Source of the DNA: Acidimicrobiia bacterium
GTDB lineage: Bacteria; Actinomycetota; Acidimicrobiia; Acidimicrobiales; Poriferisodalaceae
NCBI GenBank assembly: GCA_022821985.1
Contig: JAJECP010000021.1
Coordinates: 90,856-154,855 of the forward strand
DNA: 64,000 nt
Direction: 5' to 3'
Part shown: positions 1 through 64,000 of the stretch, piece after piece
How the letters are laid out: each line of letters opens with the position of its first letter
Position numbering within the stretch: position 1 is the stretch's first letter
Made by a program: the position numbers and the translations under genes
Notes under the pieces: generated by a model
Told to the model about the DNA's origin: nothing
The model's database searches: none
What the model saw: only the letters and a program-made list of their open reading frames with translations

Positions 1-2
1 GG

Positions 3-569
3 CTGTGGGGCCGCCCGCACCAGGCGCCGCCGCACGCGCTGGTGGCGGTGACCTCGGAGGCGTGGCTCGCAGGCCAGCCGCCAGGTGCGTTCGAGGTCGC
101 AGGAGTTCCTCAGGATCTCGCCGGCCGGTTCGCCGATCCTGACTCGATCGCGGGCAGCGTCGTGGGCTTCGACATCCCCGCGGGGACCTTCGTCACGCCG
201 ACCGTGCTGGGTCCGCCTGACGCCGCTGCCGGTGCGCGTACCGCTCTGCGCCTGAGCGCGGACACTTCCGCGTGGCCCGAGCCCGGTCCTCGTGCTGGCA
301 GCCGGGCTGTCGTGTCAGGCGTGCTGGGCGGCTGCGCGCTTGACGTGACGACGTTGGCGGGCGGCGCGGACGGCAGCATCGTGGTGCACGTCGACGCGGA
401 AAGCGCTGCGCGCTATGCGAGTGCCGCAGAGCTCGACGGACTGGTCGTATGGCCGGCGCCGCCCGACGGCTGGCCCGAGTGCCGGTCACCGGTGGCCGTG
501 CGCACGGTCTCCTCGGCGTTCGGCACCGGGGCGACGTCGATGCCGTTCGATGATCCGGCGGGAGGCTGA
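3..569 (+). CDS. SAF-domain protein of a Tad/Flp pilus locus (5' end outside window)
   Basis: The frame is open to the left edge of the window, so the N-terminus, probably with a membrane anchor, is missing. A SAF/CpaB-like signature is visible: residues reading AGSVVGFDIPAGTFVTPTVL about 60 residues into the visible part match the 'DIPAGT.LT..ML' core of SAF domains. In Flp pilus systems, CpaB/RcpC proteins with this domain act in the periplasm or cell wall near the secretion channel. The gene ends 3 nt before the TadA-type ATPase, which supports a shared operon. A GTG at 42 could be a start, but it would cut into the SAF domain. The domain call is good; the exact orthology is inference. Confidence 0.6.
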   Translation: MWGRPHQAPPHALVAVTSEAWLAGQPPGAFEVAGVPQDLAGRFADPDSIAGSVVGFDIPAGTFVTPTVLGPPDAAAGARTALRLSADTSAWPEPGPRAGSRAVVSGVLGGCALDVTTLAGGADGSIVVHVDAESAARYASAAELDGLVVWPAPPDGWPECRSPVAVRTVSSAFGTGATSMPFDDPAGG

Positions 570-572
570 GCA

Positions 573-2579
573 GTGCTGCTTGTGCTGTGCGACGACGCTG
601 TGGACCCAGCGACGCGCGATTGGGTCCGCGATGCGCTGCAGGCAGGACTGTCCGCCGTTGCGGGTCAGGTCCGGCTCGCCGCCGACGTGGTGTCGATGCC
701 GCGCCCGGACGACGGGGGCGAGCCGTGCGTGGTGTGGCTGACCAGCGAGGTCGAGCCCGATGCCATCGCGGCTGCGACGGCCGCCTCCAGCGAGGTGCTG
801 CTGCTGCTCGGCGTGACTGCCGCCCGTGCCGCAATCCGTCCAGCCGGTGGCCCTCGCGCCACACATGCGTGGCACGCGGCGGCCGCGAGCGGGGTGCCGC
901 GCATCGCAGTGTGGCTGCCGGCCGCCGACGGCGGGCGCGGTGATCCCACCGGCGAGTTGTCCGCCGCGCTGGATGCGAGCCGGGTGGTGCGCATCAAGCG
1001 GGTCGGCGTCCGCAGCGCATACCGGCAGCTCTACCGGCTGGGGCGCTCGTTGGCGTCGTCGGCATGCGCCCCGCAGCGACTCGACCGAACCGACGGCGCG
1101 GTGCGACGACGCACCGCCGCTCGCGCCGCCACGGATGCGCTCTCAGAGTTGCTCGATGAACCCGGCATCGAGGAGTTCCAGATTCGCGGCGGTGAGTCGA
1201 TGCTGGTGCAGTACGCGGACGGCCGGGTGGAGCGACGGCCGTCGCCGTTCGCAGCGGACAGCGATCTCATCGAGGCGGTGCGCTTTCTGGCGAGCTATTC
1301 CGGCGATCGACCTCAGCGCTTCGATGAGCTGGATCCTCGGCTGGATGTGCGCGTCGGCGACCGCTGGCGCCTGCATGCCGAGGCGTTCGTGACGAGCCCG
1401 CCCAACGTCGTGCTCCGCTCGAACATGGCGGGCCGCATGCGTCTCGACGACCTGGGCATCGCCTCGAACGAGCTCGGCAGCGTGCTCATCGAGGCCGTCG
1501 CGGGCAGGGTGCGGGCCAACGTGGTGGTGGCGGCGACGATGGGCGGCGGCAAGACCACGCTGTGTCAGGCATTGCTCGCGGCGGTGCCCGACCACGAGCG
1601 CATCGACACCATCGAGGACACGCCCGAATTGCGGCTGGCGGAGTACGGCATCCATCCCAACACCTACGAGCGGCTGACACGCGATGCCAATCAGGACGGC
1701 CACGGCCGCCACTCGATGGCCGACCACATCCGCGATGCCAAGCGAGCGAACGCCGCCAAGCTGGTGGTGGGGGAGATCCGCGGCGAGGGCTGCGAGGCGC
1801 TGCTGGATGCCATGTCCTCGGGCCTGGACGGCTGCCTGGTGACGCTGCACTCGCAGCCGGGCACGGGCGTGCTGGAGAAGCTCGTGGCCTATGCCTGCTC
1901 TGAAGGTGCAGAACCTGATTACGCACGTCGCCAGATCGCCGCCGCAGTCGACCTGTGTGTCTGGATGGGCCGCAATGACGCTGGTGAGCGGGTCATCGCT
2001 GACGTTACGCAGCTCACCGGCATCGACGATGTCACTGGGGTCATCGCGACGACCTGCCTGTGGGCGCTGCGACCGGGCGACCGGTGGGCGACCCCGGCCG
2101 GACGCCCCGCGGGTCGTATGGCAGAGGTGTATGCGTCTGCCGGTCTCCCCGCAGCAGGCGGCGACGCCGAGCTGCCCTCGGCGTACTCGCAGATCGTCGA
2201 TGTGCCAGCGTCGCCGCCCGATGCAGGCGCCAGAGCGGCGGCCGCCGAGCCGCCGATCCTCGCGCAGCCGCAGCCGCAGCCGCAGCCGGCGGCGATCCTC
2301 GCGCAGCCGCAGCCGGCGCCGGAACTACACCCGGCAGAGAACCAGCCTCCAGCCGCCGAACCGCTCGCGGCGTCGCGTCCCCAAGCAGGGGAATCTCCAC
2401 CGAGCGACGAGCCACTGGATCTGCCAGTCGAGCCACTGCCGCCGGCAGGATCGCGTCCGGGTCCGCCCGCGCATGACGACGGGCTGTCGCGGGGAGTGCT
2501 GTGGGATCCCGGTCCGCTCATCCCGATTGACGACCCGCCGCCGTATGAACCGCTCGTTGCCGAGGACACCGCGTGCTGA
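573..2579 (+). CDS. TadA/CpaF-type secretion ATPase with extra N-terminal domain and Pro-rich tail
   Basis: This is the cytoplasmic hexameric ATPase that powers Tad/Flp pilus assembly. The VirB11/CpaF core lies at about residues 185-500. It has the N-terminal arm motif ('LLDEPGIEEFQI'), Walker A GGGKTT at 324-329, the aspartate-box region 'IDTIEDTPEL', and 'LVVGEIRGEGCEALLDAMSSG' followed by 'VTLHS', which supplies Walker B and the catalytic Glu/His. Residues 1-170 form an additional alpha/beta domain that I cannot assign; it could replace the missing TadZ/CpaE partner. The last 150 residues are a Pro/Ala-rich linker with two near-identical 'ILAQPQPQP' blocks. The GTG start follows GGCGGGAGG with suitable spacing. 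At 668 aa it is about 200 residues longer than ordinary TadA. Confidence 0.85.
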   Translation: MLLVLCDDAVDPATRDWVRDALQAGLSAVAGQVRLAADVVSMPRPDDGGEPCVVWLTSEVEPDAIAAATAASSEVLLLLGVTAARAAIRPAGGPRATHAWHAAAASGVPRIAVWLPAADGGRGDPTGELSAALDASRVVRIKRVGVRSAYRQLYRLGRSLASSACAPQRLDRTDGAVRRRTAARAATDALSELLDEPGIEEFQIRGGESMLVQYADGRVERRPSPFAADSDLIEAVRFLASYSGDRPQRFDELDPRLDVRVGDRWRLHAEAFVTSPPNVVLRSNMAGRMRLDDLGIASNELGSVLIEAVAGRVRANVVVAATMGGGKTTLCQALLAAVPDHERIDTIEDTPELRLAEYGIHPNTYERLTRDANQDGHGRHSMADHIRDAKRANAAKLVVGEIRGEGCEALLDAMSSGLDGCLVTLHSQPGTGVLEKLVAYACSEGAEPDYARRQIAAAVDLCVWMGRNDAGERVIADVTQLTGIDDVTGVIATTCLWALRPGDRWATPAGRPAGRMAEVYASAGLPAAGGDAELPSAYSQIVDVPASPPDAGARAAAAEPPILAQPQPQPQPAAILAQPQPAPELHPAENQPPAAEPLAASRPQAGESPPSDEPLDLPVEPLPPAGSRPGPPAHDDGLSRGVLWDPGPLIPIDDPPPYEPLVAEDTAC

Positions 2580-3346
2580 AGCTCGGGGCGCTCGGCGCAG
2601 TGGGCTGCGCGGCTGCGCTGTGGCCGCTGTTCAACACCGGTCTTCGGCCCCGATCGCGCGGCGAGGAGTCGCCCCGCTGGCCGTTGCTCGTGACCGGCGC
2701 CGTCGCACTTGTTGCTGGGCTGGCGTTCGGGCCGGCGGCGGCCGGTCTGGCAGGCGCGGTGGTCGGCATCGGCACGTGGTGCGCTGCGTGCATTGCCCGC
2801 AGCCGTCAACGCGTCCATGCCGCAGAGTCGGTGGCCCAGTTCGCGGCGATCCTGGCCAATCAGGCTCAGGTCTCGCGCACAGTGGTGGACGCGCTCGAGA
2901 CCGCAGCACCGCTGGCCACCGGACCCATCGCCCAGACAGCGGCCAAGCTTGTCGATGAGTGCCGCAACGTCGGTGTCGAGGCAGCGGCACAGCAGTTCGC
3001 GGCTGGATCCGACGGCCCGATTGCCGCGTGGCTGGCTGATGTCGTAGCGGTCGCCGCAGCCAGCGGTGGTCAATGGGCACCGATCCTGGGGGTGCTGGAG
3101 GGCGAGGCCGCCGAGGCCGCCTCCACTGCACGGCACTTTCACCGGCATGTCGCCGCCAACTTGCCCCAGCTGGGGCTCGCAGCCGCCCTCGGGGCCGCCG
3201 TCGCCCTCGGCAGCGCGCTGGTCAGCCCCGATGCGTGGGAGTGGCTGTCGGGAACGCAGGGACAGCGTGTCGGCTTGGCCGCGACCGTGGTCGCGGTGGC
3301 CATCAGCGTCCGGCCCCTGAGTGCCGCCTGGGAGGTGCTCCGGTGA
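2573..3346 (+). CDS. TadB-like inner membrane platform protein (T2SSF family)
   Basis: A membrane platform protein of the Tad machinery, 257 aa. Two adjacent hydrophobic segments at about residues 28-70 are followed by a cytoplasmic helical T2SSF domain (about 80-190) and two more hydrophobic segments near the C-terminus. This is the usual TadB layout. The GTG start lies inside the end of tadA, with a 7-nt overlap (GTGCTGA), so the two are translationally coupled. The stop is overlapped by a GTGA that opens a 17-codon mini-ORF leading towards TadC. TadB is distinguished from TadC mainly by order in the locus. Confidence 0.75.
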   Translation: MLKLGALGAVGCAAALWPLFNTGLRPRSRGEESPRWPLLVTGAVALVAGLAFGPAAAGLAGAVVGIGTWCAACIARSRQRVHAAESVAQFAAILANQAQVSRTVVDALETAAPLATGPIAQTAAKLVDECRNVGVEAAAQQFAAGSDGPIAAWLADVVAVAAASGGQWAPILGVLEGEAAEAASTARHFHRHVAANLPQLGLAAALGAAVALGSALVSPDAWEWLSGTQGQRVGLAATVVAVAISVRPLSAAWEVLR

Positions 3347-3396
3347 GGGTGCCGTCAGGTCGCCGGAAGCAATGGCTCGGGGAAACGCTCCCATGA
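3343..3396 (+). other. 17-codon mini-ORF bridging TadB to the next mini-ORF
   Basis: GTG at 3343 overlaps the TadB stop (GTGA), and its TGA at 3394-3396 overlaps the ATG of the next mini-ORF (ATGA). No protein family is recognisable. The precise 4-nt overlaps suggest a termination-reinitiation relay rather than a functional peptide. Chance remains possible. Confidence 0.3.
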
Positions 3397-3446
3397 GCGG
3401 GCCGTCGCCTCGCTCGGCGCCGTCGGCACCGGAGTTGCTTCGATGA
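3393..3446 (+). other. 17-codon mini-ORF bridging to TadC
   Basis: ATG at 3393 overlaps the stop of the preceding mini-ORF, and its TGA at 3444-3446 overlaps the TadC ATG (ATGA). With the previous mini-ORF it fills the whole 96-nt TadB-TadC gap with translated sequence. The encoded peptide is Ser/Pro-rich and has no recognisable family. Confidence 0.3.
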
Positions 3447-4210
3447 GTGTTCCCTGGTTGCCGTTGGGCGTGCTCGGCATGTGGCTCATGGCCGGCGCCG
3501 GCGCGTGTGCGGCTGTCGGGCTGCTCGCGTCGAGCGAGCGTCGTCGCCGGAACCGCCGCCGGCTGACGGCGTTGGGTTGGAGCCCGTCCCGGCTCGCGAG
3601 CCTCACGTCGATCGTGGCGGTGTGCACCATCGGCATCGGATTCGTGGCGGCTGGCCGGATGGCGGCGGGCGGGGGCGCCTCGCCGGAGACGTCCCTGGCA
3701 TGGTCGCTGCTGGCCGCGGTCGTGGCGGCGTGGGCGGTGCCGGGTCTCATGGCCAGTGCCGTGCTGGCAGGTCACCGGCGCCGTGCCGACGGCGCTGTGC
3801 TGCTGTGGCTTCGCCGCATTCGCCTGTTCGTTGCGGCGGGGCATCCGATCAGCGTGGCGGTGCTCGACGCGGCTGAGCGCGTCAGCGACCCGGCATTCGC
3901 ACCCGCCGCTGGCGCCGTCAACGCAGCCGTGCTCGGCGGGCGCGATCCGCTGGCTGCCGTGGCGGCGCAGCTCGGCGATTCGCCGACGGCGTCGCTGCTG
4001 CGCACCGTGGATGCAGCCGAGCGCTCGGGCGCTGCGGCCTCCGAGTTGCTCGACCGCGTCCTGGACCGTGTGGTGCGAGCCATGGACGACCGCCGCCGCG
4101 AATCCATCGACCGCCTCGCCCGCTCAGTAGGCGCATCCGCCTCGCTGCTCGCCGTCGTGGCCTCGGCCGTCGTCATGGCGACCGTCGTCATGACGCTGCC
4201 CTCGGTGTGA
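3443..4210 (+). CDS. TadC-like inner membrane platform protein (T2SSF family)
   Basis: The second T2SSF platform protein, 255 aa. Hydrophobic segments lie at about residues 5-28, 50-68, 85-108 and 225-252. The T2SSF cytoplasmic domain between them ('RIRLFVAAGHPISVAVLDAAERV') has the typical helical bundle ending in a basic 'AMDDRRRESIDRLARS' helix. The ATG start overlaps the stop of the upstream mini-ORF (ATGA). TadB and TadC form the heteromeric membrane base that couples the ATPase to the growing pilus. The gene stop overlaps a GTG (GTGA) in frame with the following small gene. Confidence 0.75.
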   Translation: MSVPWLPLGVLGMWLMAGAGACAAVGLLASSERRRRNRRRLTALGWSPSRLASLTSIVAVCTIGIGFVAAGRMAAGGGASPETSLAWSLLAAVVAAWAVPGLMASAVLAGHRRRADGAVLLWLRRIRLFVAAGHPISVAVLDAAERVSDPAFAPAAGAVNAAVLGGRDPLAAVAAQLGDSPTASLLRTVDAAERSGAAASELLDRVLDRVVRAMDDRRRESIDRLARSVGASASLLAVVASAVVMATVVMTLPSV

Positions 4211-4284
4211 GCGCGGCACCGTATGCCGATCTCGACGACCCCGACGAACCCAAGCGCCCGCGGGAGCGGGCAAGGAGCAAACAC

Positions 4285-4491
4285 ATGGATTCACCAGTCA
4301 CCAAGCTGATCTTCATCGCCGCCGCCGTCGCCGCCTCGATTCTCGTGGTGACGGTGATGTGGACAACCCTCGGCAACAACGCGCCGCAAGCTCACGACAG
4401 CACCGTCGACTTCAGCAAGATCACGACCAAGAACCTGTGCGATGCCGTCAACGGCAACTGGAGCTCCAACGCATGCGTGGCGAAGTCATAA
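4285..4491 (+). CDS. Small single-TM protein, candidate pilin of the Tad locus
   Basis: A 68-aa protein with one hydrophobic helix right at the N-terminus (KLIFIAAAVAASILVVTVMW) and a short polar C-terminal region holding two cysteines 10 residues apart (CDAVNGNWSSNAC), which could form a disulphide loop. Its position between TadC and the TadE-like genes and its small size fit a major pilin. It lacks the classic Flp 'GxxxxEY' processing site, so the assignment is inference. The start at 4285 has an excellent AAGGAG at 8-nt spacing. An in-frame GTG at 4207 overlapping the tadC stop would add 26 charged residues (94 aa in total) and cannot be excluded. Confidence 0.55.
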   Translation: MDSPVTKLIFIAAAVAASILVVTVMWTTLGNNAPQAHDSTVDFSKITTKNLCDAVNGNWSSNACVAKS

Positions 4492-4627
4492 CGGCGTACT
4501 TGCACGCCATGACTCCACAAGTGCGATCCGAGAGGCGAAAGCTCGTGGGTGATGCGGTGCATGTGCGTGCGTGGTCGGCAAGCCTCGCACGCCTCTAGTC
4601 CGATCGACATGCATGCGGTGAGGCCAC

Positions 4628-5044
4628 GTGGACAGCTCGCTTTCGATCCTGCGCTTGTTCAGCGTGCTGGTGGTGTTCATGGCACTGGTGATCTCGATGT
4701 TCAGCAGCCAGGTCGGCGCTGCGGCGGCGCAGGGCGCGGCCGACGCCGCGGCCATCGCAGTCATCGACCTGGTGCCGCCCGATTGGGACTGCACTGCGGC
4801 AGACCTGCCGGTCGACGCGACCATCACGGCGGCTCGAGTCGCGGTGGACCGAGCGGCGCAGCTCGCCGCCGTCCAGCCCATCGCCGTCGAGGTGCAGGCC
4901 GACCCGACGTGCTCGGTCATTGTGTCGGTGCGAGTCTCGCCTCGCGGTTGGCTCAGCCACGGCGAGGCGCTCGGTGTGGCCTGTCGCCGTCCGCCATCTG
5001 GCGAGGGCCCAGCGCTGTGGGCGCCGGTGGCACCGCCGTGCTGA
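4628..5044 (+). CDS. TadE/TadG-like pseudopilin
   Basis: A 138-aa protein with an N-terminal hydrophobic helix (SILRLFSVLVVFMALVISMF) followed by 'AAAAQGAADAAAIAV', the Ala-rich extension typical of actinobacterial TadE/TadG-like minor pilins. The rest is a small extracytoplasmic domain with cysteines at about 54, 100, 119 and 138. Minor pilins of this type prime or cap the Flp pilus. The GTG start has only a weak ribosome site. Two similar genes follow in the same direction, so this is the first of three pseudopilins. Confidence 0.6.
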   Translation: MDSSLSILRLFSVLVVFMALVISMFSSQVGAAAAQGAADAAAIAVIDLVPPDWDCTAADLPVDATITAARVAVDRAAQLAAVQPIAVEVQADPTCSVIVSVRVSPRGWLSHGEALGVACRRPPSGEGPALWAPVAPPC

Positions 5045-5077
5045 ATCCAGCGTCGTTCGCTGGGAAGAGGTGTGGTC

Positions 5078-5494
5078 ATGGATGAAGCCGTCGGCATGCT
5101 CAGCGCAGCAGCGGTGCTGGTGTTCGGCATCTGGCTGGTGGATTACTCCGGCGACGCCACCCGTGCGTCAGGATCGATCCGGGCGGCGAGCGTCGAAGCG
5201 GCGCACTACGCGGCCAGTGCGCTCGCATCCCCACCAGCCACCGCCACAAGTGCCGACGTCGATCGGCACGCCGCAGGCATCGCCGAGCGTGTCGTCGGCG
5301 CTGCGGCCATCGCCGACTGTGACACCGCCGATCGGCGCTTCAGCGTCACCGCGGCTGTCCACCGCCTTCCCGCTCAAACTGATCCTGCTGCTGTGACGGT
5401 CGACGTGACCTGTCCGCTCGCAGTTTCGCCGTTCTTCACCGACGTGGTTGGTGCCCGTATCGCCATGCCAATCTCGCCGACACCCGGGCTCTAG
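5078..5494 (+). CDS. TadE-like pseudopilin
   Basis: A 138-aa protein with an N-terminal membrane helix (AVGMLSAAAVLVFGIWLVDY). The 'GDATRASGSIRAASVEAAHYAA' segment after it is the usual TadE motif, in which small residues and a Glu/His align along the pilus helix. The C-terminus ('VDVTCPLAVSPFF') matches the beta-rich ending seen in actinobacterial TadE proteins. The ATG at 5078 is preferred because GGGAAGAGG lies 7 nt upstream; a GTG two codons earlier is the alternative. The next gene starts 2 nt after the stop, so the genes are coupled. Confidence 0.65.
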   Translation: MDEAVGMLSAAAVLVFGIWLVDYSGDATRASGSIRAASVEAAHYAASALASPPATATSADVDRHAAGIAERVVGAAAIADCDTADRRFSVTAAVHRLPAQTDPAAVTVDVTCPLAVSPFFTDVVGARIAMPISPTPGL

Positions 5495-5496
5495 TC

Positions 5497-5886
5497 GTGA
5501 GTACACCCTTCATCGCGCTCGCACTTGCAGCGATGTCTGCGCTGTTCAGCGCCGCCGCTGCCGACACAGCGCAGGTCATGAGTCTGCGGAATCAGGCTGC
5601 CGACGAGGCCCGCCGGATCGCGATCAGCACGCTCGATTTGTGCGCCGTGAGCAACGAACCCAGCCGCCGTTGTGTGCCGCCTCCGGGCTGCTCCGCTCCG
5701 GCCTGCGCGGTCTGCCGACGTGGCGATGCCGTCCAAGCTGACGTCTCGCTGGCCTGGTCGCCCGTGATGCTGCGGGGTCTCACCCCAGCCCACGGCCGTC
5801 ACGCACTCAGCCTCCAAGCACTCGACGTCGCCGACCTGGCCGGAACAGACCTGCCCGCCTGCGCCTCGTCACGTTCCACTCCGTGA
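5497..5886 (+). CDS. TadG-like pseudopilin or pilus-associated protein
   Basis: The third small gene of the set, 129 aa. The N-terminus is hydrophobic (FIALALAAMSALFSAAAA) and is followed by a helix with 'AADEARRIA', as in TadE/TadG. The middle is cysteine-rich (six Cys between about residues 49 and 73), unlike its two neighbours, so it may be disulphide-stabilised or bind a metal outside the cell. The GTG start lies 2 nt after the preceding stop. This gene closes the pilus operon. The family assignment rests on position and the N-terminal helix. Confidence 0.5.
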   Translation: MSTPFIALALAAMSALFSAAAADTAQVMSLRNQAADEARRIAISTLDLCAVSNEPSRRCVPPPGCSAPACAVCRRGDAVQADVSLAWSPVMLRGLTPAHGRHALSLQALDVADLAGTDLPACASSRSTP

Positions 5887-5890
5887 GACC

Positions 5891-6112
5891 GTGATCCCGA
5901 TCATCGCGGCGAGCGCCTTCAAGCACGGCATCTCCGAGGAGGACATCATGCATGCGTATCGCAACCCGATCAGGGGGTACCTACAAGGCGACCGTGTGCT
6001 GCTGGTCGGCGGCGACTGGAGTGGGAACCTCTTGGAAATCGGTGTCGAGGCGGGCGAGGAGCACGACATCATCATCCATGCGATGCCGGCGCGGGATAGG
6101 TTTTTGCCATGA
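5891..6112 (+). CDS. Putative BrnT/RelE-like toxin of a toxin-antitoxin pair
   Basis: A 73-aa protein. The N-terminus 'AFKHGISEEDIMHAYRNP' and the C-terminal 'LLEIGVEAGEEHDIIIHAMPAR' follow the pattern of small actinobacterial BrnT/DUF4258-like proteins (His-Gly-Ile helix, then strands ending in 'HAMPAR'), which are ribonuclease-fold toxins. It overlaps the next gene by ATGA, the usual coupling in toxin-antitoxin pairs. It starts 4 nt after the last pilus gene, so it may be read from the pilus promoter. Toxicity is inferred, not shown. Confidence 0.5.
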   Translation: MIPIIAASAFKHGISEEDIMHAYRNPIRGYLQGDRVLLVGGDWSGNLLEIGVEAGEEHDIIIHAMPARDRFLP

Positions 6113-6387
6113 GCACCGCTCGTCGTCCAGTCGCCGAGATCCTCGCGGAGGCTAATGAGATCGCGGCTTGGTTCGAGAACCTCGATCCCTCCCAAGTAGA
6201 GCAGGGCGCTATTTCGGAGTACCTGCTCAGGCGCGCAGCGCGGGCCAGAGCGCAGTGCGAACGCGAAGTCGACAGCGCAGTCCGCAAGGCGCGGGCCGAC
6301 GGTGCCACGTGGTGTCGGATCGGCGAGATTCTGGGCTTGGACGAGCAGGAGGCACGCGAGACGTACGGTCTCGTTGAAGCCCGTTAG
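6109..6387 (+). CDS. Putative antitoxin with C-terminal HTH-like helix pair
   Basis: A 92-aa helical protein, the partner of the preceding toxin-like gene through an ATGA overlap. The C-terminal segment 'ADGATWCRIGEILGLDEQEARETYG' resembles the helix-turn-helix found in small regulatory proteins ('G.SW..IG..LGVS.QAA...'). The central part is rich in Arg/Ala/Glu and probably coiled. It is not one of the classic RHH, MazE or Phd types. It may bind its own promoter or simply neutralise the toxin. Confidence 0.45.
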   Translation: MSTARRPVAEILAEANEIAAWFENLDPSQVEQGAISEYLLRRAARARAQCEREVDSAVRKARADGATWCRIGEILGLDEQEARETYGLVEAR

Positions 6388-6478
6388 GACGGGGCGGGCA
6401 CCCTCAGCGCACTCGAATCCTGACGAATTGCCGCTGCGCGAGCGCGAAACTGCGCGCCGGGTCGCGGGAGGCCCGCGC

Positions 6479-6484
6479 TAGGGT
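6479..6484 (+). promoter_or_regulatory. Probable -10 box of the pyr operon
   Basis: TAGGGT lies 59 nt before the pyrR start. Transcription would begin near 6491, just upstream of the PyrR-binding loop. No convincing -35 hexamer is seen. Confidence 0.4.
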
Positions 6485-6503
6485 GCGGTTCTGACCGTGA
6501 AGC

Positions 6504-6527
6504 GGGTCCGGTGAGGCTCGTACGGAC
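6504..6527 (+). promoter_or_regulatory. PyrR-binding loop in the pyr leader
   Basis: TCCGGTGAGGCT at 6508-6519 matches the PyrR RNA target consensus UCCNGNGAGGYU at every position. GTCCG (6506-6510) can pair with CGGAC (6523-6527) to close the hairpin. GGTCC (6505-6509) can instead pair with GGACC (6533-6537), which would cover part of the Shine-Dalgarno AGGAAGGA at 6528-6535. The layout fits UMP-dependent control of translation or elongation by PyrR. Confidence 0.75.
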
Positions 6528-6542
6528 AGGAAGGACCTGCGC

Positions 6543-7109
6543 GTGGCAGACCGCGAGCGACGCATGACGCCCCCGTATGGGGGCGTTTTCGTTGCCCGGA
6601 CCACCATTCTCGATTCCAGCGGCGTCCACCGGGCACTCACCCGTGTCAGCCACGAGATCATCGAGCGGAACGAGGGTCTCGACAAAGTCCTCGTGGTGGG
6701 CCTGCAGACCGGCGGCGTGCAGATCGCCCTGCGGATCGTGCGCCTGCTGTTCGAGATCGACGGCACCGACGTGCCCTTCGGCACGCTCGACGTGGCGATG
6801 CACCGCGACGACATCGGCCTTCGCCCCGTCATGGCCGAAGCCGTCACCGACATCCCCTTCGACCTCGACGGCATGACGGTGGTGCTGGTCGACGACGTGC
6901 TCTACACCGGCCGCACCATCCGTGCAGCGCTCGATGCCCTGAACGACTTCGGGCGGCCCCGTGCGGTGCAGCTCGCCGTGGTGATCGACCGCGGTCACCG
7001 CGAGCTGCCCATCCGCCCCGACTTCGTCGGCAAGAACCTGCCCACCAGCCGCGAGGAGATGGTGGACGTCACGCTCGAGGGCGTGTTGCTGGGGGAGATG
7101 CGCAAGTGA
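6543..7109 (+). CDS. pyrR: PyrR, pyrimidine operon regulator / uracil phosphoribosyltransferase
   Basis: 188 aa. This is the UMP-responsive RNA-binding regulator of pyr genes, which usually has weak uracil phosphoribosyltransferase activity. The type I PRTase signature is clear: 'MTVVLVDDVLYTGRTIRAA' (PRPP loop, about 113-131). The conserved PyrR N-terminus 'ALTRVSHEIIERN' and C-terminal 'RHRELP..PDFVGKNLPT' pattern (here RGHRELPIRPDFVGKNLPT) are also present. The GTG start has AGGAAGGA at ideal spacing. Codons 9-16 coincide with a terminator-like hairpin, so the first 18 residues are partly dictated by RNA structure. It is the first gene of the pyr operon; its stop overlaps the pyrB GTG (GTGA). 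Confidence 0.95.
   Translation: MADRERRMTPPYGGVFVARTTILDSSGVHRALTRVSHEIIERNEGLDKVLVVGLQTGGVQIALRIVRLLFEIDGTDVPFGTLDVAMHRDDIGLRPVMAEAVTDIPFDLDGMTVVLVDDVLYTGRTIRAALDALNDFGRPRAVQLAVVIDRGHRELPIRPDFVGKNLPTSREEMVDVTLEGVLLGEMRK
6567..6590 (+). terminator. Intrinsic-terminator-like attenuator hairpin inside pyrR codons 9-16
   Basis: ACGCCCCC (6567-6574), the GTAT loop and GGGGGCGT (6579-6586) form a perfect 8-bp GC-rich stem followed by TTTC, the T run overlapping the stem end. It lies within the pyrR coding sequence, 40 nt downstream of the PyrR-binding loop, so it could act as the attenuator of the operon. Confidence 0.6.
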
Positions 7110-8185
7110 GCGGGCACCTGCTGACCCTGGGCGAGCTCGGTACCGAGGGCATCTCCGAGCTGCTGTCGCTCACCGACCGCTTCGTCGAGGTGGGCCGCCG
7201 GCCGATCCCTCGGGTGCCCGCTTTGCGCGGCCGCACCGTCGCCACGCTGTTCTTCGAGGAATCCACCCGCACCCGGCTGGCCTTCGAGACCGCCGCCAAG
7301 CGGCTGTCGGCCGACGTGCTCAACTTCTCCGCGGCCTCGTCGTCGCTCGCGAAGGGCGAATCGCTGCGCGACACCTTCGAGACCGTCCAGGCCATGGGCA
7401 TCCATGCCGCCGTTGTGCGCCATCGCAGCGCCGGCGTGCCTGCCCAGATCGCCCGTTGGGCCGACGATGGCGTCGCAGTGCTCAACGGTGGCGACGGGTG
7501 GCATGCCCATCCCACCCAGGGTTTGCAGGACGCCTACACGCTGTGGCGCCACTTCAGCCCGATGGCCGACGGCCAGCCGGGCGCCGAGGCCGCCGATGAA
7601 CCCACGCTGGCAGGGCTCCGGATCGGCATCGTCGGCGACATCGTCCACAGCCGCGTCGCCCGCAGCGACATCGAGGCCTACACGGCGCTCGCTGCCAGCA
7701 TCGTGCTGGTCGCACCGCCCACGCTGCTGCCGGCGCAGCCGCGTGACTGGATCGACTGCTGGCTCCCGGCCGACGCAGCCAAGCGCGTCGAGATCTCGCA
7801 CAGTCTCGACGGCGTGCTCGACGAGCTCGATGTGGTGGGGCTGCTTCGCTGCCAGCGCGAGCGCATGGCGGACGGCCTGATCGGCTCGGTGCCCGAGTAC
7901 GTGGCCCGCTACGGCCTCACCGCCGAACGCGCCCAGCGCCTGCGCTCCGATGCGGTCATCACCCACCCCGGGCCGATGAACCGCGGCATCGAGATCGCAG
8001 GTGCGGTGTTGGAAGACCTGGCCGCCAGCCGGGTGCTGGTCACCCAGCAGGTGTCGCACGGCGTGGCCGCCCGCATGGCAGTGCTGTTCCGCCTGATCGG
8101 ATCAGGCACAGCCCTGCCCCATGCAGACGGCCCACCCGATGCCGCACCCTCAGAGGCGGAGCTGACGGGCGGAGGCGGTGTCTGA
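7106..8185 (+). CDS. pyrB: Aspartate carbamoyltransferase catalytic chain
   Basis: Makes carbamoyl-aspartate from carbamoyl phosphate and aspartate, the committed step of UMP synthesis. 359 aa. Key motifs are the carbamoyl-phosphate loop STRTR at 53-57, 'HPTQGLQDAYTLWR' from 135, and 'HPGPMNRGIEI' near 287. The central loop around 'HFSPMADGQPGAEAADEPT' and the C-terminal 35 residues are longer than usual (normal length is about 310). No pyrI is present; the class with an inactive PyrC partner fits the next gene. Coupled to pyrR by GTGA. Confidence 0.95.
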   Translation: MSGHLLTLGELGTEGISELLSLTDRFVEVGRRPIPRVPALRGRTVATLFFEESTRTRLAFETAAKRLSADVLNFSAASSSLAKGESLRDTFETVQAMGIHAAVVRHRSAGVPAQIARWADDGVAVLNGGDGWHAHPTQGLQDAYTLWRHFSPMADGQPGAEAADEPTLAGLRIGIVGDIVHSRVARSDIEAYTALAASIVLVAPPTLLPAQPRDWIDCWLPADAAKRVEISHSLDGVLDELDVVGLLRCQRERMADGLIGSVPEYVARYGLTAERAQRLRSDAVITHPGPMNRGIEIAGAVLEDLAASRVLVTQQVSHGVAARMAVLFRLIGSGTALPHADGPPDAAPSEAELTGGGGV

Positions 8186-8186
8186 G

Positions 8187-8297
8187 ATGACGGAGCATCG
8201 GTCGCCGGCCGCAAGTGAGGCCGAGAGGCTGAGCCGAATGGCGAAGCCGCGGCCCGAGCGGCCCGTGAGCGAAGCGAACAAGAGCGGGAAACAATGA
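8187..8297 (+). CDS. Possible 36-aa ORF linking pyrB and pyrC
   Basis: ATG at 8187, one base after the pyrB stop, opens a 36-codon frame whose TGA overlaps the pyrC ATG (ATGA). The peptide is polar (about a third Arg, Lys or Glu) and matches no family I know. GGAGG lies 12-17 nt upstream, a loose spacing. It could be a genuine small protein or a translated bridge that delivers ribosomes to pyrC. Confidence 0.35.
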   Translation: MTEHRSPAASEAERLSRMAKPRPERPVSEANKSGKQ

Positions 8298-9652
8298 GCA
8301 GCGCCGAGGGAAGTTCCGTTGATGCGCGCAGGTCGTTGCTTCTCGCAGGCGGCGAGATCGTCGAGCGCACCGGTCGGCGGCATGCAGACATCACCGTGCT
8401 CGACGGCCAGATCGCCTCTGTTGATCCTCCCGGCACGAGCCGCAACGGTTCGGCTCAGGTCATCGATGCGACCGGGTGCGTGATCGCCTCCGGACTGGTC
8501 GACCTGTTCAGCCGCCTCGGCGAGCCCGGCAACGAGGAGGCCGAGACCGTCGCCACCGCCACCGCGGCCGCGGCGCTCGGCGGCTTCACGGCACTGCTCG
8601 CACAGCCCGACACCGACCCGCCGCTCGATCGGCTGGGCCAGCTCGCCGAGCTGCGCCGCAACGCGTCCGGCGGATACTGCGCCGTCATTGCGGCTGCCAC
8701 GATCACCGCCGACCGGGCAGGGGAGCGCCTGTCGCCGATGGCCGAACTGGCCGACGCCGGCGTCGGCTGGTTCACCGACGTGGGGCCGCTGTCCAACATC
8801 GGTCTGCTGCGCCGGGCCCTGCAGTACGCCGGGCCGCTGGGCGGGACCGTGTCGGTGCGCCCGGCCACAGCCCATCTCGGCGGCACTGCTGCCATGGCCG
8901 AAGGCGCAGTGTCGGCACGCATGGGCCTGGCCGGGGAACCGGCAACTTCCGAAGAGCTGGCAGCCGGCGCTGCGGTCGGCGTCGCGAGGCTCACCGGGGG
9001 CCGGCTGCACCTCGACCGGATCAGCGCCGCCCGCACGGTCGAGCTGGTGCGTGCCGCCAAGGCCGAGGGCATCGACGTGACAGCGTCGGTTGCCGCCGAG
9101 CACCTGCTCTTCGTTGATGCTGACGTCGACGGCTACGACACGCTCATGCGGGCCGAGCCGCCCTACCGCACGGCGCTGGATCGGGAAGCGCTGATCGCCG
9201 GCGTCAACGACCGCACCATCGATGCGGTGGTCAGCGGTCACTCGCCGGTACCGCCGCAGGCGAAGGACCTGCCCTTCGACGAGGCACCGCCCGGGGTGGC
9301 GGCGCTGGAGACCTGTGCCGCACTCGTCCTGGGCCACCAGGACATCAGCGTCGAGACGGCGTTGGAAGCGCTCGCCTGGCGACCTGCCGAACTGGCCAGT
9401 GCAACCCATCTCGGCGGTGGAGCGATCGAGCCCGGCCAGCCGGCGAACCTCGTGGTCATCGATCTCGGCCGACCCTGGACGCTGGCAGAGCGCGGCTCGG
9501 TCTCGATGGCTCGCAACACGCCCCACCGCCGCCGCGAGATGAGCGTGATGGTGACGGCAACGGTTGTCGCTGGCCGCCTGGTGGTGGCCGACGGTGCGCC
9601 GTGCAGCACTGCCGGTACCGTCGCTGCGCTCGCCGCAGGAAACACCCGATGA
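8294..9652 (+). CDS. pyrC: Dihydroorotase homologue lacking catalytic residues (PyrC')
   Basis: 452 aa with the overall class I dihydroorotase fold and conserved landmarks ('ASGLVDLFSRLGEPG', 'QPDTDPPLD', 'YDTLMRAEPPYRT', 'LPFDEAPPGVAALET'). Every catalytic landmark is altered. The DxHxH metal site reads D70-L-F72-S-R74. The 'HCED' histidine region reads 'VSVRPATAHL'. 'TPHHLLLTD' reads 'VAAEHLLFVD'. The catalytic 'TDHAPH' reads SGHSPV at 314-319. It is therefore very probably inactive, like the Pseudomonas PyrC' that only scaffolds aspartate carbamoyltransferase. An active dihydroorotase must be encoded elsewhere. Its stop overlaps the carA ATG (ATGA). Confidence 0.9.
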   Translation: MSSAEGSSVDARRSLLLAGGEIVERTGRRHADITVLDGQIASVDPPGTSRNGSAQVIDATGCVIASGLVDLFSRLGEPGNEEAETVATATAAAALGGFTALLAQPDTDPPLDRLGQLAELRRNASGGYCAVIAAATITADRAGERLSPMAELADAGVGWFTDVGPLSNIGLLRRALQYAGPLGGTVSVRPATAHLGGTAAMAEGAVSARMGLAGEPATSEELAAGAAVGVARLTGGRLHLDRISAARTVELVRAAKAEGIDVTASVAAEHLLFVDADVDGYDTLMRAEPPYRTALDREALIAGVNDRTIDAVVSGHSPVPPQAKDLPFDEAPPGVAALETCAALVLGHQDISVETALEALAWRPAELASATHLGGGAIEPGQPANLVVIDLGRPWTLAERGSVSMARNTPHRRREMSVMVTATVVAGRLVVADGAPCSTAGTVAALAAGNTR

Positions 9653-10811
9653 CCCCAGCTGCAGACAACCCCGCCGCTCCCACCGCCGGCGCACTCGTGC
9701 TCGCCGACGGCACCACATTCGAGGGCGAGATGATCGGCGCGCCCTTGGGCCCCTCGGGTGGGATCGCATCGGGCGAGGTCGTGTTCAACACCGTGATGAC
9801 CGGCTACCAGGAGGTCATCACCGACCCCTCCTACGCAGGCCAGATCATCGCGTTCACCTATCCCCACATCGGCAACTACGGCACCACTGGCGTCGACGCC
9901 GAGTCTCGCCGCCCCTTCTGCCGGGGCGTCGTCATCCGCGACCTGGCCCGCCGCCGCTCCAACTGGCGCTCCGACAGCGATCTCGACGCCTATCTCACCC
10001 GTCACGGCATCGCCGGCATTGCGGGCGTCGACACGCGCCGCCTGACACGCCATGTGCGCGATCACGGCGCGATGCCCGGTGCGTTCGGGCCCGCGCCCGA
10101 CGATGAGGCGCTGCAACACATCGCGGCCGCGGCCAGCGCCGAGCCTGGCACCGCCGGTGTCGATCTCGTCGGCGAGGTCACCACTGCCGAGCCGTACTCC
10201 GCTGGCGACGGGCCGTGGCGAGTGGTGGCCTACGACCTGGGCATCAAGCGCGCCATCGCTGTCAACCTCGGGCGCATCGCCACTGTCGAGGTGGTGCCGG
10301 CGCACACCACCGCGGACGAGGTGCTTGCACGCGAGCCCCACGGCGTGTTCCTCTCCAACGGCCCGGGCGACCCCGAGATGGCGGGCAGCGTCATCGGCGC
10401 GCTCGGCGATTTGCTCGACCGGGTGCCGATCTTCGGCATCTGCCTCGGCCAGCAGGTGCTCGGCCTCGCGCTGGGCGGCCGCTCCTACAAGCTGCCTTTC
10501 GGCCACCACGGGGGCAACGTGCCGGTGCGCGACGAGTCCACGGGCCGCGTCGAGATCACCAGCCAGAACCACAACTTCGCCATCGAATCCGGCTCGGTGC
10601 CCGGCGTGGACGAGACGCACGTGTGCCTGAACGACGGATCGCTCGAAGGCTTTGCCTGCCGCGACCTGCCCGCGTTCGCCGTGCAGTACCACCCCGAGGC
10701 CAGCCCCGGCCCGCACGACTCGCGCTACCTCTTCGACCGCTTCGCCGGCCTCATGTCGTCGTTCTGGGGCGGAACCCCCAACGGCGCCGGCAGTCACGGC
10801 AAGGCCGGCTG

Positions 10812-10812
<1 letters not shown>
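9649..10812 (+). CDS. carA: Carbamoyl-phosphate synthase small (glutaminase) subunit
   Basis: 387 aa. Hydrolyses glutamine and passes ammonia to CarB for carbamoyl phosphate, feeding pyrimidine and arginine synthesis. The N-terminal CPSase_sm domain ('[20 protein letters not shown]') is followed by a class I glutamine amidotransferase domain with catalytic Cys265 in '[15 protein letters not shown]' and the His348/Glu350 pair in '[12 protein letters not shown]'. ATG at 9649 is chosen because it overlaps the pyrC stop and has an AGGA at good spacing; the longer frame upstream is only pyrC in another phase. The stop overlaps the carB ATG (TGATG). Confidence 0.97.
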
Positions 10813-14180
<3,368 letters not shown>

Positions 14181-14217
14181 TTCGCTGCCCCGAGCCATCC
14201 GGGGCGGAGGCGTCGAC

Positions 14218-15144
14218 ATGGCAGTGCGAGTCGGCAGCGTGGAGCTGCCCAACCCGGTCATGACGGCGTCCGGCACTGCCGGCTACAGCAACGAGCTCGG
14301 CTCGTACCTCGACTTGGCATCGCTCGGGGCGACCGTGACGAAGTCGCTCTCGCCATTTCCCTGGGCCGGCAACCCGGCACCGCGGGTAGTGGGCACCGCG
14401 GCGGGGATGCTCAACGCTGTCGGGCTGCAGAATCCGGGAGTCTCCCAATGGGTCGAGCACGAGCTGCCGCGCCTGGCCCGCACGGGCGCCCGGGTGGTTG
14501 CCAGCATCTGGGGCCGCACGGTCGCCGACTACGCCACGGCCGCAGCGGCGCTCGCGGGTGCCGGGCTCACGGCGCTGGAGGTGAACGTCAGCTGCCCGAA
14601 CCTTGAAGGGCGGGGCCAGATGTTCGCGTGCGATCCGTCGGCCACGGCTGATGCCATCGCTGCCTCGACTGCTGCGGGTGTGCCCGTATGGGCGAAGCTC
14701 ACCCCCAACGTCACCGATCTCGTCGAGATCGCCGAGGCTGCCTTGGGCGCCGGAGCCGAGGCCCTCACGCTCATCAACACCGTCTTCGGGATGTCGATTG
14801 ACCCGGTCACCGCGCAACCGACGCTCGGCAAGGGCGGCGGGGGGCTGTCGGGTCCGGCCATCCGCCCGGTTGCGGTGAGGGCCATCTACGACGTCCGTGC
14901 GGCGCTCGGCGGCGTGCCGATCGTGGGCGTCGGCGGCGTGGCCAAAGGGGAGCATGCGGTGGAGCTCATGGCTGCTGGCGCCAGTGCGGTCCAGGTCGGA
15001 ACTGCGTCGTTCTGGGACCCTCGGGCACCTCGCAAAGTGCTGGACGAGCTGCAGCGCTGGTGCGGGCGGCACGGTATCCGCTCTGCAGCCTCACTGACGG
15101 GACGCGCCCACCGGACGGCAAACGACACAAGGGAAACCACGTGA
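14218..15144 (+). CDS. pyrD: Dihydroorotate dehydrogenase, class 1B-type
   Basis: 308 aa, FMN enzyme oxidising dihydroorotate to orotate. Features are 'NPVMTASGTAGY', 'TKSLSPFPWAGNPAPRV', catalytic Cys126 in 'EVNVSCPNLEG', and the C-terminal phosphate loop 'IVGVGGVAKGEHAVELMAAGASAVQVG'. Cysteine as the base and the absence of an N-terminal membrane extension indicate a cytosolic class 1 enzyme, most like class 1B. The usual PyrK electron-transfer partner is not in the window. The ATG at 14218 has GGCGGAGG at 7-nt spacing. An upstream in-frame ATG at 14173, overlapping the carB stop, would add 15 residues. Confidence 0.93.
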   Translation: MAVRVGSVELPNPVMTASGTAGYSNELGSYLDLASLGATVTKSLSPFPWAGNPAPRVVGTAAGMLNAVGLQNPGVSQWVEHELPRLARTGARVVASIWGRTVADYATAAAALAGAGLTALEVNVSCPNLEGRGQMFACDPSATADAIAASTAAGVPVWAKLTPNVTDLVEIAEAALGAGAEALTLINTVFGMSIDPVTAQPTLGKGGGGLSGPAIRPVAVRAIYDVRAALGGVPIVGVGGVAKGEHAVELMAAGASAVQVGTASFWDPRAPRKVLDELQRWCGRHGIRSAASLTGRAHRTANDTRETT

Positions 15145-15929
15145 ACCCGCCAACGGCCACTGCAACGGCATCGGTGCTCGGGCGAGACCCCGCGCGTGAT
15201 CGCTTGGCTCTCGCGCTCGATGTGCCAGACCGGGCCGCTGCCATGGCGCTCGTGGAGCGTTTCGGGGCTGACTTTGGTGTCATGAAAGTCGGTCTCGAGC
15301 TGTTCCTCGCTGAGGGCCCCGCGGTCGTCCGCGACATCGTGTCGGCGGGCAGCCGCGTGTTCTTGGATCTCAAGCTCCACGACATACCGAACACCGTGGA
15401 GCACGCTGCTCGCTGTGCGGGCGAGTTAGGGGTCTGGCTGCTCACCCTGCACACCCAGGGTGGGCCGGAGATGCTGGCCGCGGGTGCCCGTGGCTTGAGC
15501 GAGGGTGCGGCCACCGCACACCGCGGCGCTGGTGATGCCGCCTCGAGCACTGCCGACGCTGACCCGGGCCCCGACGCGCCGATCGCGCTCGGCGTCACCG
15601 TGCTCACCTCCGACGCAGACGCCCCGTCGGAGGTGCTGATGGATCGAGCGCAGCTGGCCGAGCGAACCGGCTGTGGCGGCGTCGTGTGCGCCGCACCTGA
15701 TCTTCCCGTCGTGATCGACACGGTGCCGGGGATGCTTCGGGTGGTCCCGGGCATTCGGCCTGCCGGTGCGCCGTCCGCCGATCAACGCCGCGTCGCCACG
15801 CCGGCGTCGGCACTGGCGGCAGGCGCCGACGTGCTCGTCATCGGCCGAGCGGTCACCGCAGCGCCCGATCCGGACGCAGCAGCGGCAGCCATCGTCGCCG
15901 AGGTTGCTGCCGCCCTGGGTTCGCCGTAA
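15141..15929 (+). CDS. pyrF: Orotidine 5'-phosphate decarboxylase
   Basis: 262 aa, last step of UMP synthesis. The catalytic D-x-K-x-x-D cluster is at 76-81 ('LDLKLHDIPNTV', Lys78). 'TPGIRP' is represented by 'VPGIRPAG', and the phosphate-binding end by 'GADVLVIGRAVTAAPDP'. An Ala/Ser-rich insertion at about 120-150 ('GAATAHRGAGDAASS') is unusual and contains a palindrome related to the repeats described elsewhere in this window. The GTG start overlaps the pyrD stop (GTGA), ending the chain of coupled pyr genes. Confidence 0.95.
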   Translation: MNPPTATATASVLGRDPARDRLALALDVPDRAAAMALVERFGADFGVMKVGLELFLAEGPAVVRDIVSAGSRVFLDLKLHDIPNTVEHAARCAGELGVWLLTLHTQGGPEMLAAGARGLSEGAATAHRGAGDAASSTADADPGPDAPIALGVTVLTSDADAPSEVLMDRAQLAERTGCGGVVCAAPDLPVVIDTVPGMLRVVPGIRPAGAPSADQRRVATPASALAAGADVLVIGRAVTAAPDPDAAAAAIVAEVAAALGSP

Positions 15930-15979
15930 GCCTCGCCGCCATCGAGCCCGGTGTCCCTAGGGCATATCTGGCGCATAGC

Positions 15980-15985
15980 TACACT
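15980..15985 (+). promoter_or_regulatory. -10 box for mihF, near-leaderless
   Basis: TACACT ends 8 nt before the mihF ATG, which has no ribosome site. This fits a leaderless or nearly leaderless transcript separating mihF and its followers from the pyr genes. Confidence 0.5.
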
Positions 15986-15993
15986 GCACCTCA

Positions 15994-16329
15994 ATGAGTC
16001 CGCTGCCTGAACTGAGTGACGAGCAGCGTGCCGAGGCGCTGGCCAAGGCCAAGGAGGCCCGCGAGGTCCGCGCAAACGTCAAGCATCGGTTGAAGATGGG
16101 CCTGCTCACCTTCGACGAGTTGCTGGCCGAAGCCGACACTGTCGAGAACGTCGGCAAGCTCAAGGCACTCGCTGCCTTGGAGTCGATGCCCGGTCTCGGC
16201 AAGGTCAAGGCCCGCCGACTGATGGCTGAGATTGGCATCGCCGACAACCGGCGACTGCGAGGTCTCGGCGAGACGCAGCGGCGCCGTTTGAGCGAGCATT
16301 TCGCACAGGATTCCGCCTCAGGCGCGTGA
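15994..16329 (+). CDS. mihF: Integration host factor, actinobacterial type (mIHF)
   Basis: 111 aa nucleoid-associated DNA-binding protein. The conserved mIHF core 'AREVRANVKHRLKMGLLTFDELL' and the H2TH/helix-hairpin-helix 'ESMPGLGKVKARRLMAEIGIADNRRLRGLGETQRRRL' are both clear. It sits directly before gmk and rpoZ, as in most actinobacteria. It has its own TACACT -10 box. The stop overlaps a GTG that opens a 5-codon mini-ORF ending at the gmk start. Confidence 0.95.
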   Translation: MSPLPELSDEQRAEALAKAKEAREVRANVKHRLKMGLLTFDELLAEADTVENVGKLKALAALESMPGLGKVKARRLMAEIGIADNRRLRGLGETQRRRLSEHFAQDSASGA

Positions 16330-16339
16330 AGACAGTCGC

Positions 16340-16933
16340 ATGACCGACCCGGCGCCCAGCGGCGCTGCGAGTCCCGCCGCGCCTTGGGGCGTCACGCTGT
16401 ACGTGGTGTGCGGGCCGGGCGGCGCCGGCAAGGGCACGATCGTGGCCGAATTGGTAGCGCAAGACCCCACGCTGCTGCTGAGCCGATCCTGGACCACCCG
16501 CCCTCGCCGGGTGGGGGAGCCAGCCGAGGCCTACACGTTCGTGACGGCCGAGGAGTTCGATGCACGCATCTCAGCAGGCGGGTTCCTGGAGTGGGCCGAC
16601 TTCTTCGAGTACCGCTACGGCACCCCGATGCCGCCGCCCGATCTCGACCGCGATCTGGTGCTCGAAATCGACGTTCAGGGCGCTGTGTCGGTGCGCAACC
16701 GTGATCCTGCTGCCCTGGTGATCATGGTGCTGCCGCCGAGCCGCGCCGAGCAGGAGCGACGCATGCGCCGCCGGGGCGACCCCGATGCAGACGTGGCACG
16801 CCGGCTCGCCAAGGCCGACGAGGAGCTGCCTGTCGGCTACCGGATGGCTGATCTCATCGTCGTGAACCGAGACATCTCGAGCACGGTGTCGGAGATCGCC
16901 GCATTCGTGGAGCGAACCCGGTCCCGCCGGTAG
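16340..16933 (+). CDS. gmk: Guanylate kinase
   Basis: 197 aa. Phosphorylates GMP to GDP. P-loop 'GPGGAGKGT' starts at residue 25. 'SRSWTTRPRRVGE' binds GMP, with 'FLEWADFFEYRYGTP' and 'LEIDVQGA' following as in all guanylate kinases. The N-terminal 18 residues (PAPSGAASPAA) are an Ala/Ser/Pro extension not found in typical Gmk. The stop codon TAG forms part of the TAGCCT -10 box of rpoZ. The ATG overlaps the stop of a 5-codon mini-ORF that begins in the mihF stop. Confidence 0.95.
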   Translation: MTDPAPSGAASPAAPWGVTLYVVCGPGGAGKGTIVAELVAQDPTLLLSRSWTTRPRRVGEPAEAYTFVTAEEFDARISAGGFLEWADFFEYRYGTPMPPPDLDRDLVLEIDVQGAVSVRNRDPAALVIMVLPPSRAEQERRMRRRGDPDADVARRLAKADEELPVGYRMADLIVVNRDISSTVSEIAAFVERTRSRR

Positions 16934-16936
16934 CCT
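16931..16936 (+). promoter_or_regulatory. -10 box for rpoZ, near-leaderless
   Basis: TAGCCT, whose first three bases are the gmk stop codon, ends 10 nt before the rpoZ ATG. No ribosome site is present between them. Confidence 0.5.
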
Positions 16937-16946
16937 GCGTTTCGCG

Positions 16947-17285
16947 ATGACTGAGTCAACCGACACCATGATCACCCCAGGGCTCGAAGACCTGCTCTCC
17001 AAGGTCGACTCGAAGTTCACGCTGGTGAGCCTCGCTGCCATGCGCTCGCGGCAGATCAACTCGTACTACAACCAGCTCGACGGTGGCATCGGCTCGGTTG
17101 TGCCCCCGCAGGTTGCCTCGGTTGCCCGCAAGCCCTTGTCGATCGCATTCGAGGAGATCGACGCCGACAAGATCACGTTCGAGCGGTTCGACCCCGAGGA
17201 GCGAGCACGGCTGGAGGCCGAAGCGCTTGCCGCGGCGGAGGCTGACGCAGCCATGCTCGAAGTGGTTCCCGACCTCGAGGCCTGA
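16947..17285 (+). CDS. rpoZ: RNA polymerase omega subunit
   Basis: 112 aa. It shows the omega pattern: 'LEDLLSKVDSKFTLVSLAAMRSRQINSYYNQ', in which the RxRQIN helix contacts the beta-prime C-terminus, then 'KPLSIAFEEIDADKITFERF'. The acidic Ala-rich tail is longer than in other phyla but common in actinobacteria. It assists assembly of core RNA polymerase. coaBC starts one base after its stop. Confidence 0.95.
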   Translation: MTESTDTMITPGLEDLLSKVDSKFTLVSLAAMRSRQINSYYNQLDGGIGSVVPPQVASVARKPLSIAFEEIDADKITFERFDPEERARLEAEALAAAEADAAMLEVVPDLEA

Positions 17286-17286
17286 T

Positions 17287-18546
17287 TTGCCTGACGCTGC
17301 GGCGTCTCCGTTCGCCGGGCGCCGCGTGGTGCTCGGCGTCAGCGGTGGCATCGCTGCGTACAAAGCAGTGATCCTGTGCCGACTCATGATGGACGCCGGC
17401 GCGCACGTCGTGCCGGTGATGACCGCAGCCGCACAGCGTTTCGTCGGCAGGGCCACCTTCGACGCCCTCGCCAGCGAGCGCGTGCAGACATCGATCTTCG
17501 GCGAGGACGATCCGATTCCGCACACCACGCTGGGTCAGACGGCCGATGTGGTGGTCGTGGCACCCGCTACGGCACGTGTCATCGGCAGCTACGCCGCGGG
17601 TATCTCCGACGGCTTGCTGACCGCCACGCTGCTCGCCACGCGGGCACCGGTCGTGGTCTGCCCTGCCATGCACACCGAGATGTGGGAGCACCCTGCCGTG
17701 CAGCACAACATCGAGGTGCTCACCGGCCGGGGCGTGCACATGGTGGTGCCTGAGGCCGGCCGTCTCGCCGGCGGCGACATCGGCACCGGCCGTCTTGCCG
17801 AGCCGGCCACGATCTTCGAAGCCGTCAGCGAGGTGCTCGCTGCGCTGCCCGAACGAGACCCCGCCCACGAGCCGACGCCGCCACGCCGCGACTTCGCCGG
17901 CGTCAGCGTTACCGTCAGCGCCGGCGGCACCCGGGAGGCCATCGATCCGGTTCGCTTCATTGGCAATCGGTCATCGGGCAAGCAGGGCTACGCCATTGCC
18001 ACTGCCGCCCGCGATCGTGGCGCCGAGGTGACGCTGGTGACGAGCGCCCCGCTCCCGCCACCCGAAGGCGTGCAAGAGGTTCGAGTCGAGTCGGCTGCCG
18101 AGATGGAGGCCGCCGTGGCGGCACATGCAGGCGCCGACGTGATCATCATGGCGGCGGCAGTGGCCGATTTCCGGCCAGCCGACGTTGCGCCGCAGAAGAT
18201 CAAGAAAAGCAGCCCCGCCGAGAGCACCGGAGCCCCGGTCATCGTGCTCGAGCACACCAAGGACATCCTCGCCGGTCTCGGGGCCGCAAAACCGCCGGGC
18301 CAGGTGCTGGTGGGCTTCGCTGCCGAGACCGCCGATGTGCTTGACAACGCCGCTCAGAAGCTGGCTCGCAAGAACCTCGATGTCATGGTGGCCAACGACG
18401 TCTCGGCAGCCGGCGCTGGCTTCGCGCACGACACCAACATCGTGACCATCCTGCTGGCCGACGGCACCGTGCGCCCGCTGCCGATCTGCTCCAAGCGCGA
18501 AGTCGCCGACGCCGTCCTCGACACCGTCGCCGAGTTGCGCCAGTAG
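17287..18546 (+). CDS. coaBC: Bifunctional phosphopantothenoylcysteine decarboxylase / synthetase
   Basis: 419 aa. Converts 4'-phosphopantothenate to 4'-phosphopantetheine in CoA synthesis. The N-terminal flavin-dependent CoaC domain has '[12 protein letters not shown]', active His79 ('IPHTTLGQ') and '[12 protein letters not shown]'. The C-terminal CoaB domain has '[20 protein letters not shown]', 'AAVADFRP' and 'KIKK'. TTG at 17287, one base after the rpoZ stop, is the only start that leaves the N-terminus intact; the open frame upstream is rpoZ in another phase. The N-terminal 'PDAAAS' is encoded by a small palindrome (17293-17306). Confidence 0.93.
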
Positions 18547-18592
18547 TTCTCTGCGCCGGCGCACCCTCTGCTGCGTCGCGACCTCGTTCGTC

Positions 18593-18598
18593 TAGCCT
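18593..18598 (+). promoter_or_regulatory. Probable -10 box for metK
   Basis: TAGCCT in the coaBC-metK gap would give a transcript start near 18605, with a leader of about 45-65 nt. The same hexamer precedes rpoZ, def and mog. No SAM riboswitch fold is apparent in the leader. Confidence 0.35.
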
Positions 18599-18671
18599 TG
18601 CCGCGCTGCTCGGAGTAGCGGCAGCGACAGGCCCAGACGACCGACAGAACATGACCGAATCGGGAGCCACG

Positions 18672-19862
18672 GTGAACCAGTGGACCTTCACCTCAGAATC
18701 GGTGACCGAGGGCCATCCCGACAAGATGGCCGACCAGATCTCCGACGCCATCCTCGATGCCCTGATCGCCGAGGACGATCACGCCCGGGTGGCAGTGGAG
18801 ACATTGGTCACCACCGGCCTGGTCGTCGTAGCAGGCGAGGTGTCCACCGAGGCCTACGTGGACATCCCGCGGGTGGTGCGCAACACGATCACCGGCATCG
18901 GCTACGACCATGGCGAACTCGGGTTTGACGGCAACACGTGCGGCGTGATGATCGCTCTCGACGAGCAGTCCCCGGAGATCACCAAGGGAGTTTTCGGAAG
19001 CAGCGAAGCAGCCGCGCACGAAGACAACATCCCTGATCAAGGCGCCGGCGACCAGGGGATGATGTTCGGCTACGCCTGCCGCGAAACCGACGCATTCATG
19101 CCGCTGCCGATCCATGTGGCTCACCGCATGGCCGAGCAGCTCACCGAGGCGCGCCGGTCGGGCTGCATCCCCTACCTGCGCCCCGACGGCAAGACGCAGG
19201 TGAGCTTCGAGTACCGCGACGGCGAACCGGTCGCGCTGCGCACGGTCGTCGTCTCTGCCCAGCACCGGGAGGGGATCGAGATCGAGGGCATGATGCGCCC
19301 CGACCTGCTCGAGCACGTCATCGGCCCCACCCTGCCTGCCGCCTTCGCCGACAACGACTTCGAGCTGCTGGTGAACCCGTCCGGCAGCTTCGTGAGCGGC
19401 GGGCCGGTCGCCGATGCCGGCCTCACCGGGCGCAAGATCATCGTCGACACCTACGGCGGCTACGCCCGCCACGGCGGCGGAGCATTCAGCGGCAAGGACC
19501 CGTCCAAGGTCGACCGGTCGGCGGCGTACGGCGCACGCTGGGTCGCGAAGAATCTCGTGGCGGCCGGAGCAGCAGATCGCTGCGAGATGCAGGTGGCCTA
19601 TGCCATCGGGCGTGCCGACCCGGTCTCGGTGCTGGTGGAGACGTTCGGCACCGCCCACGTCGATCCGGAGGCCATTTCGGCGGCAGTGAACGAGGTGTTC
19701 GACCTGCGGCCAGCGGCGCTGCTGGCCGACTTGAACCTGCGCCAGCCGATCTATCAGACCACGGCCGCCTACGGCCACTTCGGCCGTGTGCCCAACGGCG
19801 ACACCTTCCCTTGGGAGCAGCTCAACCGCGTCGACGACCTCAAGTCCGCGCTGGGTCTGTAG
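18672..19862 (+). CDS. metK: S-adenosylmethionine synthetase
   Basis: 396 aa. Forms AdoMet from methionine and ATP. Signatures are '[24 protein letters not shown]' near the N-terminus, '[12 protein letters not shown]' (methionine loop), '[41 protein letters not shown]' (ATP/phosphate loop), and '[14 protein letters not shown]' at the end. The GTG at 18672 has GGGAG 5 nt upstream and gives the canonical N-terminus. An ATG at 18651 would add 7 residues but has no ribosome site. A TAGCCT box lies upstream. Confidence 0.95.
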
Positions 19863-19969
19863 CCGGCGGGCGCGACCGCGCCCCATCGAAGCACGACGAG
19901 TTCCCGCATGGGCTGCGGGGTTGTGAAAGCGACGCTCGGCGCCCAGCTGGAGCGGGGCAGACTGCAACG

Positions 19970-21856
19970 ATGCAGCAGGCGGTGCAGGTGCTGGTTGACG
20001 AGCCGGCCATCGACCGCGAGTTCACGTATCTCCTTCCGCCGGAACTTGCCTCAGGGCGTGTGCCGATCACCGTCGGCACCATCGTGCGGGTAGTACTCAA
20101 CCGCCGTCGCCTGCGTGGCTGGGTTACCGAACTCGATGCACCGATGCGCGCCGACTTGGAATTGGCGCCGATCAGCAGCGTTGTCGGCGTCGGACCGCCT
20201 CCGCATGTGGTCGAGCTGGCCCGATGGGCCGCGTGGCGCTGGGCCGGCACCCGCGCTCGCTTTCTGCGCACGGCGAGCCCGGATCGCGTCGTCAAGGGTC
20301 TCCCAGCGAGCCGTCCGGTGCGTCTGCCGAAGGGCGTGTCCGATGACCCGTCCGGAACTCCCGAATGGGTAGAAAATGCGTTGGCCGCGGCCGTCCCTGC
20401 GCCAGCCGGCGGTGGGCTGCCGACCGTCGTCCGTCTCGGTCCGTGCGGCGACGAATGGCCGTTGGTCGTCGAAGCAGTACGTCACGGTCGCTCGCTCGTG
20501 CTCGTGCCGACCGTGGCGTGGGCGGCCCAGCTGGTGGGCAGGCTGCGCCAAGCGGGCGTGTCAACTGCGCTTGCTCCACGCGACTGGGCCGGGGCAGCCT
20601 CGGCACACGCGGTTGTGGGGACCCGCGCCGGGGCCTGGGCCCCGAGCGGCCGGCTCGACGTGGTGGTCGTGCTTGACGAACACGACGAGGCGTATCAAGA
20701 AGAGGCTGCGCCCACTTGGAATGCACGTGATGTGGCGGTTGAGCGGGCCCGTCGCGACGGTGCCCGTTGCCTGCTGGCGGGACCCATGCCGTCGCCGGAC
20801 GCCGTCCACATCGCCAATGCCGCGGGCGGGTCCACGAGGATCTCGCTCACCACCGCGCCTCGACCAGATGAGCGAGAAGCGTGGCCTCGAGTGCAGATTG
20901 CAGACCGGCGCCAAGACGACCCAGCGACGGGGGTGTGGTGCGGCGAAGCCCTCGCCGAGATGCTGCGCAGCGACGGCACCGTGGTGTGCGTGCTGAACCG
21001 CACCGGTCGGGCGCGTCTCGCATACTGCGCCTCGTGCGGCGAGCTGGCGCGTTCGCGCACGAGCGGCCGTGCCCTGCGGCTCGAGAAGCAGCAGTTCACC
21101 GACCCCGACAGCGGTGAAATCCGCCCTGCAGTGTGCGAGTTCTGCGGAGCGACGAAGTTCCGGCGTGCTCGGGTCGGGGTGAAGGGCGTCGCCGAGGAAA
21201 TGGAGCGCCTGGCCCGCCGCCCCGTCATCCAGGTGGTCGGTGGTGCAGCGCCAGATGCAACCAGCGTCGGCACCGGCCCCGGTGCTCTCGACGCTGGCGC
21301 CGGAGCATCGTCGCGTCGCCGGCAACCGCGACCACAGGCGAGGCAGCCAGCGCTCTTCATCGGTACCGAGGCGGTGCTGCACCGGGTGCCGTCGGCAGAC
21401 GCGGTTGCGTTTGTCGACTTCGACCAGGAACTCACGGCGCCCCGCTACCGGGCCGGTGAAGAGGCCTTCGCACTGCTCGTGCGTGCGGCACGCTTGGTGG
21501 GCCCGCGTTCGGGCAGCGGCAGCATCTTGGTGCAGACCCGGCTGCCTGATCATCCGGTCCTGGCGGCGGCAGCCGAGGCCGATCCCAGCGATTGGCTGCG
21601 TGCCGAGGTCGAGCGTCGTTCGGCGATGCGCCAGCCGCCCGCTGCGGCGTGGGCGCTCGTGTCGGGAGCAGCGGCCCCGGGCTACGTCGAGAACCTGTCA
21701 GCCGGCCTGCACGCCGAGGTACTCGACATTGCGGGACCCGCCGACGGAACGTGGCGCATCCGTAGCGACAACCAGAACGTGCTGCTGGATGCCTTGGCAG
21801 CCGCCGAGCGGCCGTCGGGGAGGCTGCGGGTCGCGGTTGACCCGCTCCGGGCCTGA
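19970..21856 (+). CDS. priA: PriA-like primosomal protein N', helicase motifs degenerate
   Basis: 628 aa. The 3' DNA-binding N-terminus ('VLVDEPAIDREFTYLLPP', 'GTIVRVVLNRRRLRGWV') and overall PriA layout are recognisable. Walker A ('GVTGSGKT' in true PriA) is replaced by 'RLGPCGDEWPLVVEA'. DEEH reads DEHDEAYQEE, keeping some of the motif II shape. Two Cys pairs of the zinc-binding site remain ('YCASCGEL', 'CEFCGATKFRRA'). Actinobacterial PriA proteins are known to lack ATPase motifs, so it probably works in replication restart without helicase activity. An Ala/Gly/Arg-rich insertion lies at about 430-460. Confidence 0.88.
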   Translation: MQQAVQVLVDEPAIDREFTYLLPPELASGRVPITVGTIVRVVLNRRRLRGWVTELDAPMRADLELAPISSVVGVGPPPHVVELARWAAWRWAGTRARFLRTASPDRVVKGLPASRPVRLPKGVSDDPSGTPEWVENALAAAVPAPAGGGLPTVVRLGPCGDEWPLVVEAVRHGRSLVLVPTVAWAAQLVGRLRQAGVSTALAPRDWAGAASAHAVVGTRAGAWAPSGRLDVVVVLDEHDEAYQEEAAPTWNARDVAVERARRDGARCLLAGPMPSPDAVHIANAAGGSTRISLTTAPRPDEREAWPRVQIADRRQDDPATGVWCGEALAEMLRSDGTVVCVLNRTGRARLAYCASCGELARSRTSGRALRLEKQQFTDPDSGEIRPAVCEFCGATKFRRARVGVKGVAEEMERLARRPVIQVVGGAAPDATSVGTGPGALDAGAGASSRRRQPRPQARQPALFIGTEAVLHRVPSADAVAFVDFDQELTAPRYRAGEEAFALLVRAARLVGPRSGSGSILVQTRLPDHPVLAAAAEADPSDWLRAEVERRSAMRQPPAAAWALVSGAAAPGYVENLSAGLHAEVLDIAGPADGTWRIRSDNQNVLLDALAAAERPSGRLRVAVDPLRA

Positions 21857-21879
21857 CGGGCCGCGCGCGGGCGCGCCGG

Positions 21880-21885
21880 TAGCCT
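21880..21885 (+). promoter_or_regulatory. -10 box for def, near-leaderless
   Basis: TAGCCT ends 9 nt before the def ATG, and no ribosome site is present. The preceding GC-rich stretch (GGCCGCGCGCGGGCGCGCC, 21859-21877) contains short GC palindromes. Confidence 0.5.
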
Positions 21886-21894
21886 CCGAAATCC

Positions 21895-22464
21895 ATGGGA
21901 GGCACGTTCGAGATCCGGCTGATGGGTGATCCGGTGCTGCGCCAGCGCGCCGCCGAGATCACCGACATCGACGGCCGCGTGGCGCGCATGGTCGACGACA
22001 TGCTGCCTGCCATGTACGAGGCCGAGGGCATCGGCCTCGCCGCTCCCCAAGTGGGCATCCAGCGCCGCCTGTTCATCTTCGACCTCTACGAGGGCGACGG
22101 CCCCCAGACGCTCATCAATCCCGAGATCGTCGAGAGCGATGGCGAATGGACCTACACCGAGGGGTGTCTGTCGGTGCCCGGTCTGACGTTCGAGATTGTC
22201 CGTCCAAAAGAGGTGCACATCGTCGGACGCGACCTCGACGGCAGCGAGGTCAGCATCGAGGCCGATGAGCTGCTGGCGCGTCTGTTCCAGCACGAGCTGG
22301 ACCATCTCGACGGCGTGCTGCTCGTCGACCATCTCGAAAAGGCCGAGCGCAAGGAGGCACTGCGGGAGTGGCGAGTCCAGCTCGCGCAGCTGCAGTCCGG
22401 CACCAACGGACCGGTCGAAACCGGCCCCGTCCCGCTCGTGGGCCGCAATGCCGCGGAGGACTGA
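21895..22464 (+). CDS. def: Peptide deformylase
   Basis: 189 aa. Removes the N-formyl group from nascent proteins. All three family motifs are present: 'GIGLAAPQVG', 'EGCLSVPG' (metal Cys) and 'QHELDHLDG' (HExxH metal site with catalytic Glu). The C-terminal 25 residues are an extension beyond the catalytic domain. It is followed by fmt, its functional counterpart, and the two are bridged by an 18-codon frame starting inside def (22448) and ending on the fmt ATG. Confidence 0.96.
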   Translation: MGGTFEIRLMGDPVLRQRAAEITDIDGRVARMVDDMLPAMYEAEGIGLAAPQVGIQRRLFIFDLYEGDGPQTLINPEIVESDGEWTYTEGCLSVPGLTFEIVRPKEVHIVGRDLDGSEVSIEADELLARLFQHELDHLDGVLLVDHLEKAERKEALREWRVQLAQLQSGTNGPVETGPVPLVGRNAAED

Positions 22465-22500
22465 GCACTCCCGCGTTGCCGTCTCGCCGGACTGCATCCG

Positions 22501-23400
22501 ATGACCTCACCCGGCTTGCCGCTGCCGCCAGCACGGCCGCGCCGGATCGCTTTCGCTGGCACCCCGGATGACGCCGTGCCGGCCTTGCAGGCGCTCGCCG
22601 GGGCCGGGTTCGAGATCCCTGTCGTGGTGACGGGGGAACCACGCCGTCGCAGTCGCCGCGGCGGCGATGCTCCAAGCCCCGTGGCGGCAGCGGCTGCAGA
22701 GCTGGACCTGCCGGTCGGCCACGATCCGGCCGACCTCGCGGGCTGTGATGCCGACTGCGCAGTCGTGGTGGCCTACGGGCAGCTCATCAGCCTCGACCTG
22801 CTGGCGGCCACGCCCATGCTCAACCTGCACTTCTCGCTGCTGCCGCGCTGGCGTGGTGCCGCCCCGGTCGAACGGGCGCTGCTGGCCGGTGACGATCGCA
22901 CGGGCGTTTCACTCATGGCGCTGGAGGCGACGCTCGACACCGGACCCGTCTACTGGCGCCACGAAGTGCCCATCGGACCGGCCGACACTGCAGCAGAGCT
23001 ACGCAACCGGCTTGCTCAAGAAGGTGCTCAGCACCTCGCAGGCTCGCTCGCCGGGGGCGTCGGCACGCCCCAATCCCAATCGGGCGAGCCGACCTATGCA
23101 CACAAGCTGACCCCCGCGGACCGCCAGATCGATTGGTCCCAGCAGGCGGCCTTCATCGACCGCCAGATCCGCGTCGGCGGCGCGTGGACCACGCTCGACG
23201 GCGAGCGCTTCATCATCCGAGTGGCGGCCGTGCAGCCAGGCGAGGCTGTGGCACCGCCGGGGACACTGGTCGACGATGCGGTCGCGACGGGCGACGGCCT
23301 GGTCCTCCTGCGCACCGTCCAGCCAGCGGGCCGAGCAGCGCTCGATGCTCAGGACTGGCTGCGTGGCGCCCGCCTGCCGTCCAGCACCCGCTTCGGCTGA
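22501..23400 (+). CDS. fmt: Methionyl-tRNA formyltransferase
   Basis: 299 aa. Formylates initiator Met-tRNA. The N-terminal Rossmann domain carries 'RIAFAGTPDDAVPALQAL' and the formyl-folate loop 'LNLHFSLLPRWRGAAPVERALLAGD' with the catalytic Asn-His. The C-terminal OB-like domain starts near 'TYAHKLTPADRQIDWSQ'. The loop that normally reads RPAGRG is altered to 'GEPRRRSRRGGD'. The ATG overlaps the TGA of a bridging frame from def (ATGA). Confidence 0.95.
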   Translation: MTSPGLPLPPARPRRIAFAGTPDDAVPALQALAGAGFEIPVVVTGEPRRRSRRGGDAPSPVAAAAAELDLPVGHDPADLAGCDADCAVVVAYGQLISLDLLAATPMLNLHFSLLPRWRGAAPVERALLAGDDRTGVSLMALEATLDTGPVYWRHEVPIGPADTAAELRNRLAQEGAQHLAGSLAGGVGTPQSQSGEPTYAHKLTPADRQIDWSQQAAFIDRQIRVGGAWTTLDGERFIIRVAAVQPGEAVAPPGTLVDDAVATGDGLVLLRTVQPAGRAALDAQDWLRGARLPSSTRFG

Positions 23401-23469
23401 CCACGGGCCCGACTGGCTGTCCGGCCAATCAGTCTTCTCGCCAGCCAGTCGCGTCGCCGGTCAGTCTCG

Positions 23470-23475
23470 TAGCGT
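23470..23475 (+). promoter_or_regulatory. -10 box, leaderless phosphoesterase gene
   Basis: TAGCGT ends 6 nt before the ATG at 23482, the spacing expected for transcription starting on the start codon. Confidence 0.45.
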
Positions 23476-23481
23476 GGTCGG

Positions 23482-24054
23482 ATGCGCATCGGGCTGATCT
23501 CGGACACACACATTCCTGAGGCGGCGCCCGAGCTGTGGCCCGAGGCGTACGCCGCCATGGAGGGTTGCGACGCCATCTTGCATGCTGGCGACATCTACGA
23601 CATCTCGGTGGTCGATCGACTCAACGAGATCGCTCCCACCTGGGCAGCTCGCGGCAACGGCGACGACGGATCGTCAGGGCGAGATGTTCAGCCCGACCAT
23701 CCATTGCTGGCCAACGCGTGGGCGCACACCTTCGACGGCGTTCGGGTCGGCCTCACCCACCACCTGCCCGTACCCGAGATGTCCTTCTACACCGTGGCCG
23801 ATGCAGTGGACCGGCACTTCGGCGCCGACGAGCGGCTCGACGTGTGCGTATACGGCGACACGCACGTCCACCGCATCGACACTCTGTCGGGTGTGCTGTG
23901 CGTCAACCCCGGATCGCCCACGTTTCCCCGCAACCTCAGCGCCCAGTTCGGCACCGTCGGCTATCTCGACATCACCGACGGCGTCGCGACACCATCGCTG
24001 TGGCAGCTCACCCCCGACGGCCTTGAACCCACGGAGTCATGGGACTACGTCTGA
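23482..24054 (+). CDS. YfcE/MJ0936-type metallophosphoesterase
   Basis: 190 aa calcineurin-like phosphoesterase. Metal and catalytic motifs occur in order: 'ISDTHIPE' (D-x-H), 'ILHAGDIYD' (GD), 'AARGNGDD' (GN), 'LTHH' and 'VYGDTHVHR' (GxTHx). These give the dinuclear metal site of the YfcE/MJ0936 group, which cleaves phosphodiesters in vitro. The natural substrate is unknown. It appears leaderless, with TAGCGT 6 nt before the ATG. It stands alone between fmt and an amidohydrolase. Confidence 0.85.
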   Translation: MRIGLISDTHIPEAAPELWPEAYAAMEGCDAILHAGDIYDISVVDRLNEIAPTWAARGNGDDGSSGRDVQPDHPLLANAWAHTFDGVRVGLTHHLPVPEMSFYTVADAVDRHFGADERLDVCVYGDTHVHRIDTLSGVLCVNPGSPTFPRNLSAQFGTVGYLDITDGVATPSLWQLTPDGLEPTESWDYV

Positions 24055-24162
24055 ACTCGTCGCGCTGTGCCGGTTCGCCGCTTCGGCGACAAATGCCTCG
24101 TGTGCCTGTGCCGCCTACAGTGCCGAGCGTTGCCGCACTGGTTCGAACGAGGGGGAGTGGCA

Positions 24163-25176
24163 GTGGCCGACGACAAGGACGCGTGGCTGGCAGCCACTGT
24201 TGAGCAGCCGATCGACGCCGACGAGGAGATCGTCGATCCGCATCACCATCTGTGGGACTTTCCTGCTGGCACGTACCTGGTGCCCGAACTCCACGAAGAC
24301 ACGGGAGCCGGGCACAACGTCACCCAGACCGTCTTTGTGGAGTGCGCTGCGGGCTACTACACGAGCGGGCCTGAGCACATGCGCCCGGTGGGCGAGACGG
24401 AGTTCGTCCGGGAGCAGGCGGCGATATCAGCCGAGGCCGACGGGGCCACGATCTCGGCCATCGTCAGCTTCGCCGACCTGACGCTGGGCAATGCCGTGGA
24501 GGAGGTGCTGGCGGCGCACGACGAGGCCGGTGAGGGGCTCTTCCGCGGCATCCGCCACGCCAACGCCTGGGACGGCAGCGACCAGATCCGCGAGAGCCAC
24601 ACCAAGCCGCCGCCCGAGCTGCTCGCCGACCCGGACTTCCGGGCCGGCTACGCAACCCTGGGCCGCATGGGCTTTAGCTTCGACGGCTGGATGTTCCATA
24701 CGCAGGTGAGCGAGCTGATCGATCTTGCTCATGCGGTGCCTGACACGCCAGTTGTGCTCGACCACCTCGGCGGCCCGCTGGGCATCGGGCCCTACGCCGA
24801 CCGCCGGGACGAGGTGCGCGCCGTGGTGCGCCCGGCGCTCGAAGCGCTTGCCCGCCACCCGCAGGTCACCGTCAAGGTGGGCGGGATCGGCATGAGCATC
24901 TACGGCGTGGGCTTCAAGCGACTGCCGCAGGCACCGCCGTCGGAGCACGTCGCGGCCACTTGGAGCGACGACATCCGCCACTGCATCGAGACCTTCGGCC
25001 CCGACCGCTGCATGTTCGAGAGCAACTTCCCCGTGGACAAGCAGGGCTGCTCGTACACCGTGCTGTTCAACGCCTTCCAGCGCATCTGCGACGAGGCCGG
25101 CTACACGGCCGCCGAGCGCGCCGACCTCTTCGCCGGCACAGCGCGCCGCTTCTACCGAGTCGACCCGCCTGCCTAG
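24163..25176 (+). CDS. Amidohydrolase-2 family protein (TIM-barrel metal-dependent hydrolase)
   Basis: 337 aa. The N-terminal metal motif is DPHHHLWDF. It is followed by barrel strands with 'TVFVECAAGYYTSGPEHMRPVGETEF', 'VLDHLGGPLGIGPYADR' and a C-terminal 'CMFESNFPVDKQG' loop containing the conserved Asp. The family includes lactone hydrolases and decarboxylases acting on cyclic or aromatic substrates; the exact substrate is not readable. GTG at 24163 follows GGGGGAG at about 5-nt spacing and is preferred to the GTG at 24067, whose 32 extra residues look non-coding. Confidence 0.8.
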   Translation: MADDKDAWLAATVEQPIDADEEIVDPHHHLWDFPAGTYLVPELHEDTGAGHNVTQTVFVECAAGYYTSGPEHMRPVGETEFVREQAAISAEADGATISAIVSFADLTLGNAVEEVLAAHDEAGEGLFRGIRHANAWDGSDQIRESHTKPPPELLADPDFRAGYATLGRMGFSFDGWMFHTQVSELIDLAHAVPDTPVVLDHLGGPLGIGPYADRRDEVRAVVRPALEALARHPQVTVKVGGIGMSIYGVGFKRLPQAPPSEHVAATWSDDIRHCIETFGPDRCMFESNFPVDKQGCSYTVLFNAFQRICDEAGYTAAERADLFAGTARRFYRVDPPA

Positions 25177-25204
25177 CCCAGCTAGCCAAGCCCGCGCTAG
25201 GTCC

Positions 25205-25223
25205 GCCGGCCGGTCCGGCCGGC
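25205..25223. terminator. Inverted repeat between convergent genes
   Basis: GCCGGCCG (25205-25212) and CGGCCGGC (25216-25223) form an 8-bp GC stem with a 3-base loop between the convergent amidohydrolase and lactamase-fold genes. It has no T run, so a bidirectional, non-classical terminator is possible. Confidence 0.4.
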
Positions 25224-25236
25224 CAAGCCAAGCCAG

Positions 25237-26004
25237 CTAGGTCAGGCCGATCCCTTCGTGGGGCAGCGTGGCCCACTGGGTCTCGTCGTGCCCGTACAGC
25301 AGGCGGCAGCCATGGTCGTCACGCATTGACTTCAGGTGGCGCATCGATTCGAGCTGCATGTCGTGGTCGTAGCCGAACGGCGGCAGCAGCATCCGGTCGA
25401 GCACGTCCTCCCAGTAGACGCAGTCGCCGGTCAGCACCACCGGACCGCTGTCGAGCTCCACCCGCAGCGACTGGTGGCCCGCAGTGTGTCCCGGCGTGGG
25501 AATGCAGGTGACTGAGCCGTCACCGAACACGTCGTGCTCGCCTTCGATGAGCAAGAGATCGTGCCCGAGGTCAAAATCCTCGGGCTTGTACACCTCGTAC
25601 TCGATGAGCTTGGGGTGATGCCCCGACTCCCACTCGGCCCGCTGGCAGATCAGCCGTGCATTGGGCAGCAGCTCGGTGCCGCCGCAGTGATCGAAATGCA
25701 GGTGGCTGAAGATGACGAACGTCAGCTCGGCCGGATCCACATCGACGCTCTCCAATCGGGCTGACACCTCGTCGCCGGCGGTGTAATCGGCCGTGAACGA
25801 CTTGGCCAGCAGCGGGTACCTCGCACCCACGCCTTCCTGCACCTGGGGGTGCATGCCGGTGTCGAACACCAGCGTCTGGCCGCTGGGGTGGCGCACCAGC
25901 CAGCTCGGGATCGGCAGTCTCACGTTGCCGGGCGCGTCCTTGATCACCGACGCAGTCGGCGTCGACAGCCAGCCGCACTCCAGCGGGACAAGTGAGAGGC
26001 TCAT
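25237..26004 (-). CDS. Metallo-beta-lactamase-fold hydrolase, AHL-lactonase-like
   Basis: 255 aa. The zinc motif HLHFDHCGG (HxHxDH), then 'PTPGHTAGHQS', 'VVLTGDCVYW' and a late 'LLYGHDE' give all ligands of the dinuclear MBL fold. The N-terminus ('WLVRHPSGQTLVFDTGMHPQ') and overall layout resemble N-acyl-homoserine lactonases of the AttM/AiiA group. Quorum quenching is possible, but other lactones are equally likely given the catabolic neighbours. It starts at an ATG with GGAGGT about 10 nt upstream. That GGAGGT belongs to one copy of a 28-bp tandem repeat between this gene and the crotonase. Confidence 0.8.
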   Translation of the reverse strand: MSLSLVPLECGWLSTPTASVIKDAPGNVRLPIPSWLVRHPSGQTLVFDTGMHPQVQEGVGARYPLLAKSFTADYTAGDEVSARLESVDVDPAELTFVIFSHLHFDHCGGTELLPNARLICQRAEWESGHHPKLIEYEVYKPEDFDLGHDLLLIEGEHDVFGDGSVTCIPTPGHTAGHQSLRVELDSGPVVLTGDCVYWEDVLDRMLLPPFGYDHDMQLESMRHLKSMRDDHGCRLLYGHDETQWATLPHEGIGLT

Positions 26005-26012
26005 CAGGCTCA

Positions 26013-26068
26013 GTACCTCCGTCGCGCCTTGTCAGGCGCCGTATCTCCTGCGCGCCTTGTCAGGCGCC
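26013..26068. repeat. 28-bp tandem duplication containing stop codon and Shine-Dalgarno
   Basis: 26013-26040 and 26041-26068 are two copies of a 28-bp unit that differ at only a few bases. Each holds GGCGCCTGACAAGGCGC (read on the - strand), which can fold as a GGCGC/GCGCC hairpin, followed by a GGAG-type ribosome site. The upstream copy supplies the crotonase stop codon. Confidence 0.75.
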
Positions 26069-26920
26069 GAAGCCCTTTCCCATGGGGCGGTGATCGGGGA
26101 AGTCGGGATCACGGCGCTCCATCTGGGCCCGGAAGGCCTCGCCCATGTCGTCGGTGTCGAACATCGCCGCGTTCCACGTGGCGATGTACTCCAGCCCGTC
26201 GGCGACCGAGTGATCGCGGCTGAAGTTCATCGACTGCTTGGTGCCCCAGATCGCCATCGGGCTCTTCGCGGCAATCTGTGCCGCAATGTCGCCGACCGCT
26301 TCCATCATCGAGTCGTGGTCGTCGTAGACGGCGTTCACAAAGCCGCGGTCGAGCGCCTCTTCAGCATCCATACGGCGGCCGGTATAGGCCAGTTCGCGCA
26401 CCACGCCCTCAGGCACCAGCTTGGGCATGCGCTGCAGCGTTCCCACATCGGCGGTCATGCCGATGTTGATCTCCTGGATCGTGAAGAACGCGTCCTGTGT
26501 GGCATAGCGCAGGTCGCAGGCCGACACCATGTCGACGCCGCCGCCGACGCACGCGCCCTGTATGGCCGCGATGACCGGCAGCCGGCTCTGCTCGAGGGCA
26601 TTGAATGTCTGCTGCGCGCGCAGTGCTGTGTTGCGGATCTGCGCACGTGTCCGGCTGCTCTGCCCGCCGCCCACGCCGCTGGTCGGCTCACCGAAGTCGC
26701 CGAACACGGAGAGGTCCATGCCCGAGCTGAAGTGCCTGCCGATCGCCGACAGCACGACGACCCTGGCGTCGGACCCAGAGGTGATCTCCTCGGTGATCTC
26801 GGGCAGTTCCTTCCAGAACTCCAGGATCATCGAGTTGGCCTTCTCGGGGCGCTTCAAGACCAGGTGGGCGACGTGATCGCGCACCTCCACGTCGAAGCAG
26901 GTGTACTCGGACTCGCTCAT
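26060..26920 (-). CDS. Crotonase-family dienoyl-CoA isomerase-like protein
   Basis: 286 aa. Crotonase oxyanion-hole motifs are present ('GRHFSSGMDLSVF', 'IQGACVGGGVDMVSACDLRYATQDAFF'). The segment 'QEINIGMTADVGTLQRMPKL' closely matches eukaryotic ECH1 (delta3,5-delta2,4-dienoyl-CoA isomerase), keeping the two acidic residues (Glu and Asp) that move protons in that enzyme and the Asp of SACD. The isomerase call is therefore better supported than plain enoyl-CoA hydratase. AAGGGA precedes the ATG. It probably acts in degradation of unsaturated acyl-CoAs alongside the divergent CoA-transferase. Confidence 0.82.
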   Translation of the reverse strand: MSESEYTCFDVEVRDHVAHLVLKRPEKANSMILEFWKELPEITEEITSGSDARVVVLSAIGRHFSSGMDLSVFGDFGEPTSGVGGGQSSRTRAQIRNTALRAQQTFNALEQSRLPVIAAIQGACVGGGVDMVSACDLRYATQDAFFTIQEINIGMTADVGTLQRMPKLVPEGVVRELAYTGRRMDAEEALDRGFVNAVYDDHDSMMEAVGDIAAQIAAKSPMAIWGTKQSMNFSRDHSVADGLEYIATWNAAMFDTDDMGEAFRAQMERRDPDFPDHRPMGKGFGA

Positions 26921-27016
26921 CGCGCATTCCCTTTGTCGTGGGTCAGACCGTCATAGTCAAGCGCAACGGAGGCCTCCTCGGGCGGGCCGGCATCGTGCCG
27001 GCAACGGGCCCGGCGC

Positions 27017-27022
27017 TACTGT
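27017..27022 (+). promoter_or_regulatory. -10 box, near-leaderless CoA-transferase
   Basis: TACTGT ends 8 nt before the ATG at 27031, which lacks a ribosome site. Confidence 0.4.
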
Positions 27023-27030
27023 CGCCCGCG

Positions 27031-28260
<1,230 letters not shown>

Positions 28261-28292
28261 ACCGCGCTGCCACGAGTGCCCAAGCAGAGCGG

Positions 28293-28721
28293 TTAGAGCA
28301 TCACGCCCATCACGAGCGCTGCCAGGCCGCACAGCAACGACACGCCGGCTGCTGCACCCCGCTTGGCCGCGTTGTCGCCGGCGTTCTGATGCACCAGGGC
28401 GCCCACGCCGGAGATGAGCACGAGCAGCATCTTGATCCCGAGCAGCATCGACCAGCCCGTGCTCGTCTCCTCGCTGGGAATGGCCAGCATGCCCCACAGG
28501 CCGGTAACGACCGCAATGCCGAATGCGGGCCATGCCACCCGTGAGAAGGCCTTCGCCGCGACCTTGCCGGAGCCAGGGAACGCCCGCCCCACCACCGGCA
28601 CGACGGCTCCGACCACGATCTGGCCGCCGATCCACACCGTCACCGCCAGCACGTGCAGCACGACACGGACCGTGTCGAGGTCAAACGCGACTTCCCGCGT
28701 CACTTCGCTGAGTGCCGTCAT
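28293..28721 (-). CDS. Four-TM membrane protein, CopD/DUF2269-like
   Basis: 142 aa with four hydrophobic segments at about residues 19-45, 62-82, 90-110 and 122-142. The first ('VLHVLAVTVWIGGQIVVGAV') carries the HxxxxxxWxGG pattern of CopD-like and related integral membrane proteins, where the His may bind a metal or haem. Its ATG overlaps the stop of the upstream amidohydrolase on the same strand (ATGA), so the two are coupled. The function is unknown. Confidence 0.6.
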   Translation of the reverse strand: MTALSEVTREVAFDLDTVRVVLHVLAVTVWIGGQIVVGAVVPVVGRAFPGSGKVAAKAFSRVAWPAFGIAVVTGLWGMLAIPSEETSTGWSMLLGIKMLLVLISGVGALVHQNAGDNAAKRGAAAGVSLLCGLAALVMGVML

Positions 28722-29887
28722 GAGCGACCTCGTTCGCCGATCAGTTCCGCCATGTTGTCGGCGAAGAACCGGTCGAGCACCCCGCCCTCAAAGCCTTCGA
28801 GCGATGCGTTGAAGCGGCCCAGCGGGTTCCGACCTCCCTCGATGTGGGGGTAGTCGCTCGAGAACATGTACAGGTGCTCGTTGGATTCGCGGATCATGGC
28901 GCCGACGTCCTCGATGGGGTAGGGCGTGAAGGCCATCTGCCGGGTGATCTGCTCTGACGGTCGCTCGCTGAACGCGGCCAGCTCGGGCTCAGAGCGCTTC
29001 CAGGTCTCGACGGTCACGTCCAGCCGGCGCAGCATCTGGGGCACCCAGGCTGCGCCAAGCTCGACGACCCCGCCCCGCAGGTTCGGATGCCGGCTCAGCA
29101 CGCCGTCGAGCACCATCACGCCCACGAACGTCTCGGCCGCATGGTGGAGCGCCACCATGTCCTTGCCGCGGACGTTCTCGCCGCCGCCCAGCCAGTCGGT
29201 CGGGGTCGGGCGGCCGGTGTTCATCCACTCCGGTGCGATCTGCAGCGGGTTCCCCCCGACGTGCAGCAGGAACGGCACGCCAGCTTCGGCCATCTGCGCC
29301 CAGACCGGATCGAGGTCGTCGTGACCTGGCGAACGACCGCCAGCGGGCCGATGCGGCACCCACATGGCACCGAGCCCTGCTTCGAGCGCAAAGGCCATCT
29401 CGTCGATCGCCATTTGCGGATCGTCGAGCGGCAGCAGTGCCACGCCGATCATGCGGTCGTCGTCTCCGCAGAACTCGGCCATGCCACGGTTGTGAGCACG
29501 GGCTGCGCCGTAGCGCACATCGAGGTCGAGCTGGGGATCGAACACCACGCCGGCGCTGAAGGTGGCGAACACGAACTGCCGGTCGAAGCCCAGCAGGTCA
29601 AGTGCAGTGGTGCGCTCGGCCGCGTTGAACGCTCCCAGCGCCTGGTACCCCTTCGGTCCCCGGATCAGATCGTCGCCGAGGGCCACGAGATCGGCCACGG
29701 TCTCGGGTGTATGCGAGCGGCTGCCGCCCGCTGCCTCGAAGTTGTTCACCGATTCGCCGGCGCTGGAGAATTCGATCTGCGGGAGACGGTCCGCCATATC
29801 CCCCTCGGCATGTGACTGCAGGAAGTCCGGCAGCTCCATGAGGTGGCTGTCGGCATCGAGATAGGTCCGGTCGCTCGCGTAGGCCAT
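28718..29887 (-). CDS. Amidohydrolase-2 family protein
   Basis: 389 aa. The N-terminal 'YLDADSHLMELPDFL' replaces the classic DxHxH with D-x-D-x-H. It is followed by 'LLPLDDPQMAIDEMAFALEAGLGAMWVPHRPAG', 'PFLLHVGGNP', 'GVVELGAAWVPQMLRRLD' and 'LYMFSSDYPHIEGG', which carries the conserved Asp. This is the ACMSD/gamma-resorcylate decarboxylase-like branch, often found in actinobacterial catabolism of steroids and aromatics. It is leaderless, with TAGCCT on the - strand 6 nt before the ATG, and divergent from mog. Confidence 0.8.
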   Translation of the reverse strand: MAYASDRTYLDADSHLMELPDFLQSHAEGDMADRLPQIEFSSAGESVNNFEAAGGSRSHTPETVADLVALGDDLIRGPKGYQALGAFNAAERTTALDLLGFDRQFVFATFSAGVVFDPQLDLDVRYGAARAHNRGMAEFCGDDDRMIGVALLPLDDPQMAIDEMAFALEAGLGAMWVPHRPAGGRSPGHDDLDPVWAQMAEAGVPFLLHVGGNPLQIAPEWMNTGRPTPTDWLGGGENVRGKDMVALHHAAETFVGVMVLDGVLSRHPNLRGGVVELGAAWVPQMLRRLDVTVETWKRSEPELAAFSERPSEQITRQMAFTPYPIEDVGAMIRESNEHLYMFSSDYPHIEGGRNPLGRFNASLEGFEGGVLDRFFADNMAELIGERGRS

Positions 29888-29893
29888 AGGCGC

Positions 29894-29899
29894 AGGCTA
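29894..29899 (-). promoter_or_regulatory. -10 box, leaderless amidohydrolase
   Basis: Read on the - strand, TAGCCT ends 6 nt before the ATG at 29887. It is the mirror of the mog promoter across the shared intergenic region. Confidence 0.5.
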
Positions 29900-29977
29900 G
29901 TGAGGCAGCCGTCGTGAGTCGCCGGATCGGGAGGCTGCTTCGCCCAGCCGCCAGCGTCACGCCCAAATGGCCGTCGG

Positions 29978-29983
29978 TAGCCT
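29978..29983 (+). promoter_or_regulatory. -10 box, leaderless mog
   Basis: GGTAGCCT ends 6 nt before the mog ATG at 29990. No ribosome site is present. Confidence 0.55.
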
Positions 29984-29989
29984 GCCGCG

Positions 29990-30520
29990 ATGGCCACCGA
30001 TCACGGGGCGCACGGGCATCAGCACCACCAGCCTCACACGTCAGAGGACGAACATCGGCTCGCGGCGAAAGTGCTGACGGTCTCCGACGGCGTGATCGCG
30101 GGCACCCGCGAGGACCGCAGCGGCGAAGCACTTGGCGAAACGCTGGCAGCGGCCGGATACGAGGTCGTCGAACGCCGAGTCGTCGCCGACGGCATCGACA
30201 CGGTTTCTGAGGCGCTGGCAGAGATGTCAACTGGCTTCGAGGGGCTGATCGTGTCGACCGGCGGCACCGGCTTCACGGAGCGAGACCTCACACCCGAGGG
30301 CACTCGCGCCGTGATCGAGCGCGAAGCACCCGGCCTGGCCGAGGCCATGCGACTGGTGAACCCGCTGGGCCGGCTGTCGCGAGGTGTCGCCGGCATCATC
30401 GGCCGCACCATCGTGCTGAACACCCCGGGCTCCACCAAGGGATGCGTGGAGTGCTTCGAGGCCGTGGCCGACGTGCTGCCCCACGCCCTGGCCCTGCTGG
30501 CGGGCGAACGGCTGCACTGA
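29990..30520 (+). CDS. mog: MogA/MoaB-family molybdopterin biosynthesis protein
   Basis: 176 aa. Acts in molybdenum cofactor synthesis, adenylating molybdopterin. The MoCF fold is clear: 'AAKVLTVSDGVIAGTREDRSGEALGETL', 'GLIVSTGGTGFTERDLTPEGTRAVIEREAPGLAEAMR', 'SRGVAGIIGRTIVLNTPGSTKGCVECF'. The TGGTG-and-PGS substrate loops are intact. A His-rich N-terminus (about 20 residues) is additional. It overlaps ribD by TGATG, an unexpected pairing of cofactor pathways. MogA and MoaB cannot be separated reliably from sequence alone. Confidence 0.88.
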   Translation: MATDHGAHGHQHHQPHTSEDEHRLAAKVLTVSDGVIAGTREDRSGEALGETLAAAGYEVVERRVVADGIDTVSEALAEMSTGFEGLIVSTGGTGFTERDLTPEGTRAVIEREAPGLAEAMRLVNPLGRLSRGVAGIIGRTIVLNTPGSTKGCVECFEAVADVLPHALALLAGERLH

Positions 30521-31656
30521 TGTCCCCTGACGGCCCGGCTCCTCACAACGAGTCGGAAGGCCCAGGTGCAGCAAGCTCCGCGCTCATGCAGCGTGCCGTC
30601 GAGCTGGGCGAGGCGGTGCGCGGTACGACGGCACCGAATCCATGGGTGGGTGCTGTACTCGTCGCGGCCAGCGGGCAGACCTTCGACGGCGCAACTGAAC
30701 CCCCGCCGGGTCGCCATGCCGAGATCGTGGCCCTCGACGCCGCTCGCCGTACCGGCACTGATCCGGCCGGAGCGACCCTGTACACCACTCTGGAGCCCTG
30801 CTCACACACCGGCCGCACAGCGCCCTGCATCGATGCGGTTATCGCCGCGGGCATCAGCCGGGTCGCCGTCGGCGTGACCGACCCCGACCCCAACGTGGCC
30901 GGCAGCGGCATCGAGGCGCTGCGTGCAGCCGGCATCGACGTAGAGGTGGGCGTTGCCGCCGACGCTGTCGATGACTCGCTGCGCCCGTACCTGCACCAGC
31001 GCCAGGCGGGTCGTCCGTGGGTGGTGCTGAAGCTCGCTGCCACGCTCGACGGCCGCATCGGCGCGCCCGACGGCACCTCGCAATGGATCACCTCACCAGA
31101 GGCGCGGGCCGACGCTCACGGGCTACGCGCACGCTGCGATGCCGTGCTGGTGGGCGCAGGCACCGTCCGGGCCGACGACCCATCGCTCACCGTTCGTGAG
31201 CTTCCGCTCACCGATCCCCACCGCCCGCTGCTGGACATGCGCGAAGCACCAGACGAGCCGGTTGATGTGCCGTTCACCAGCGCGGCCGCCGACCGGCTCG
31301 ATCCGCGCCGATTCGTGTTGGGCATGGCACCGGCGGAGGCCAAGGCGCAGCCGTGCATCGAAGTCAGCGGCGAGCTGCCGGGAGTGCTGTCGCGGCTGGC
31401 CGCCGCCGACGTGGTCGAGCTGCTGGTGGAAGGCGGCGCGAATGTTGCGGGAGAGCTGCATCGAGACGGCCTCGTCGACGAATACGTCATCTACCTGGCA
31501 CCGGCACTCGCAGGCGGCGAAGACGGCCTTCCGGTGCTGGCAGGCACTGGCGCAGCGACGATCGGTGATTTCTGGCGCGGCAAGATCGCCGATCTGCGCC
31601 GAGTCGGCCCAGACCTCCGCATCACCATGTTCCCGGCTGCGCCGGACAGCCCCTGA
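30520..31656 (+). CDS. ribD: Riboflavin biosynthesis deaminase/reductase RibD
   Basis: 378 aa. Performs the second and third steps of riboflavin synthesis. The N-terminal deaminase has 'GRHAEIVALDAAR' (HAE zinc/catalytic site) and 'LEPCSHTGRTAPC' (PCxxxGRTxPC). The C-terminal reductase starts at about 165 with 'PWVVLKLAATLDGRIGAPDGTSQWIT', followed by 'DAVLVGAGTVRADDPSLTVR' and 'VVELLVEGGANVAGEL'. ATG at 30520 overlaps the mog stop. ribE follows 181 nt later. Confidence 0.95.
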   Translation: MSPDGPAPHNESEGPGAASSALMQRAVELGEAVRGTTAPNPWVGAVLVAASGQTFDGATEPPPGRHAEIVALDAARRTGTDPAGATLYTTLEPCSHTGRTAPCIDAVIAAGISRVAVGVTDPDPNVAGSGIEALRAAGIDVEVGVAADAVDDSLRPYLHQRQAGRPWVVLKLAATLDGRIGAPDGTSQWITSPEARADAHGLRARCDAVLVGAGTVRADDPSLTVRELPLTDPHRPLLDMREAPDEPVDVPFTSAAADRLDPRRFVLGMAPAEAKAQPCIEVSGELPGVLSRLAAADVVELLVEGGANVAGELHRDGLVDEYVIYLAPALAGGEDGLPVLAGTGAATIGDFWRGKIADLRRVGPDLRITMFPAAPDSP

Positions 31657-31759
31657 CGCGCGGCGCAATTCGAGCGCGAGCTCGCCGGGGAATACAGCTG
31701 CGCCATCTAGTTCGGCCTCTTGGCTCGGCGAGTCCCGACGGGCGCACCAGCAGGCTTCC

Positions 31760-31781
31760 GCCGGTACCGTTCGATACCGGC
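31760..31781 (+). other. Hairpin in the ribD-ribE gap
   Basis: GCCGGTA (31760-31766) and TACCGGC (31775-31781) form a 7-bp stem with an 8-nt loop, about 55 nt before ribE. The rest of the 181-nt gap shows nothing recognisable, and in particular no FMN riboswitch core. Confidence 0.4.
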
Positions 31782-31837
31782 CTGTGACGAACAGACCGGG
31801 CAGACAGGGCAGCTCGTTTCTCCTGGAAGGAAGGGCG

Positions 31838-32458
31838 ATGTACACAGGTCTCGTCGAAGAACTCGGCAGCTTCGCTGGCCGCAACGGCGAGCGCTACCGG
31901 TTCAACGCCGCCCTGGTGCTGTCTGACGCCGCCATCGACGATTCCATTTCGGTGAACGGCTGCTGCTTGACCGTCGTCGAGATGGGCGACGGTTGGTGGG
32001 AGGCCGACGTCAGTGCCGAGACCGAGAAGCGAACGGCACTCGGTTCACTGGCGGAGGGCGACCCCGTGAATCTCGAGCGCTGCATGCGCTACGCCGACCG
32101 GCTCGGCGGGCACCTCGTGCAGGGTCACGTCGACGGGGTGGCGACCATCACCCATCCCGCCCCGGACCTGCGCGTCGCCGTTCCGCCCGAGGGCGGCCTG
32201 CGCCGCTACCTGGTGGAAAAGGGCTCGGTGACCCTCAACGGCATCAGCCTGACCTGTTTCGACATCACCGACGACGACGAGGGCGGCTGCGAGTTCTCCG
32301 TGGCGCTCATCCCGCACACCATGGCCATGACCACCATGGGCACCGCGCGGCCCGGCGACCCCGTCAACCTCGAGGTCGACGTGCTCGCCCGTTACGTGGA
32401 GCGTCTGCTGGGGCAGAATGGTGCGGTGACCGACGATGAGCGAGTCCGGCATGACTGA
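31838..32458 (+). CDS. ribE: Riboflavin synthase alpha chain
   Basis: 206 aa, made of two tandem lumazine-binding repeats. '[10 protein letters not shown]' replaces the usual MFTGIVEE. It is followed by '[14 protein letters not shown]', '[15 protein letters not shown]' and the second-half counterparts '[15 protein letters not shown]' and '[21 protein letters not shown]'. It dismutates two lumazines into riboflavin. The ATG at 31838 follows GGAAGGAAGGG. Its last 23 bases overlap ribBA. Confidence 0.95.
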
Positions 32459-33749
32459 CCGCGCCGTGGCAGACGACGCAACTGCTGCGTCGCCGTTCGC
32501 GGCGATTCCCGATGCGGTCGACGCCATCGGCCGCGGCGAGATCGTGGTGGTGGTCGACGACGAAGACCGCGAGAACGAGGGCGACCTCATCATGGCGGCT
32601 GAGCACGCCACGCCTGAGTCGATGGCGTTCTTCGTGCGCTACACCTCGGGTGTCATCTGCGCCCCGTTGATGGGGGAGCGCCTCGACGAGTTGGCGCTGC
32701 CGCTCATGGTGACGGTCAACACCGAATCCATGCGGACGGCGTACACGGTCACGGTGGATGCCGCCGAGGGCACCACGACCGGGATCTCGGCGGCGGACCG
32801 CTCCCTCACGCTGAACCTGTTGGCCGACCCCAAGTCGAACGCGAACGACTTCAACCGTCCCGGTCACGTGCTGCCGCTGCGCTACCGGCCCGGCGGCGTG
32901 CTCAAGCGGGCAGGCCATACCGAGGCGGCGGTGGATCTGGCCCGACTGGCCGGCTGCCATCCCGCGGGCGTGCTCTGCGAAGTCGTCAACGACGACGGAA
33001 CCATGGCCCGCGTGCCCGACCTGATCGAATTCTGCGAGCAGCACGACCTGCTGCTCATCTCGATTGCCGACCTCATCCGTTACCGGCGAGTCAACGAACG
33101 CCTGGTCGACCCGATCTCCCAAGCCCGCATCCCCACCATCTACGGCGAGTTCACTGGACACGTCTTCCGCGACTTCGACGACACTGAGCACCTGGCGCTG
33201 ACGTACGGATCTGTGATGGGCGCAGAGCCCGTGCTGGTGCGAGTGCACAGCGAATGCCTGACCGGCGACATATTGGCGTCGATGCGCTGCGACTGCGGCT
33301 CGCAGTTGCACGGTGCCCTCGAGGCCATCGCCGAAGCAGGTGCTGGCGTGCTCGTCTACCTGCGCGGCCACGAAGGCCGCGGCATCGGCATCGGCCACAA
33401 GATTGCCGCGTACTCGCTGCAGGACCGCGGGCGCGACACCGTCGACGCCAACCTGGAGTTGGGCTTGCCGGTGGACAGCCGAGAGTACGGCATCGGGGCG
33501 CAGATTTTGGCTGAGCTCGGCGTGCAGCGGATGCGGCTGATGACCAACAACCCCAACAAGATCGGCGGTCTGTCTGGCTACGGGCTCGAAGTGGTCGAGC
33601 GAGTGCCGACGTCGTCGAACGCGAATCCCTTCAACCGTGCCTACCTGCGCACCAAAAAGATGCGACTGGGCCACCTCATGGAAGACGAGGCCGACGGCGC
33701 AGCCGAGGCCGACGTCGATCTCGAAGAAGCACCCCCACTCGCCGACTGA
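32436..33749 (+). CDS. ribBA: Bifunctional DHBP synthase / GTP cyclohydrolase II
   Basis: 437 aa. The N-terminal DHBP synthase has the acidic active-site motif '[19 protein letters not shown]' and '[26 protein letters not shown]'. The C-terminal GTP cyclohydrolase II has the zinc loop '[22 protein letters not shown]' and '[16 protein letters not shown]'. It supplies both starting precursors of riboflavin. The start is ATG 32436; ATG 32451 is equally possible. The N-terminal linker contains a GACGCA...TGCGTC palindrome (32475-32491). No ribH follows, so lumazine synthase must lie elsewhere. Confidence 0.95.
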
Positions 33750-33767
33750 CCGCCGGTCTCGCAGGCG

Positions 33768-35792
33768 CTAGCGAGTTACCGATCTCTCGGCACCCACCAC
33801 GAAGACGTAGCTGTGCCCGGCACGGTTCTGGCCGGTGTCGAACAGAATTCGCTGGCCGTCAGGTGACCAGTCGGGGTTGATCTCGCGGCCTTTCAAGCTG
33901 GTGACCTGCGTGATCTCGCCGGTGTCGATTTCGAGGATCGCGATATTCGATTCACCCGAGACGGCGCGACCGTTCTGCGTTTCGAAGAGGCTGAATGCCA
34001 AACGCGTGCCGTCCGGCGACCACGACGGCCTGCCGACGTCCGTTCGCAGTCGGCCTCCCTTGTTGTCGTCAGGCGGCAATCTCGTCGCATTGGTTCCGTC
34101 GGCGTTCATTACCGCCAGCGCTCCAGCCCAGCTGAAGGCAATCTGCGAGCCGTCGGGCGACCACGCTGGCTCGTCTCCCCCGCCGAGTTTCCGGTTCAAG
34201 TCGACCGGATTCTGTCCGTCGGCATCCATGACGACGACGTACCACTCGTTGTGCTCCCAGCTGTGGCGCACGAATGCCAGCTTGTGACCATCAGATGACC
34301 ACGTCGGGTGGTCGTCCTCAACCGCACCGCTGGTCAGTCGGACCGGGCTCGATCCGTCGCTGTTGACCGTCCAGATGTGGCTCCGGTAGGGCTCGCTGCC
34401 TTCGTAAGTACCCGCGAATGTCAATACGGTGAACACGACCTTGGACCCGTCCGGTGACCACGCGGGACGGCCAGGCGAACCGCCCACTTGGCTGAACAGC
34501 GATCGCACACCCGTACCGTCGCGGTTGGCGACCCCCAGCGCGCCGCCACCGTTGTAGGCAATGTGCTGACAGTCGGGCGACCAGACTGCTTCGCGCGCAT
34601 ATGGGCTTTCCAGCAGCTGCACCGGCGCGTCAGTGGGCGTGCCCCCGCATGGACCCAGCGTTGCATCGTCGGCGTCCGACTCGCCGTCCGAGCTGTCGCT
34701 GGCCTCGAGATAGGCGTCAATGGCCGACTTGGCAACGGCCGACTCGCCGCCGAACACGAGCAGTTGAACGGCAGCGCCGCCGGCTGAGCCCCGGACCCTG
34801 TCGAGGTAGTCGGCCGTGCTCTGAGGCACGTTGACGGGATTCGCGAGCACCAGTGCTGCGCACCGGCGCGCCAGCAGCGGTGCCGCGCTGAACGAGTCGA
34901 ACGGGACCCGCGCCCGGGCCAAGCCGACCCTGGCTTGCGCAAAGCACCCGCCGCTCGACTGCCCGGCCGCGTAGACAGCCGCCTTCGTTGCGGTCTCGAA
35001 CCGCGATTTCCCGTCGATGCGATCTACTGAGATGCCCAACCTGTCAATTGCGCCCTCCACCTCCTGAGACAGCGCTGCGGTGCCGCCCATGAGCACGACG
35101 CGCTCGATGCGCTTGCTCTCGAGATACTCGGCCACGGACTTGTGCAGTTCGGTGCTCGGTGTCAGCAGCACCGGCAGGCCCCCGTGTGCAGACAGCGGGC
35201 CGGCGACCAGAGCGTCAGCGAACACTTCGCCGCTGGCGATGATCGCAGTCCTGACGCCGCTGAGCGTGCCGACGACACCGAGCCGCTCTGCGACGGCGAC
35301 GCCGGTGGCGTAGCGGTCGTTGCTGAAGAGGGGTTCGACCGCTATCTCGGCATCGCGCAGCTGCGTGGCGACGGCGTCGGAGATCGTGCGCGCCGACCCG
35401 GTGCCGCTGCTGACCAGCAGCACTTTCGACACGCCGGTGCGGCCCAGGAACTCGAGCGCGTCACGACGCACTCGATCCGGCGGCGTCATCAGGACGGGAG
35501 CTTCGAGGTGCCCCGCCACCGACGCAGCGACGACAGCCTCGTGCCAGCTCAGGCCCGACACCATCACCACCCACTCCAGCGCGTCGCCCGCGTCGGCCGC
35601 CACTGCTTCAGCGACGAGCAGCGATGTGGCGTAGCGATCGGGTCCGCCGTAGCGCACGAGTTCTACATCGGCAAGCTCGGATCCCCCCGACTGCGCAGAA
35701 GCATGAGAAACCGGCACCAGCGCGGCGGCAACGACAGCCAGCACGGCAGGAAGCACACCCATCCAGCGCCGAGACTTGGGTCGCGAGTTCAT
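33768..35792 (-). CDS. Secreted CWB2-repeat protein with C-terminal TolB-like propeller
   Basis: 674 aa. Signal peptide 'SRRWMGVLPAVLAVVAAALVPVSHASAQ' leads into three CWB2 (PF04122) repeats. Markers are 'VRYGGPDRYATSLLVAEAVA', 'NDRYATGVAVAERLG' and 'KSRFETATKAAVYAAG', with 'VVLMGGTAALS' between. From about residue 390 six WD40-like blades follow ('WSPDG.KI.F' pattern: AVWSPDCQHIAYNG, PAWSPDGSKVVFT and so on). CWB2 anchors proteins to cell-wall polymers, and the propeller probably binds a ligand outside the cell. ATG at 35792 has GAGGAG upstream and puts the signal peptide at the N-terminus; the frame is open a further 69 codons without support. Divergent from the next CWB2 gene. Confidence 0.82.
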   Translation of the reverse strand: MNSRPKSRRWMGVLPAVLAVVAAALVPVSHASAQSGGSELADVELVRYGGPDRYATSLLVAEAVAADAGDALEWVVMVSGLSWHEAVVAASVAGHLEAPVLMTPPDRVRRDALEFLGRTGVSKVLLVSSGTGSARTISDAVATQLRDAEIAVEPLFSNDRYATGVAVAERLGVVGTLSGVRTAIIASGEVFADALVAGPLSAHGGLPVLLTPSTELHKSVAEYLESKRIERVVLMGGTAALSQEVEGAIDRLGISVDRIDGKSRFETATKAAVYAAGQSSGGCFAQARVGLARARVPFDSFSAAPLLARRCAALVLANPVNVPQSTADYLDRVRGSAGGAAVQLLVFGGESAVAKSAIDAYLEASDSSDGESDADDATLGPCGGTPTDAPVQLLESPYAREAVWSPDCQHIAYNGGGALGVANRDGTGVRSLFSQVGGSPGRPAWSPDGSKVVFTVLTFAGTYEGSEPYRSHIWTVNSDGSSPVRLTSGAVEDDHPTWSSDGHKLAFVRHSWEHNEWYVVVMDADGQNPVDLNRKLGGGDEPAWSPDGSQIAFSWAGALAVMNADGTNATRLPPDDNKGGRLRTDVGRPSWSPDGTRLAFSLFETQNGRAVSGESNIAILEIDTGEITQVTSLKGREINPDWSPDGQRILFDTGQNRAGHSYVFVVGAERSVTR

Positions 35793-35894
35793 GGAGTCTG
35801 ACTCCTCAGGTCGAGCATCGCGGGCTGAGAGGAAGCGGGGCATATGGCCCGGACACACCTGTTCGCCGTGCGTGAAGATAGCCGCACGGAGGTC

Positions 35895-35900
35895 TAGATT
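35895..35900 (+). promoter_or_regulatory. -10 box, leaderless CWB2-RCC1 gene
   Basis: TAGATT ends 7 nt before the ATG at 35908, with no ribosome site between. It lies in the 115-nt divergent gap of the two CWB2 genes. Confidence 0.5.
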
Positions 35901-35907
35901 GCCGACG

Positions 35908-38787
35908 ATGCGACGACCATCCGGCCTGGCATTGCTGGCGTTGGCCGTGCTGTGCGGGGTGTTGGCTGTTCCGGCGGGCGCGGCCCGTGCCGACGACAAT
36001 GCTGCGTCGATTGTTCGCTATGGCGGCGAGGATCGCTACGCCACCTCATTGCAGATCGCCGAGGCAGTTGCTGCTGCCGCCGATGGATCGATCGAGCAGG
36101 TCGTGCTGGTGTCAGGCGAGCGCTGGTCCGACGCCGTGGTGGCCGCGCCGATCGCCAGTGCGCTCGGCGCGCCCGTACTGATGACGCCCGCCTCGACACT
36201 GCGGGACGACGCGGCAAGGTTCCTTCGGCGGATCGGGGTGACCCGTGCGCTGGTGCTGGGTCCCGAGGCCGGCGGGGGCGCGCACGGCTCCGGGCGAGGT
36301 GTGAGCGCAGCTGTGCTGAGTTCGCTCGCCGAGGCTGGCGTGTTGGCCGAACGGATCGCAGGCTCGGACCGCTTCGGCACCTCGGTGGCCGCCGCGCTGC
36401 AGGTCACCGCCGGCGTGATGCCGGGACAGGGCCGCACCGCGATCGTTGCGAGCGGCGACACGTTTGCCGATGCACTGGTGGCAGGCCCGTTCGCCGCCCG
36501 CGGCCGCCATCCGGTGCTGCTGAACCCGCCCGACGAACTGCATGCCGACGTGGCGAGCTACCTGACCGGCGCGGCAATCGAGCATGTGGTCATCATGGGC
36601 GGCACGGCGGCACTAGACGGAGCCGTCGAGGCGGCAATCACCGGCATGGGCATGTCGGCAACTCGCGTGGCTGGCGTCGACCGCTACGACACCGCAGTCA
36701 GGGCGGCAGAACTCGTGACTGACCTCTACAGCGATGCTGCCGGAAAGCCGTGCTTCTCGTCGCGCACCGTGGGCGTCGCGCGTGCGCGCGTGCCGTTCGA
36801 CGCGTTCAGCGCGGCACCGTTGCTCGGGAATCTGTGCGCCCCGCTCGTGCTGGTCGACCCGGAACTAGTTCCCGCCGGCACAGCGGCCTTCCTCGACGCC
36901 GCACGCAGCGCTCACGGCACCGTCGACCTGCACGTGTTCGGCGGCGAAGCGGCCGTCTCCCAAGCAGCCCTCGACAGCTACCTCCGGAAGAACGCCGGAA
37001 GCGGGGAGGAGCCCGAGGGCGCTGGCGACGTTGCGCTGGGCGCGTACCCCTCGTTCGATGGGCCGCGCAGCGACCAGACGTTTCTGACCGTCGTACGGGG
37101 CCGAACCTGCATGGTGCGCCTCGACGCCACCGTCACGTGCTGGGGTGACGACGGCCTGCGTGAGCGTCTGACCACTTCATCGCTTGCTGGCGTGACAGGG
37201 CTGAGCTCGGCCGACTACACCGGTTACCTGGCGCTGCATGCCTGTGCGGTGCATGCTGATGGCACGGTGTCGTGCTGGGGCAACGGATCCAACGGGCAGC
37301 TCGGGCAGGGAGGCACGGGCAGCCGCTACCTGGCAGTGAAGATCCCGAGAATCCGCGATGCGACCGATGTCGCTTCGAGCACCGATACCAACTGCGTGGT
37401 GCACGGCGACGGCGGCGTGTCCTGCTGGGGCGCGAACCGGCGGGGCGAGGTGGGCCATCGCGACACGCAGCACGACCAGTTCGTGCCGGCTCGCGTGCCT
37501 GGTCTCGACGACGCAGTCGCCATAGCTGCGGGCCCATATTCCTTCTGCGCAGTGCATCGTGACGGCGGCGTGTCGTGCTGGGGAGGCTCGTTCTTCGATG
37601 CGCCGACGCGCGTGCGCGGACTCAGCCGGGTGTCGTCGCTGTCGGTCGCCGGCGAGCGGGCGTGCGCGGCGACGACAGGCGGCGAGGTGTTCTGCTGGTA
37701 CTTGCGGGGCGGGTATCCCGGGCCAAGCGTCGGGGGTCTGCACGATGTTGTTTCGGTGTCGGCGAGCGACGAAAACGTGTGTGTTGTGCATCGTGACGGC
37801 GGTGTGTCGTGCTGGGGTGCCAACGACGTCGGGCAGATCGGCGACGGCACCACGACGCTGCGGGCTGCGCCGCAGCGCATCGTCGGCATCTCCGACGCCG
37901 TCGAGGTGGGCATCAGCCTTGGTTCGACACCGATCCCCGCGCACGCGTGCGCATTGCGCCGCAACGGCCGCGTGTCGTGCTGGGGCGACAACAGCGTCTC
38001 ACAGATCGGCGACGGCACCACCACCCAGCGCACGAGCCCGAGGCTCGCCATGCAGTTCGCCCCGATACCGGCTGACGAGGCTCCTGTCACTGAGCTCGAC
38101 GTCTTGCACACATGGATTGACGAGCGGTCACAGCGGTGGAGCGCAGACTTCCCGTGGCTGACGACGGCGTGGGATCACATCCGCGACCAGGTGAACGTGT
38201 CCCCGTCGGGTGTCGGGGGCTTCGGAGGCGTCGTGTATCGCTCGTGCGACAACTGGCGCCGCCGCGGCTGTGAAGTCACGACCATGACTATGTCGGAGCT
38301 CAGCCTCGGCGGCGTTGTGCATGAGCTCCTGCACGTGTACGACATCCACGCTGGCCTCGCGCCGCCCAAGGCATGGGGCGCAGTCCAGCTCTATTTCGCG
38401 GTCAAGTACCCCGATTGCTACGTGCGCGGTCCCTCCGGTCTCCCCGGGGCCGAGATCCTGGCGGACACGGTGGCACACCTGATGGTGCCGCACGACTGGC
38501 TGACGTACTACGAATCCGACGGCTGCCCGTCGCTAGGAGAGCGGCCGTCGCTCGAAGACGAGCAGGTAGTGCTCGCAGGCTTGGCCGGCAAGGTTCCCGC
38601 GTGGTACACGCAGAACATCACAAGCAGCGACAAGTTCTGGGCTGCTTGGCTGGAGGCGCCGTCACTGCTCGTTCTCTGGAACCTGGCGCCGGAGTTCGGC
38701 GGTCTCTGTTCCGACGACTGGGTCACCAGCCCGCTCGATCCCGAACGCTTCCCGAGCGACAACCCGTTCCGCGACGCCGGCTGCTAG
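35908..38787 (+). CDS. Secreted CWB2 - RCC1 repeat - HExxH peptidase-like fusion
   Basis: 959 aa. Signal peptide 'GLALLALAVLCGVLAVPAGAARA', then three CWB2 repeats (to about 360; 'VRYGGEDRYATSLQIAEAVA', 'SDRFGTSVAAALQV', 'VDRYDTAVRAAELV'). About six RCC1 repeats follow (about 400-720; recurring 'CAVHxDGxVSCWGxN' with paired Cys). The C-terminal 230-residue domain contains VVHELLHVYD (HELLH at 805-809) and GAEILAD (Glu849, 40 residues later), which together resemble a gluzincin zinc site (HExxH...ExxxD). This suggests a wall-anchored metallopeptidase carrying a propeller. The family of the catalytic-like domain is not recognised. The ATG at 35908 fits the signal peptide and the TAGATT box. Confidence 0.8.
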   Translation: MRRPSGLALLALAVLCGVLAVPAGAARADDNAASIVRYGGEDRYATSLQIAEAVAAAADGSIEQVVLVSGERWSDAVVAAPIASALGAPVLMTPASTLRDDAARFLRRIGVTRALVLGPEAGGGAHGSGRGVSAAVLSSLAEAGVLAERIAGSDRFGTSVAAALQVTAGVMPGQGRTAIVASGDTFADALVAGPFAARGRHPVLLNPPDELHADVASYLTGAAIEHVVIMGGTAALDGAVEAAITGMGMSATRVAGVDRYDTAVRAAELVTDLYSDAAGKPCFSSRTVGVARARVPFDAFSAAPLLGNLCAPLVLVDPELVPAGTAAFLDAARSAHGTVDLHVFGGEAAVSQAALDSYLRKNAGSGEEPEGAGDVALGAYPSFDGPRSDQTFLTVVRGRTCMVRLDATVTCWGDDGLRERLTTSSLAGVTGLSSADYTGYLALHACAVHADGTVSCWGNGSNGQLGQGGTGSRYLAVKIPRIRDATDVASSTDTNCVVHGDGGVSCWGANRRGEVGHRDTQHDQFVPARVPGLDDAVAIAAGPYSFCAVHRDGGVSCWGGSFFDAPTRVRGLSRVSSLSVAGERACAATTGGEVFCWYLRGGYPGPSVGGLHDVVSVSASDENVCVVHRDGGVSCWGANDVGQIGDGTTTLRAAPQRIVGISDAVEVGISLGSTPIPAHACALRRNGRVSCWGDNSVSQIGDGTTTQRTSPRLAMQFAPIPADEAPVTELDVLHTWIDERSQRWSADFPWLTTAWDHIRDQVNVSPSGVGGFGGVVYRSCDNWRRRGCEVTTMTMSELSLGGVVHELLHVYDIHAGLAPPKAWGAVQLYFAVKYPDCYVRGPSGLPGAEILADTVAHLMVPHDWLTYYESDGCPSLGERPSLEDEQVVLAGLAGKVPAWYTQNITSSDKFWAAWLEAPSLLVLWNLAPEFGGLCSDDWVTSPLDPERFPSDNPFRDAGC

Positions 38788-38882
38788 TGCATCCACACCG
38801 GCGGGCCGAACTCGGGGGACGATCACCGAGATCGGTGTGTCGCTCGGGTTGACGTTGTCGAGGTGCCTGTGGCGTGGTGCGC

Positions 38883-39758
38883 TCAGGGGACGATCTTGGA
38901 GATCGGCATCTCGACGATGTCGGTTGCGCCCCGTTCGATCAGCTCGGGGATGAGCACGTTGATCGTCTGCTTCGGGGCCACCGTCTCGACGGCGTAAGCC
39001 TCGCCGCCCCACAGCTCGTTCACGGTCGGCGCCTTCATCGACGGCAGCACATCCACCACAGCGTCGAGGTGCTCACGGCCGACGTTCAGTTTCACCAGCA
39101 CCTTGCCGCGCGCATCCAGCACACCGTCGAGCAGCGTCTTGATCTGCGTCATCGCTCGCCGCTTGTCCGGGTCGGCGTAGGCAGCCTGGTTGGTGAAGAT
39201 CTCGGTGTAGCTCGTGAGGATCTCGTCGATGATCCGCAGGCCCGCAGCGTGCAGGGCTCGGCCGGTCTCGGTGAGGTCGACCACGGCGTCGACGATGTCG
39301 GGAGCCTTTGCTTCGGTAGCGCCATAGCTCAGCCGCACGTCCGCATCCACACCACGCTCAGCGAAGAACCGCCGGGTCAACTCGGGATACTCGCTCGACA
39401 CCCGTACCCCGTCTGGCAGGTCGGTGAGCGCCTGAAACTTGCTGTCGTCGGGCACCGCCACCACGATGCGCACCGGCCGTGAAGTGGCCTTCGAGTAACG
39501 CAGCTCGCCGAGCGAAACCACGTCGCTGTTTGTTTCCTCGATCCAGTCGCGCCCGGCGATGCCCAAGTCGAACAGCCCGTCAGCGACATAGGACGGGATC
39601 TCCTGGGGTCGCAGGATGCGCACGTCGTCGATGCGCGGGTCGTCGATGCTGGCGCGGTAGTCCACCGTCGAGCCCCGCCGCACCGGCAGGTCCGCATCTT
39701 CAAACAGCTGCAGGGTCGCCGCCTCCAGCGAGCCTTTGGGGAGCACGAGCTTGAGCAC
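38883..39758 (-). CDS. hisG: ATP phosphoribosyltransferase, long form
   Basis: 291 aa, first step of histidine synthesis. 'LKLVLPKGSLEAATLQLFEDADL', 'GLFDLGIAGRDWIEE' and 'APDIVDAVVDLTETGRALHAAGLRIID' (PRPP site) define the catalytic domains. The C-terminal 75 residues are the ACT-like histidine-feedback domain of the long form, so no HisZ is needed. The GTG start is preceded by TACCGT 8 nt away on the - strand. No other his gene is adjacent. Confidence 0.94.
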   Translation of the reverse strand: MLKLVLPKGSLEAATLQLFEDADLPVRRGSTVDYRASIDDPRIDDVRILRPQEIPSYVADGLFDLGIAGRDWIEETNSDVVSLGELRYSKATSRPVRIVVAVPDDSKFQALTDLPDGVRVSSEYPELTRRFFAERGVDADVRLSYGATEAKAPDIVDAVVDLTETGRALHAAGLRIIDEILTSYTEIFTNQAAYADPDKRRAMTQIKTLLDGVLDARGKVLVKLNVGREHLDAVVDVLPSMKAPTVNELWGGEAYAVETVAPKQTINVLIPELIERGATDIVEMPISKIVP

Positions 39759-39766
39759 GGGCGGTA

Positions 39767-39772
39767 ACGGTA
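39767..39772 (-). promoter_or_regulatory. -10 box, near-leaderless hisG
   Basis: Read on the - strand, TACCGT ends 8 nt before the hisG GTG at 39758. Confidence 0.35.
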
Positions 39773-39862
39773 CCCGCGGCGGTTCACTGCGCCCTGCTGA
39801 TTTTTCTCGCGCCTGACGGCAACCCGCCCGAGCCCCGAGGCCGCGGTGCCCCAGCGCCGCGA

Positions 39863-40342
39863 CTATTCGGCTGCTGTCTGGCGCTTGTGGATCTCGACGT
39901 AGGCGAGGCGAATCTGCTGCAGCGCACCTTGCAGCGTGTCGCCGGCCGGCAGCTGGTCGGCGAGGTTGTCCACCAGGAGACCCAGCGCGTCGATCGGGAG
40001 CCGAGCCTCGGCAAGATCGGGAGGGTCACGTCGCAGATGCAATGCCGCGAGTTCGAACAACCCCATCATGTGGTTCTGCACGATCTCGGCTGCGGGTACC
40101 GAGACGAGCTGTTCCTGGGCCTCGCGCAGTTGCTCCTGCATTGCGGCCAGCTCTTCAGGATCGAACGGCTCGCCAGTGCGCGGATCGATCGGCAGCCCGG
40201 TCTCGGGGTCGATGTCGAGTTCGCCGGCGAAGGCTCCGCCCTCTCCTTCGTCGTCGGCCGGGGAAGTGGGCGCGCTCATTGGCTCCTCGGCGCTCTCGCG
40301 AGGTACCCGGTGCTCACCCTCGGGTGTCCACAACGTGCTCAT
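39863..40342 (-). CDS. DUF1844 protein
   Basis: 159 aa. The N-terminus 'MSTLWTPEGEHRVPRESAEE' and the C-terminal helical domain 'VPAAEIVQNHMMGLFELAALHL', followed by 'ARLPIDALGLLVDNLADQL', are typical of actinobacterial DUF1844 proteins, which lie divergently from infC in many genomes. The middle is acidic and disordered. The function is unknown. ATG at 40342 has GGGGAAG 7 nt upstream; a TTG two codons earlier is possible. Confidence 0.8.
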   Translation of the reverse strand: MSTLWTPEGEHRVPRESAEEPMSAPTSPADDEGEGGAFAGELDIDPETGLPIDPRTGEPFDPEELAAMQEQLREAQEQLVSVPAAEIVQNHMMGLFELAALHLRRDPPDLAEARLPIDALGLLVDNLADQLPAGDTLQGALQQIRLAYVEIHKRQTAAE

Positions 40343-40391
40343 CGGCAAACTTCCCCGCTCGTGCGGCTGTGCTGGCTTTCCCCAGCGCTGT

Positions 40392-40397
40392 TACCCT
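40392..40397 (+). promoter_or_regulatory. Probable -10 box of infC operon
   Basis: TACCCT would place the transcript start near 40404, leaving a leader of about 75 nt before infC. A small GGGGT/ACCCC hairpin (40422-40434) sits within that leader. Confidence 0.4.
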
Positions 40398-40479
40398 ACG
40401 GCCCCTACAACAGGAACAAGCGGGGTCTGACCCCCACCGGACCGCCCCAGGGCGCGTTCTGGTACCGGGCTCGCACAGG

Positions 40480-41088
40480 ATGCCGCGTGGACGAGGAGCG
40501 TCCTTTGGACAAGCGAGTACGGCCATAGCACGCGCAAGTGACGGTGACGCCCGGATCAACGAGGACATCAGGGTCCGCGAGGTCCGCTTGGTCGCACCCG
40601 ACGGCGAGCAGATCGGCATCAAGTCGGTTCCCGAAGCGCTGCAAATCGCCCGCAACATGGACTTGGACCTCGTCGAGGTGGCGCCCAACGCCGCCCCGCC
40701 GGTCTGCCGCATCATGGATTACGGCAAGTACAAGTACGAGGCGGCCCAGCGGGCGAAGGAATCGCGACGCAAGGCGACTCATGCCGGGCTGAAGGAGATG
40801 AAGTACCGGCCCAAGATCGGGACCGGCGACTTCGGCACCAAGACGGCCAAAGTCTGCAAGTTCCTCGAGGACGGCCACAAGGTCAAGGTCACCGTCATGT
40901 TCCGGGGACGTGAGGTCTTCCATCCCGAACTCGGCGGCCAGATCCTCGAACGGGTTGCCGAGGCGGTTGCCGATGTTGGCAAGGTCGACCAGTTTCCCCG
41001 CCTCGACGGACGCAACATGACGATGTTGCTGAGCCCCGACCGCGTTTCACGTCAGCGTCGCAAAGCCGCAGATCCGCCCAACGATTGA
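40480..41088 (+). CDS. infC: Translation initiation factor IF-3
   Basis: 202 aa. 'DARINEDIRVREVRLVAPDGEQIGI', 'LDLVEVAPNAAPPVCRIMDYGKYKYE', 'KEMKYRPKIGTGDFGTKTAKVCKFLEDGHKVKVTVMFRGRE' and the C-terminal domain identify IF-3. ATG 40480 is the only standard in-frame start near the N-terminus and gives a 22-residue basic lead-in. infC often uses a rare start for autoregulation, so a near-cognate start (ATA at 40525 or ATC at 40555) closer to the conserved region is possible. Followed by rpmI and rplT. Confidence 0.93.
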   Translation: MPRGRGASFGQASTAIARASDGDARINEDIRVREVRLVAPDGEQIGIKSVPEALQIARNMDLDLVEVAPNAAPPVCRIMDYGKYKYEAAQRAKESRRKATHAGLKEMKYRPKIGTGDFGTKTAKVCKFLEDGHKVKVTVMFRGREVFHPELGGQILERVAEAVADVGKVDQFPRLDGRNMTMLLSPDRVSRQRRKAADPPND

Positions 41089-41233
41089 GCCCCCGGGCCC
41101 GAGCGGCCTGCGAACCCGAATCCAATCGAGACGGGGAACAAGGGCGGACAACGACAGGCCACGCAACTAGCCCGACTGTTTCAGATGTGTCGGGCCACAC
41201 AGATCGAGCCACCACAAGCAAGGCAGCAACACC

Positions 41234-41428
41234 ATGCCCAAGATGAAAACCCACAGCGGCGCCAAGAAGCGCTTCAAGACCACCGGCTCCGGCAAGCTCG
41301 TGCGCCGCAAGCGCAACCGGAATCACCTGTTGGAGAAGAAGTCGTCGGCGCGCAAACGACGGCTGGCACTCGAAGGCGAAGTGTCGGCAGCCGACGCCAA
41401 GCGCGTCAACCGGATGCTCGGCCGCTGA
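41234..41428 (+). CDS. rpmI: 50S ribosomal protein L35
   Basis: 64 aa, highly basic. '[20 protein letters not shown]' and '[18 protein letters not shown]' are diagnostic of L35. The canonical infC-rpmI-rplT order is kept. The 145-nt gap from infC has no gene and no obvious terminator. Confidence 0.97.
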
Positions 41429-41492
41429 GCGGCACCATCCGAGACACGACCCGCGGACGAGACGATCCGCAGACAAGCGAGGACAGATCAAC

Positions 41493-41861
41493 GTGGCACG
41501 AGTCAAGCGATCCGTAGCCAGCCGCACCCGTCGCAAGGCGACGCTCGGCAAGGCGAAGGGCTACTACGGCAACAAGAGCAGGTCATTCCGGGCCGCCAAC
41601 GAGCAGGTCATGCACAGCGGGCAGTACGCGTTCCGCGATCGCCGGGCCCGCAAGGGCGAGTTCCGGCGCCTGTGGATCCAGCGCATCAATGCTGCTGCTC
41701 GCCAGAACGGCACCACGTACAGCCGCCTCATCCATGGGCTGGATGTTGCGGGCGTCGCCGTCGACCGCAAGAACCTGGCAGATCTCGCCGTGAGCGATCC
41801 CGCAGCATTCACTGCGATCGCTGAGCGCGCCGAGGCCGCCCTGACTGAAGCAGCAGCCTGA
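41493..41861 (+). CDS. rplT: 50S ribosomal protein L20
   Basis: 122 aa. '[26 protein letters not shown]' and '[27 protein letters not shown]' are typical of L20, which binds 23S rRNA early in assembly. The GTG start follows GAGGA. The methyltransferase gene starts 23 nt after its stop. Confidence 0.97.
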
Positions 41862-41884
41862 GCGCACCGCCCTCAAAAGCAGCG

Positions 41885-42682
41885 ATGGCGCGGCTGTCGC
41901 GGCTGGTGCGCGACCGGCGCCAGCGCGATGCCTCTGGCCTCGCTGTTGTGGAAGGGCCTCGGGCGGTGGACGGAGCGCTGGCCAGCGGGGCGACGCTCGA
42001 AGCTGTGTTCGCCCGCCCGGAGCTCGTCGGTCGCTACGCGCCGGAAGGTGCGCCCTCTGATCATCCCGACGCCCAGCGCTTGGGCGCCGGTTACCGGCAG
42101 CAGATCGGAGCGATCCATCCGGTACCCGCAGACGTGCTCGACCCGCTCGCCGATGCCATGAACCCCCAAGGTGTGCTTGCCATAGCACGCTTCGCCGACG
42201 CACCTCTCGATGAGGCGGCGACTGCAGAGCGGGTGGTTGTGCTCGAAGCAGTACGTGACCCTGGCAACGCTGGCGCCGTTGTGCGAAGCGCTGTCGCTGC
42301 CGGGTTCGGCGCTGTCATCGCCACGCACGGTTCGACCGATCTGTGGAGCCCGAAAGCGCTGCGCGGTGCAGCGGGGCTCACGTTCGGGCCACTGGTGTGC
42401 CGCGGGCACTCGACCGCCGAAGTGCTCAGCGCGCTGTCCGATGCTGGCCACGTGCGCGTGCGAGCAACGCCCGACGGCGACGTCGGTGCGGACCGGCTGC
42501 CGAGCGCTGAGCGCATGACGCTCGTGGTGGGCAACGAGGCACATGGGCCGTCTGCTGAGGCGGTCGGGGGCACCGACCTGGCTGTCGCCATTCCCATGCA
42601 GCGCCCGGTTGATTCGCTCAACGTTGCCGTGGCCGCTGCCGTGCTGATGTACGCGATGAGAGAAGCGGCCAGTAATTCCTGA
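41885..42682 (+). CDS. SpoU/TrmH-family RNA 2'-O-methyltransferase
   Basis: 265 aa. The N-terminal substrate-binding domain ('LVRDRRQRDASGLAVVEGPRAVDGAL') is followed by the knotted SPOUT domain: 'VVVLEAVRDPGNAGAVVRSAVAAGFGAVI', 'LVVGNEAHGPS', 'AIPMQRPVDSLNVAVAAAVLMY'. These are motifs 1-3 of TrmH. The TsnR/RlmB-like branch located between rplT and pheS is widespread and probably methylates 23S rRNA, but a tRNA target cannot be excluded. Confidence 0.88.
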   Translation: MARLSRLVRDRRQRDASGLAVVEGPRAVDGALASGATLEAVFARPELVGRYAPEGAPSDHPDAQRLGAGYRQQIGAIHPVPADVLDPLADAMNPQGVLAIARFADAPLDEAATAERVVVLEAVRDPGNAGAVVRSAVAAGFGAVIATHGSTDLWSPKALRGAAGLTFGPLVCRGHSTAEVLSALSDAGHVRVRATPDGDVGADRLPSAERMTLVVGNEAHGPSAEAVGGTDLAVAIPMQRPVDSLNVAVAAAVLMYAMREAASNS

Positions 42683-42703
42683 CCATTCGGCCCTGTGGCG
42701 TCG

Positions 42704-42709
42704 TACCCT
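42704..42709 (+). promoter_or_regulatory. -10 box, leaderless pheS
   Basis: TACCCT ends 7 nt before the pheS GTG at 42717. There is no ribosome site. Confidence 0.45.
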
Positions 42710-42716
42710 GCCTGCC

Positions 42717-43841
42717 GTGAACGGCCCGGCCACCGACACCCCCGCCAGCACTGCCGCCGACGTATCGCCCGAAGCGCTGCTCGCCAGCATCGACGCTGCG
42801 CGTGGCGAGGGATTGGCCGCGGTCGCTGCCGCGGCGACCAGCGACGAGCTGACACAGGTCGAATCAACGCTGTTCGGACGCAAAGCCGCGCTCGGGCAGA
42901 TCAAGCAAGGCTTGGGCTCGCTGCCGCCTGACCAGCGAGCCGCAGTCGGGCGAGCGCTCAACGAAGCGCAGCAGGACCTGCGAGCGGCGCACGCGGAGGC
43001 TGCCGACGAGCTCGCCGCCTCGGCACGCCGTGAGCAGTTGCAGCGCGAGTGGCTCGACCTCACCGAGACGCCGCCGGGGCCCGAGCGCGGCCACCTGCAC
43101 CTGGTCACCCAGACCACCGAACGCCTCGAGGATGTGTTCGTCGGCATGGGCTTCACTGTCTCTGAGGGTCCCCAGGCGGAAACCGACTGGTACAACTTCG
43201 AGGCGCTCAACCTGCCTGCGGCGCACCCTGCGCGTTCCATGTGGGACACGCTCTACTTGGACCTCGGCGAGCGCACCGAGCTCGGCGACGGCGAGGGCGG
43301 CGAAGCGTCCAACGTGGTGCTGCGCACGCACACCTCGCCGGTGCAGATCCGGGTGATGGAGGTGCAGCCGCCGCCGATCTACACGATCTGCCCAGGGCGC
43401 GTGTTCCGGCGCGACACCGCGGATGCCAGCCACATGCCCGTCTTCCACCAGATCGAGGGTCTTGTGGTCGACCGGGGCATCTCATTCGCTGACCTTGCGG
43501 GCACGCTCGAAGAATTCACCTCGGCCTATTTCGGCAAGGCGATCTCGTCGCGGCTGCGCCCTTCGTACTTCCCGTTCACCGAGCCGTCCGCGGAGTTCGA
43601 CATCACCTGCGTGATCTGCGAGGGCGCCGGCTGCCAGACCTGCCAGCGCACGGGCTGGATCGAGCTGGGCGGTTGCGGCATGGTGCATCCCAATGTGCTC
43701 GCGAACTGCGGCATCGATTTCGAGGAATGGACGGGCTTTGCCTTCGGCTTCGGCATCGACCGTCTCGCGTTGATGCGCCACGGCATCGACGACCTGCGCG
43801 ACATGTACACCAACGACATCCGCTTCCTCAGCCAGTTCTGA
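42717..43841 (+). CDS. pheS: Phenylalanyl-tRNA synthetase alpha chain
   Basis: 374 aa. The N-terminal coiled coil binds tRNA. Class II motifs are present: 'VFVGMGFTVSEGPQAETDWYNFEALN', 'VLRTHTSPVQIRVM', 'RVFRRDTADASHMPVFHQIEGLVVD' and 'FAFGFGIDRLALMRHGI'. The Cys cluster 'CVICEGAGCQTCQRTGW' is the zinc-like insertion seen in bacterial PheS. The GTG start lacks a ribosome site and appears leaderless. Its stop opens a 13-codon mini-ORF (TGATG) that runs into pheT. Confidence 0.96.
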   Translation: MNGPATDTPASTAADVSPEALLASIDAARGEGLAAVAAAATSDELTQVESTLFGRKAALGQIKQGLGSLPPDQRAAVGRALNEAQQDLRAAHAEAADELAASARREQLQREWLDLTETPPGPERGHLHLVTQTTERLEDVFVGMGFTVSEGPQAETDWYNFEALNLPAAHPARSMWDTLYLDLGERTELGDGEGGEASNVVLRTHTSPVQIRVMEVQPPPIYTICPGRVFRRDTADASHMPVFHQIEGLVVDRGISFADLAGTLEEFTSAYFGKAISSRLRPSYFPFTEPSAEFDITCVICEGAGCQTCQRTGWIELGGCGMVHPNVLANCGIDFEEWTGFAFGFGIDRLALMRHGIDDLRDMYTNDIRFLSQF

Positions 43842-43882
43842 TGCCCGCAGACCCGGTGAAACGAGGGGGACAGCCCCGATGA
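43841..43882 (+). other. 13-codon mini-ORF bridging pheS and pheT
   Basis: ATG at 43841 overlaps the pheS stop (TGATG), and its TGA at 43880-43882 overlaps the pheT ATG (ATGA). The gap between the two synthetase genes is thus fully translated in principle. The peptide has no recognisable family. A GAGGGGG inside it probably also serves pheT as a ribosome site. Confidence 0.4.
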
Positions 43883-46332
43883 AGGTGCTGCTGAGCTGGC
43901 TGCGCGAGTTCGCGCCCATCGAGGGCGACCCCGCTGAGCTGGCCGATCACTTGAGCGACCTCGGCATGGCTGTCGAGGAGATGCGCATGCTGCCGCCGCT
44001 CGACGGTGTCGTCGTTGCCCGCGTGGCCGGCCTGCGGCCCCACCCGGAGGCCGACCGCATCCAGCTGGTGGACGTCGAGTTGCCCGGTGCCACGGGCGAG
44101 GGAACGGGCGGCGCGTTGCAAGTGTGCTGCGGCGCGTTCAACATGACGGAGGGCGATCTGGTGCCGTTCGCCACCGTCGGCACGACCATGCCGGGCGGCC
44201 TCGTCATCGGTGAGCGCCGCATGCGGGGCCAGCTCTCTCAGGGCATGTGCTGCTCCGCCGCGGAACTTGAGCTGGGAGCCGATGCCGAGGGCATCATGAT
44301 CCTGCCCAGCGAATTTGAACTCGGCGCTCCGCTCATGTCGCAGCTCGGCCTCGCCGGTGACGTGCTGTACGACCTGGAGGTGAACCCGAACCGTCCTGAC
44401 GCCATGTCGGTGGCCGGCGTGGCCCGCGACCTGGCCGCGCGGCTCGGCGTGCCCTTCCGGATCCCCGCGCCGGTCGTCAGCGAGACCGGCGAGGACGTCT
44501 CGACGGTCGCATCGGTGGAGATCATCGACGCCGATCTCTGCGGCCGGTTCGGCGTGCGCGTCATCCGGGACGTGTCGATCGGTCAGTCGCCGCTGTGGAT
44601 GCAGGCCCGGCTGACGCTGTGCGGGATGCGCCCGATCAACTCCGTGGTTGACGTCTCGAACTACGTGATGCTGGAGCTGGGCACACCGAACCACACGTAC
44701 GACCTGGCGCTTGTGCCCGGCGGTCACCTGGGGACGAGGCGCTCGGCGGGTGGAGAGCGTCTCGTCACGCTCGACGGCAGCGAACGCGAGATGCTCCGCG
44801 GCGACGGCCTGATCGTCGACCGCGACGACAGGCCCATCGGCATCTCGGGTGTGATGGGTGGCGAGAACACCGAGATCGGCGACAGCACCACGGCAGTGCT
44901 GCTCGAGCTCGCGTGGTGGGATCGCCTGTCCATCAGCCGCACCTCCCAGCGGCTTGGCCTGCGATCAGAAGCCTCGATGCGCTTCGAGCGCGGCACCGAC
45001 CATGAGCTCGTGCCCATCGCACTGGACCGGTTCTGCGAACTGCTGGACCGGGTGACCCCCGGCGGCGTGTCGGTGTGCCGCGGCCGGCTCGACGGCCGCG
45101 GCGATCTGCCCCCGACCACCCGCGTCCGTGTGCGCCCGGCCCGCATGAGCCACCTGCTGGGGCGGCCATTCAGCTCCGATGAGCTGCGTGGCCTGCTCGA
45201 TCCCATCGGTCTGCAGTGCACTGAGTCTGATGACGCCGCTCCACGCGGCGCTGAGCCCGATGACGGGGCGCTGGAAGTGACCATTCCCAGTTTCCGACCG
45301 GACGTGGTCACTGAGACTGACGTAGCCGAGGAGGTTGCCCGCCACTATGGGTACCAGCGACTGGGCCGCACCGTCCCGCGTTCACCCGAGCCGGGTCGAC
45401 TGACGCCGGCCCAACGATTGCGTCGCGACCTGCGGCGTGTGCTCGTGGGGGCGGGCCTGTCCGAAGCCATGCCTAACCCGTTCCTGGCTCCCGATGCCGT
45501 GCGCCGGGCCGGGATCGACGGCGCAGATCCAGTACGACTCCTGAACCCGCTCGCGACCGAGGAATCCGTCCTTCGACCGTCGCTGCTCCCGGGCCTGATT
45601 GCCGCAGCTGCGTACAACTCCTCCCATCGCAACGACTCCGTGTCGCTGTTCGAGATCGGTGTGGTGTTCGGCCCCCCGTCGGCGGGAGACGCCGACACAG
45701 CCGCTGCAGACACGTCTGCCGCAGCGGTGCTGCCCACCGAGACAGAACACCTCGGCGCCATCTGGGCGGGCGGCGAAGCGGCCGACGCAGTGCATCTGAC
45801 CGAGCTCATCGCGACGGCATTCGGTCTCCGCCTCTCGCTCACGAACGCGAACGACCTTGACGGCATGCACCCTGTGCGCGCCGCTCAGGTGTTGCTGGAC
45901 GGGCAGGCTGTCGGCGTTGTAGGCGAGGTCGACCCGGTGGTCTGCGAACGCCACGGTCTCTCGCAACGCTGCGCCTGGCTCCAGGTGAACGTGGAGCCCC
46001 TGCTCGCGGCGGCATCCGCCGCCGCCGAGCGGCCCTACCGACTGGTCTCCACCTACCCGTCCAGCGACATCGATTTGGCATTCGCCGTACCGAACGGCGT
46101 CCAAGCCTCACAGGTGCGCAGCACGCTGCTCGCTTCAGGCGGCGACGAACTGCGCTCGGTCGACCTCTTCGACATCTACCGAGGCGATCAGATGGACCCA
46201 GGCACGCGCTCGCTGGCCTATCGCCTGCGGCTGCAGGCCGACGATCGCACGCTCACCGACGAGCAGGTAGCCGACATCCGCCAGCGCTGCATCGACGCCG
46301 TGGAGCACGCCCACAGCGCAGTGCTGCGCTGA
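43879..46332 (+). CDS. pheT: Phenylalanyl-tRNA synthetase beta chain
   Basis: 817 aa. Domain order is the N-terminal B1 and tRNA-binding EMAP-like domain ('VARVAGLRPHPEADRIQLVDVEL'), B3/B4 editing domain, B5 ('RVRPARMSHLLGRPFSSDELRGLLD'), synthetase-like core, and C-terminal anticodon-binding FDX domain ('YPSSDIDLAFAVPNGVQASQVRS'). Two non-conserved insertions are visible. One, in B5 ('ESDDAAPRGAEPDDGA', about residue 451), is encoded by a palindromic element; the other is Ala/Thr-rich at about 610. Forms the alpha2-beta2 enzyme with PheS. Confidence 0.96.
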   Translation: MKVLLSWLREFAPIEGDPAELADHLSDLGMAVEEMRMLPPLDGVVVARVAGLRPHPEADRIQLVDVELPGATGEGTGGALQVCCGAFNMTEGDLVPFATVGTTMPGGLVIGERRMRGQLSQGMCCSAAELELGADAEGIMILPSEFELGAPLMSQLGLAGDVLYDLEVNPNRPDAMSVAGVARDLAARLGVPFRIPAPVVSETGEDVSTVASVEIIDADLCGRFGVRVIRDVSIGQSPLWMQARLTLCGMRPINSVVDVSNYVMLELGTPNHTYDLALVPGGHLGTRRSAGGERLVTLDGSEREMLRGDGLIVDRDDRPIGISGVMGGENTEIGDSTTAVLLELAWWDRLSISRTSQRLGLRSEASMRFERGTDHELVPIALDRFCELLDRVTPGGVSVCRGRLDGRGDLPPTTRVRVRPARMSHLLGRPFSSDELRGLLDPIGLQCTESDDAAPRGAEPDDGALEVTIPSFRPDVVTETDVAEEVARHYGYQRLGRTVPRSPEPGRLTPAQRLRRDLRRVLVGAGLSEAMPNPFLAPDAVRRAGIDGADPVRLLNPLATEESVLRPSLLPGLIAAAAYNSSHRNDSVSLFEIGVVFGPPSAGDADTAAADTSAAAVLPTETEHLGAIWAGGEAADAVHLTELIATAFGLRLSLTNANDLDGMHPVRAAQVLLDGQAVGVVGEVDPVVCERHGLSQRCAWLQVNVEPLLAAASAAAERPYRLVSTYPSSDIDLAFAVPNGVQASQVRSTLLASGGDELRSVDLFDIYRGDQMDPGTRSLAYRLRLQADDRTLTDEQVADIRQRCIDAVEHAHSAVLR
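45232..45253 (+). repeat. Intragenic palindromic element, copy in pheT
   Basis: GACGCCGCTCC followed by ACGCGGCGCTG. The arms pair GCCGC with GCGGC. It lies in a non-conserved insertion of PheT domain B5 and encodes DAAPRGA. Confidence 0.7.
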
Positions 46333-46380
46333 GGCATCGAATGCACCGGATCGCTCCCGTCGAGTGTTGACGGATCGGCC

Positions 46381-47331
46381 TCAATAGCCCAGGTCGAGGT
46401 ACACGGGGCCGATCAGTGGCTCGCCCGCAGCCCGCAGTGCCACGTTGGCGGTGACCCGCTCGGCCAGCAGCACGAGGCCCATCTCGGGTGTGTTGCCGAT
46501 ATGGGGCGTGATGAGGCAGTTCGGCAGGCTCCACAGCGGGTGGCCGTCAGGGAGTGGTTCGGGGTCGGTCACGTCCAAGGCGGCGCCGCCGATCTGGCCG
46601 GCCCGCAGCGCTTCGACGAGGTCCTCCGTGACGATGTGCCCGCCGCGTGCCACGTTCACGATCCAGGCGTGATCGGGCAGCGCCGCCAGCTCGGCCGCGC
46701 CGATGACGCCTGCGGTGTCGGGCGTCAGCGCCAGCGCGAGGAACAGCACATCGGCGCCCGGCAGTACCTGTGTCAACTCATCCGGTCCGACGACGCGTGC
46801 GGCTCCCGCTGTGTCGCTTGACGCCGCTCCGTGCGGCGCTGAGAGCATGGGGCGGTTGCGTACCACGGTCACTTCGCACCCGAACGGTTCGAGCAGGCGC
46901 AGCAGCGAGTCGGTGATGCCGCCGCCGCCCAGCACGGTCACCGACGCGCCGAGCAGGTTGCGGCCCTCGGGGGCTGTCCAATCTGTCGCGCGGGCGTAGG
47001 TGGCCATGCCCCGCATGCCGGCCAGTGCCAGCATCAGCGCGTGCTCGGCGACGGGCTCCGCGTACACGCCCTTGCCGCAATACCACTCGACGGCAGGCCG
47101 GGCGGTCACGATGTCGACGACCGGTTCGATGCCCGCGTAGGGCAGCTGCACCCACTCAATGGCGGGATTGGCATCGACCAGTTCCCCGATCAGGTGGGCC
47201 TGGGTGGGCTCGGCCCACACGAGCGCCGATGCGCCGTCCGGTGTGCTGACCGTGCCCCCGCCCCGCACCACCGCTTCGGCCAGCACGGGGCGCCTCCAGC
47301 AGTCGGGCTCGACGGCTACCAGCACGCTCAT
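46381..47331 (-). CDS. D-isomer-specific 2-hydroxyacid dehydrogenase
   Basis: 316 aa. The NAD-binding Rossmann fold is 'SVTVLGGGGITDSLLRLLEPFGCEV'. Catalytic residues sit in 'WIVNVARGGHIVTEDLVEAL' (Arg), 'ALDVTDPEPLPDGHPLW' (Glu) and 'NCLITPHIGNT' (His), in the usual order. The substrate is not readable. The loop 'SAPHGAASSDTAGA' after the Rossmann glycine strand is unusual, and its codons coincide with a palindromic element (46820-46841). The ORF ends convergently with pheT, 48 nt apart. Confidence 0.85.
   Translation of the reverse strand: MSVLVAVEPDCWRRPVLAEAVVRGGGTVSTPDGASALVWAEPTQAHLIGELVDANPAIEWVQLPYAGIEPVVDIVTARPAVEWYCGKGVYAEPVAEHALMLALAGMRGMATYARATDWTAPEGRNLLGASVTVLGGGGITDSLLRLLEPFGCEVTVVRNRPMLSAPHGAASSDTAGAARVVGPDELTQVLPGADVLFLALALTPDTAGVIGAAELAALPDHAWIVNVARGGHIVTEDLVEALRAGQIGGAALDVTDPEPLPDGHPLWSLPNCLITPHIGNTPEMGLVLLAERVTANVALRAAGEPLIGPVYLDLGY
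46820..46841 (-). repeat. Intragenic palindromic element, copy in the 2-hydroxyacid dehydrogenase
   Basis: Read on the + strand: GACGCCGCTCC then GTGCGGCGCTG. In the sense strand of the gene it encodes SAPHGAAS, the same peptide as the copy in the SDR at 49073. Confidence 0.75.
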
Positions 47332-47378
47332 CGCACCGTCGTCCTGTTGCTCTGCGCGTGACGCATCGCCCGGGCTCC

Positions 47379-48197
47379 TCAGCGGATGTCGGCAGCGAGG
47401 CCGCCGTCGGCGCAGATGATCTCACCGGTCACGAAACTGGCTTCATCGCTGCACAGGTAGAGGCAGGCATTGGCGATGTCCTCGGGATCACCGAGCCGTC
47501 CCAGCGGGGTCTCTCGCTCGCGCTCGCGCACCCATTCGTCGCTGTCGGTCATGGACGCCGTCATGGACGTGCGGGTGTAGCCCGGCGCGACTGCGTTCAC
47601 CCGGATGCCGTACCGGTTGAGTTCCAGCGCGGCGCAGCGGGTGAGCATCCACACGCCTGCCTTGGAAACGCAGTAATCCGATCCGCCCGGCAGGGCCATG
47701 AGGCCCGCTACCGAGGAGATGTTGACGATGGCGCCGCCCCCGCTGTCGCGCATGCGGCGGGCCACCGACTGGTTGGTGAGCATGACCCCGGTCAGGTTCA
47801 CGTCGATGACTCGCTGCCACGACTCCACAGACTTCTCGAGCAGCCACCGGTCGCCGCGCTGGTAGAAGTCTTGACCGGCTTGCTCGGGGATTTCACGGCT
47901 GACATAGCCCGCATGCGAGATGCCTGCAGCGGCCACGCAGGCGTCGAGCCGCCCGAACGCAGCGACTGCGGCATCGGCCATCGTCTCGTTCTGCTGGGGA
48001 TCGGCGGTGTTCACCTGGGTCCACGTCGTCGGGCGGCCACGATGGGTGAGCTCGGCCGCGACCGCTTCGGCTCGGTCGGGATCCAGATCGGCGACAACCA
48101 CCGAGGCACCTTCCTCGGAGAAGCGCAGTGCGCACGCCCGACCGATGCCTGAAGCGCCACCGGTGATGACTGCGACCTTGCCGTCCATTCGTCCCAT
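47379..48197 (-). CDS. Short-chain dehydrogenase/reductase (SDR), paralogue 1
   Basis: 272 aa. 'AVITGGASGIGRACALRFSEEGA' (TGxxxGIG), 'AAAGISHAG' (NAG-like), 'NISSVAGLMALPGGSDYCVSKAG' (catalytic Ser, Tyr and Lys of YxxxK) and 'RLGDPEDIANACLYLCSDEASFVTGEIICADGG' define a classical NAD(P) SDR. It shares most of its length with the adjacent SDR, so the pair arose by tandem duplication. The insert 'REIPEQAGQDFYQRGDRWLLEKS' between strands is shared by both and is not common in SDRs. Confidence 0.87.
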   Translation of the reverse strand: MGRMDGKVAVITGGASGIGRACALRFSEEGASVVVADLDPDRAEAVAAELTHRGRPTTWTQVNTADPQQNETMADAAVAAFGRLDACVAAAGISHAGYVSREIPEQAGQDFYQRGDRWLLEKSVESWQRVIDVNLTGVMLTNQSVARRMRDSGGGAIVNISSVAGLMALPGGSDYCVSKAGVWMLTRCAALELNRYGIRVNAVAPGYTRTSMTASMTDSDEWVRERERETPLGRLGDPEDIANACLYLCSDEASFVTGEIICADGGLAADIR

Positions 48198-48243
48198 GGT
48201 TCTGCCCTCTGTCTGGTTCGCCTGCGGCGCGCGTGCCGGCGGC

Positions 48244-49110
48244 TTAACGGCCGGCGGCCATGACGCCGCCGTCGGGGAAGATGATCTCGCCGGTCACGAA
48301 GCTGGCGTCGTCACTGCACAGGTACAGGCAGGCGTTGGCGATGTCATCGGGATCGCCGAGCCGCCCGAGCGGCGTCTCGCGCTCGCGCGCCTGCACCCAC
48401 CGCTCGTTGCCCAGCACCGCGCCGCTCATGGATGTCTGGATGTATCCGGGACCCACGGCATTGACGCGGATGTTGTACCGACTGAGCTCGAGGGCAGCGC
48501 AGCGAGTGAGCATCCAGACGCCGGCCTTTGACACGCAGTAGTCCGAACTGCCCTTGAGCACGTTGGTGCCGGCAATCGACGAGATGTTGACGATGGCGCC
48601 CCCGCCGTTGTCGCGCATCTTGCGAGCCACGGCCTGGTTCGTGAGCATCACGCCGGTCAGGTTCACATCGAGCACGCGCTGCCACGATTCCAGTGACTTG
48701 TCGATGAAGAACATGTCGCCGCGATCGAAGCGATCCTGCCCGGCTTGGTCTTCGATCTCGCGGCTGACATAGCCCGAATGCGAGATCCCCGCTGCCGCCA
48801 CGCACGCATCGATGCGCCCGAAGGCGTCCACCGCGGCGTCAGCCATCGCGTCGTTCTGCTCCTGCTGCGAGGTGTCGACCTGCACGGCGATGGCATCGCT
48901 GCCGACAGCATTGATCTCGTCGACGACGCTTGCCGCACGGTCGGGATTGAGATCGGCCACGACGATCGACGCGCCCTCGGACGCGAAGCGCAGCCCGCAC
49001 GCCCGCCCGATGCCCGACGCTCCGCCGGTGATCACCGCCACCTTGCCCGCCATCCGGCCTGTTGTGCTGTTCGACGCCGCTCCATGCGGCGCTGGATCAC
49101 TCGACGCCAT
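48244..49110 (-). CDS. Short-chain dehydrogenase/reductase (SDR), paralogue 2
   Basis: 288 aa. A close paralogue of the downstream SDR, with the same TGxxxGIG, catalytic Ser, 'YCVSK' and C-terminal 'EIIFPDGG' motifs. It carries 16 extra N-terminal residues (ending in 'APHGAASNSTT'), encoded by a palindromic element; paralogue 1 lacks them. The ATG is preceded by AGGAGGGG. Both are probably oxidoreductases for the same compound class, possibly with the P450 that is read just upstream. Confidence 0.87.
   Translation of the reverse strand: MASSDPAPHGAASNSTTGRMAGKVAVITGGASGIGRACGLRFASEGASIVVADLNPDRAASVVDEINAVGSDAIAVQVDTSQQEQNDAMADAAVDAFGRIDACVAAAGISHSGYVSREIEDQAGQDRFDRGDMFFIDKSLESWQRVLDVNLTGVMLTNQAVARKMRDNGGGAIVNISSIAGTNVLKGSSDYCVSKAGVWMLTRCAALELSRYNIRVNAVGPGYIQTSMSGAVLGNERWVQARERETPLGRLGDPDDIANACLYLCSDDASFVTGEIIFPDGGVMAAGR
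49073..49094 (-). repeat. Intragenic palindromic element, copy in SDR N-terminus
   Basis: GACGCCGCTCC then ATGCGGCGCTG on the + strand, the most symmetric copy. It lies in the N-terminal extension that distinguishes this SDR from its tandem paralogue. Confidence 0.8.
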
Positions 49111-49193
49111 AGCCCCTCCTTGTGCTGGTCAGCAACGCTGACCGTGCAAGATCATGCCCTACCGCTGTGGCTCGAGTCGGTTGAAGCAGTTGG

Positions 49194-52100
49194 TCAGCTC
49201 GGGTTGCTGACCCGGGCCTTCAGATTCTCCCGTCGCCCGCGGATGAGCCGCCAGGTGACCCGCTCATGTTTGGGAGAGATACCCATGGCTTGGCGGATGA
49301 TGCGTTCGTCGACATCTTCGGGTGCCGGGGAGAAGCCGATCTCGGTGGCCATCCGGACGCCGTTGCGGGCGAAGAACGACGAGGCGATGCGCTCGAATTG
49401 GGCCAGCACCTCCATCTCGGGCTCCAGTTCGCCGGTCACCGAGCACAGGTACGCGAAATTCTTGATGAACAGCATCAGTTCCTTGGGTATGCGTGCGCCG
49501 TTCGCCAGCAGCCCCGAGATGAGCGCCCGGAACTCGGCAGTGAACTCGTCTTCGGTGAGCTCGAGCGGGTCGAAGCCGGGCCGGTCCAGGCGCAGATCGG
49601 CAATGACTCGCTCGGGGTCGCTGCCAGGCCCGAACGCACCCAAGTCGATCATGCCGGCGATCTGCGACTGCAGGTCGCCCGTGAGCAAGCCCACCACATA
49701 TCGCAGGAAGGCAACCCGCTTGGGTCCCTCCAGCCGGCCGGTGATGCCGAAATCGACGAGCCCGATCACGGGCGGCTGGCCCGGTGGCGTGCCTTCGGTG
49801 TCGATGAACACGTTCCCGGCGTGGAAGTCGCCGTGGAAGACGCCGGTCATGCACGCCCCGTGAAGCAGCGCATCGTTCATCTGGCGGAAGATGGCAGCAG
49901 CTTCGCCGTCGGCAAGATCCTCCGGACGAAGCTCGCTCAGCGGCCGGCCTGCCACCGGGCTCATCACGATCACACGCTCGGTCACGCCGTCGAGCACCGG
50001 TTCGGGCACCTGCCAACGTCCGGTGGTGGTGGCCCGAAGGGCACGGTCGACTTCGAAGAGGTTTGCCACCTCGACTCGGAAGTCGAGCTCTTCGGTGATG
50101 GTCTCGGCGAACAGCTCCACGAGCGCCGGCGGGTTGGCCAGCGCCGTGATCGGGATGCGACCCACGAGCTTCGGCGCGAGCCATGCCAGCACTGCGAGAT
50201 CGCGTTCGACGCGCCGTCGGATGCCGGGTCGCTGCACCTTCACCATGACCGGTGTGCCGTCCGGCAGCCGCGCTGCGTGCACCTGCGCAATGGAGGCCGC
50301 GGCCGTCGCCTCCGTATCGAATGCAGCGAACCGCGAATCGACATCTCCCAGCTCAGCCTCGACGACGTCGCGGATTGCGGTCCATGGCTCCGCTGGCACC
50401 TGGTCGCGGCACAGGCGGCACTCGGCCACGAGCGCATCGGGGAAGACCCCCTCGCCGGCCGCGATCAGCTGTGCCAGCTTGATGTACGCAGGGCCGAGCT
50501 TGGTGGCCGCCAGCCGCAGCCGCCGGTAGATCCGCTCCCGTCGCTCGTCGGGATCGAGCCGCCGGTCCAGCAGTCGTCCGGCGTAGACGGCCCAGCCGAT
50601 GCGAGCCGCCGTGACTGCGAGGCGAACAACAGGGGGGAACTTCGGGCGCGCGATCAGCTCGGGCACGCTGTCGTGGATCGCACGGCGAATCGGGGCAATC
50701 GAGGCGAGATAGCGGTCGCGCTCGGCGGATGTTCCGAGATCTGCCTGGACATCGACAGGCGGCAGCGTCCCGGCCGGAACGCGTTCGGCCAGCGGTGGCG
50801 CATTCAATCGCAGGTGCATCCGAGACGGTCCCCAGATGCCCAGCGAGAGCGGCTTCCACTGCACGGGCTCGCTGAGCTCGAAGCTCTCGACATGGGAGAC
50901 GAAGACGTGCAGCGCTTCCTGCAACTCCGCCCGCGCCAGGAATGCACCTAGGCAGTGGTGTGCGCCGCTGCCGAATGCGAGATGCGGATGCTCTCGCGGG
51001 AGGGTCGCATCGAAGTCGTACGGGTCGAAGCCGTGTCCGTCTGGATGACCTTCGTGTGCCACTTCCTCACCGTTGCGCGACGCCGCCGCTGCGTCGGTTG
51101 CTGCATGAGCCGGACAACCGCCGCTGAGGCTGGCGGCGTGCAGGCCGATCATCACGACGGTGCCCGCGGGGAACAGCAGATCGTTCACCACCACATCGGC
51201 GGTGGCGATGCGCATCGCCGTGCGCACCGCCCCGATGTAGCGCAGCGATTCCTCCACATAGGCCGGGATCCGATCCGGATCGGCTCGCAGCGCTGCGTAC
51301 TGCTCCGGCCTGTCGGCCAGCACGGCCAAGGTGGCACCGAGTTGGTTGCGCGTGGTGTCGGTGCCAGCGATGAGCAATGCCTCGACCATGCCGATGAGCT
51401 CGTCTTCGCTCAGCCGGTCGCCCTCGTCAGACACGCCGATCAGTTCAGTGAGCAGATCGTCGGCCGGCTCGGCCCGCCGGCGCTCGATCAGGTCGACCAC
51501 GTATGCGCCGAGTTCGGCCTGGGCTGTCGCGATGTCACCGAGCCTGCTCACGACGGCCTCGGCGTCGCCGTCGAAGAGCCCGAAGATGGTCTCGGCCCAT
51601 CGGCCGAACCGGCCCCAGTCGTCGTCGGTCACGCCGAGCAAGCGGCAGATGACCGGCACCGGATAGGGGTCGCACAGCTCTGCGACGATCTCGCCCCCGC
51701 CACCCGTCATCAGCGGTTCGAGCAGTCTCGTGGCGTGGGTGGCCATGAAGGGCCGGAGCCGGTCCGCGGCAGCGGGAGTGAAGGCACGACCGAAGAGCCG
51801 TCGCAGGCGGCGGTGATCGTCGCCTTCGAGCGACAGCACATTCGGCCGGGCGCGCATGGCCTCGCCGCCGGTGTTCGCGGGTGCGTCCCGGCGGGCGCGC
51901 GCCATCAGCGCGTTGAAGTTCACCGTCGTACGCCGCGCGCTGTCGGTCCCGCCGCTGTCTCGCCCTTTGCTGTCGAACCCAGTGCCATCGAGCATGGCGA
52001 CGCCCGCGAGCATCGAGATCCACGCCGGATCACGCAGGATCGTCCGGGCCTCGTCGTAGCCATGGACGAACAGCCCGAACGGGGTGCGCACCACCCAGTC

Positions 52101-52244
52101 GCCGGTGCGGCCGAGTTCCCGGCTCATTGCCACCAGATCGGCAAACTCGCCGATAGCAAAGTCGGCGAACGGAACGGCGCCTTCGTCGTCGACCGAGCGG
52201 GCCGATGCTCGCTGCGACCCCGGTGCTGTAGCGGTGCTGCTCAC
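49194..52244 (-). CDS. Cytochrome P450 - ABC1/ADCK kinase-like fusion
   Basis: About 1016 aa in one frame. The N-terminal half is a P450: I-helix 'LLIAGTDTTRNQLG', ExxR in 'VEESLRYIG', and haem loop 'FGSGAHHCLG' with Cys431. After a linker (about 490-570) comes a UbiB/ABC1 domain: 'KLGPAYIKLAQLIAAGEGVFPD' (KxGQ-like), Ala loop 'AAASIAQVHAARLPDGTPVMVKVQRPG', 'FHGDFHAGNVFI' and DFG in 'LVDFGITG'. P450 and ABC1 in one chain is unusual. An insertion between the K helix and haem loop is Ala/His-rich. GTG at 52244 is the chosen start; ATG at 52328 would add 28 residues. No frameshift is visible at the junction. Confidence 0.85.
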   Translation of the reverse strand: MSSTATAPGSQRASARSVDDEGAVPFADFAIGEFADLVAMSRELGRTGDWVVRTPFGLFVHGYDEARTILRDPAWISMLAGVAMLDGTGFDSKGRDSGGTDSARRTTVNFNALMARARRDAPANTGGEAMRARPNVLSLEGDDHRRLRRLFGRAFTPAAADRLRPFMATHATRLLEPLMTGGGGEIVAELCDPYPVPVICRLLGVTDDDWGRFGRWAETIFGLFDGDAEAVVSRLGDIATAQAELGAYVVDLIERRRAEPADDLLTELIGVSDEGDRLSEDELIGMVEALLIAGTDTTRNQLGATLAVLADRPEQYAALRADPDRIPAYVEESLRYIGAVRTAMRIATADVVVNDLLFPAGTVVMIGLHAASLSGGCPAHAATDAAAASRNGEEVAHEGHPDGHGFDPYDFDATLPREHPHLAFGSGAHHCLGAFLARAELQEALHVFVSHVESFELSEPVQWKPLSLGIWGPSRMHLRLNAPPLAERVPAGTLPPVDVQADLGTSAERDRYLASIAPIRRAIHDSVPELIARPKFPPVVRLAVTAARIGWAVYAGRLLDRRLDPDERRERIYRRLRLAATKLGPAYIKLAQLIAAGEGVFPDALVAECRLCRDQVPAEPWTAIRDVVEAELGDVDSRFAAFDTEATAAASIAQVHAARLPDGTPVMVKVQRPGIRRRVERDLAVLAWLAPKLVGRIPITALANPPALVELFAETITEELDFRVEVANLFEVDRALRATTTGRWQVPEPVLDGVTERVIVMSPVAGRPLSELRPEDLADGEAAAIFRQMNDALLHGACMTGVFHGDFHAGNVFIDTEGTPPGQPPVIGLVDFGITGRLEGPKRVAFLRYVVGLLTGDLQSQIAGMIDLGAFGPGSDPERVIADLRLDRPGFDPLELTEDEFTAEFRALISGLLANGARIPKELMLFIKNFAYLCSVTGELEPEMEVLAQFERIASSFFARNGVRMATEIGFSPAPEDVDERIIRQAMGISPKHERVTWRLIRGRRENLKARVSNPS

Positions 52245-52391
52245 AACCCCTATCTCATCACGCACACAGCCCGGTTCCACCGCGCGCCGCCTCGCCACGG
52301 ACCAGCCGTCACGACAGACTGACGCCATGCGGCCAGCGATCGCCAGCCGCAGCCAAGTGATCAGCGGGCATCGTCGCGGCAAACTGAGGCC

Positions 52392-53234
52392 ATGCAGCGA
52401 CTCCGCCGGCTGACGGCGATCAGCGCCGTTGCTGCGGTTCTCGCGGGCTGTGCGGTGCAGGAGTCCACCCGCAGTGGCGGCCTCATCGCGCCGGCCGGTC
52501 CCACCGTGACATCGATGCCGCCAGCGTCGACGGTCACGACAGCCGCTGCAGAGTCGTTTGACGCGCCCACGGCGTCAGTCCTCGGACCTGCTGAATCGCT
52601 TGTCGAGCCCACCAAGGCGGCAGAGACGATCGTCGAGTCCGCCAAGTCGGCGGTCGAGCCAAGCAGCGACCGGAGCAGTGAGTCGGTCACCGTGCTGACT
52701 ACCGCGGCGGATGCCCCCGCAGTGACGGCCGCGCCGACGATTCCCTCGACGACTGCGTCCGACCCGGTTGCCGATATCCAGCCGGCTGCCGATGTCCAGC
52801 AAGTGCTGGCGACTGCAGATCCGCCAGAGGGCTTCAGTGAGGGCGTGCTGGGCGTCACCGGGCCGGCGGGCACCCGGGTGTGGCCGGTCATCGTCGCGGA
52901 CACCCCGCGGTCCCGCCAGCGCGGGCTCATGGGCGTGACTGACTTCGCATCGCTCGGCGGCTACGCCGCCATGGTGTTCATCTTCGAAGGGGACACTTCA
53001 GGCGCGTTCTGGATGCGCGACACCCCGCTGCCGCTGCGGATCACCTTCGTTGGTGCAAACGGTTCTGTGGTCTCGGCGACCGACATGGTGCCGTGCCTGC
53101 CGCCGACGCCCGCTGACGACTGCGAGCACTATCTCGCTGACGGTCCGTACCGCATCGCGATCGAGCATCCGCTGGGTCCGGTATTCGACATCGGTCTCAT
53201 TACGGCCGAATTCGTTGAAGTGGCCATCGAGTAG
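52392..53234 (+). CDS. DUF192 lipoprotein
   Basis: 280 aa. Signal peptide with lipobox 'VLAGC' (Cys20) implies membrane anchoring outside the cytoplasm. A long Thr/Ser/Ala/Pro linker (25-150) leads to a C-terminal DUF192 domain: 'WPVIVADTPRSRQRGLMGV', 'MVFIFEGDTSGAFWMRDTPLPLRITFVGANGSVV', 'YRIAIEHPLGPVFDIG'. DUF192 proteins are small beta-barrels of uncertain function, often secreted. CAAACT lies 6 nt before the ATG and may be a weak leaderless -10 box. Confidence 0.85.
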   Translation: MQRLRRLTAISAVAAVLAGCAVQESTRSGGLIAPAGPTVTSMPPASTVTTAAAESFDAPTASVLGPAESLVEPTKAAETIVESAKSAVEPSSDRSSESVTVLTTAADAPAVTAAPTIPSTTASDPVADIQPAADVQQVLATADPPEGFSEGVLGVTGPAGTRVWPVIVADTPRSRQRGLMGVTDFASLGGYAAMVFIFEGDTSGAFWMRDTPLPLRITFVGANGSVVSATDMVPCLPPTPADDCEHYLADGPYRIAIEHPLGPVFDIGLITAEFVEVAIE

Positions 53235-53364
53235 CACAAGAAGGCGTCGGCACGCGGACCCGGTATCGATCCACCGCCGCACACTTCGAAGCGGTCGTCC
53301 GGTCTCGGCCGGAGGCAGGCGACACAGACCCAGATGGCAGCAGCCGAATCGGGCCGCTGCCAAC

Positions 53365-53414
53365 TACGCTGCGATCCCGTGGCCGCATCTTGCGCCAGTG
53401 CGCAGCCGACATGA
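53365..53414 (+). promoter_or_regulatory. -10 box and short upstream ORF before the GPP34 gene
   Basis: TACGCT (53365-53370) lies 8 nt before a GTG (53379) that opens an 11-residue frame ending in TGA at 53412-53414, immediately followed by CAGGAG. This suggests a leaderless upstream ORF that terminates on the ribosome site of the GPP34 gene. The remainder of the 199-nt gap shows nothing else. Confidence 0.35.
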
Positions 53415-53433
53415 CAGGAGTTGGATCGGGATC

Positions 53434-54090
53434 ATGCTGAGATTTGTCGAGGAAATACTGCTCCTGCTGCTGCGAGACGACGACGGCAAGCTGATCCATG
53501 TGCCCGAACGCACGCTCGACCGGGTGATCGCTGGCTCGGTGCTCATGGATCTGGCGATGGAGAACCGGATCGACACAGACCTCGAGAAGCTGATGCTGGT
53601 CGACCCCACGCCGATCGGCGACGGCCTGCTCGATCCCACGCTGGCGCAGATTGCCTCGCAGCAGGAGGAAAGCGATTCGCGCTATTGGGTGGAATTCGTG
53701 GCGGCGCGTGCCGAGGGCATCCGTGAAGAGGCGTTCGCCCGTCTCGTCGACAACGGGATTCTTGAGCGCAAGGATGATCGTCACCTGTGGGTATTCCGCT
53801 CCCGCCGCTACCCGATGATCGACGGCAAGGCCGAGCGCGAGGTGAAGCTGCGGATCATGGGGGTCCTGTTCAGCGATGAGATTCCCAGCCCGCGCGACAT
53901 CGTGATCATCGCGCTGACAGACGCTTGCGGCATCTTCGGCGAGTTGCTCTCGAAGGCCGAGCTGGAGCAGGCGGCGCCGCGCATCGAGCAGGTGCGCAAG
54001 CTGGACCTCATCGGCCAAGCCATGACGCAGGCGATCCGCGACATCGAGATGTGGCTGGCCAGCTCCACAGTCAGCCGCTTCATGCTGTAG
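53434..54090 (+). CDS. GPP34 (Golgi phosphoprotein 3-like) protein
   Basis: 218 aa, all-helical. 'LRFVEEILLLLLRDDDGKLI', 'VIAGSVLMDLAMENRIDTDLEKLMLVDPTPIGDGLLDPTL', 'FRSRRYPMIDGKAEREVKLRIMGVLFSDEIPSPRDIVIIALTDACGIF' follow the GPP34 pattern common in actinobacteria. Family members bind phosphoinositides in eukaryotes; the bacterial role is unknown. The start at ATG 53434 is separated from AGGAG by 13 nt, which is long. The gene follows a short leaderless-type upstream ORF. Confidence 0.85.
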   Translation: MLRFVEEILLLLLRDDDGKLIHVPERTLDRVIAGSVLMDLAMENRIDTDLEKLMLVDPTPIGDGLLDPTLAQIASQQEESDSRYWVEFVAARAEGIREEAFARLVDNGILERKDDRHLWVFRSRRYPMIDGKAEREVKLRIMGVLFSDEIPSPRDIVIIALTDACGIFGELLSKAELEQAAPRIEQVRKLDLIGQAMTQAIRDIEMWLASSTVSRFML

Positions 54091-54156
54091 AGCACATCTG
54101 TGCACCATCGCGCTGCGCCGGGTCGCGCAGCGCGCGTTCGCACAACGCGGGCAGGC

Positions 54157-54921
54157 TCAGTCCTCGAGCGTCTCGCTGCCTCGGTACATGGCCTGACGGC
54201 GGACCCCGCTGACGTAGGCCTGCACGGCGTCGTCCGCCGGCGTGCGCTCCGGGTCCCAGCGTCCCCAGTGGATGAGCTGGTCGAGCGGGTGGCGGTAGCG
54301 AGACTCAGCGCGGCGGTGCGGCCAGCCGATCGGAATGGTGGCGATCGGCACTAGCGGCTCGGGCACCTCGAGCAGGTCCCGCAGTTCGTGGGCGGTGGTG
54401 TCCTCGCCGCCGCCACTCAGCCATGCGGTCGTCAAGCCGTACGCGGCAGCCGCGAGGTGCATGTTCTGCGCGGCGGCACCCACGGATGCCAGCAGGATCT
54501 TCTCGTTGTTGGCGGCGTACTCGTCGCTCCAGCCGTCGTGGTCGCTGACCGGGTACGAGTCGACCCAGCGGGGATCACAGAACAGCAGCACGATGGCCAG
54601 CGAGTTGTGCAGCCAGTGCTTCTTGTGGACGTGCGGGAAGCCCCGGCAGTGCTCCACCAGCCGGTCGGCCTGCCGCACGAACACGTCGGAAACGGCCAGC
54701 ACGTCGGCCCGCTCCGCTGCGACGACGAAGTGCCACGGCTGCGTGTTCGCGCCCGACGGCGCCCAACGCCCCGCCTCGCAGATCCCACGCAGCACCTCAA
54801 CCGGCAGCGGCTCAGGCGGCGGCTCGAAGCTGCGCACCGACCGCCGCAGCCGCAGCACCTCCATCAACGCCTCGAAGCGCGAAGCCGTCAGCTCGTCGTT
54901 GCCCGGAACATGCTCCGCCAT
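54157..54921 (-). CDS. Nitroreductase-family flavoprotein
   Basis: 254 aa. FMN-binding signature 'RRSVRSFEPPPEPLPVEVL' and 'RWAPSGANTQPWHFVVAAE' at the N-terminus, 'SVGAAAQNMHLAAAAYGLTTAWLSGG' in the middle and 'ATIPIGWPHRRAESRYRHPLDQLIHW' at the end match the nitroreductase fold. The insertion 'HKKHWLHNSLAIVLLFCDPRWVDSYPVSDHDG' enlarges the active-site cap. The substrate is unknown. It appears leaderless, with TAACTT 6 nt before the ATG, and is divergent from the MerB-like gene. Confidence 0.85.
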   Translation of the reverse strand: MAEHVPGNDELTASRFEALMEVLRLRRSVRSFEPPPEPLPVEVLRGICEAGRWAPSGANTQPWHFVVAAERADVLAVSDVFVRQADRLVEHCRGFPHVHKKHWLHNSLAIVLLFCDPRWVDSYPVSDHDGWSDEYAANNEKILLASVGAAAQNMHLAAAAYGLTTAWLSGGGEDTTAHELRDLLEVPEPLVPIATIPIGWPHRRAESRYRHPLDQLIHWGRWDPERTPADDAVQAYVSGVRRQAMYRGSETLED

Positions 54922-54927
54922 GCCCGC

Positions 54928-54933
54928 AAGTTA
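54928..54933 (-). promoter_or_regulatory. -10 box, leaderless nitroreductase gene
   Basis: Read on the - strand, TAACTT ends 6 nt before the ATG at 54921. Confidence 0.45.
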
Positions 54934-54994
54934 CTTGTGGACCAGGCGCGCATCGGCGGTGATGGCGGTGAACAACTTGTGCGGGTGCCCCTTC

Positions 54995-55000
54995 TAGAGT
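54995..55000 (+). promoter_or_regulatory. -10 box, leaderless MerB-like gene
   Basis: TAGAGT ends 6 nt before the ATG at 55007. No ribosome site is present. Confidence 0.5.
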
Positions 55001-55006
55001 CGCGCT

Positions 55007-55498
55007 ATGGCGGCAGACTTGACGGAACCAGAGCAGATCCCGCTCACCGAACTCGACGCCGCGTTCGCCGCGATCATGAGCGAGATCGTGGACACCGGTG
55101 TGGCGCCTCACTACGCCGAACTTGCCGTCACTCTGGGTATCACACCGATACGCGCCAAGGCACTCGTCAAGCGCGTCATCGACCTCACGCCAGGTTGGCT
55201 GCATCCGGGCACCGACTACATCGCGTCGTTTCCGCCGTTCAATAACCAACCCACTCAATACCGGGTGAGCATTGATGGTGAGCAGCGCTGGTTCGCCCAG
55301 TGCGCTTTCGAAGCGCTGGCGATCCGCTGGCTGGTTCCGGGGCAGACCGTCACGGTGGATGCGCCGTGCCTGCTGGGCGGCGATCCCTTGCGGATCGTGA
55401 TGCGCGACGAAGAGATCCTCTTGATGGACCCGCCTGAGATGGCCGGCTACACCCGCAGCGTGGTCGGTGGCGATGCAGCCACGCGGCCATTCCGCTGA
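55007..55498 (+). CDS. MerB-like (alkylmercury lyase family) protein, first part up to an in-frame TGA
   Basis: 163 aa to TGA. A winged-helix N-terminus ('YAELAVTLGITPIRAKALVKRV') leads into the MerB core: 'TQYRVSIDGEQRWFAQCAFEALAI' with Cys99 and Glu102, then Cys121 in 'VDAPCLLGG'. MerB of plasmid R831b has Cys96, Asp99, Cys117 and Cys159. Here the TGA is codon 164, so it falls at the position of the missing third catalytic cysteine. The frame continues through the TGA without a shift into the expected C-terminal MerB segment ('MNLFRSEEDARNWEEY'). Either selenocysteine is inserted or the gene is broken. The upstream -10 box suggests it is expressed. The true substrate may not be organomercury. 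Confidence 0.7.
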   Translation: MAADLTEPEQIPLTELDAAFAAIMSEIVDTGVAPHYAELAVTLGITPIRAKALVKRVIDLTPGWLHPGTDYIASFPPFNNQPTQYRVSIDGEQRWFAQCAFEALAIRWLVPGQTVTVDAPCLLGGDPLRIVMRDEEILLMDPPEMAGYTRSVVGGDAATRPFR

Positions 55499-55537
55499 GC
55501 GGGCATGAATCTCTTCCGGTCGGAGGAGGACGCCCGC
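55499..55537 (+). promoter_or_regulatory. SECIS-like stem-loop immediately after the in-frame TGA
   Basis: GCGGGC (55499-55504) pairs with GCCCGC (55532-55537). Inside, CTCTTCC (55511-55517) pairs with GGAGGAG (55522-55528), leaving apical loop GGTC (55518-55521). The loop begins 19 nt after the TGA. Bacterial SECIS elements have a hairpin right after UGA with a GGUC-containing apical loop and comparable spacing (17 nt in Escherichia coli fdhF). No selenocysteine genes are in the window, so the assignment is a strong hypothesis. Confidence 0.6.
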
Positions 55538-56152
55538 AACTGGGAGGAATACGACCACAGAATGTCGCACCTGGTGCGGCCCGTGGAATGGTGGGCCGAC
55601 ACGTTCTCCGCTCCGATGTTCCGGGAGCGTGGCCGGAGCGACTTCATCTCATGGCTGACGGGCCCCGAGGCCTCCGGGACCTTCGCCGAGCTGCGCGAGC
55701 GAATGTCGCCGCCGCGCCCCGACGTACGGGCCACGACGGCGGCAGCGAGCGCGCTCAGCAAGGTTGACCTCAGCGTGGTCGACGGGGCGTCGGCGGATGA
55801 CCGGAGTGTCGAGCGCAGCCTGATGACAGTGTGGCCCGCAGCCGTGCAGGTCGAGATTGCCCGCCACTGGCGCAACACCGCTCGGGCGATGATCGTGGCC
55901 ATACCTGCCGAGCCGCTGCCAGATGTTGACCAGCAACTGTGGACCGAGACGCGAAGGTCGGCGGTACGCGATGTTCAGGCAGCCACCGGCTGGTTGGCGC
56001 GGGCCGATGTGCGCGCCGGTGATGTGCGGCTCACTCATCGGCTGGCGCAGATGGGATGGCAGGGCGAGGTAGCCGATCAGCCCGCGTGGACGGCCATGGA
56101 GCAGTCCGCCCGGGCGATCCTCAAGTGCCAGGCGTTGGCTGAGCTGACCTGA
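55505..56152 (+). CDS. Downstream part of MerB-like protein (same frame as 55007-55498), or separate protein
   Basis: 215 aa if started at ATG 55505, which has no Shine-Dalgarno and lies 6 nt after the upstream TGA in the same frame. Its first residues 'MNLFRSEEDARNWEEYDHRM' match the C-terminal end of MerB-like proteins ('FFxSxExAxxW'), so it makes more sense as a continuation than as an independent protein. The remaining 150 residues (two helical, Trp/Ala-rich segments) exceed the MerB length and are not recognised. With the upstream part and one recoded residue the product would be 380 aa. Confidence 0.6.
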   Translation: MNLFRSEEDARNWEEYDHRMSHLVRPVEWWADTFSAPMFRERGRSDFISWLTGPEASGTFAELRERMSPPRPDVRATTAAASALSKVDLSVVDGASADDRSVERSLMTVWPAAVQVEIARHWRNTARAMIVAIPAEPLPDVDQQLWTETRRSAVRDVQAATGWLARADVRAGDVRLTHRLAQMGWQGEVADQPAWTAMEQSARAILKCQALAELT

Positions 56153-56158
56153 CCGGCG

Positions 56159-57469
56159 TTAGCCCGCCAATGCCAGCACAGCGTTCAGCGTGGCTTGAGC
56201 ACCTGCCGTCGCGTGCTCGGGGAGAATCGATTCGGCTTCGTTGTGCGACAGCCCGTCGGCGCAGGGAATGAACAGCATCCCGGTGGGCGCAACCATGGAG
56301 ACGTAGCAGGCGTCGTGGCCGGCCCCCGAGGTGATGTCGACCGGCTCGAAGCCGGCTGTGGCGGCGCCTTCCCGCACTGCATCGACGACTGCGGGATCGA
56401 AGACGATCGGCGGCGAGTACCAGATCGGGGTGATCTGGGGGCGGGGGAGCGAACGGCCGCTGGGCTCGCTGACGCCGCTCAATGCGGCGCTGGATTGCGG
56501 TCCGAAGGCACGACTCTCGGCAAAGGCCAGCAGCTCGTTGTGCATGGCTTCCAGCGCTGATGCATCGGGATGGCGCAGATCGATGGTCAGCGAGACAGAG
56601 CCCGCCACGGTGTTGCGTGAGCCGGTGCCGACCGACAGCGTGCCGACGGTGGCGCGTCCCTCGGGAGCACGGCGAACGGCGATCTCGTCGGCCTCGCACA
56701 CCAGCCGTGCGGCGGCCACCATGGCATCGGCGCGGTGCTCCATCGGCGTGCTGCCCGCATGCGCCGACTGACCTTCAATCGACACGTCGTACCAGCGGAT
56801 GCCCTGCACCCCGGTGACCGCGCCGAGCGTCACCTCGGCGGCCTCCAGGATCGGACCCTGCTCGATGTGCGGCTCGATGTAGTGCCCTATGGGTCGGCGA
56901 CCGGCACCGTCAGGGGCGCCGCATGGGTCGTCTCCGGCATAGCCGATGCGGGCGAGCTCGCTGCCGAGGGTGGTGCCGTCCACTCCCGGCGCGGCGAGCC
57001 CCTCGTCCAGGCTGAACGCTCCGGCATAGACGCCGGAACCGATCATCGCAGGCGGGAAGCGCGCTCCCTCCTCATTGGTCCACGACACGACTTCGATCGG
57101 CGCTGCAGTGCTGATGTCGTGGTCGTGAAGCACCCGCAGCACTTCGAGGCCCACCATCACGCCGTAGGCACCGTCGTACTTGCCGCCGGTGGGCTGGCTG
57201 TCGAGATGGCTGCCGACCACGACTGGTGCCCGCTGCGAATCGGTGCCCTCGCGACGTGCGAACAGATTGCCCATTTGGTCGACGTGGACGGTGCAGCCCA
57301 GTTCCTGCACCCACGCCACGAACTGGTCGCGCCCCGCCCGGTCCTCGTCGGTCAGCGCCACCCGAGCGACACCGCCGGCGTTCGTTGCGCCGATCTCTGC
57401 CAGGGAATGGAGCGTCTCCCACAGGCGCTGGCCGTTCACGAGGTAGGGGCTCCGGCTCACTGTCGTCAC
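56159..57469 (-). CDS. M20-family amidohydrolase (N-carbamoyl-amino acid hydrolase / allantoate amidohydrolase type)
   Basis: 436 aa. Metal-binding and catalytic motifs are 'VVVGSHLDSQPTGGKYDGAYGVMVGLEVL' (His, Asp), 'EVVSWTNEEGARFPP' (Glu pair), 'GHYIEPHIEQGPILE' (His) and 'TSGAGHDACYVSMVAPTGMLFIPCADGLSHNEAE' (His). This is the HyuC/AllC branch, acting on N-carbamoyl-amino acids or ureidoglycolate-type substrates. The lid-domain loop 'GPQSSAALSGVSEPSG' contains a palindromic element (56471-56492). The start follows the gltD stop by 9 nt on the same strand. Confidence 0.87.
   Translation of the reverse strand: MTTVSRSPYLVNGQRLWETLHSLAEIGATNAGGVARVALTDEDRAGRDQFVAWVQELGCTVHVDQMGNLFARREGTDSQRAPVVVGSHLDSQPTGGKYDGAYGVMVGLEVLRVLHDHDISTAAPIEVVSWTNEEGARFPPAMIGSGVYAGAFSLDEGLAAPGVDGTTLGSELARIGYAGDDPCGAPDGAGRRPIGHYIEPHIEQGPILEAAEVTLGAVTGVQGIRWYDVSIEGQSAHAGSTPMEHRADAMVAAARLVCEADEIAVRRAPEGRATVGTLSVGTGSRNTVAGSVSLTIDLRHPDASALEAMHNELLAFAESRAFGPQSSAALSGVSEPSGRSLPRPQITPIWYSPPIVFDPAVVDAVREGAATAGFEPVDITSGAGHDACYVSMVAPTGMLFIPCADGLSHNEAESILPEHATAGAQATLNAVLALAG
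56471..56492 (-). repeat. Intragenic palindromic element, copy in M20 amidohydrolase
   Basis: GACGCCGCTCA then ATGCGGCGCTG on the + strand. In the gene it is read in a different frame from the SDR and dehydrogenase copies (SSAALSGV). Confidence 0.75.
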
Positions 57470-57478
57470 CTCGGTCGC

Positions 57479-58936
57479 TCAGATGAGCGGGCGCGCGGAC
57501 GGGGGTATCGGGTACGGGAGCGCCGTATGACCCATGAGGGCCTCGTCGACCGCCGCAGCGCACGCCCGGCCCTCGGCAATGGCCCACACGATCAGGCTCT
57601 GCCCGCGGCCCATATCGCCGCACACCCACACACCGTCCACGCTCGTGCGGTAGTCGTCGTCGCGAACGACGTTGGAGCGCGCATCGGTCTCGGTGCCGAG
57701 CTGAGCCAGCAAGCCCTCCTGCTGTGGCCCGACGAATCCCATCGCCAGCAGCACCAGCTCGCATTCGAGCTCGAAGTCGGTGCCGTCCACCTTGGCGAAC
57801 CGGCCATCGCTGAACACGACCTCGTGCGCCCGCAATGCCCGCACCGAACCTGCGCCGTCGTCCAGGAATTCTTCCGTGTTCACCGAGTAGACGCGGTCGC
57901 CGCCTTCCTCGTGAGCCGAGGAGACCCGGTAGACCATCGGATAGGTCGGCCACGGGTTGCCCGACGACCGCTCGTCGGGCGGCCGTGGCAGGATCTCGAA
58001 TTGATGCACCGATGCGGCACCTTGGCGGTGTGCGGTGCCCAGGCAGTCGGCGCCGGTATCGCCGCCGCCGATGATGACCACCTGTTTGCCTGCGGCGTTG
58101 ATCGGCACGTCGGCCGGATCGAGATCGCCTTCCTGGGCTTTGTTGGCCCACGGCAGATACTCCATCGCTTGGTGGATGCCGTCGAGCTCACGACCCGGGA
58201 TCGGCAGATCGCGCCACGCCGTCGCGCCGCCGGCCAGCACCAGTGCGTCGAAATCGGCTTGCAGATCCGCCACAGGAATGTCCACACCGACCTCCACGCC
58301 AGTGCGGAACTTCGTGCCCTCTGCGCTCATCTGGTCGAGCCGTCGCTCGATGTGGCGCTTTTCCATCTTGAACTCGGGGATGCCGTACCGGAGCAGGCCG
58401 CCGAGCCGATCGGCACGCTCGAACACCGTGACGTCATGGCCGGCACGGGTCAGCTGCTGCGCCGCAGCCAGGCCTGCAGGCCCCGAACCCACCACCGCCA
58501 CGCTGCGACCCGTGCGCGAGGCGGGCAGTTCGGGGCGGACCCAGCCCATCTCGAAGGCCTTGTCGATGATCGCGACCTCGACCTGCTTGATCGTGACCGG
58601 GTCGGCGTTGATGCCCAGCACGCATGCGCCCTCGCACGGTGCCGGGCACAGCCTGCCGGTGAACTCGGGGAAGTTGTTGGTGGCGTGCAGTCGCTCGATG
58701 GCGTCGTGCCAGCGATCGCGGTACACGAGATCGTTCCAGTCCGGGATGATGTTGCCCAGCGGGCAGCCCGAGTTGCAGAACGGCACACCGCAGTCCATGC
58801 AGCGACTGGCCTGGGTGCGCAAGTCTTCGTCGGCGAATGGCTCGTACACCTCGCGCCAATCGCGGAGGCGCACCGGCACCGGGCGCCGCGTCGGCAGCTC
58901 CCGGTCGTGCCGCATGAATCCCCGGATATCACCCAT
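57479..58936 (-). CDS. gltD: Glutamate synthase small subunit
   Basis: 485 aa. Supplies electrons from NADPH to GltB. The N-terminal [4Fe-4S] Cys motifs are 'RCMDCGVPFCNSGCPLGN' and 'CPAPCEGACVLG'. FAD and NADPH Rossmann motifs follow: 'VAVVGSGPAGLAAAQQLTRAGHDVTVFE' and 'VVIIGGGDTGADCLGTAHRQGA'. 'GVWVCGDMGRGQSLIVWAIAEGR' ends the FAD site. It is downstream of gltB on the same strand. The 78-nt gap carries a copy of the gltB 3' end. Confidence 0.95.
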   Translation of the reverse strand: MGDIRGFMRHDRELPTRRPVPVRLRDWREVYEPFADEDLRTQASRCMDCGVPFCNSGCPLGNIIPDWNDLVYRDRWHDAIERLHATNNFPEFTGRLCPAPCEGACVLGINADPVTIKQVEVAIIDKAFEMGWVRPELPASRTGRSVAVVGSGPAGLAAAQQLTRAGHDVTVFERADRLGGLLRYGIPEFKMEKRHIERRLDQMSAEGTKFRTGVEVGVDIPVADLQADFDALVLAGGATAWRDLPIPGRELDGIHQAMEYLPWANKAQEGDLDPADVPINAAGKQVVIIGGGDTGADCLGTAHRQGAASVHQFEILPRPPDERSSGNPWPTYPMVYRVSSAHEEGGDRVYSVNTEEFLDDGAGSVRALRAHEVVFSDGRFAKVDGTDFELECELVLLAMGFVGPQQEGLLAQLGTETDARSNVVRDDDYRTSVDGVWVCGDMGRGQSLIVWAIAEGRACAAAVDEALMGHTALPYPIPPSARPLI

Positions 58937-58949
58937 GTTCGACCCCGCC

Positions 58950-59030
58950 CCTAGCCATGCGCAGCCCCTGTGCTTGCTTCGGTGGCGGCTGCGCCGAGCG
59001 GATGAACGCGGTGCCTAGCCATGCGCAGCC
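58950..59030. repeat. Direct repeat of the gltB 3' end in the gltB-gltD gap
   Basis: CCTAGCCATGCGCAGCC occurs exactly at 58950-58966 and at 59014-59030. The second copy contains the gltB stop codon. Weak similarity extends further into gltB, suggesting a decayed duplication of about 64 bp. Confidence 0.6.
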
Positions 59031-62000
59031 GCCATGACTGCCTCGTCGGGGTCTTGGCCGAGCTCGGCCGCCGCCGCCCGTGCTTCGAGCACGCGCCGGT
59101 AGTCCTTCGGCATCACTTTGCGGAAGCTGCGCACCTCGCTGTGCCAGCGACTCAGGATGCGCCCCGCGGGAGCCGAATCGGTCTCGGCGACGTGCTGGCG
59201 CAGCACGGTACGCACCGTCTCGGCGTCGGCGTCGTCGAGCTGGGGTTCGAGGTCGACCATCTCGGCATTCAGGTTCCGCCAGAAGACGTCGTCGGGGTCG
59301 TACACGAATGCCATCCCGCCCGACATGCCCGCGCCGAAGTTGCGGCCGACGCCGCCGAGCACCACCACCATGCCGCCCGTCATGTACTCACACGCGTGGT
59401 CGCCCACTCCCTCAACGACGGCGGTCGCTCCGGAGTTGCGCACGCAGAAGCGTTCGCCGACCGTTCCGCGGATGTACGCCTCGCCGCCGGTTGCGCCGTA
59501 CAGGATGACGTTCCCGGCGATGATGTTGTCCTCGGCCACAAAATCCGGGTGTGTGTCGGGCGGCGGTCGTACCACCAGGCGCCCGCCCGACAACCCCTTG
59601 CCGAGGTAGTCGTTGGCGTCGCCGTAGAGCCGCATCGTGAGACCATGCGGCACGAATGCGCCGAAGCTCTGGCCGGCCGACCCGTCGAACGTGAAATCGA
59701 CCGTGTCGTCGGGCAGGCCGTCGCCGCCGTGGGCGGCGGTGATGCGGTGGCCGAGCATGGTGCCGACAGTCCGGTTCACGTTGCTGATCGGCAGCTCTGC
59801 CCGCACCAGTTCACGGCGCTCGATTGCCGGCATCGCCAATTCGATGAGCTGTCGGTCGAGGGCCCGCTCCAAGCCGTGGTCCTGGCTCTGGGAGCAGTAG
59901 CGATCCTGCGGCCATGGCGTCTCGGGCTCCGCCAGGATCGGCGACAGGTTCAGCCCGTGCGCCTTCCAATGGGCCACCGCCGCGGTCGTGTCGAGCCGGT
60001 CCACTCGCCCGATGGCCTCTGGCAGCGACCGGAAGCCCAGCATCGCCAGGTACTCGCGGACCTCCTGGGCGATGTACTCGAAGTAGTTCACGACGAACTC
60101 GGGCCGGCCGCCGAAACGCTTGCGCAGCTCACGGTTCTGGGTGGCGACTCCCACAGGGCAGGTGTCGAGATGGCAGACGCGCATCATGATGCAGCCCGAG
60201 ACCACCAGCGGCGCTGTGGCGAAACCGTATTCCTCGGCGCCCAGGAGTGCCGCCACGATCACGTCGCGTCCGGTCTTCAGCTGCCCGTCGGTCTGCACGA
60301 CGATGCGGTCCCGCAGTCCGTTCAGCAGCAGCGTCTGCTGTGTCTCGGCAAGGCCGAGCTCCCACGGCGCGCCAGCGTGCTTGAGCGACGTCAGCGGCGA
60401 CGCCCCGGTGCCGCCGTCGTGGCCGGAGATCAGCACGACATCGGCCTTCGCCTTCGACACGCCGGCGGCGACGGTACCCACGCCCACCTCCGCCACCAGC
60501 TTGACGTGGACGCGCGCGGCGGGATTGGAGTTCTTGAGATCGTGGATGAGCTGCTTGAGGTCTTCGATCGAGTAGATGTCGTGGTGCGGCGGCGGGCTGA
60601 TGAGCCCGACACCGGGCGTCGAGTGGCGGGTCTTGGCGATCCACGGCCAGACCTTGGGCCCCGGCAGCTGCCCGCCCTCGCCGGGCTTGGCGCCCTGGGC
60701 CATCTTGATCTGCAGATCGTCGGCGTTGGTCAGGTACTCCGAGGTCACACCGAAGCGCCCTGAGGCCACCTGCTTGATGGCTGAACGCCGCAGGTCACCG
60801 TTGGGGTCTGGCACATAGCGCTCCGGGTCTTCGCCGCCCTCGCCGGTGTTGGACTTGCCGCCGATGCGGTTCATGGCGATGGCCAGTGTCTCGTGTGCTT
60901 CCGCGGAGATAGAGCCGTAGCTCATCGCTCCGGTGGAGAATCGCTTCACGATCTCAGCAACCGGTTCGACCTCCTCGACCGGGATCGGCCCGCCGGGCGC
61001 CGGACGGAGCTCGAACAGGCCCCGCAAGGTCGCCAGTTCGGTGGATTGGTCATCCACCAGCTGCGTGTACTCCTTGAAGATCTCGTAGCGACCGGCGCGC
61101 GTGGAGTGCTGCAGCTTGTAGACGGTCTCGGGGTTGAACAGGTGGTATTCGCCCTCGCGCCGCCACTGGTACTCGCCGCCCGCCCACAGGTCACGGTGCG
61201 CCGCCTCGGTGGGGTTGTCGAGGTAGGCGAACCGGTGACGCTCGGCAACCTCGGCGGCGAGCACGTCGAGGCCGACGCCGCCCAGCTTCGATGTCGTCCC
61301 GCTGAAGTAGCGGTCGATGAGGTCCGCACCCAGGCCCACGGCTTCGAAGACCTGCGCCCCGGTGTAGCTGGCCACCGTTGAGATGCCCATCTTGGACATC
61401 ACCTTGAGCACGCCCTTGGTGCACGCCTTGATGTAGTTGCGCTTTGCGGTGCGTTCGTCGACTTCGGTGATGACACCGCTGCGCACCATGTCGTCGATCG
61501 ATTCGAAGGCCAGGTACGGGTTGACGGCGCTCGCCCCGTAGCCCAGCAGCAATGCCATGTGGTGCACCTCGCGTGCATCGCCGCACTCGGTCACCAAGCC
61601 CACCATCGTCCGGGTCTTGTTGCGTACCAAGTGGTGGTGCACTGCGCCCGTCAGCAGCAGCGAGGGAATCGGCGCATGCTGCTCGTCGCTGTAGCGGTCC
61701 GACAGGATGATGATCCGGGAGCCGCCGGCGATGGCCTCGTCGACCTGTTCGCACACATTCGCCAGTGCCCGTTCCATGCCCGCACCGCCTTCGGTTACGG
61801 GGTACAGCCCATCGACCGCGAACGGTCGGAACCGGCCGGCATCGACATCGGGCTGGGCTGCGCCGTCCGATGCGGCGCCATTGGCCTGCGCGGGCGCTTG
61901 CTGCAGGTCCTCGTCGATGTACAGGATCTTGGCGAGATCCTCATTCGACAGGATCGGGTAGGGCAGCACGATCTGACGGCACGAGTCCGGGCCGGGCTGC

Positions 62001-63742
62001 AACAGGTTGCCCTCTGGGCCGATCTTGGCCTTGGTGGACGTCACCAGTTCCTCACGGATCGCATCCAGCGGCGGATTGGTGACCTGTGCGAACAGCTGGC
62101 TGAAGTAGTCGAACAGCAGTCTCGGCCGCTTCGACAGCACGGCGATCGGCGTGTCGGTTCCCATCGACCCGATGGGCTCGATGCCGGTGCGGGCCATGGG
62201 CGCTACCAGGATTCGCAGTTCCTCGGTGGTGTAGCCGAAGGTGCGCTGGCGCAGTGTCACTGAGGAATGCTGAGGCGTCAGGCTGAAGCGCGGCGGCAGG
62301 TCCTCCAGGTGTGCGAGCCCGTCGGCGAGCCAATCCCCATACGGCTCCGCGTTCACGAGGTCATGCTTGATCTCGTCGTCGCCCACGATGCGGCCCTGCG
62401 AGGTGTCCACCAGGAACATGCGTCCCGGCTGCAGGCGGCCCTTGCGGATGATGCGGGCTTGATCGATGTCAGCGACGCCGACCTCGGACGCCATCACGAC
62501 CAGGCCGTCGGCGGTGACCCAATAGCGGGACGGCCGCAATCCATTTCTGTCGAGCACTGCGCCCACGACGGTGCCGTCGGTGAAGGCGATGCTGGCCGGG
62601 CCGTCCCACGGTTCCATCAACGAGGCATGGAACTCGTAGAAGTCGTGCTTGTCCTGGGGCATGCGGGCATGGTTCTCCCATGCCTCAGGGATCATCATCA
62701 GCACGGCATGGGGGAGACTCCGCCCGCCGAGATGGAGCAGTTCGAGGACCTCGTCGAAGCTGGCGGTGTCCGATGCTCCCGGCGTGCACACCGGGTAGCT
62801 GCGCTCGAGCTGGTTGCGTCCATCAGGGTCAGCGAACAGCGGACTCGACAGCGTGCCCTCGCGCGCACGCATCCAGTTGCGGTTGCCCATGACGGTGTTG
62901 ATCTCGCCGTTGTGAGCCAGCATGCGGTACGGGTGCGCGAGCGGCCATGAGGGGAACGTGTTCGTGCTGAAACGCGAGTGCAGCAGGGCGAGCGCCGATT
63001 CCATGCGGGGGTCGACCAGGTCGGGATAGAAGTCTGCGAACTGGCTGCAGGTCAGCATTCCCTTGTAGATGAGCGTGCGGCACGACAGCGACGGGAAGTA
63101 GGGCGCGGGATCGATCTCGTGCTCGGTGCGCTTGCGGGCGACGTACACCCGCCGTTCGAGCGCCAGCCCCTCGAGCAGATGGCCCTGTTGAGGGGACGGG
63201 GCGGCCACGAACAGCATCCGGAACACCGGCATGGGATCGGTGGCGAACTTGCCGAGCGAGGAAGGATCGGTGGGGACGTCGCGCCAGCCGAGCACCTCGA
63301 GCCCTTCGTCGACCATGATCGCTTCGATCGACGCAGCGGCTGCGTCAGGGTCGGCGCGCGGCAGGAACGCCGTGCCGACCGCATAGCGACCGGCTGGCGG
63401 GAGCTCGAAATCGCAGACCTCGCGCAGGAACCGGTCGGGCACCCCGATGGTGATGCCGATGCCGTCACCGACGTTGGCCTCGGCGCCCGTCGCGCTGCGA
63501 TGGTCGAGGTTGACGAGGCACTGCAGGGCCTGATCGACGACTGCGCGGCTCTGCACTCCGGACATGTCGGCCACGAAGCCCACGCCGCACGCGTCATGCT
63601 CGAAGGCAGGGTCGTAGAGGCCTTGCGCGGGTGGCGGCGTCGAGAAGGGGCCGGTGCGTACCGCAGGACGATCTTCAGCGCGCGGCGCAGCCGCAGCGTC
63701 AGCGGCCGCAATATCAGCGGCCGCAGTGTCATTGATGGGCAT
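59015..63742 (-). CDS. gltB: Glutamate synthase large subunit
   Basis: 1575 aa. Makes glutamate from glutamine and 2-oxoglutarate. The class II amidotransferase domain starts at Cys52 ('[12 protein letters not shown]'), so a 51-residue propeptide should be cleaved. The synthase core shows '[16 protein letters not shown]' and '[16 protein letters not shown]' (FMN site), the FeS cluster '[22 protein letters not shown]' and the C-terminal GXGXG repeat domain ('[27 protein letters not shown]'). The Ala-rich insertion at about 625-635 carries a diverged palindromic element. ATG has a GGGA ribosome site that can be hidden by the leader. Confidence 0.96.
61859..61880 (-). repeat. Diverged intragenic palindromic element in gltB
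   Basis: TGCGCCGTCCG then ATGCGGCGCCA on the + strand, still able to pair GCGCCG with CGGCGC. It lies in an Ala-rich insertion ([12 protein letters not shown]) of the large subunit. Confidence 0.55.
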
Positions 63743-63829
63743 CGGCGACGTCCCGGTGAGCTGATTGGATTCCCGTGTCGGAACCCGGCGGCTGCAGGGA
63801 CGTCGTTGGCCCTGAGAGTGAGCAGTCTA
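63743..63829 (-). promoter_or_regulatory. gltB promoter and structured leader
   Basis: TAGACT (- strand, 63824-63829) is a good -10 box and gives a leader of about 75 nt. The ribosome-site strand GGGACGTC (63754-63747) can pair with GACGTCCC (63804-63797) upstream. That same segment overlaps a competing hairpin CAGGG (63814-63810) / CCCTG (63799-63795). The two pairings are mutually exclusive, as in a translational switch. No known riboswitch class was recognised. Confidence 0.45.
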
Positions 63830-63873
63830 CCGGCGCAAGCGGTACACGAAGGGCGCCGCCGGGGGACTGTCCG

Positions 63874-63896
63874 GTTTTTTGTGTAAGCGGCCGTGA
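63874..63896. repeat. Terminal inverted repeat end of an IS256-type element
   Basis: GGACTGTCCGG, then a T run and TGTGTAA, resembles IS256-family ends ('...GTCCG...TGTGTAA'). It lies 7 nt beyond the stop codon of the transposase fragment. The other end and any target duplication are outside the window. Confidence 0.5.
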
Positions 63897-63902
63897 TGGT
63901 TT

Positions 63903-64000
63903 TCATCGGATGTGGTCGGCGATCCGGTCGCCGTAGTGGACGGTCAGTGTGTTCAGGATGGTCTTCCAGCCGTTGGTCTTGCCGGTCAGGTTGGACCGGT
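63903..64000 (-). CDS. C-terminal end of an IS256-family transposase (rest outside window)
   Basis: Read on the - strand, the last 31 codons give 'NLTGKTNGWKTILNTLTVHY' followed by GDRIADHIR and a stop. The 'T.GW...LN.L...GDRI' pattern is the usual C-terminus of a group of actinobacterial IS256/mutator transposases. The gene runs off the right edge. The element sits about 45 bp upstream of the gltB promoter box. Confidence 0.5.
   Translation of the reverse strand, partial: RSNLTGKTNGWKTILNTLTVHYGDRIADHIR

Follow-up and report, generated by a model that had tools for sequence, protein, structure and literature searches.

The organomercurial lyase MerB holds its metal with Cys96 and Cys159, and Asp99 is involved in proton transfer (PMC4525700, PMC8261052). 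Relatives with altered signature residues have been described, many of them in genomes without a canonical MerB; the corresponding screen looked for Cys at position 159 and covered variants with Ser at 99 or a change at 117, and the available passages of that paper contain no class with Glu at 99 and selenocysteine at 159 (PMC8261052). MerB-like selenoproteins are already known as a kind: SaoL (NCBIfam NF040728), a MerB-like organometallic lyase, carries one predicted selenocysteine (PMC13188914). Two lists of predicted selenoproteins also name members of the MerB family, "Organic mercuric lyase MerB2" in a 2020 table (PMC7435645) and "Alkylmercury lyase MerB-like protein" (PMC9312934), and their likeness to the gene studied here is one of name or of a single accession. 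The accession in PMC9312934 was assigned to SaoL by a 2026 review (PMC13188914). Our literature search, whose reach did not extend to the Haft papers, returned no paper joining the terms selenocysteine, selenoprotein, and Acidimicrobi-.

In the window (the whole 64,000-nucleotide stretch analyzed here), we read positions 55007-56152 as one gene in which an in-frame UGA is predicted to be translated as selenocysteine. The product, a MerB-like protein of 381 residues, would likely use Cys99 and Sec164 together to break carbon-metal bonds. We place the probability of this reading at roughly 0.85. The features of the gene are as follows.

55007..56152, + strand: whole gene, 381 codons (UGA as predicted selenocysteine) plus the final TGA at 56150-56152; supported by translation, the genus-wide frame, and dN/dS
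55037..55636, + strand: MerB-like domain, residues ~10-210
55301..55303, + strand: Cys99 codon, corresponding to MerB Cys96; five relatives (L024, L029, L046-L048) have TGA here
55310..55312, + strand: Glu102 codon, aligned with MerB Asp99; Glu invariant in the 16-row alignment A2
55367..55369, + strand: Cys121 codon, aligned with MerB Cys117
55496..55498, + strand: in-frame UGA, codon 164, predicted selenocysteine at the site of MerB Cys159; supported by alignment and conservation
55505..55507, + strand: ATG, Met167; start of the 215-residue second half in database records
55709..56149, + strand: C-terminal helical extension, residues 235-381; supported by dN/dS of 0.12 and a structure model

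Translation bore out the claim of the preliminary description that the frame is continuous apart from a single TGA: codon 164 is the sole internal stop, and reading it as selenocysteine gives 381 residues before the terminal TGA. Membership in the MerB superfamily was evident from Pfam (PF03243, cut-off 27 bits), with 45.7 bits for the first half and 63.7 bits for the read-through product; the second half by itself gave no score. Because the score rises on read-through, the family match spans the stop, as had been proposed from the resumption of MerB-like sequence in the same frame. A phmmer alignment to solved MerB (residue numbering as in PMC8261052) likewise recovered the suggested correspondence, pairing Cys99, Glu102, Cys121, and residue 164 with Cys96, Asp99, Cys117, and Cys159. 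Homology would therefore assign residue 164 the role of a catalytic cysteine, with Glu standing at the Asp99 site.

The gene nevertheless differs from both described families. Against MerB (structures 3f2f and 5c17), it would have selenocysteine in place of Cys159 and has Glu in place of Asp99, giving Cys, Glu, Cys, UGA where the canonical set is Cys96, Asp99, Cys117, Cys159; its scores with the MerB equivalog models NF009710 and NF033555 were 31.1 and 28.6 bits, compared to cut-offs of 193 and 200. SaoL was compared by its NF040728 score and listed motif: the window protein reached 25 bits (cut-off 140), and the residue preceding the UGA was Arg, Thr, Asn, or Ala in 35/35 loci, in contrast to the CU motif of SaoL (PMC13188914). 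Falling below the SaoL cut-off and lacking the Cys-Sec motif, the window family appears to be a wider, new variant. The C-terminal extension had no Pfam match and was all-helical in a predicted structure model; it is missing in relatives whose frames stop 68 to 90 codons past the UGA.

Comparing homologues at codon 164, as the preliminary description had suggested, revealed strong conservation of the stop. At the DNA level, TGA was found in 34 of 35 relatives and a Cys codon (TGC) in one, the distant L031; neither TAA nor TAG occurred there in any of the 35. A metagenome protein (P0045) also has Cys at this site. The gene thus shows an in-frame UGA at a conserved site with Cys homologues (L031 and P0045), a criterion for bacterial selenoproteins. 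At the order level (E of 1e-10 or better), relatives were detected in 21 of 397 sampled genomes, and codon 164 was TGA in 20 of these 21 (counting a broken copy in G249) and TGC in the distant G339. At the phylum level (E of 1e-8), 14 of 396 genomes had a relative, the window's own genome G000 among them; all 14 loci from the other 13 genomes carried TGA, some being only 25 to 30% identical to the nearest query. The Chloroflexota record L043 carried it too. Since the search profiles were built from UGA forms, these results lean toward such forms, and distant Cys forms may have been missed. Near relatives belong to uncultured Acidimicrobiia, and Candidatus Poriferisodalis is the name given to some of the closest proteins.

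The alignment comprised 35 loci, the window gene among them, drawn from 34 genomes or records (33 in the window's phylum and 1 in Chloroflexota), and all 35 had TGA at codon 164. Left out were L030, L032, and L033 (the single broken G249 copy, with TGA at the site); L031, counted apart as a Cys form; L034-L037, L039, L040, and L042 (named records duplicating genome-search rows) and L082-L084, as repeats; L045 and L078, which are the window again; L060, a second fragment of L049; and L038, whose 48 bases did not enter alignments A1 and A3 but which was present in the 22-row analysis of silent variation and in the analysis of terminal stops and dN/dS. L049, with a masked stretch upstream, and L016 were kept. 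Both L016 and L039 have an additional in-frame TAG at codon 15, and translation may start downstream of it. The G249 gene is split into pieces that lie in different frames, and it contains another TGA; it is a decaying relative.

The frame past the stop is under selection. In nine genus loci (L011-L018 and L041), the same 218 codons run in frame from codon 164 to the stop. Among nine genus copies (36 pairs), median dN/dS was 0.18 on the near side of the TGA and 0.14 past it, with a value of 0.12 for the C-terminal extension; codons past the TGA are under purifying selection equal to that on the codons preceding it. Because the TGA is shared by the gene and 34 relatives, and because dN/dS past the stop is 0.14, its presence at codon 164 is not due to chance. 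The preliminary description had named a recent nonsense mutation as the main alternative, to which a pseudogene or sequencing error can be added. The broken copy in G249 and the extra TAG in L016 and L039 speak for it; however, the conserved TGA and the selection past it exclude a nonsense mutation, and recurrence of the TGA in separate assemblies excludes a sequencing error. We regard the probability of this explanation as negligible.

A second alternative is that UGA is a true stop, with translation restarting at the ATG that lies six bases further along to make the second half separately, and the two halves then associating. Met167 is conserved in 16/16 rows of A2, and both halves are stored as proteins in databases. 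However, the next in-frame stop in the same 35 genes, the window gene included, was TGA in 25 and TAG in 10, so a plain stop at codon 164 need not be TGA, and yet the equally serviceable TAA and TAG never occur there. In addition, L055 keeps the UGA but has Ile at position 167 (as does L031), and the Cys form P0045 retains Met at the equivalent position despite having no need of a restart. A restart would also leave the selenocysteine machinery and the downstream hairpin described below unexplained. We therefore consider it very unlikely, and favor translation through the UGA.

Genes selA, selB, and selD and a tRNA-Sec with UCA anticodon, for which a genome search had been proposed, were all present above cut-offs in G000 (3.31 Mb, 41 contigs, 89.9% complete). 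The tRNA-Sec (TCA anticodon in the DNA) scored 66.3 bits relative to a gathering score of 47, and SelA (385.6 bits, cut-off 267.9), SelB (302.2, 242.25), and SelD (360.9, 125) passed their NCBIfam cut-offs, so the genome has the selenocysteine machinery expected of bacterial selenoproteins. SelA (L010:14241-15551) adjoins SelB (L010:15581-17305), and SelD is on a different contig. Two other genes of this genome have one in-frame UGA each: selD (L044:1501-2454, + strand), in the motif GAGUACK, and a formate dehydrogenase gene (L079:1501-3435, - strand), in NRTUHAPS, whose best match of 629.5 bits lies below the cut-off of 666.25. Two well-known selenoprotein families with UGA are thus predicted in the genome. 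SelA was detected in 21/21 order genomes with a relative and in 237/397 order genomes overall.

Decoding of UGA as another amino acid, such as Trp, by a near-cognate tRNA could be argued from four metagenome proteins (P0041, P0042, P0043, and P0124) that show Trp at the site. However, a gene caller set to code 4 translates TGA as Trp, and Trp likewise stands at Cys99 in three of the four. Moreover, TGA terminates 25 of the 35 genes, the sense-coded residue seen at the DNA level (L031) is Cys, and tRNA-Sec occurs in 21/21 order genomes with a relative, the set searched for it. This alternative appears extremely unlikely compared to insertion of selenocysteine.

Downstream of the UGA, we predicted a bacterial SECIS element composed of the following parts.

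55511..55528, + strand: upper hairpin, stem 55511-55517 with 55522-55528 and loop GGUC at 55518-55521; supported by pairing, covariation, fold z score, and a rule test
55499..55537, + strand: outer stem, in which 55499-55504 pairs with 55532-55537; seen in the window, only partly kept in relatives (76.7% of cells paired)

The 48-base stretch that starts at the TGA folds with -23.0 kcal/mol (z = -3.07), and 3 of 200 shuffles were equally good. Across 34 distinct rows, 97.5% of cells in the upper hairpin were paired, and three pairs had changed on both sides (matched by 3/500 shuffles). Covariation was 0.142 versus 0.064 in shuffled alignments, a value reached by 0/500 shuffles, and sliding the partners by one to three columns gave at most 0.090; the count of pair types was equalled by 61/500 shuffles. 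These statistics do not fully remove the kinship of the rows, by which the paired silent changes are least affected: both L022 and L025 have A-U rather than C-G as the closing pair, brought about by two silent codon changes (CGG to AGG, TCG to TCT). Silent variation was also low in this region (22 rows), with residues 169, 170, and 172 to 175 within the lowest 15 of 93 conserved columns, and Arg171 the lowest among ten Arg columns.

According to the rule given in PMC13188914, a bacterial SECIS has a loop of 3 to 9 nt with G in the first two positions, a stem of 4 to 16 bp, a distance of 16 to 37 nt from the UGA, and an energy of at most -7.5. The window hairpin falls within these limits, with a 4-nt GGUC loop, 8 bp, a distance of 19 nt, and an energy of -9.8 kcal/mol when folded by itself. 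With a stricter script version, 27 of the 35 loci passed and 8 failed, against a background of 183 passes among 3,989 other codon positions in the same genes. The loop differs in L019, and the formate dehydrogenase gene of the same genome failed the strict test.

Given its position at the essential Cys of MerB, its conservation, and the conserved hairpin downstream, the UGA is very likely read as selenocysteine. The machinery, the TGA in 34/35 relatives, and the Cys in L031 point the same way as the hairpin, strengthening the original proposal; on this sequence evidence, selenocysteine is almost certainly inserted at codon 164.

In the mechanism we envisage, SelB bound to the downstream hairpin would bring Sec-tRNA(Sec) to the UGA. 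By analogy with MerB, an organometal (methylmercury, for example) would have its metal gripped by Cys99 and by Sec164 as the selenolate. Glu102, standing for Asp99, would protonate the carbon, after which the metal would pass to small thiols or selenols. A selenolate is expected to bind Hg(II) more strongly and to be ionized at neutral pH. Model selones cleave Hg-C bonds faster than their sulfur analogues (PMC11639659). Ten more distant loci (L050-L059) have the Cys-x-x-Asp spacing of MerB.

Organomercurial lyase activity is our slightly favored prediction for the main function. It is also possible, if somewhat less than evenly so, that the selenoprotein has another natural substrate, either a different organometal or organometalloid, or a metal that it binds without carbon-metal cleavage. 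Consistent with this, the scores lie far under the curated MerB and SaoL cut-offs, Glu replaces Asp99, no mer gene was detected among the neighboring genes scanned, and a profile search of the 89.9% complete genome yielded no MerA above cut-off. In contrast, the MerB fold and the set of Cys, acid, and Cys or Sec are kept in order and spacing, and genomes with MerB but without MerA are already known (PMC8261052). Under an organomercurial or related lyase function, selenocysteine would serve to hold and strip metal, unlike its usual redox work.

Many database entries appear to be halves of such proteins. The 215-residue second half is stored as a separate protein in many records, and 116 of 123 relatives examined terminate at PFR or PYR, directly before the TGA. 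In a search from P0045 (best 120 of 681 listed), 118 of 119 new proteins have Leu as their last residue at the corresponding position, and some of them are named from Methylomirabilota, Rokuibacteriota, and Terriglobales. Combined, 234 of 242 database relatives examined end just before codon 164, and a TGA presumably follows, to judge from the protein ends. Several of the 163-residue pieces are named organomercurial lyase by NCBI.

Five loci (L024, L029, and L046-L048) carry TGA at the Cys99 codon as well as at codon 164, and their proteins may contain two selenocysteines. The metagenome proteins P0041, P0042, and P0124 have Trp printed at both sites, as a code 4 caller would do for TGA. A 41-row tree in which these five loci and three protein-level rows were labeled double required five changes of the label, four of them forced by well-supported branches; the tree has some long branches. 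Two of the five double loci have a strict hairpin after the first TGA, which makes decoding of that TGA less sure.

These patterns suggest that selenium-dependent organometal lyases probably form a very large clade, so far overlooked, among ordinary bacteria of soil and sea. Some members would have selenocysteine at both metal-gripping sites of MerB, Cys96 and Cys159; such a two-selenium active site would be encoded by a pair of UGA codons in a single gene and would have been gained or lost more than once. If so, many "organomercurial lyase" or hypothetical entries are half proteins severed at the catalytic residue, and surveys of methylmercury demethylation requiring Cys at 159 (PMC8261052) would overlook such proteins. 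An enzyme family with one or two selenocysteines would also make the idea that selones act faster than sulfur (PMC11639659) testable in biology.

Past the second UGA, the frame continues for 361 codons in L046 and L047 and for 360 in L048. Read from ATG, L072:5207-6283 and L071:77-1153 have a weak Pfam match to an AAA-type ATPase (29.7 and 26.6 bits; cut-off 21.2). These genes would encode a MerB-like domain fused to a likely ATP-binding domain.
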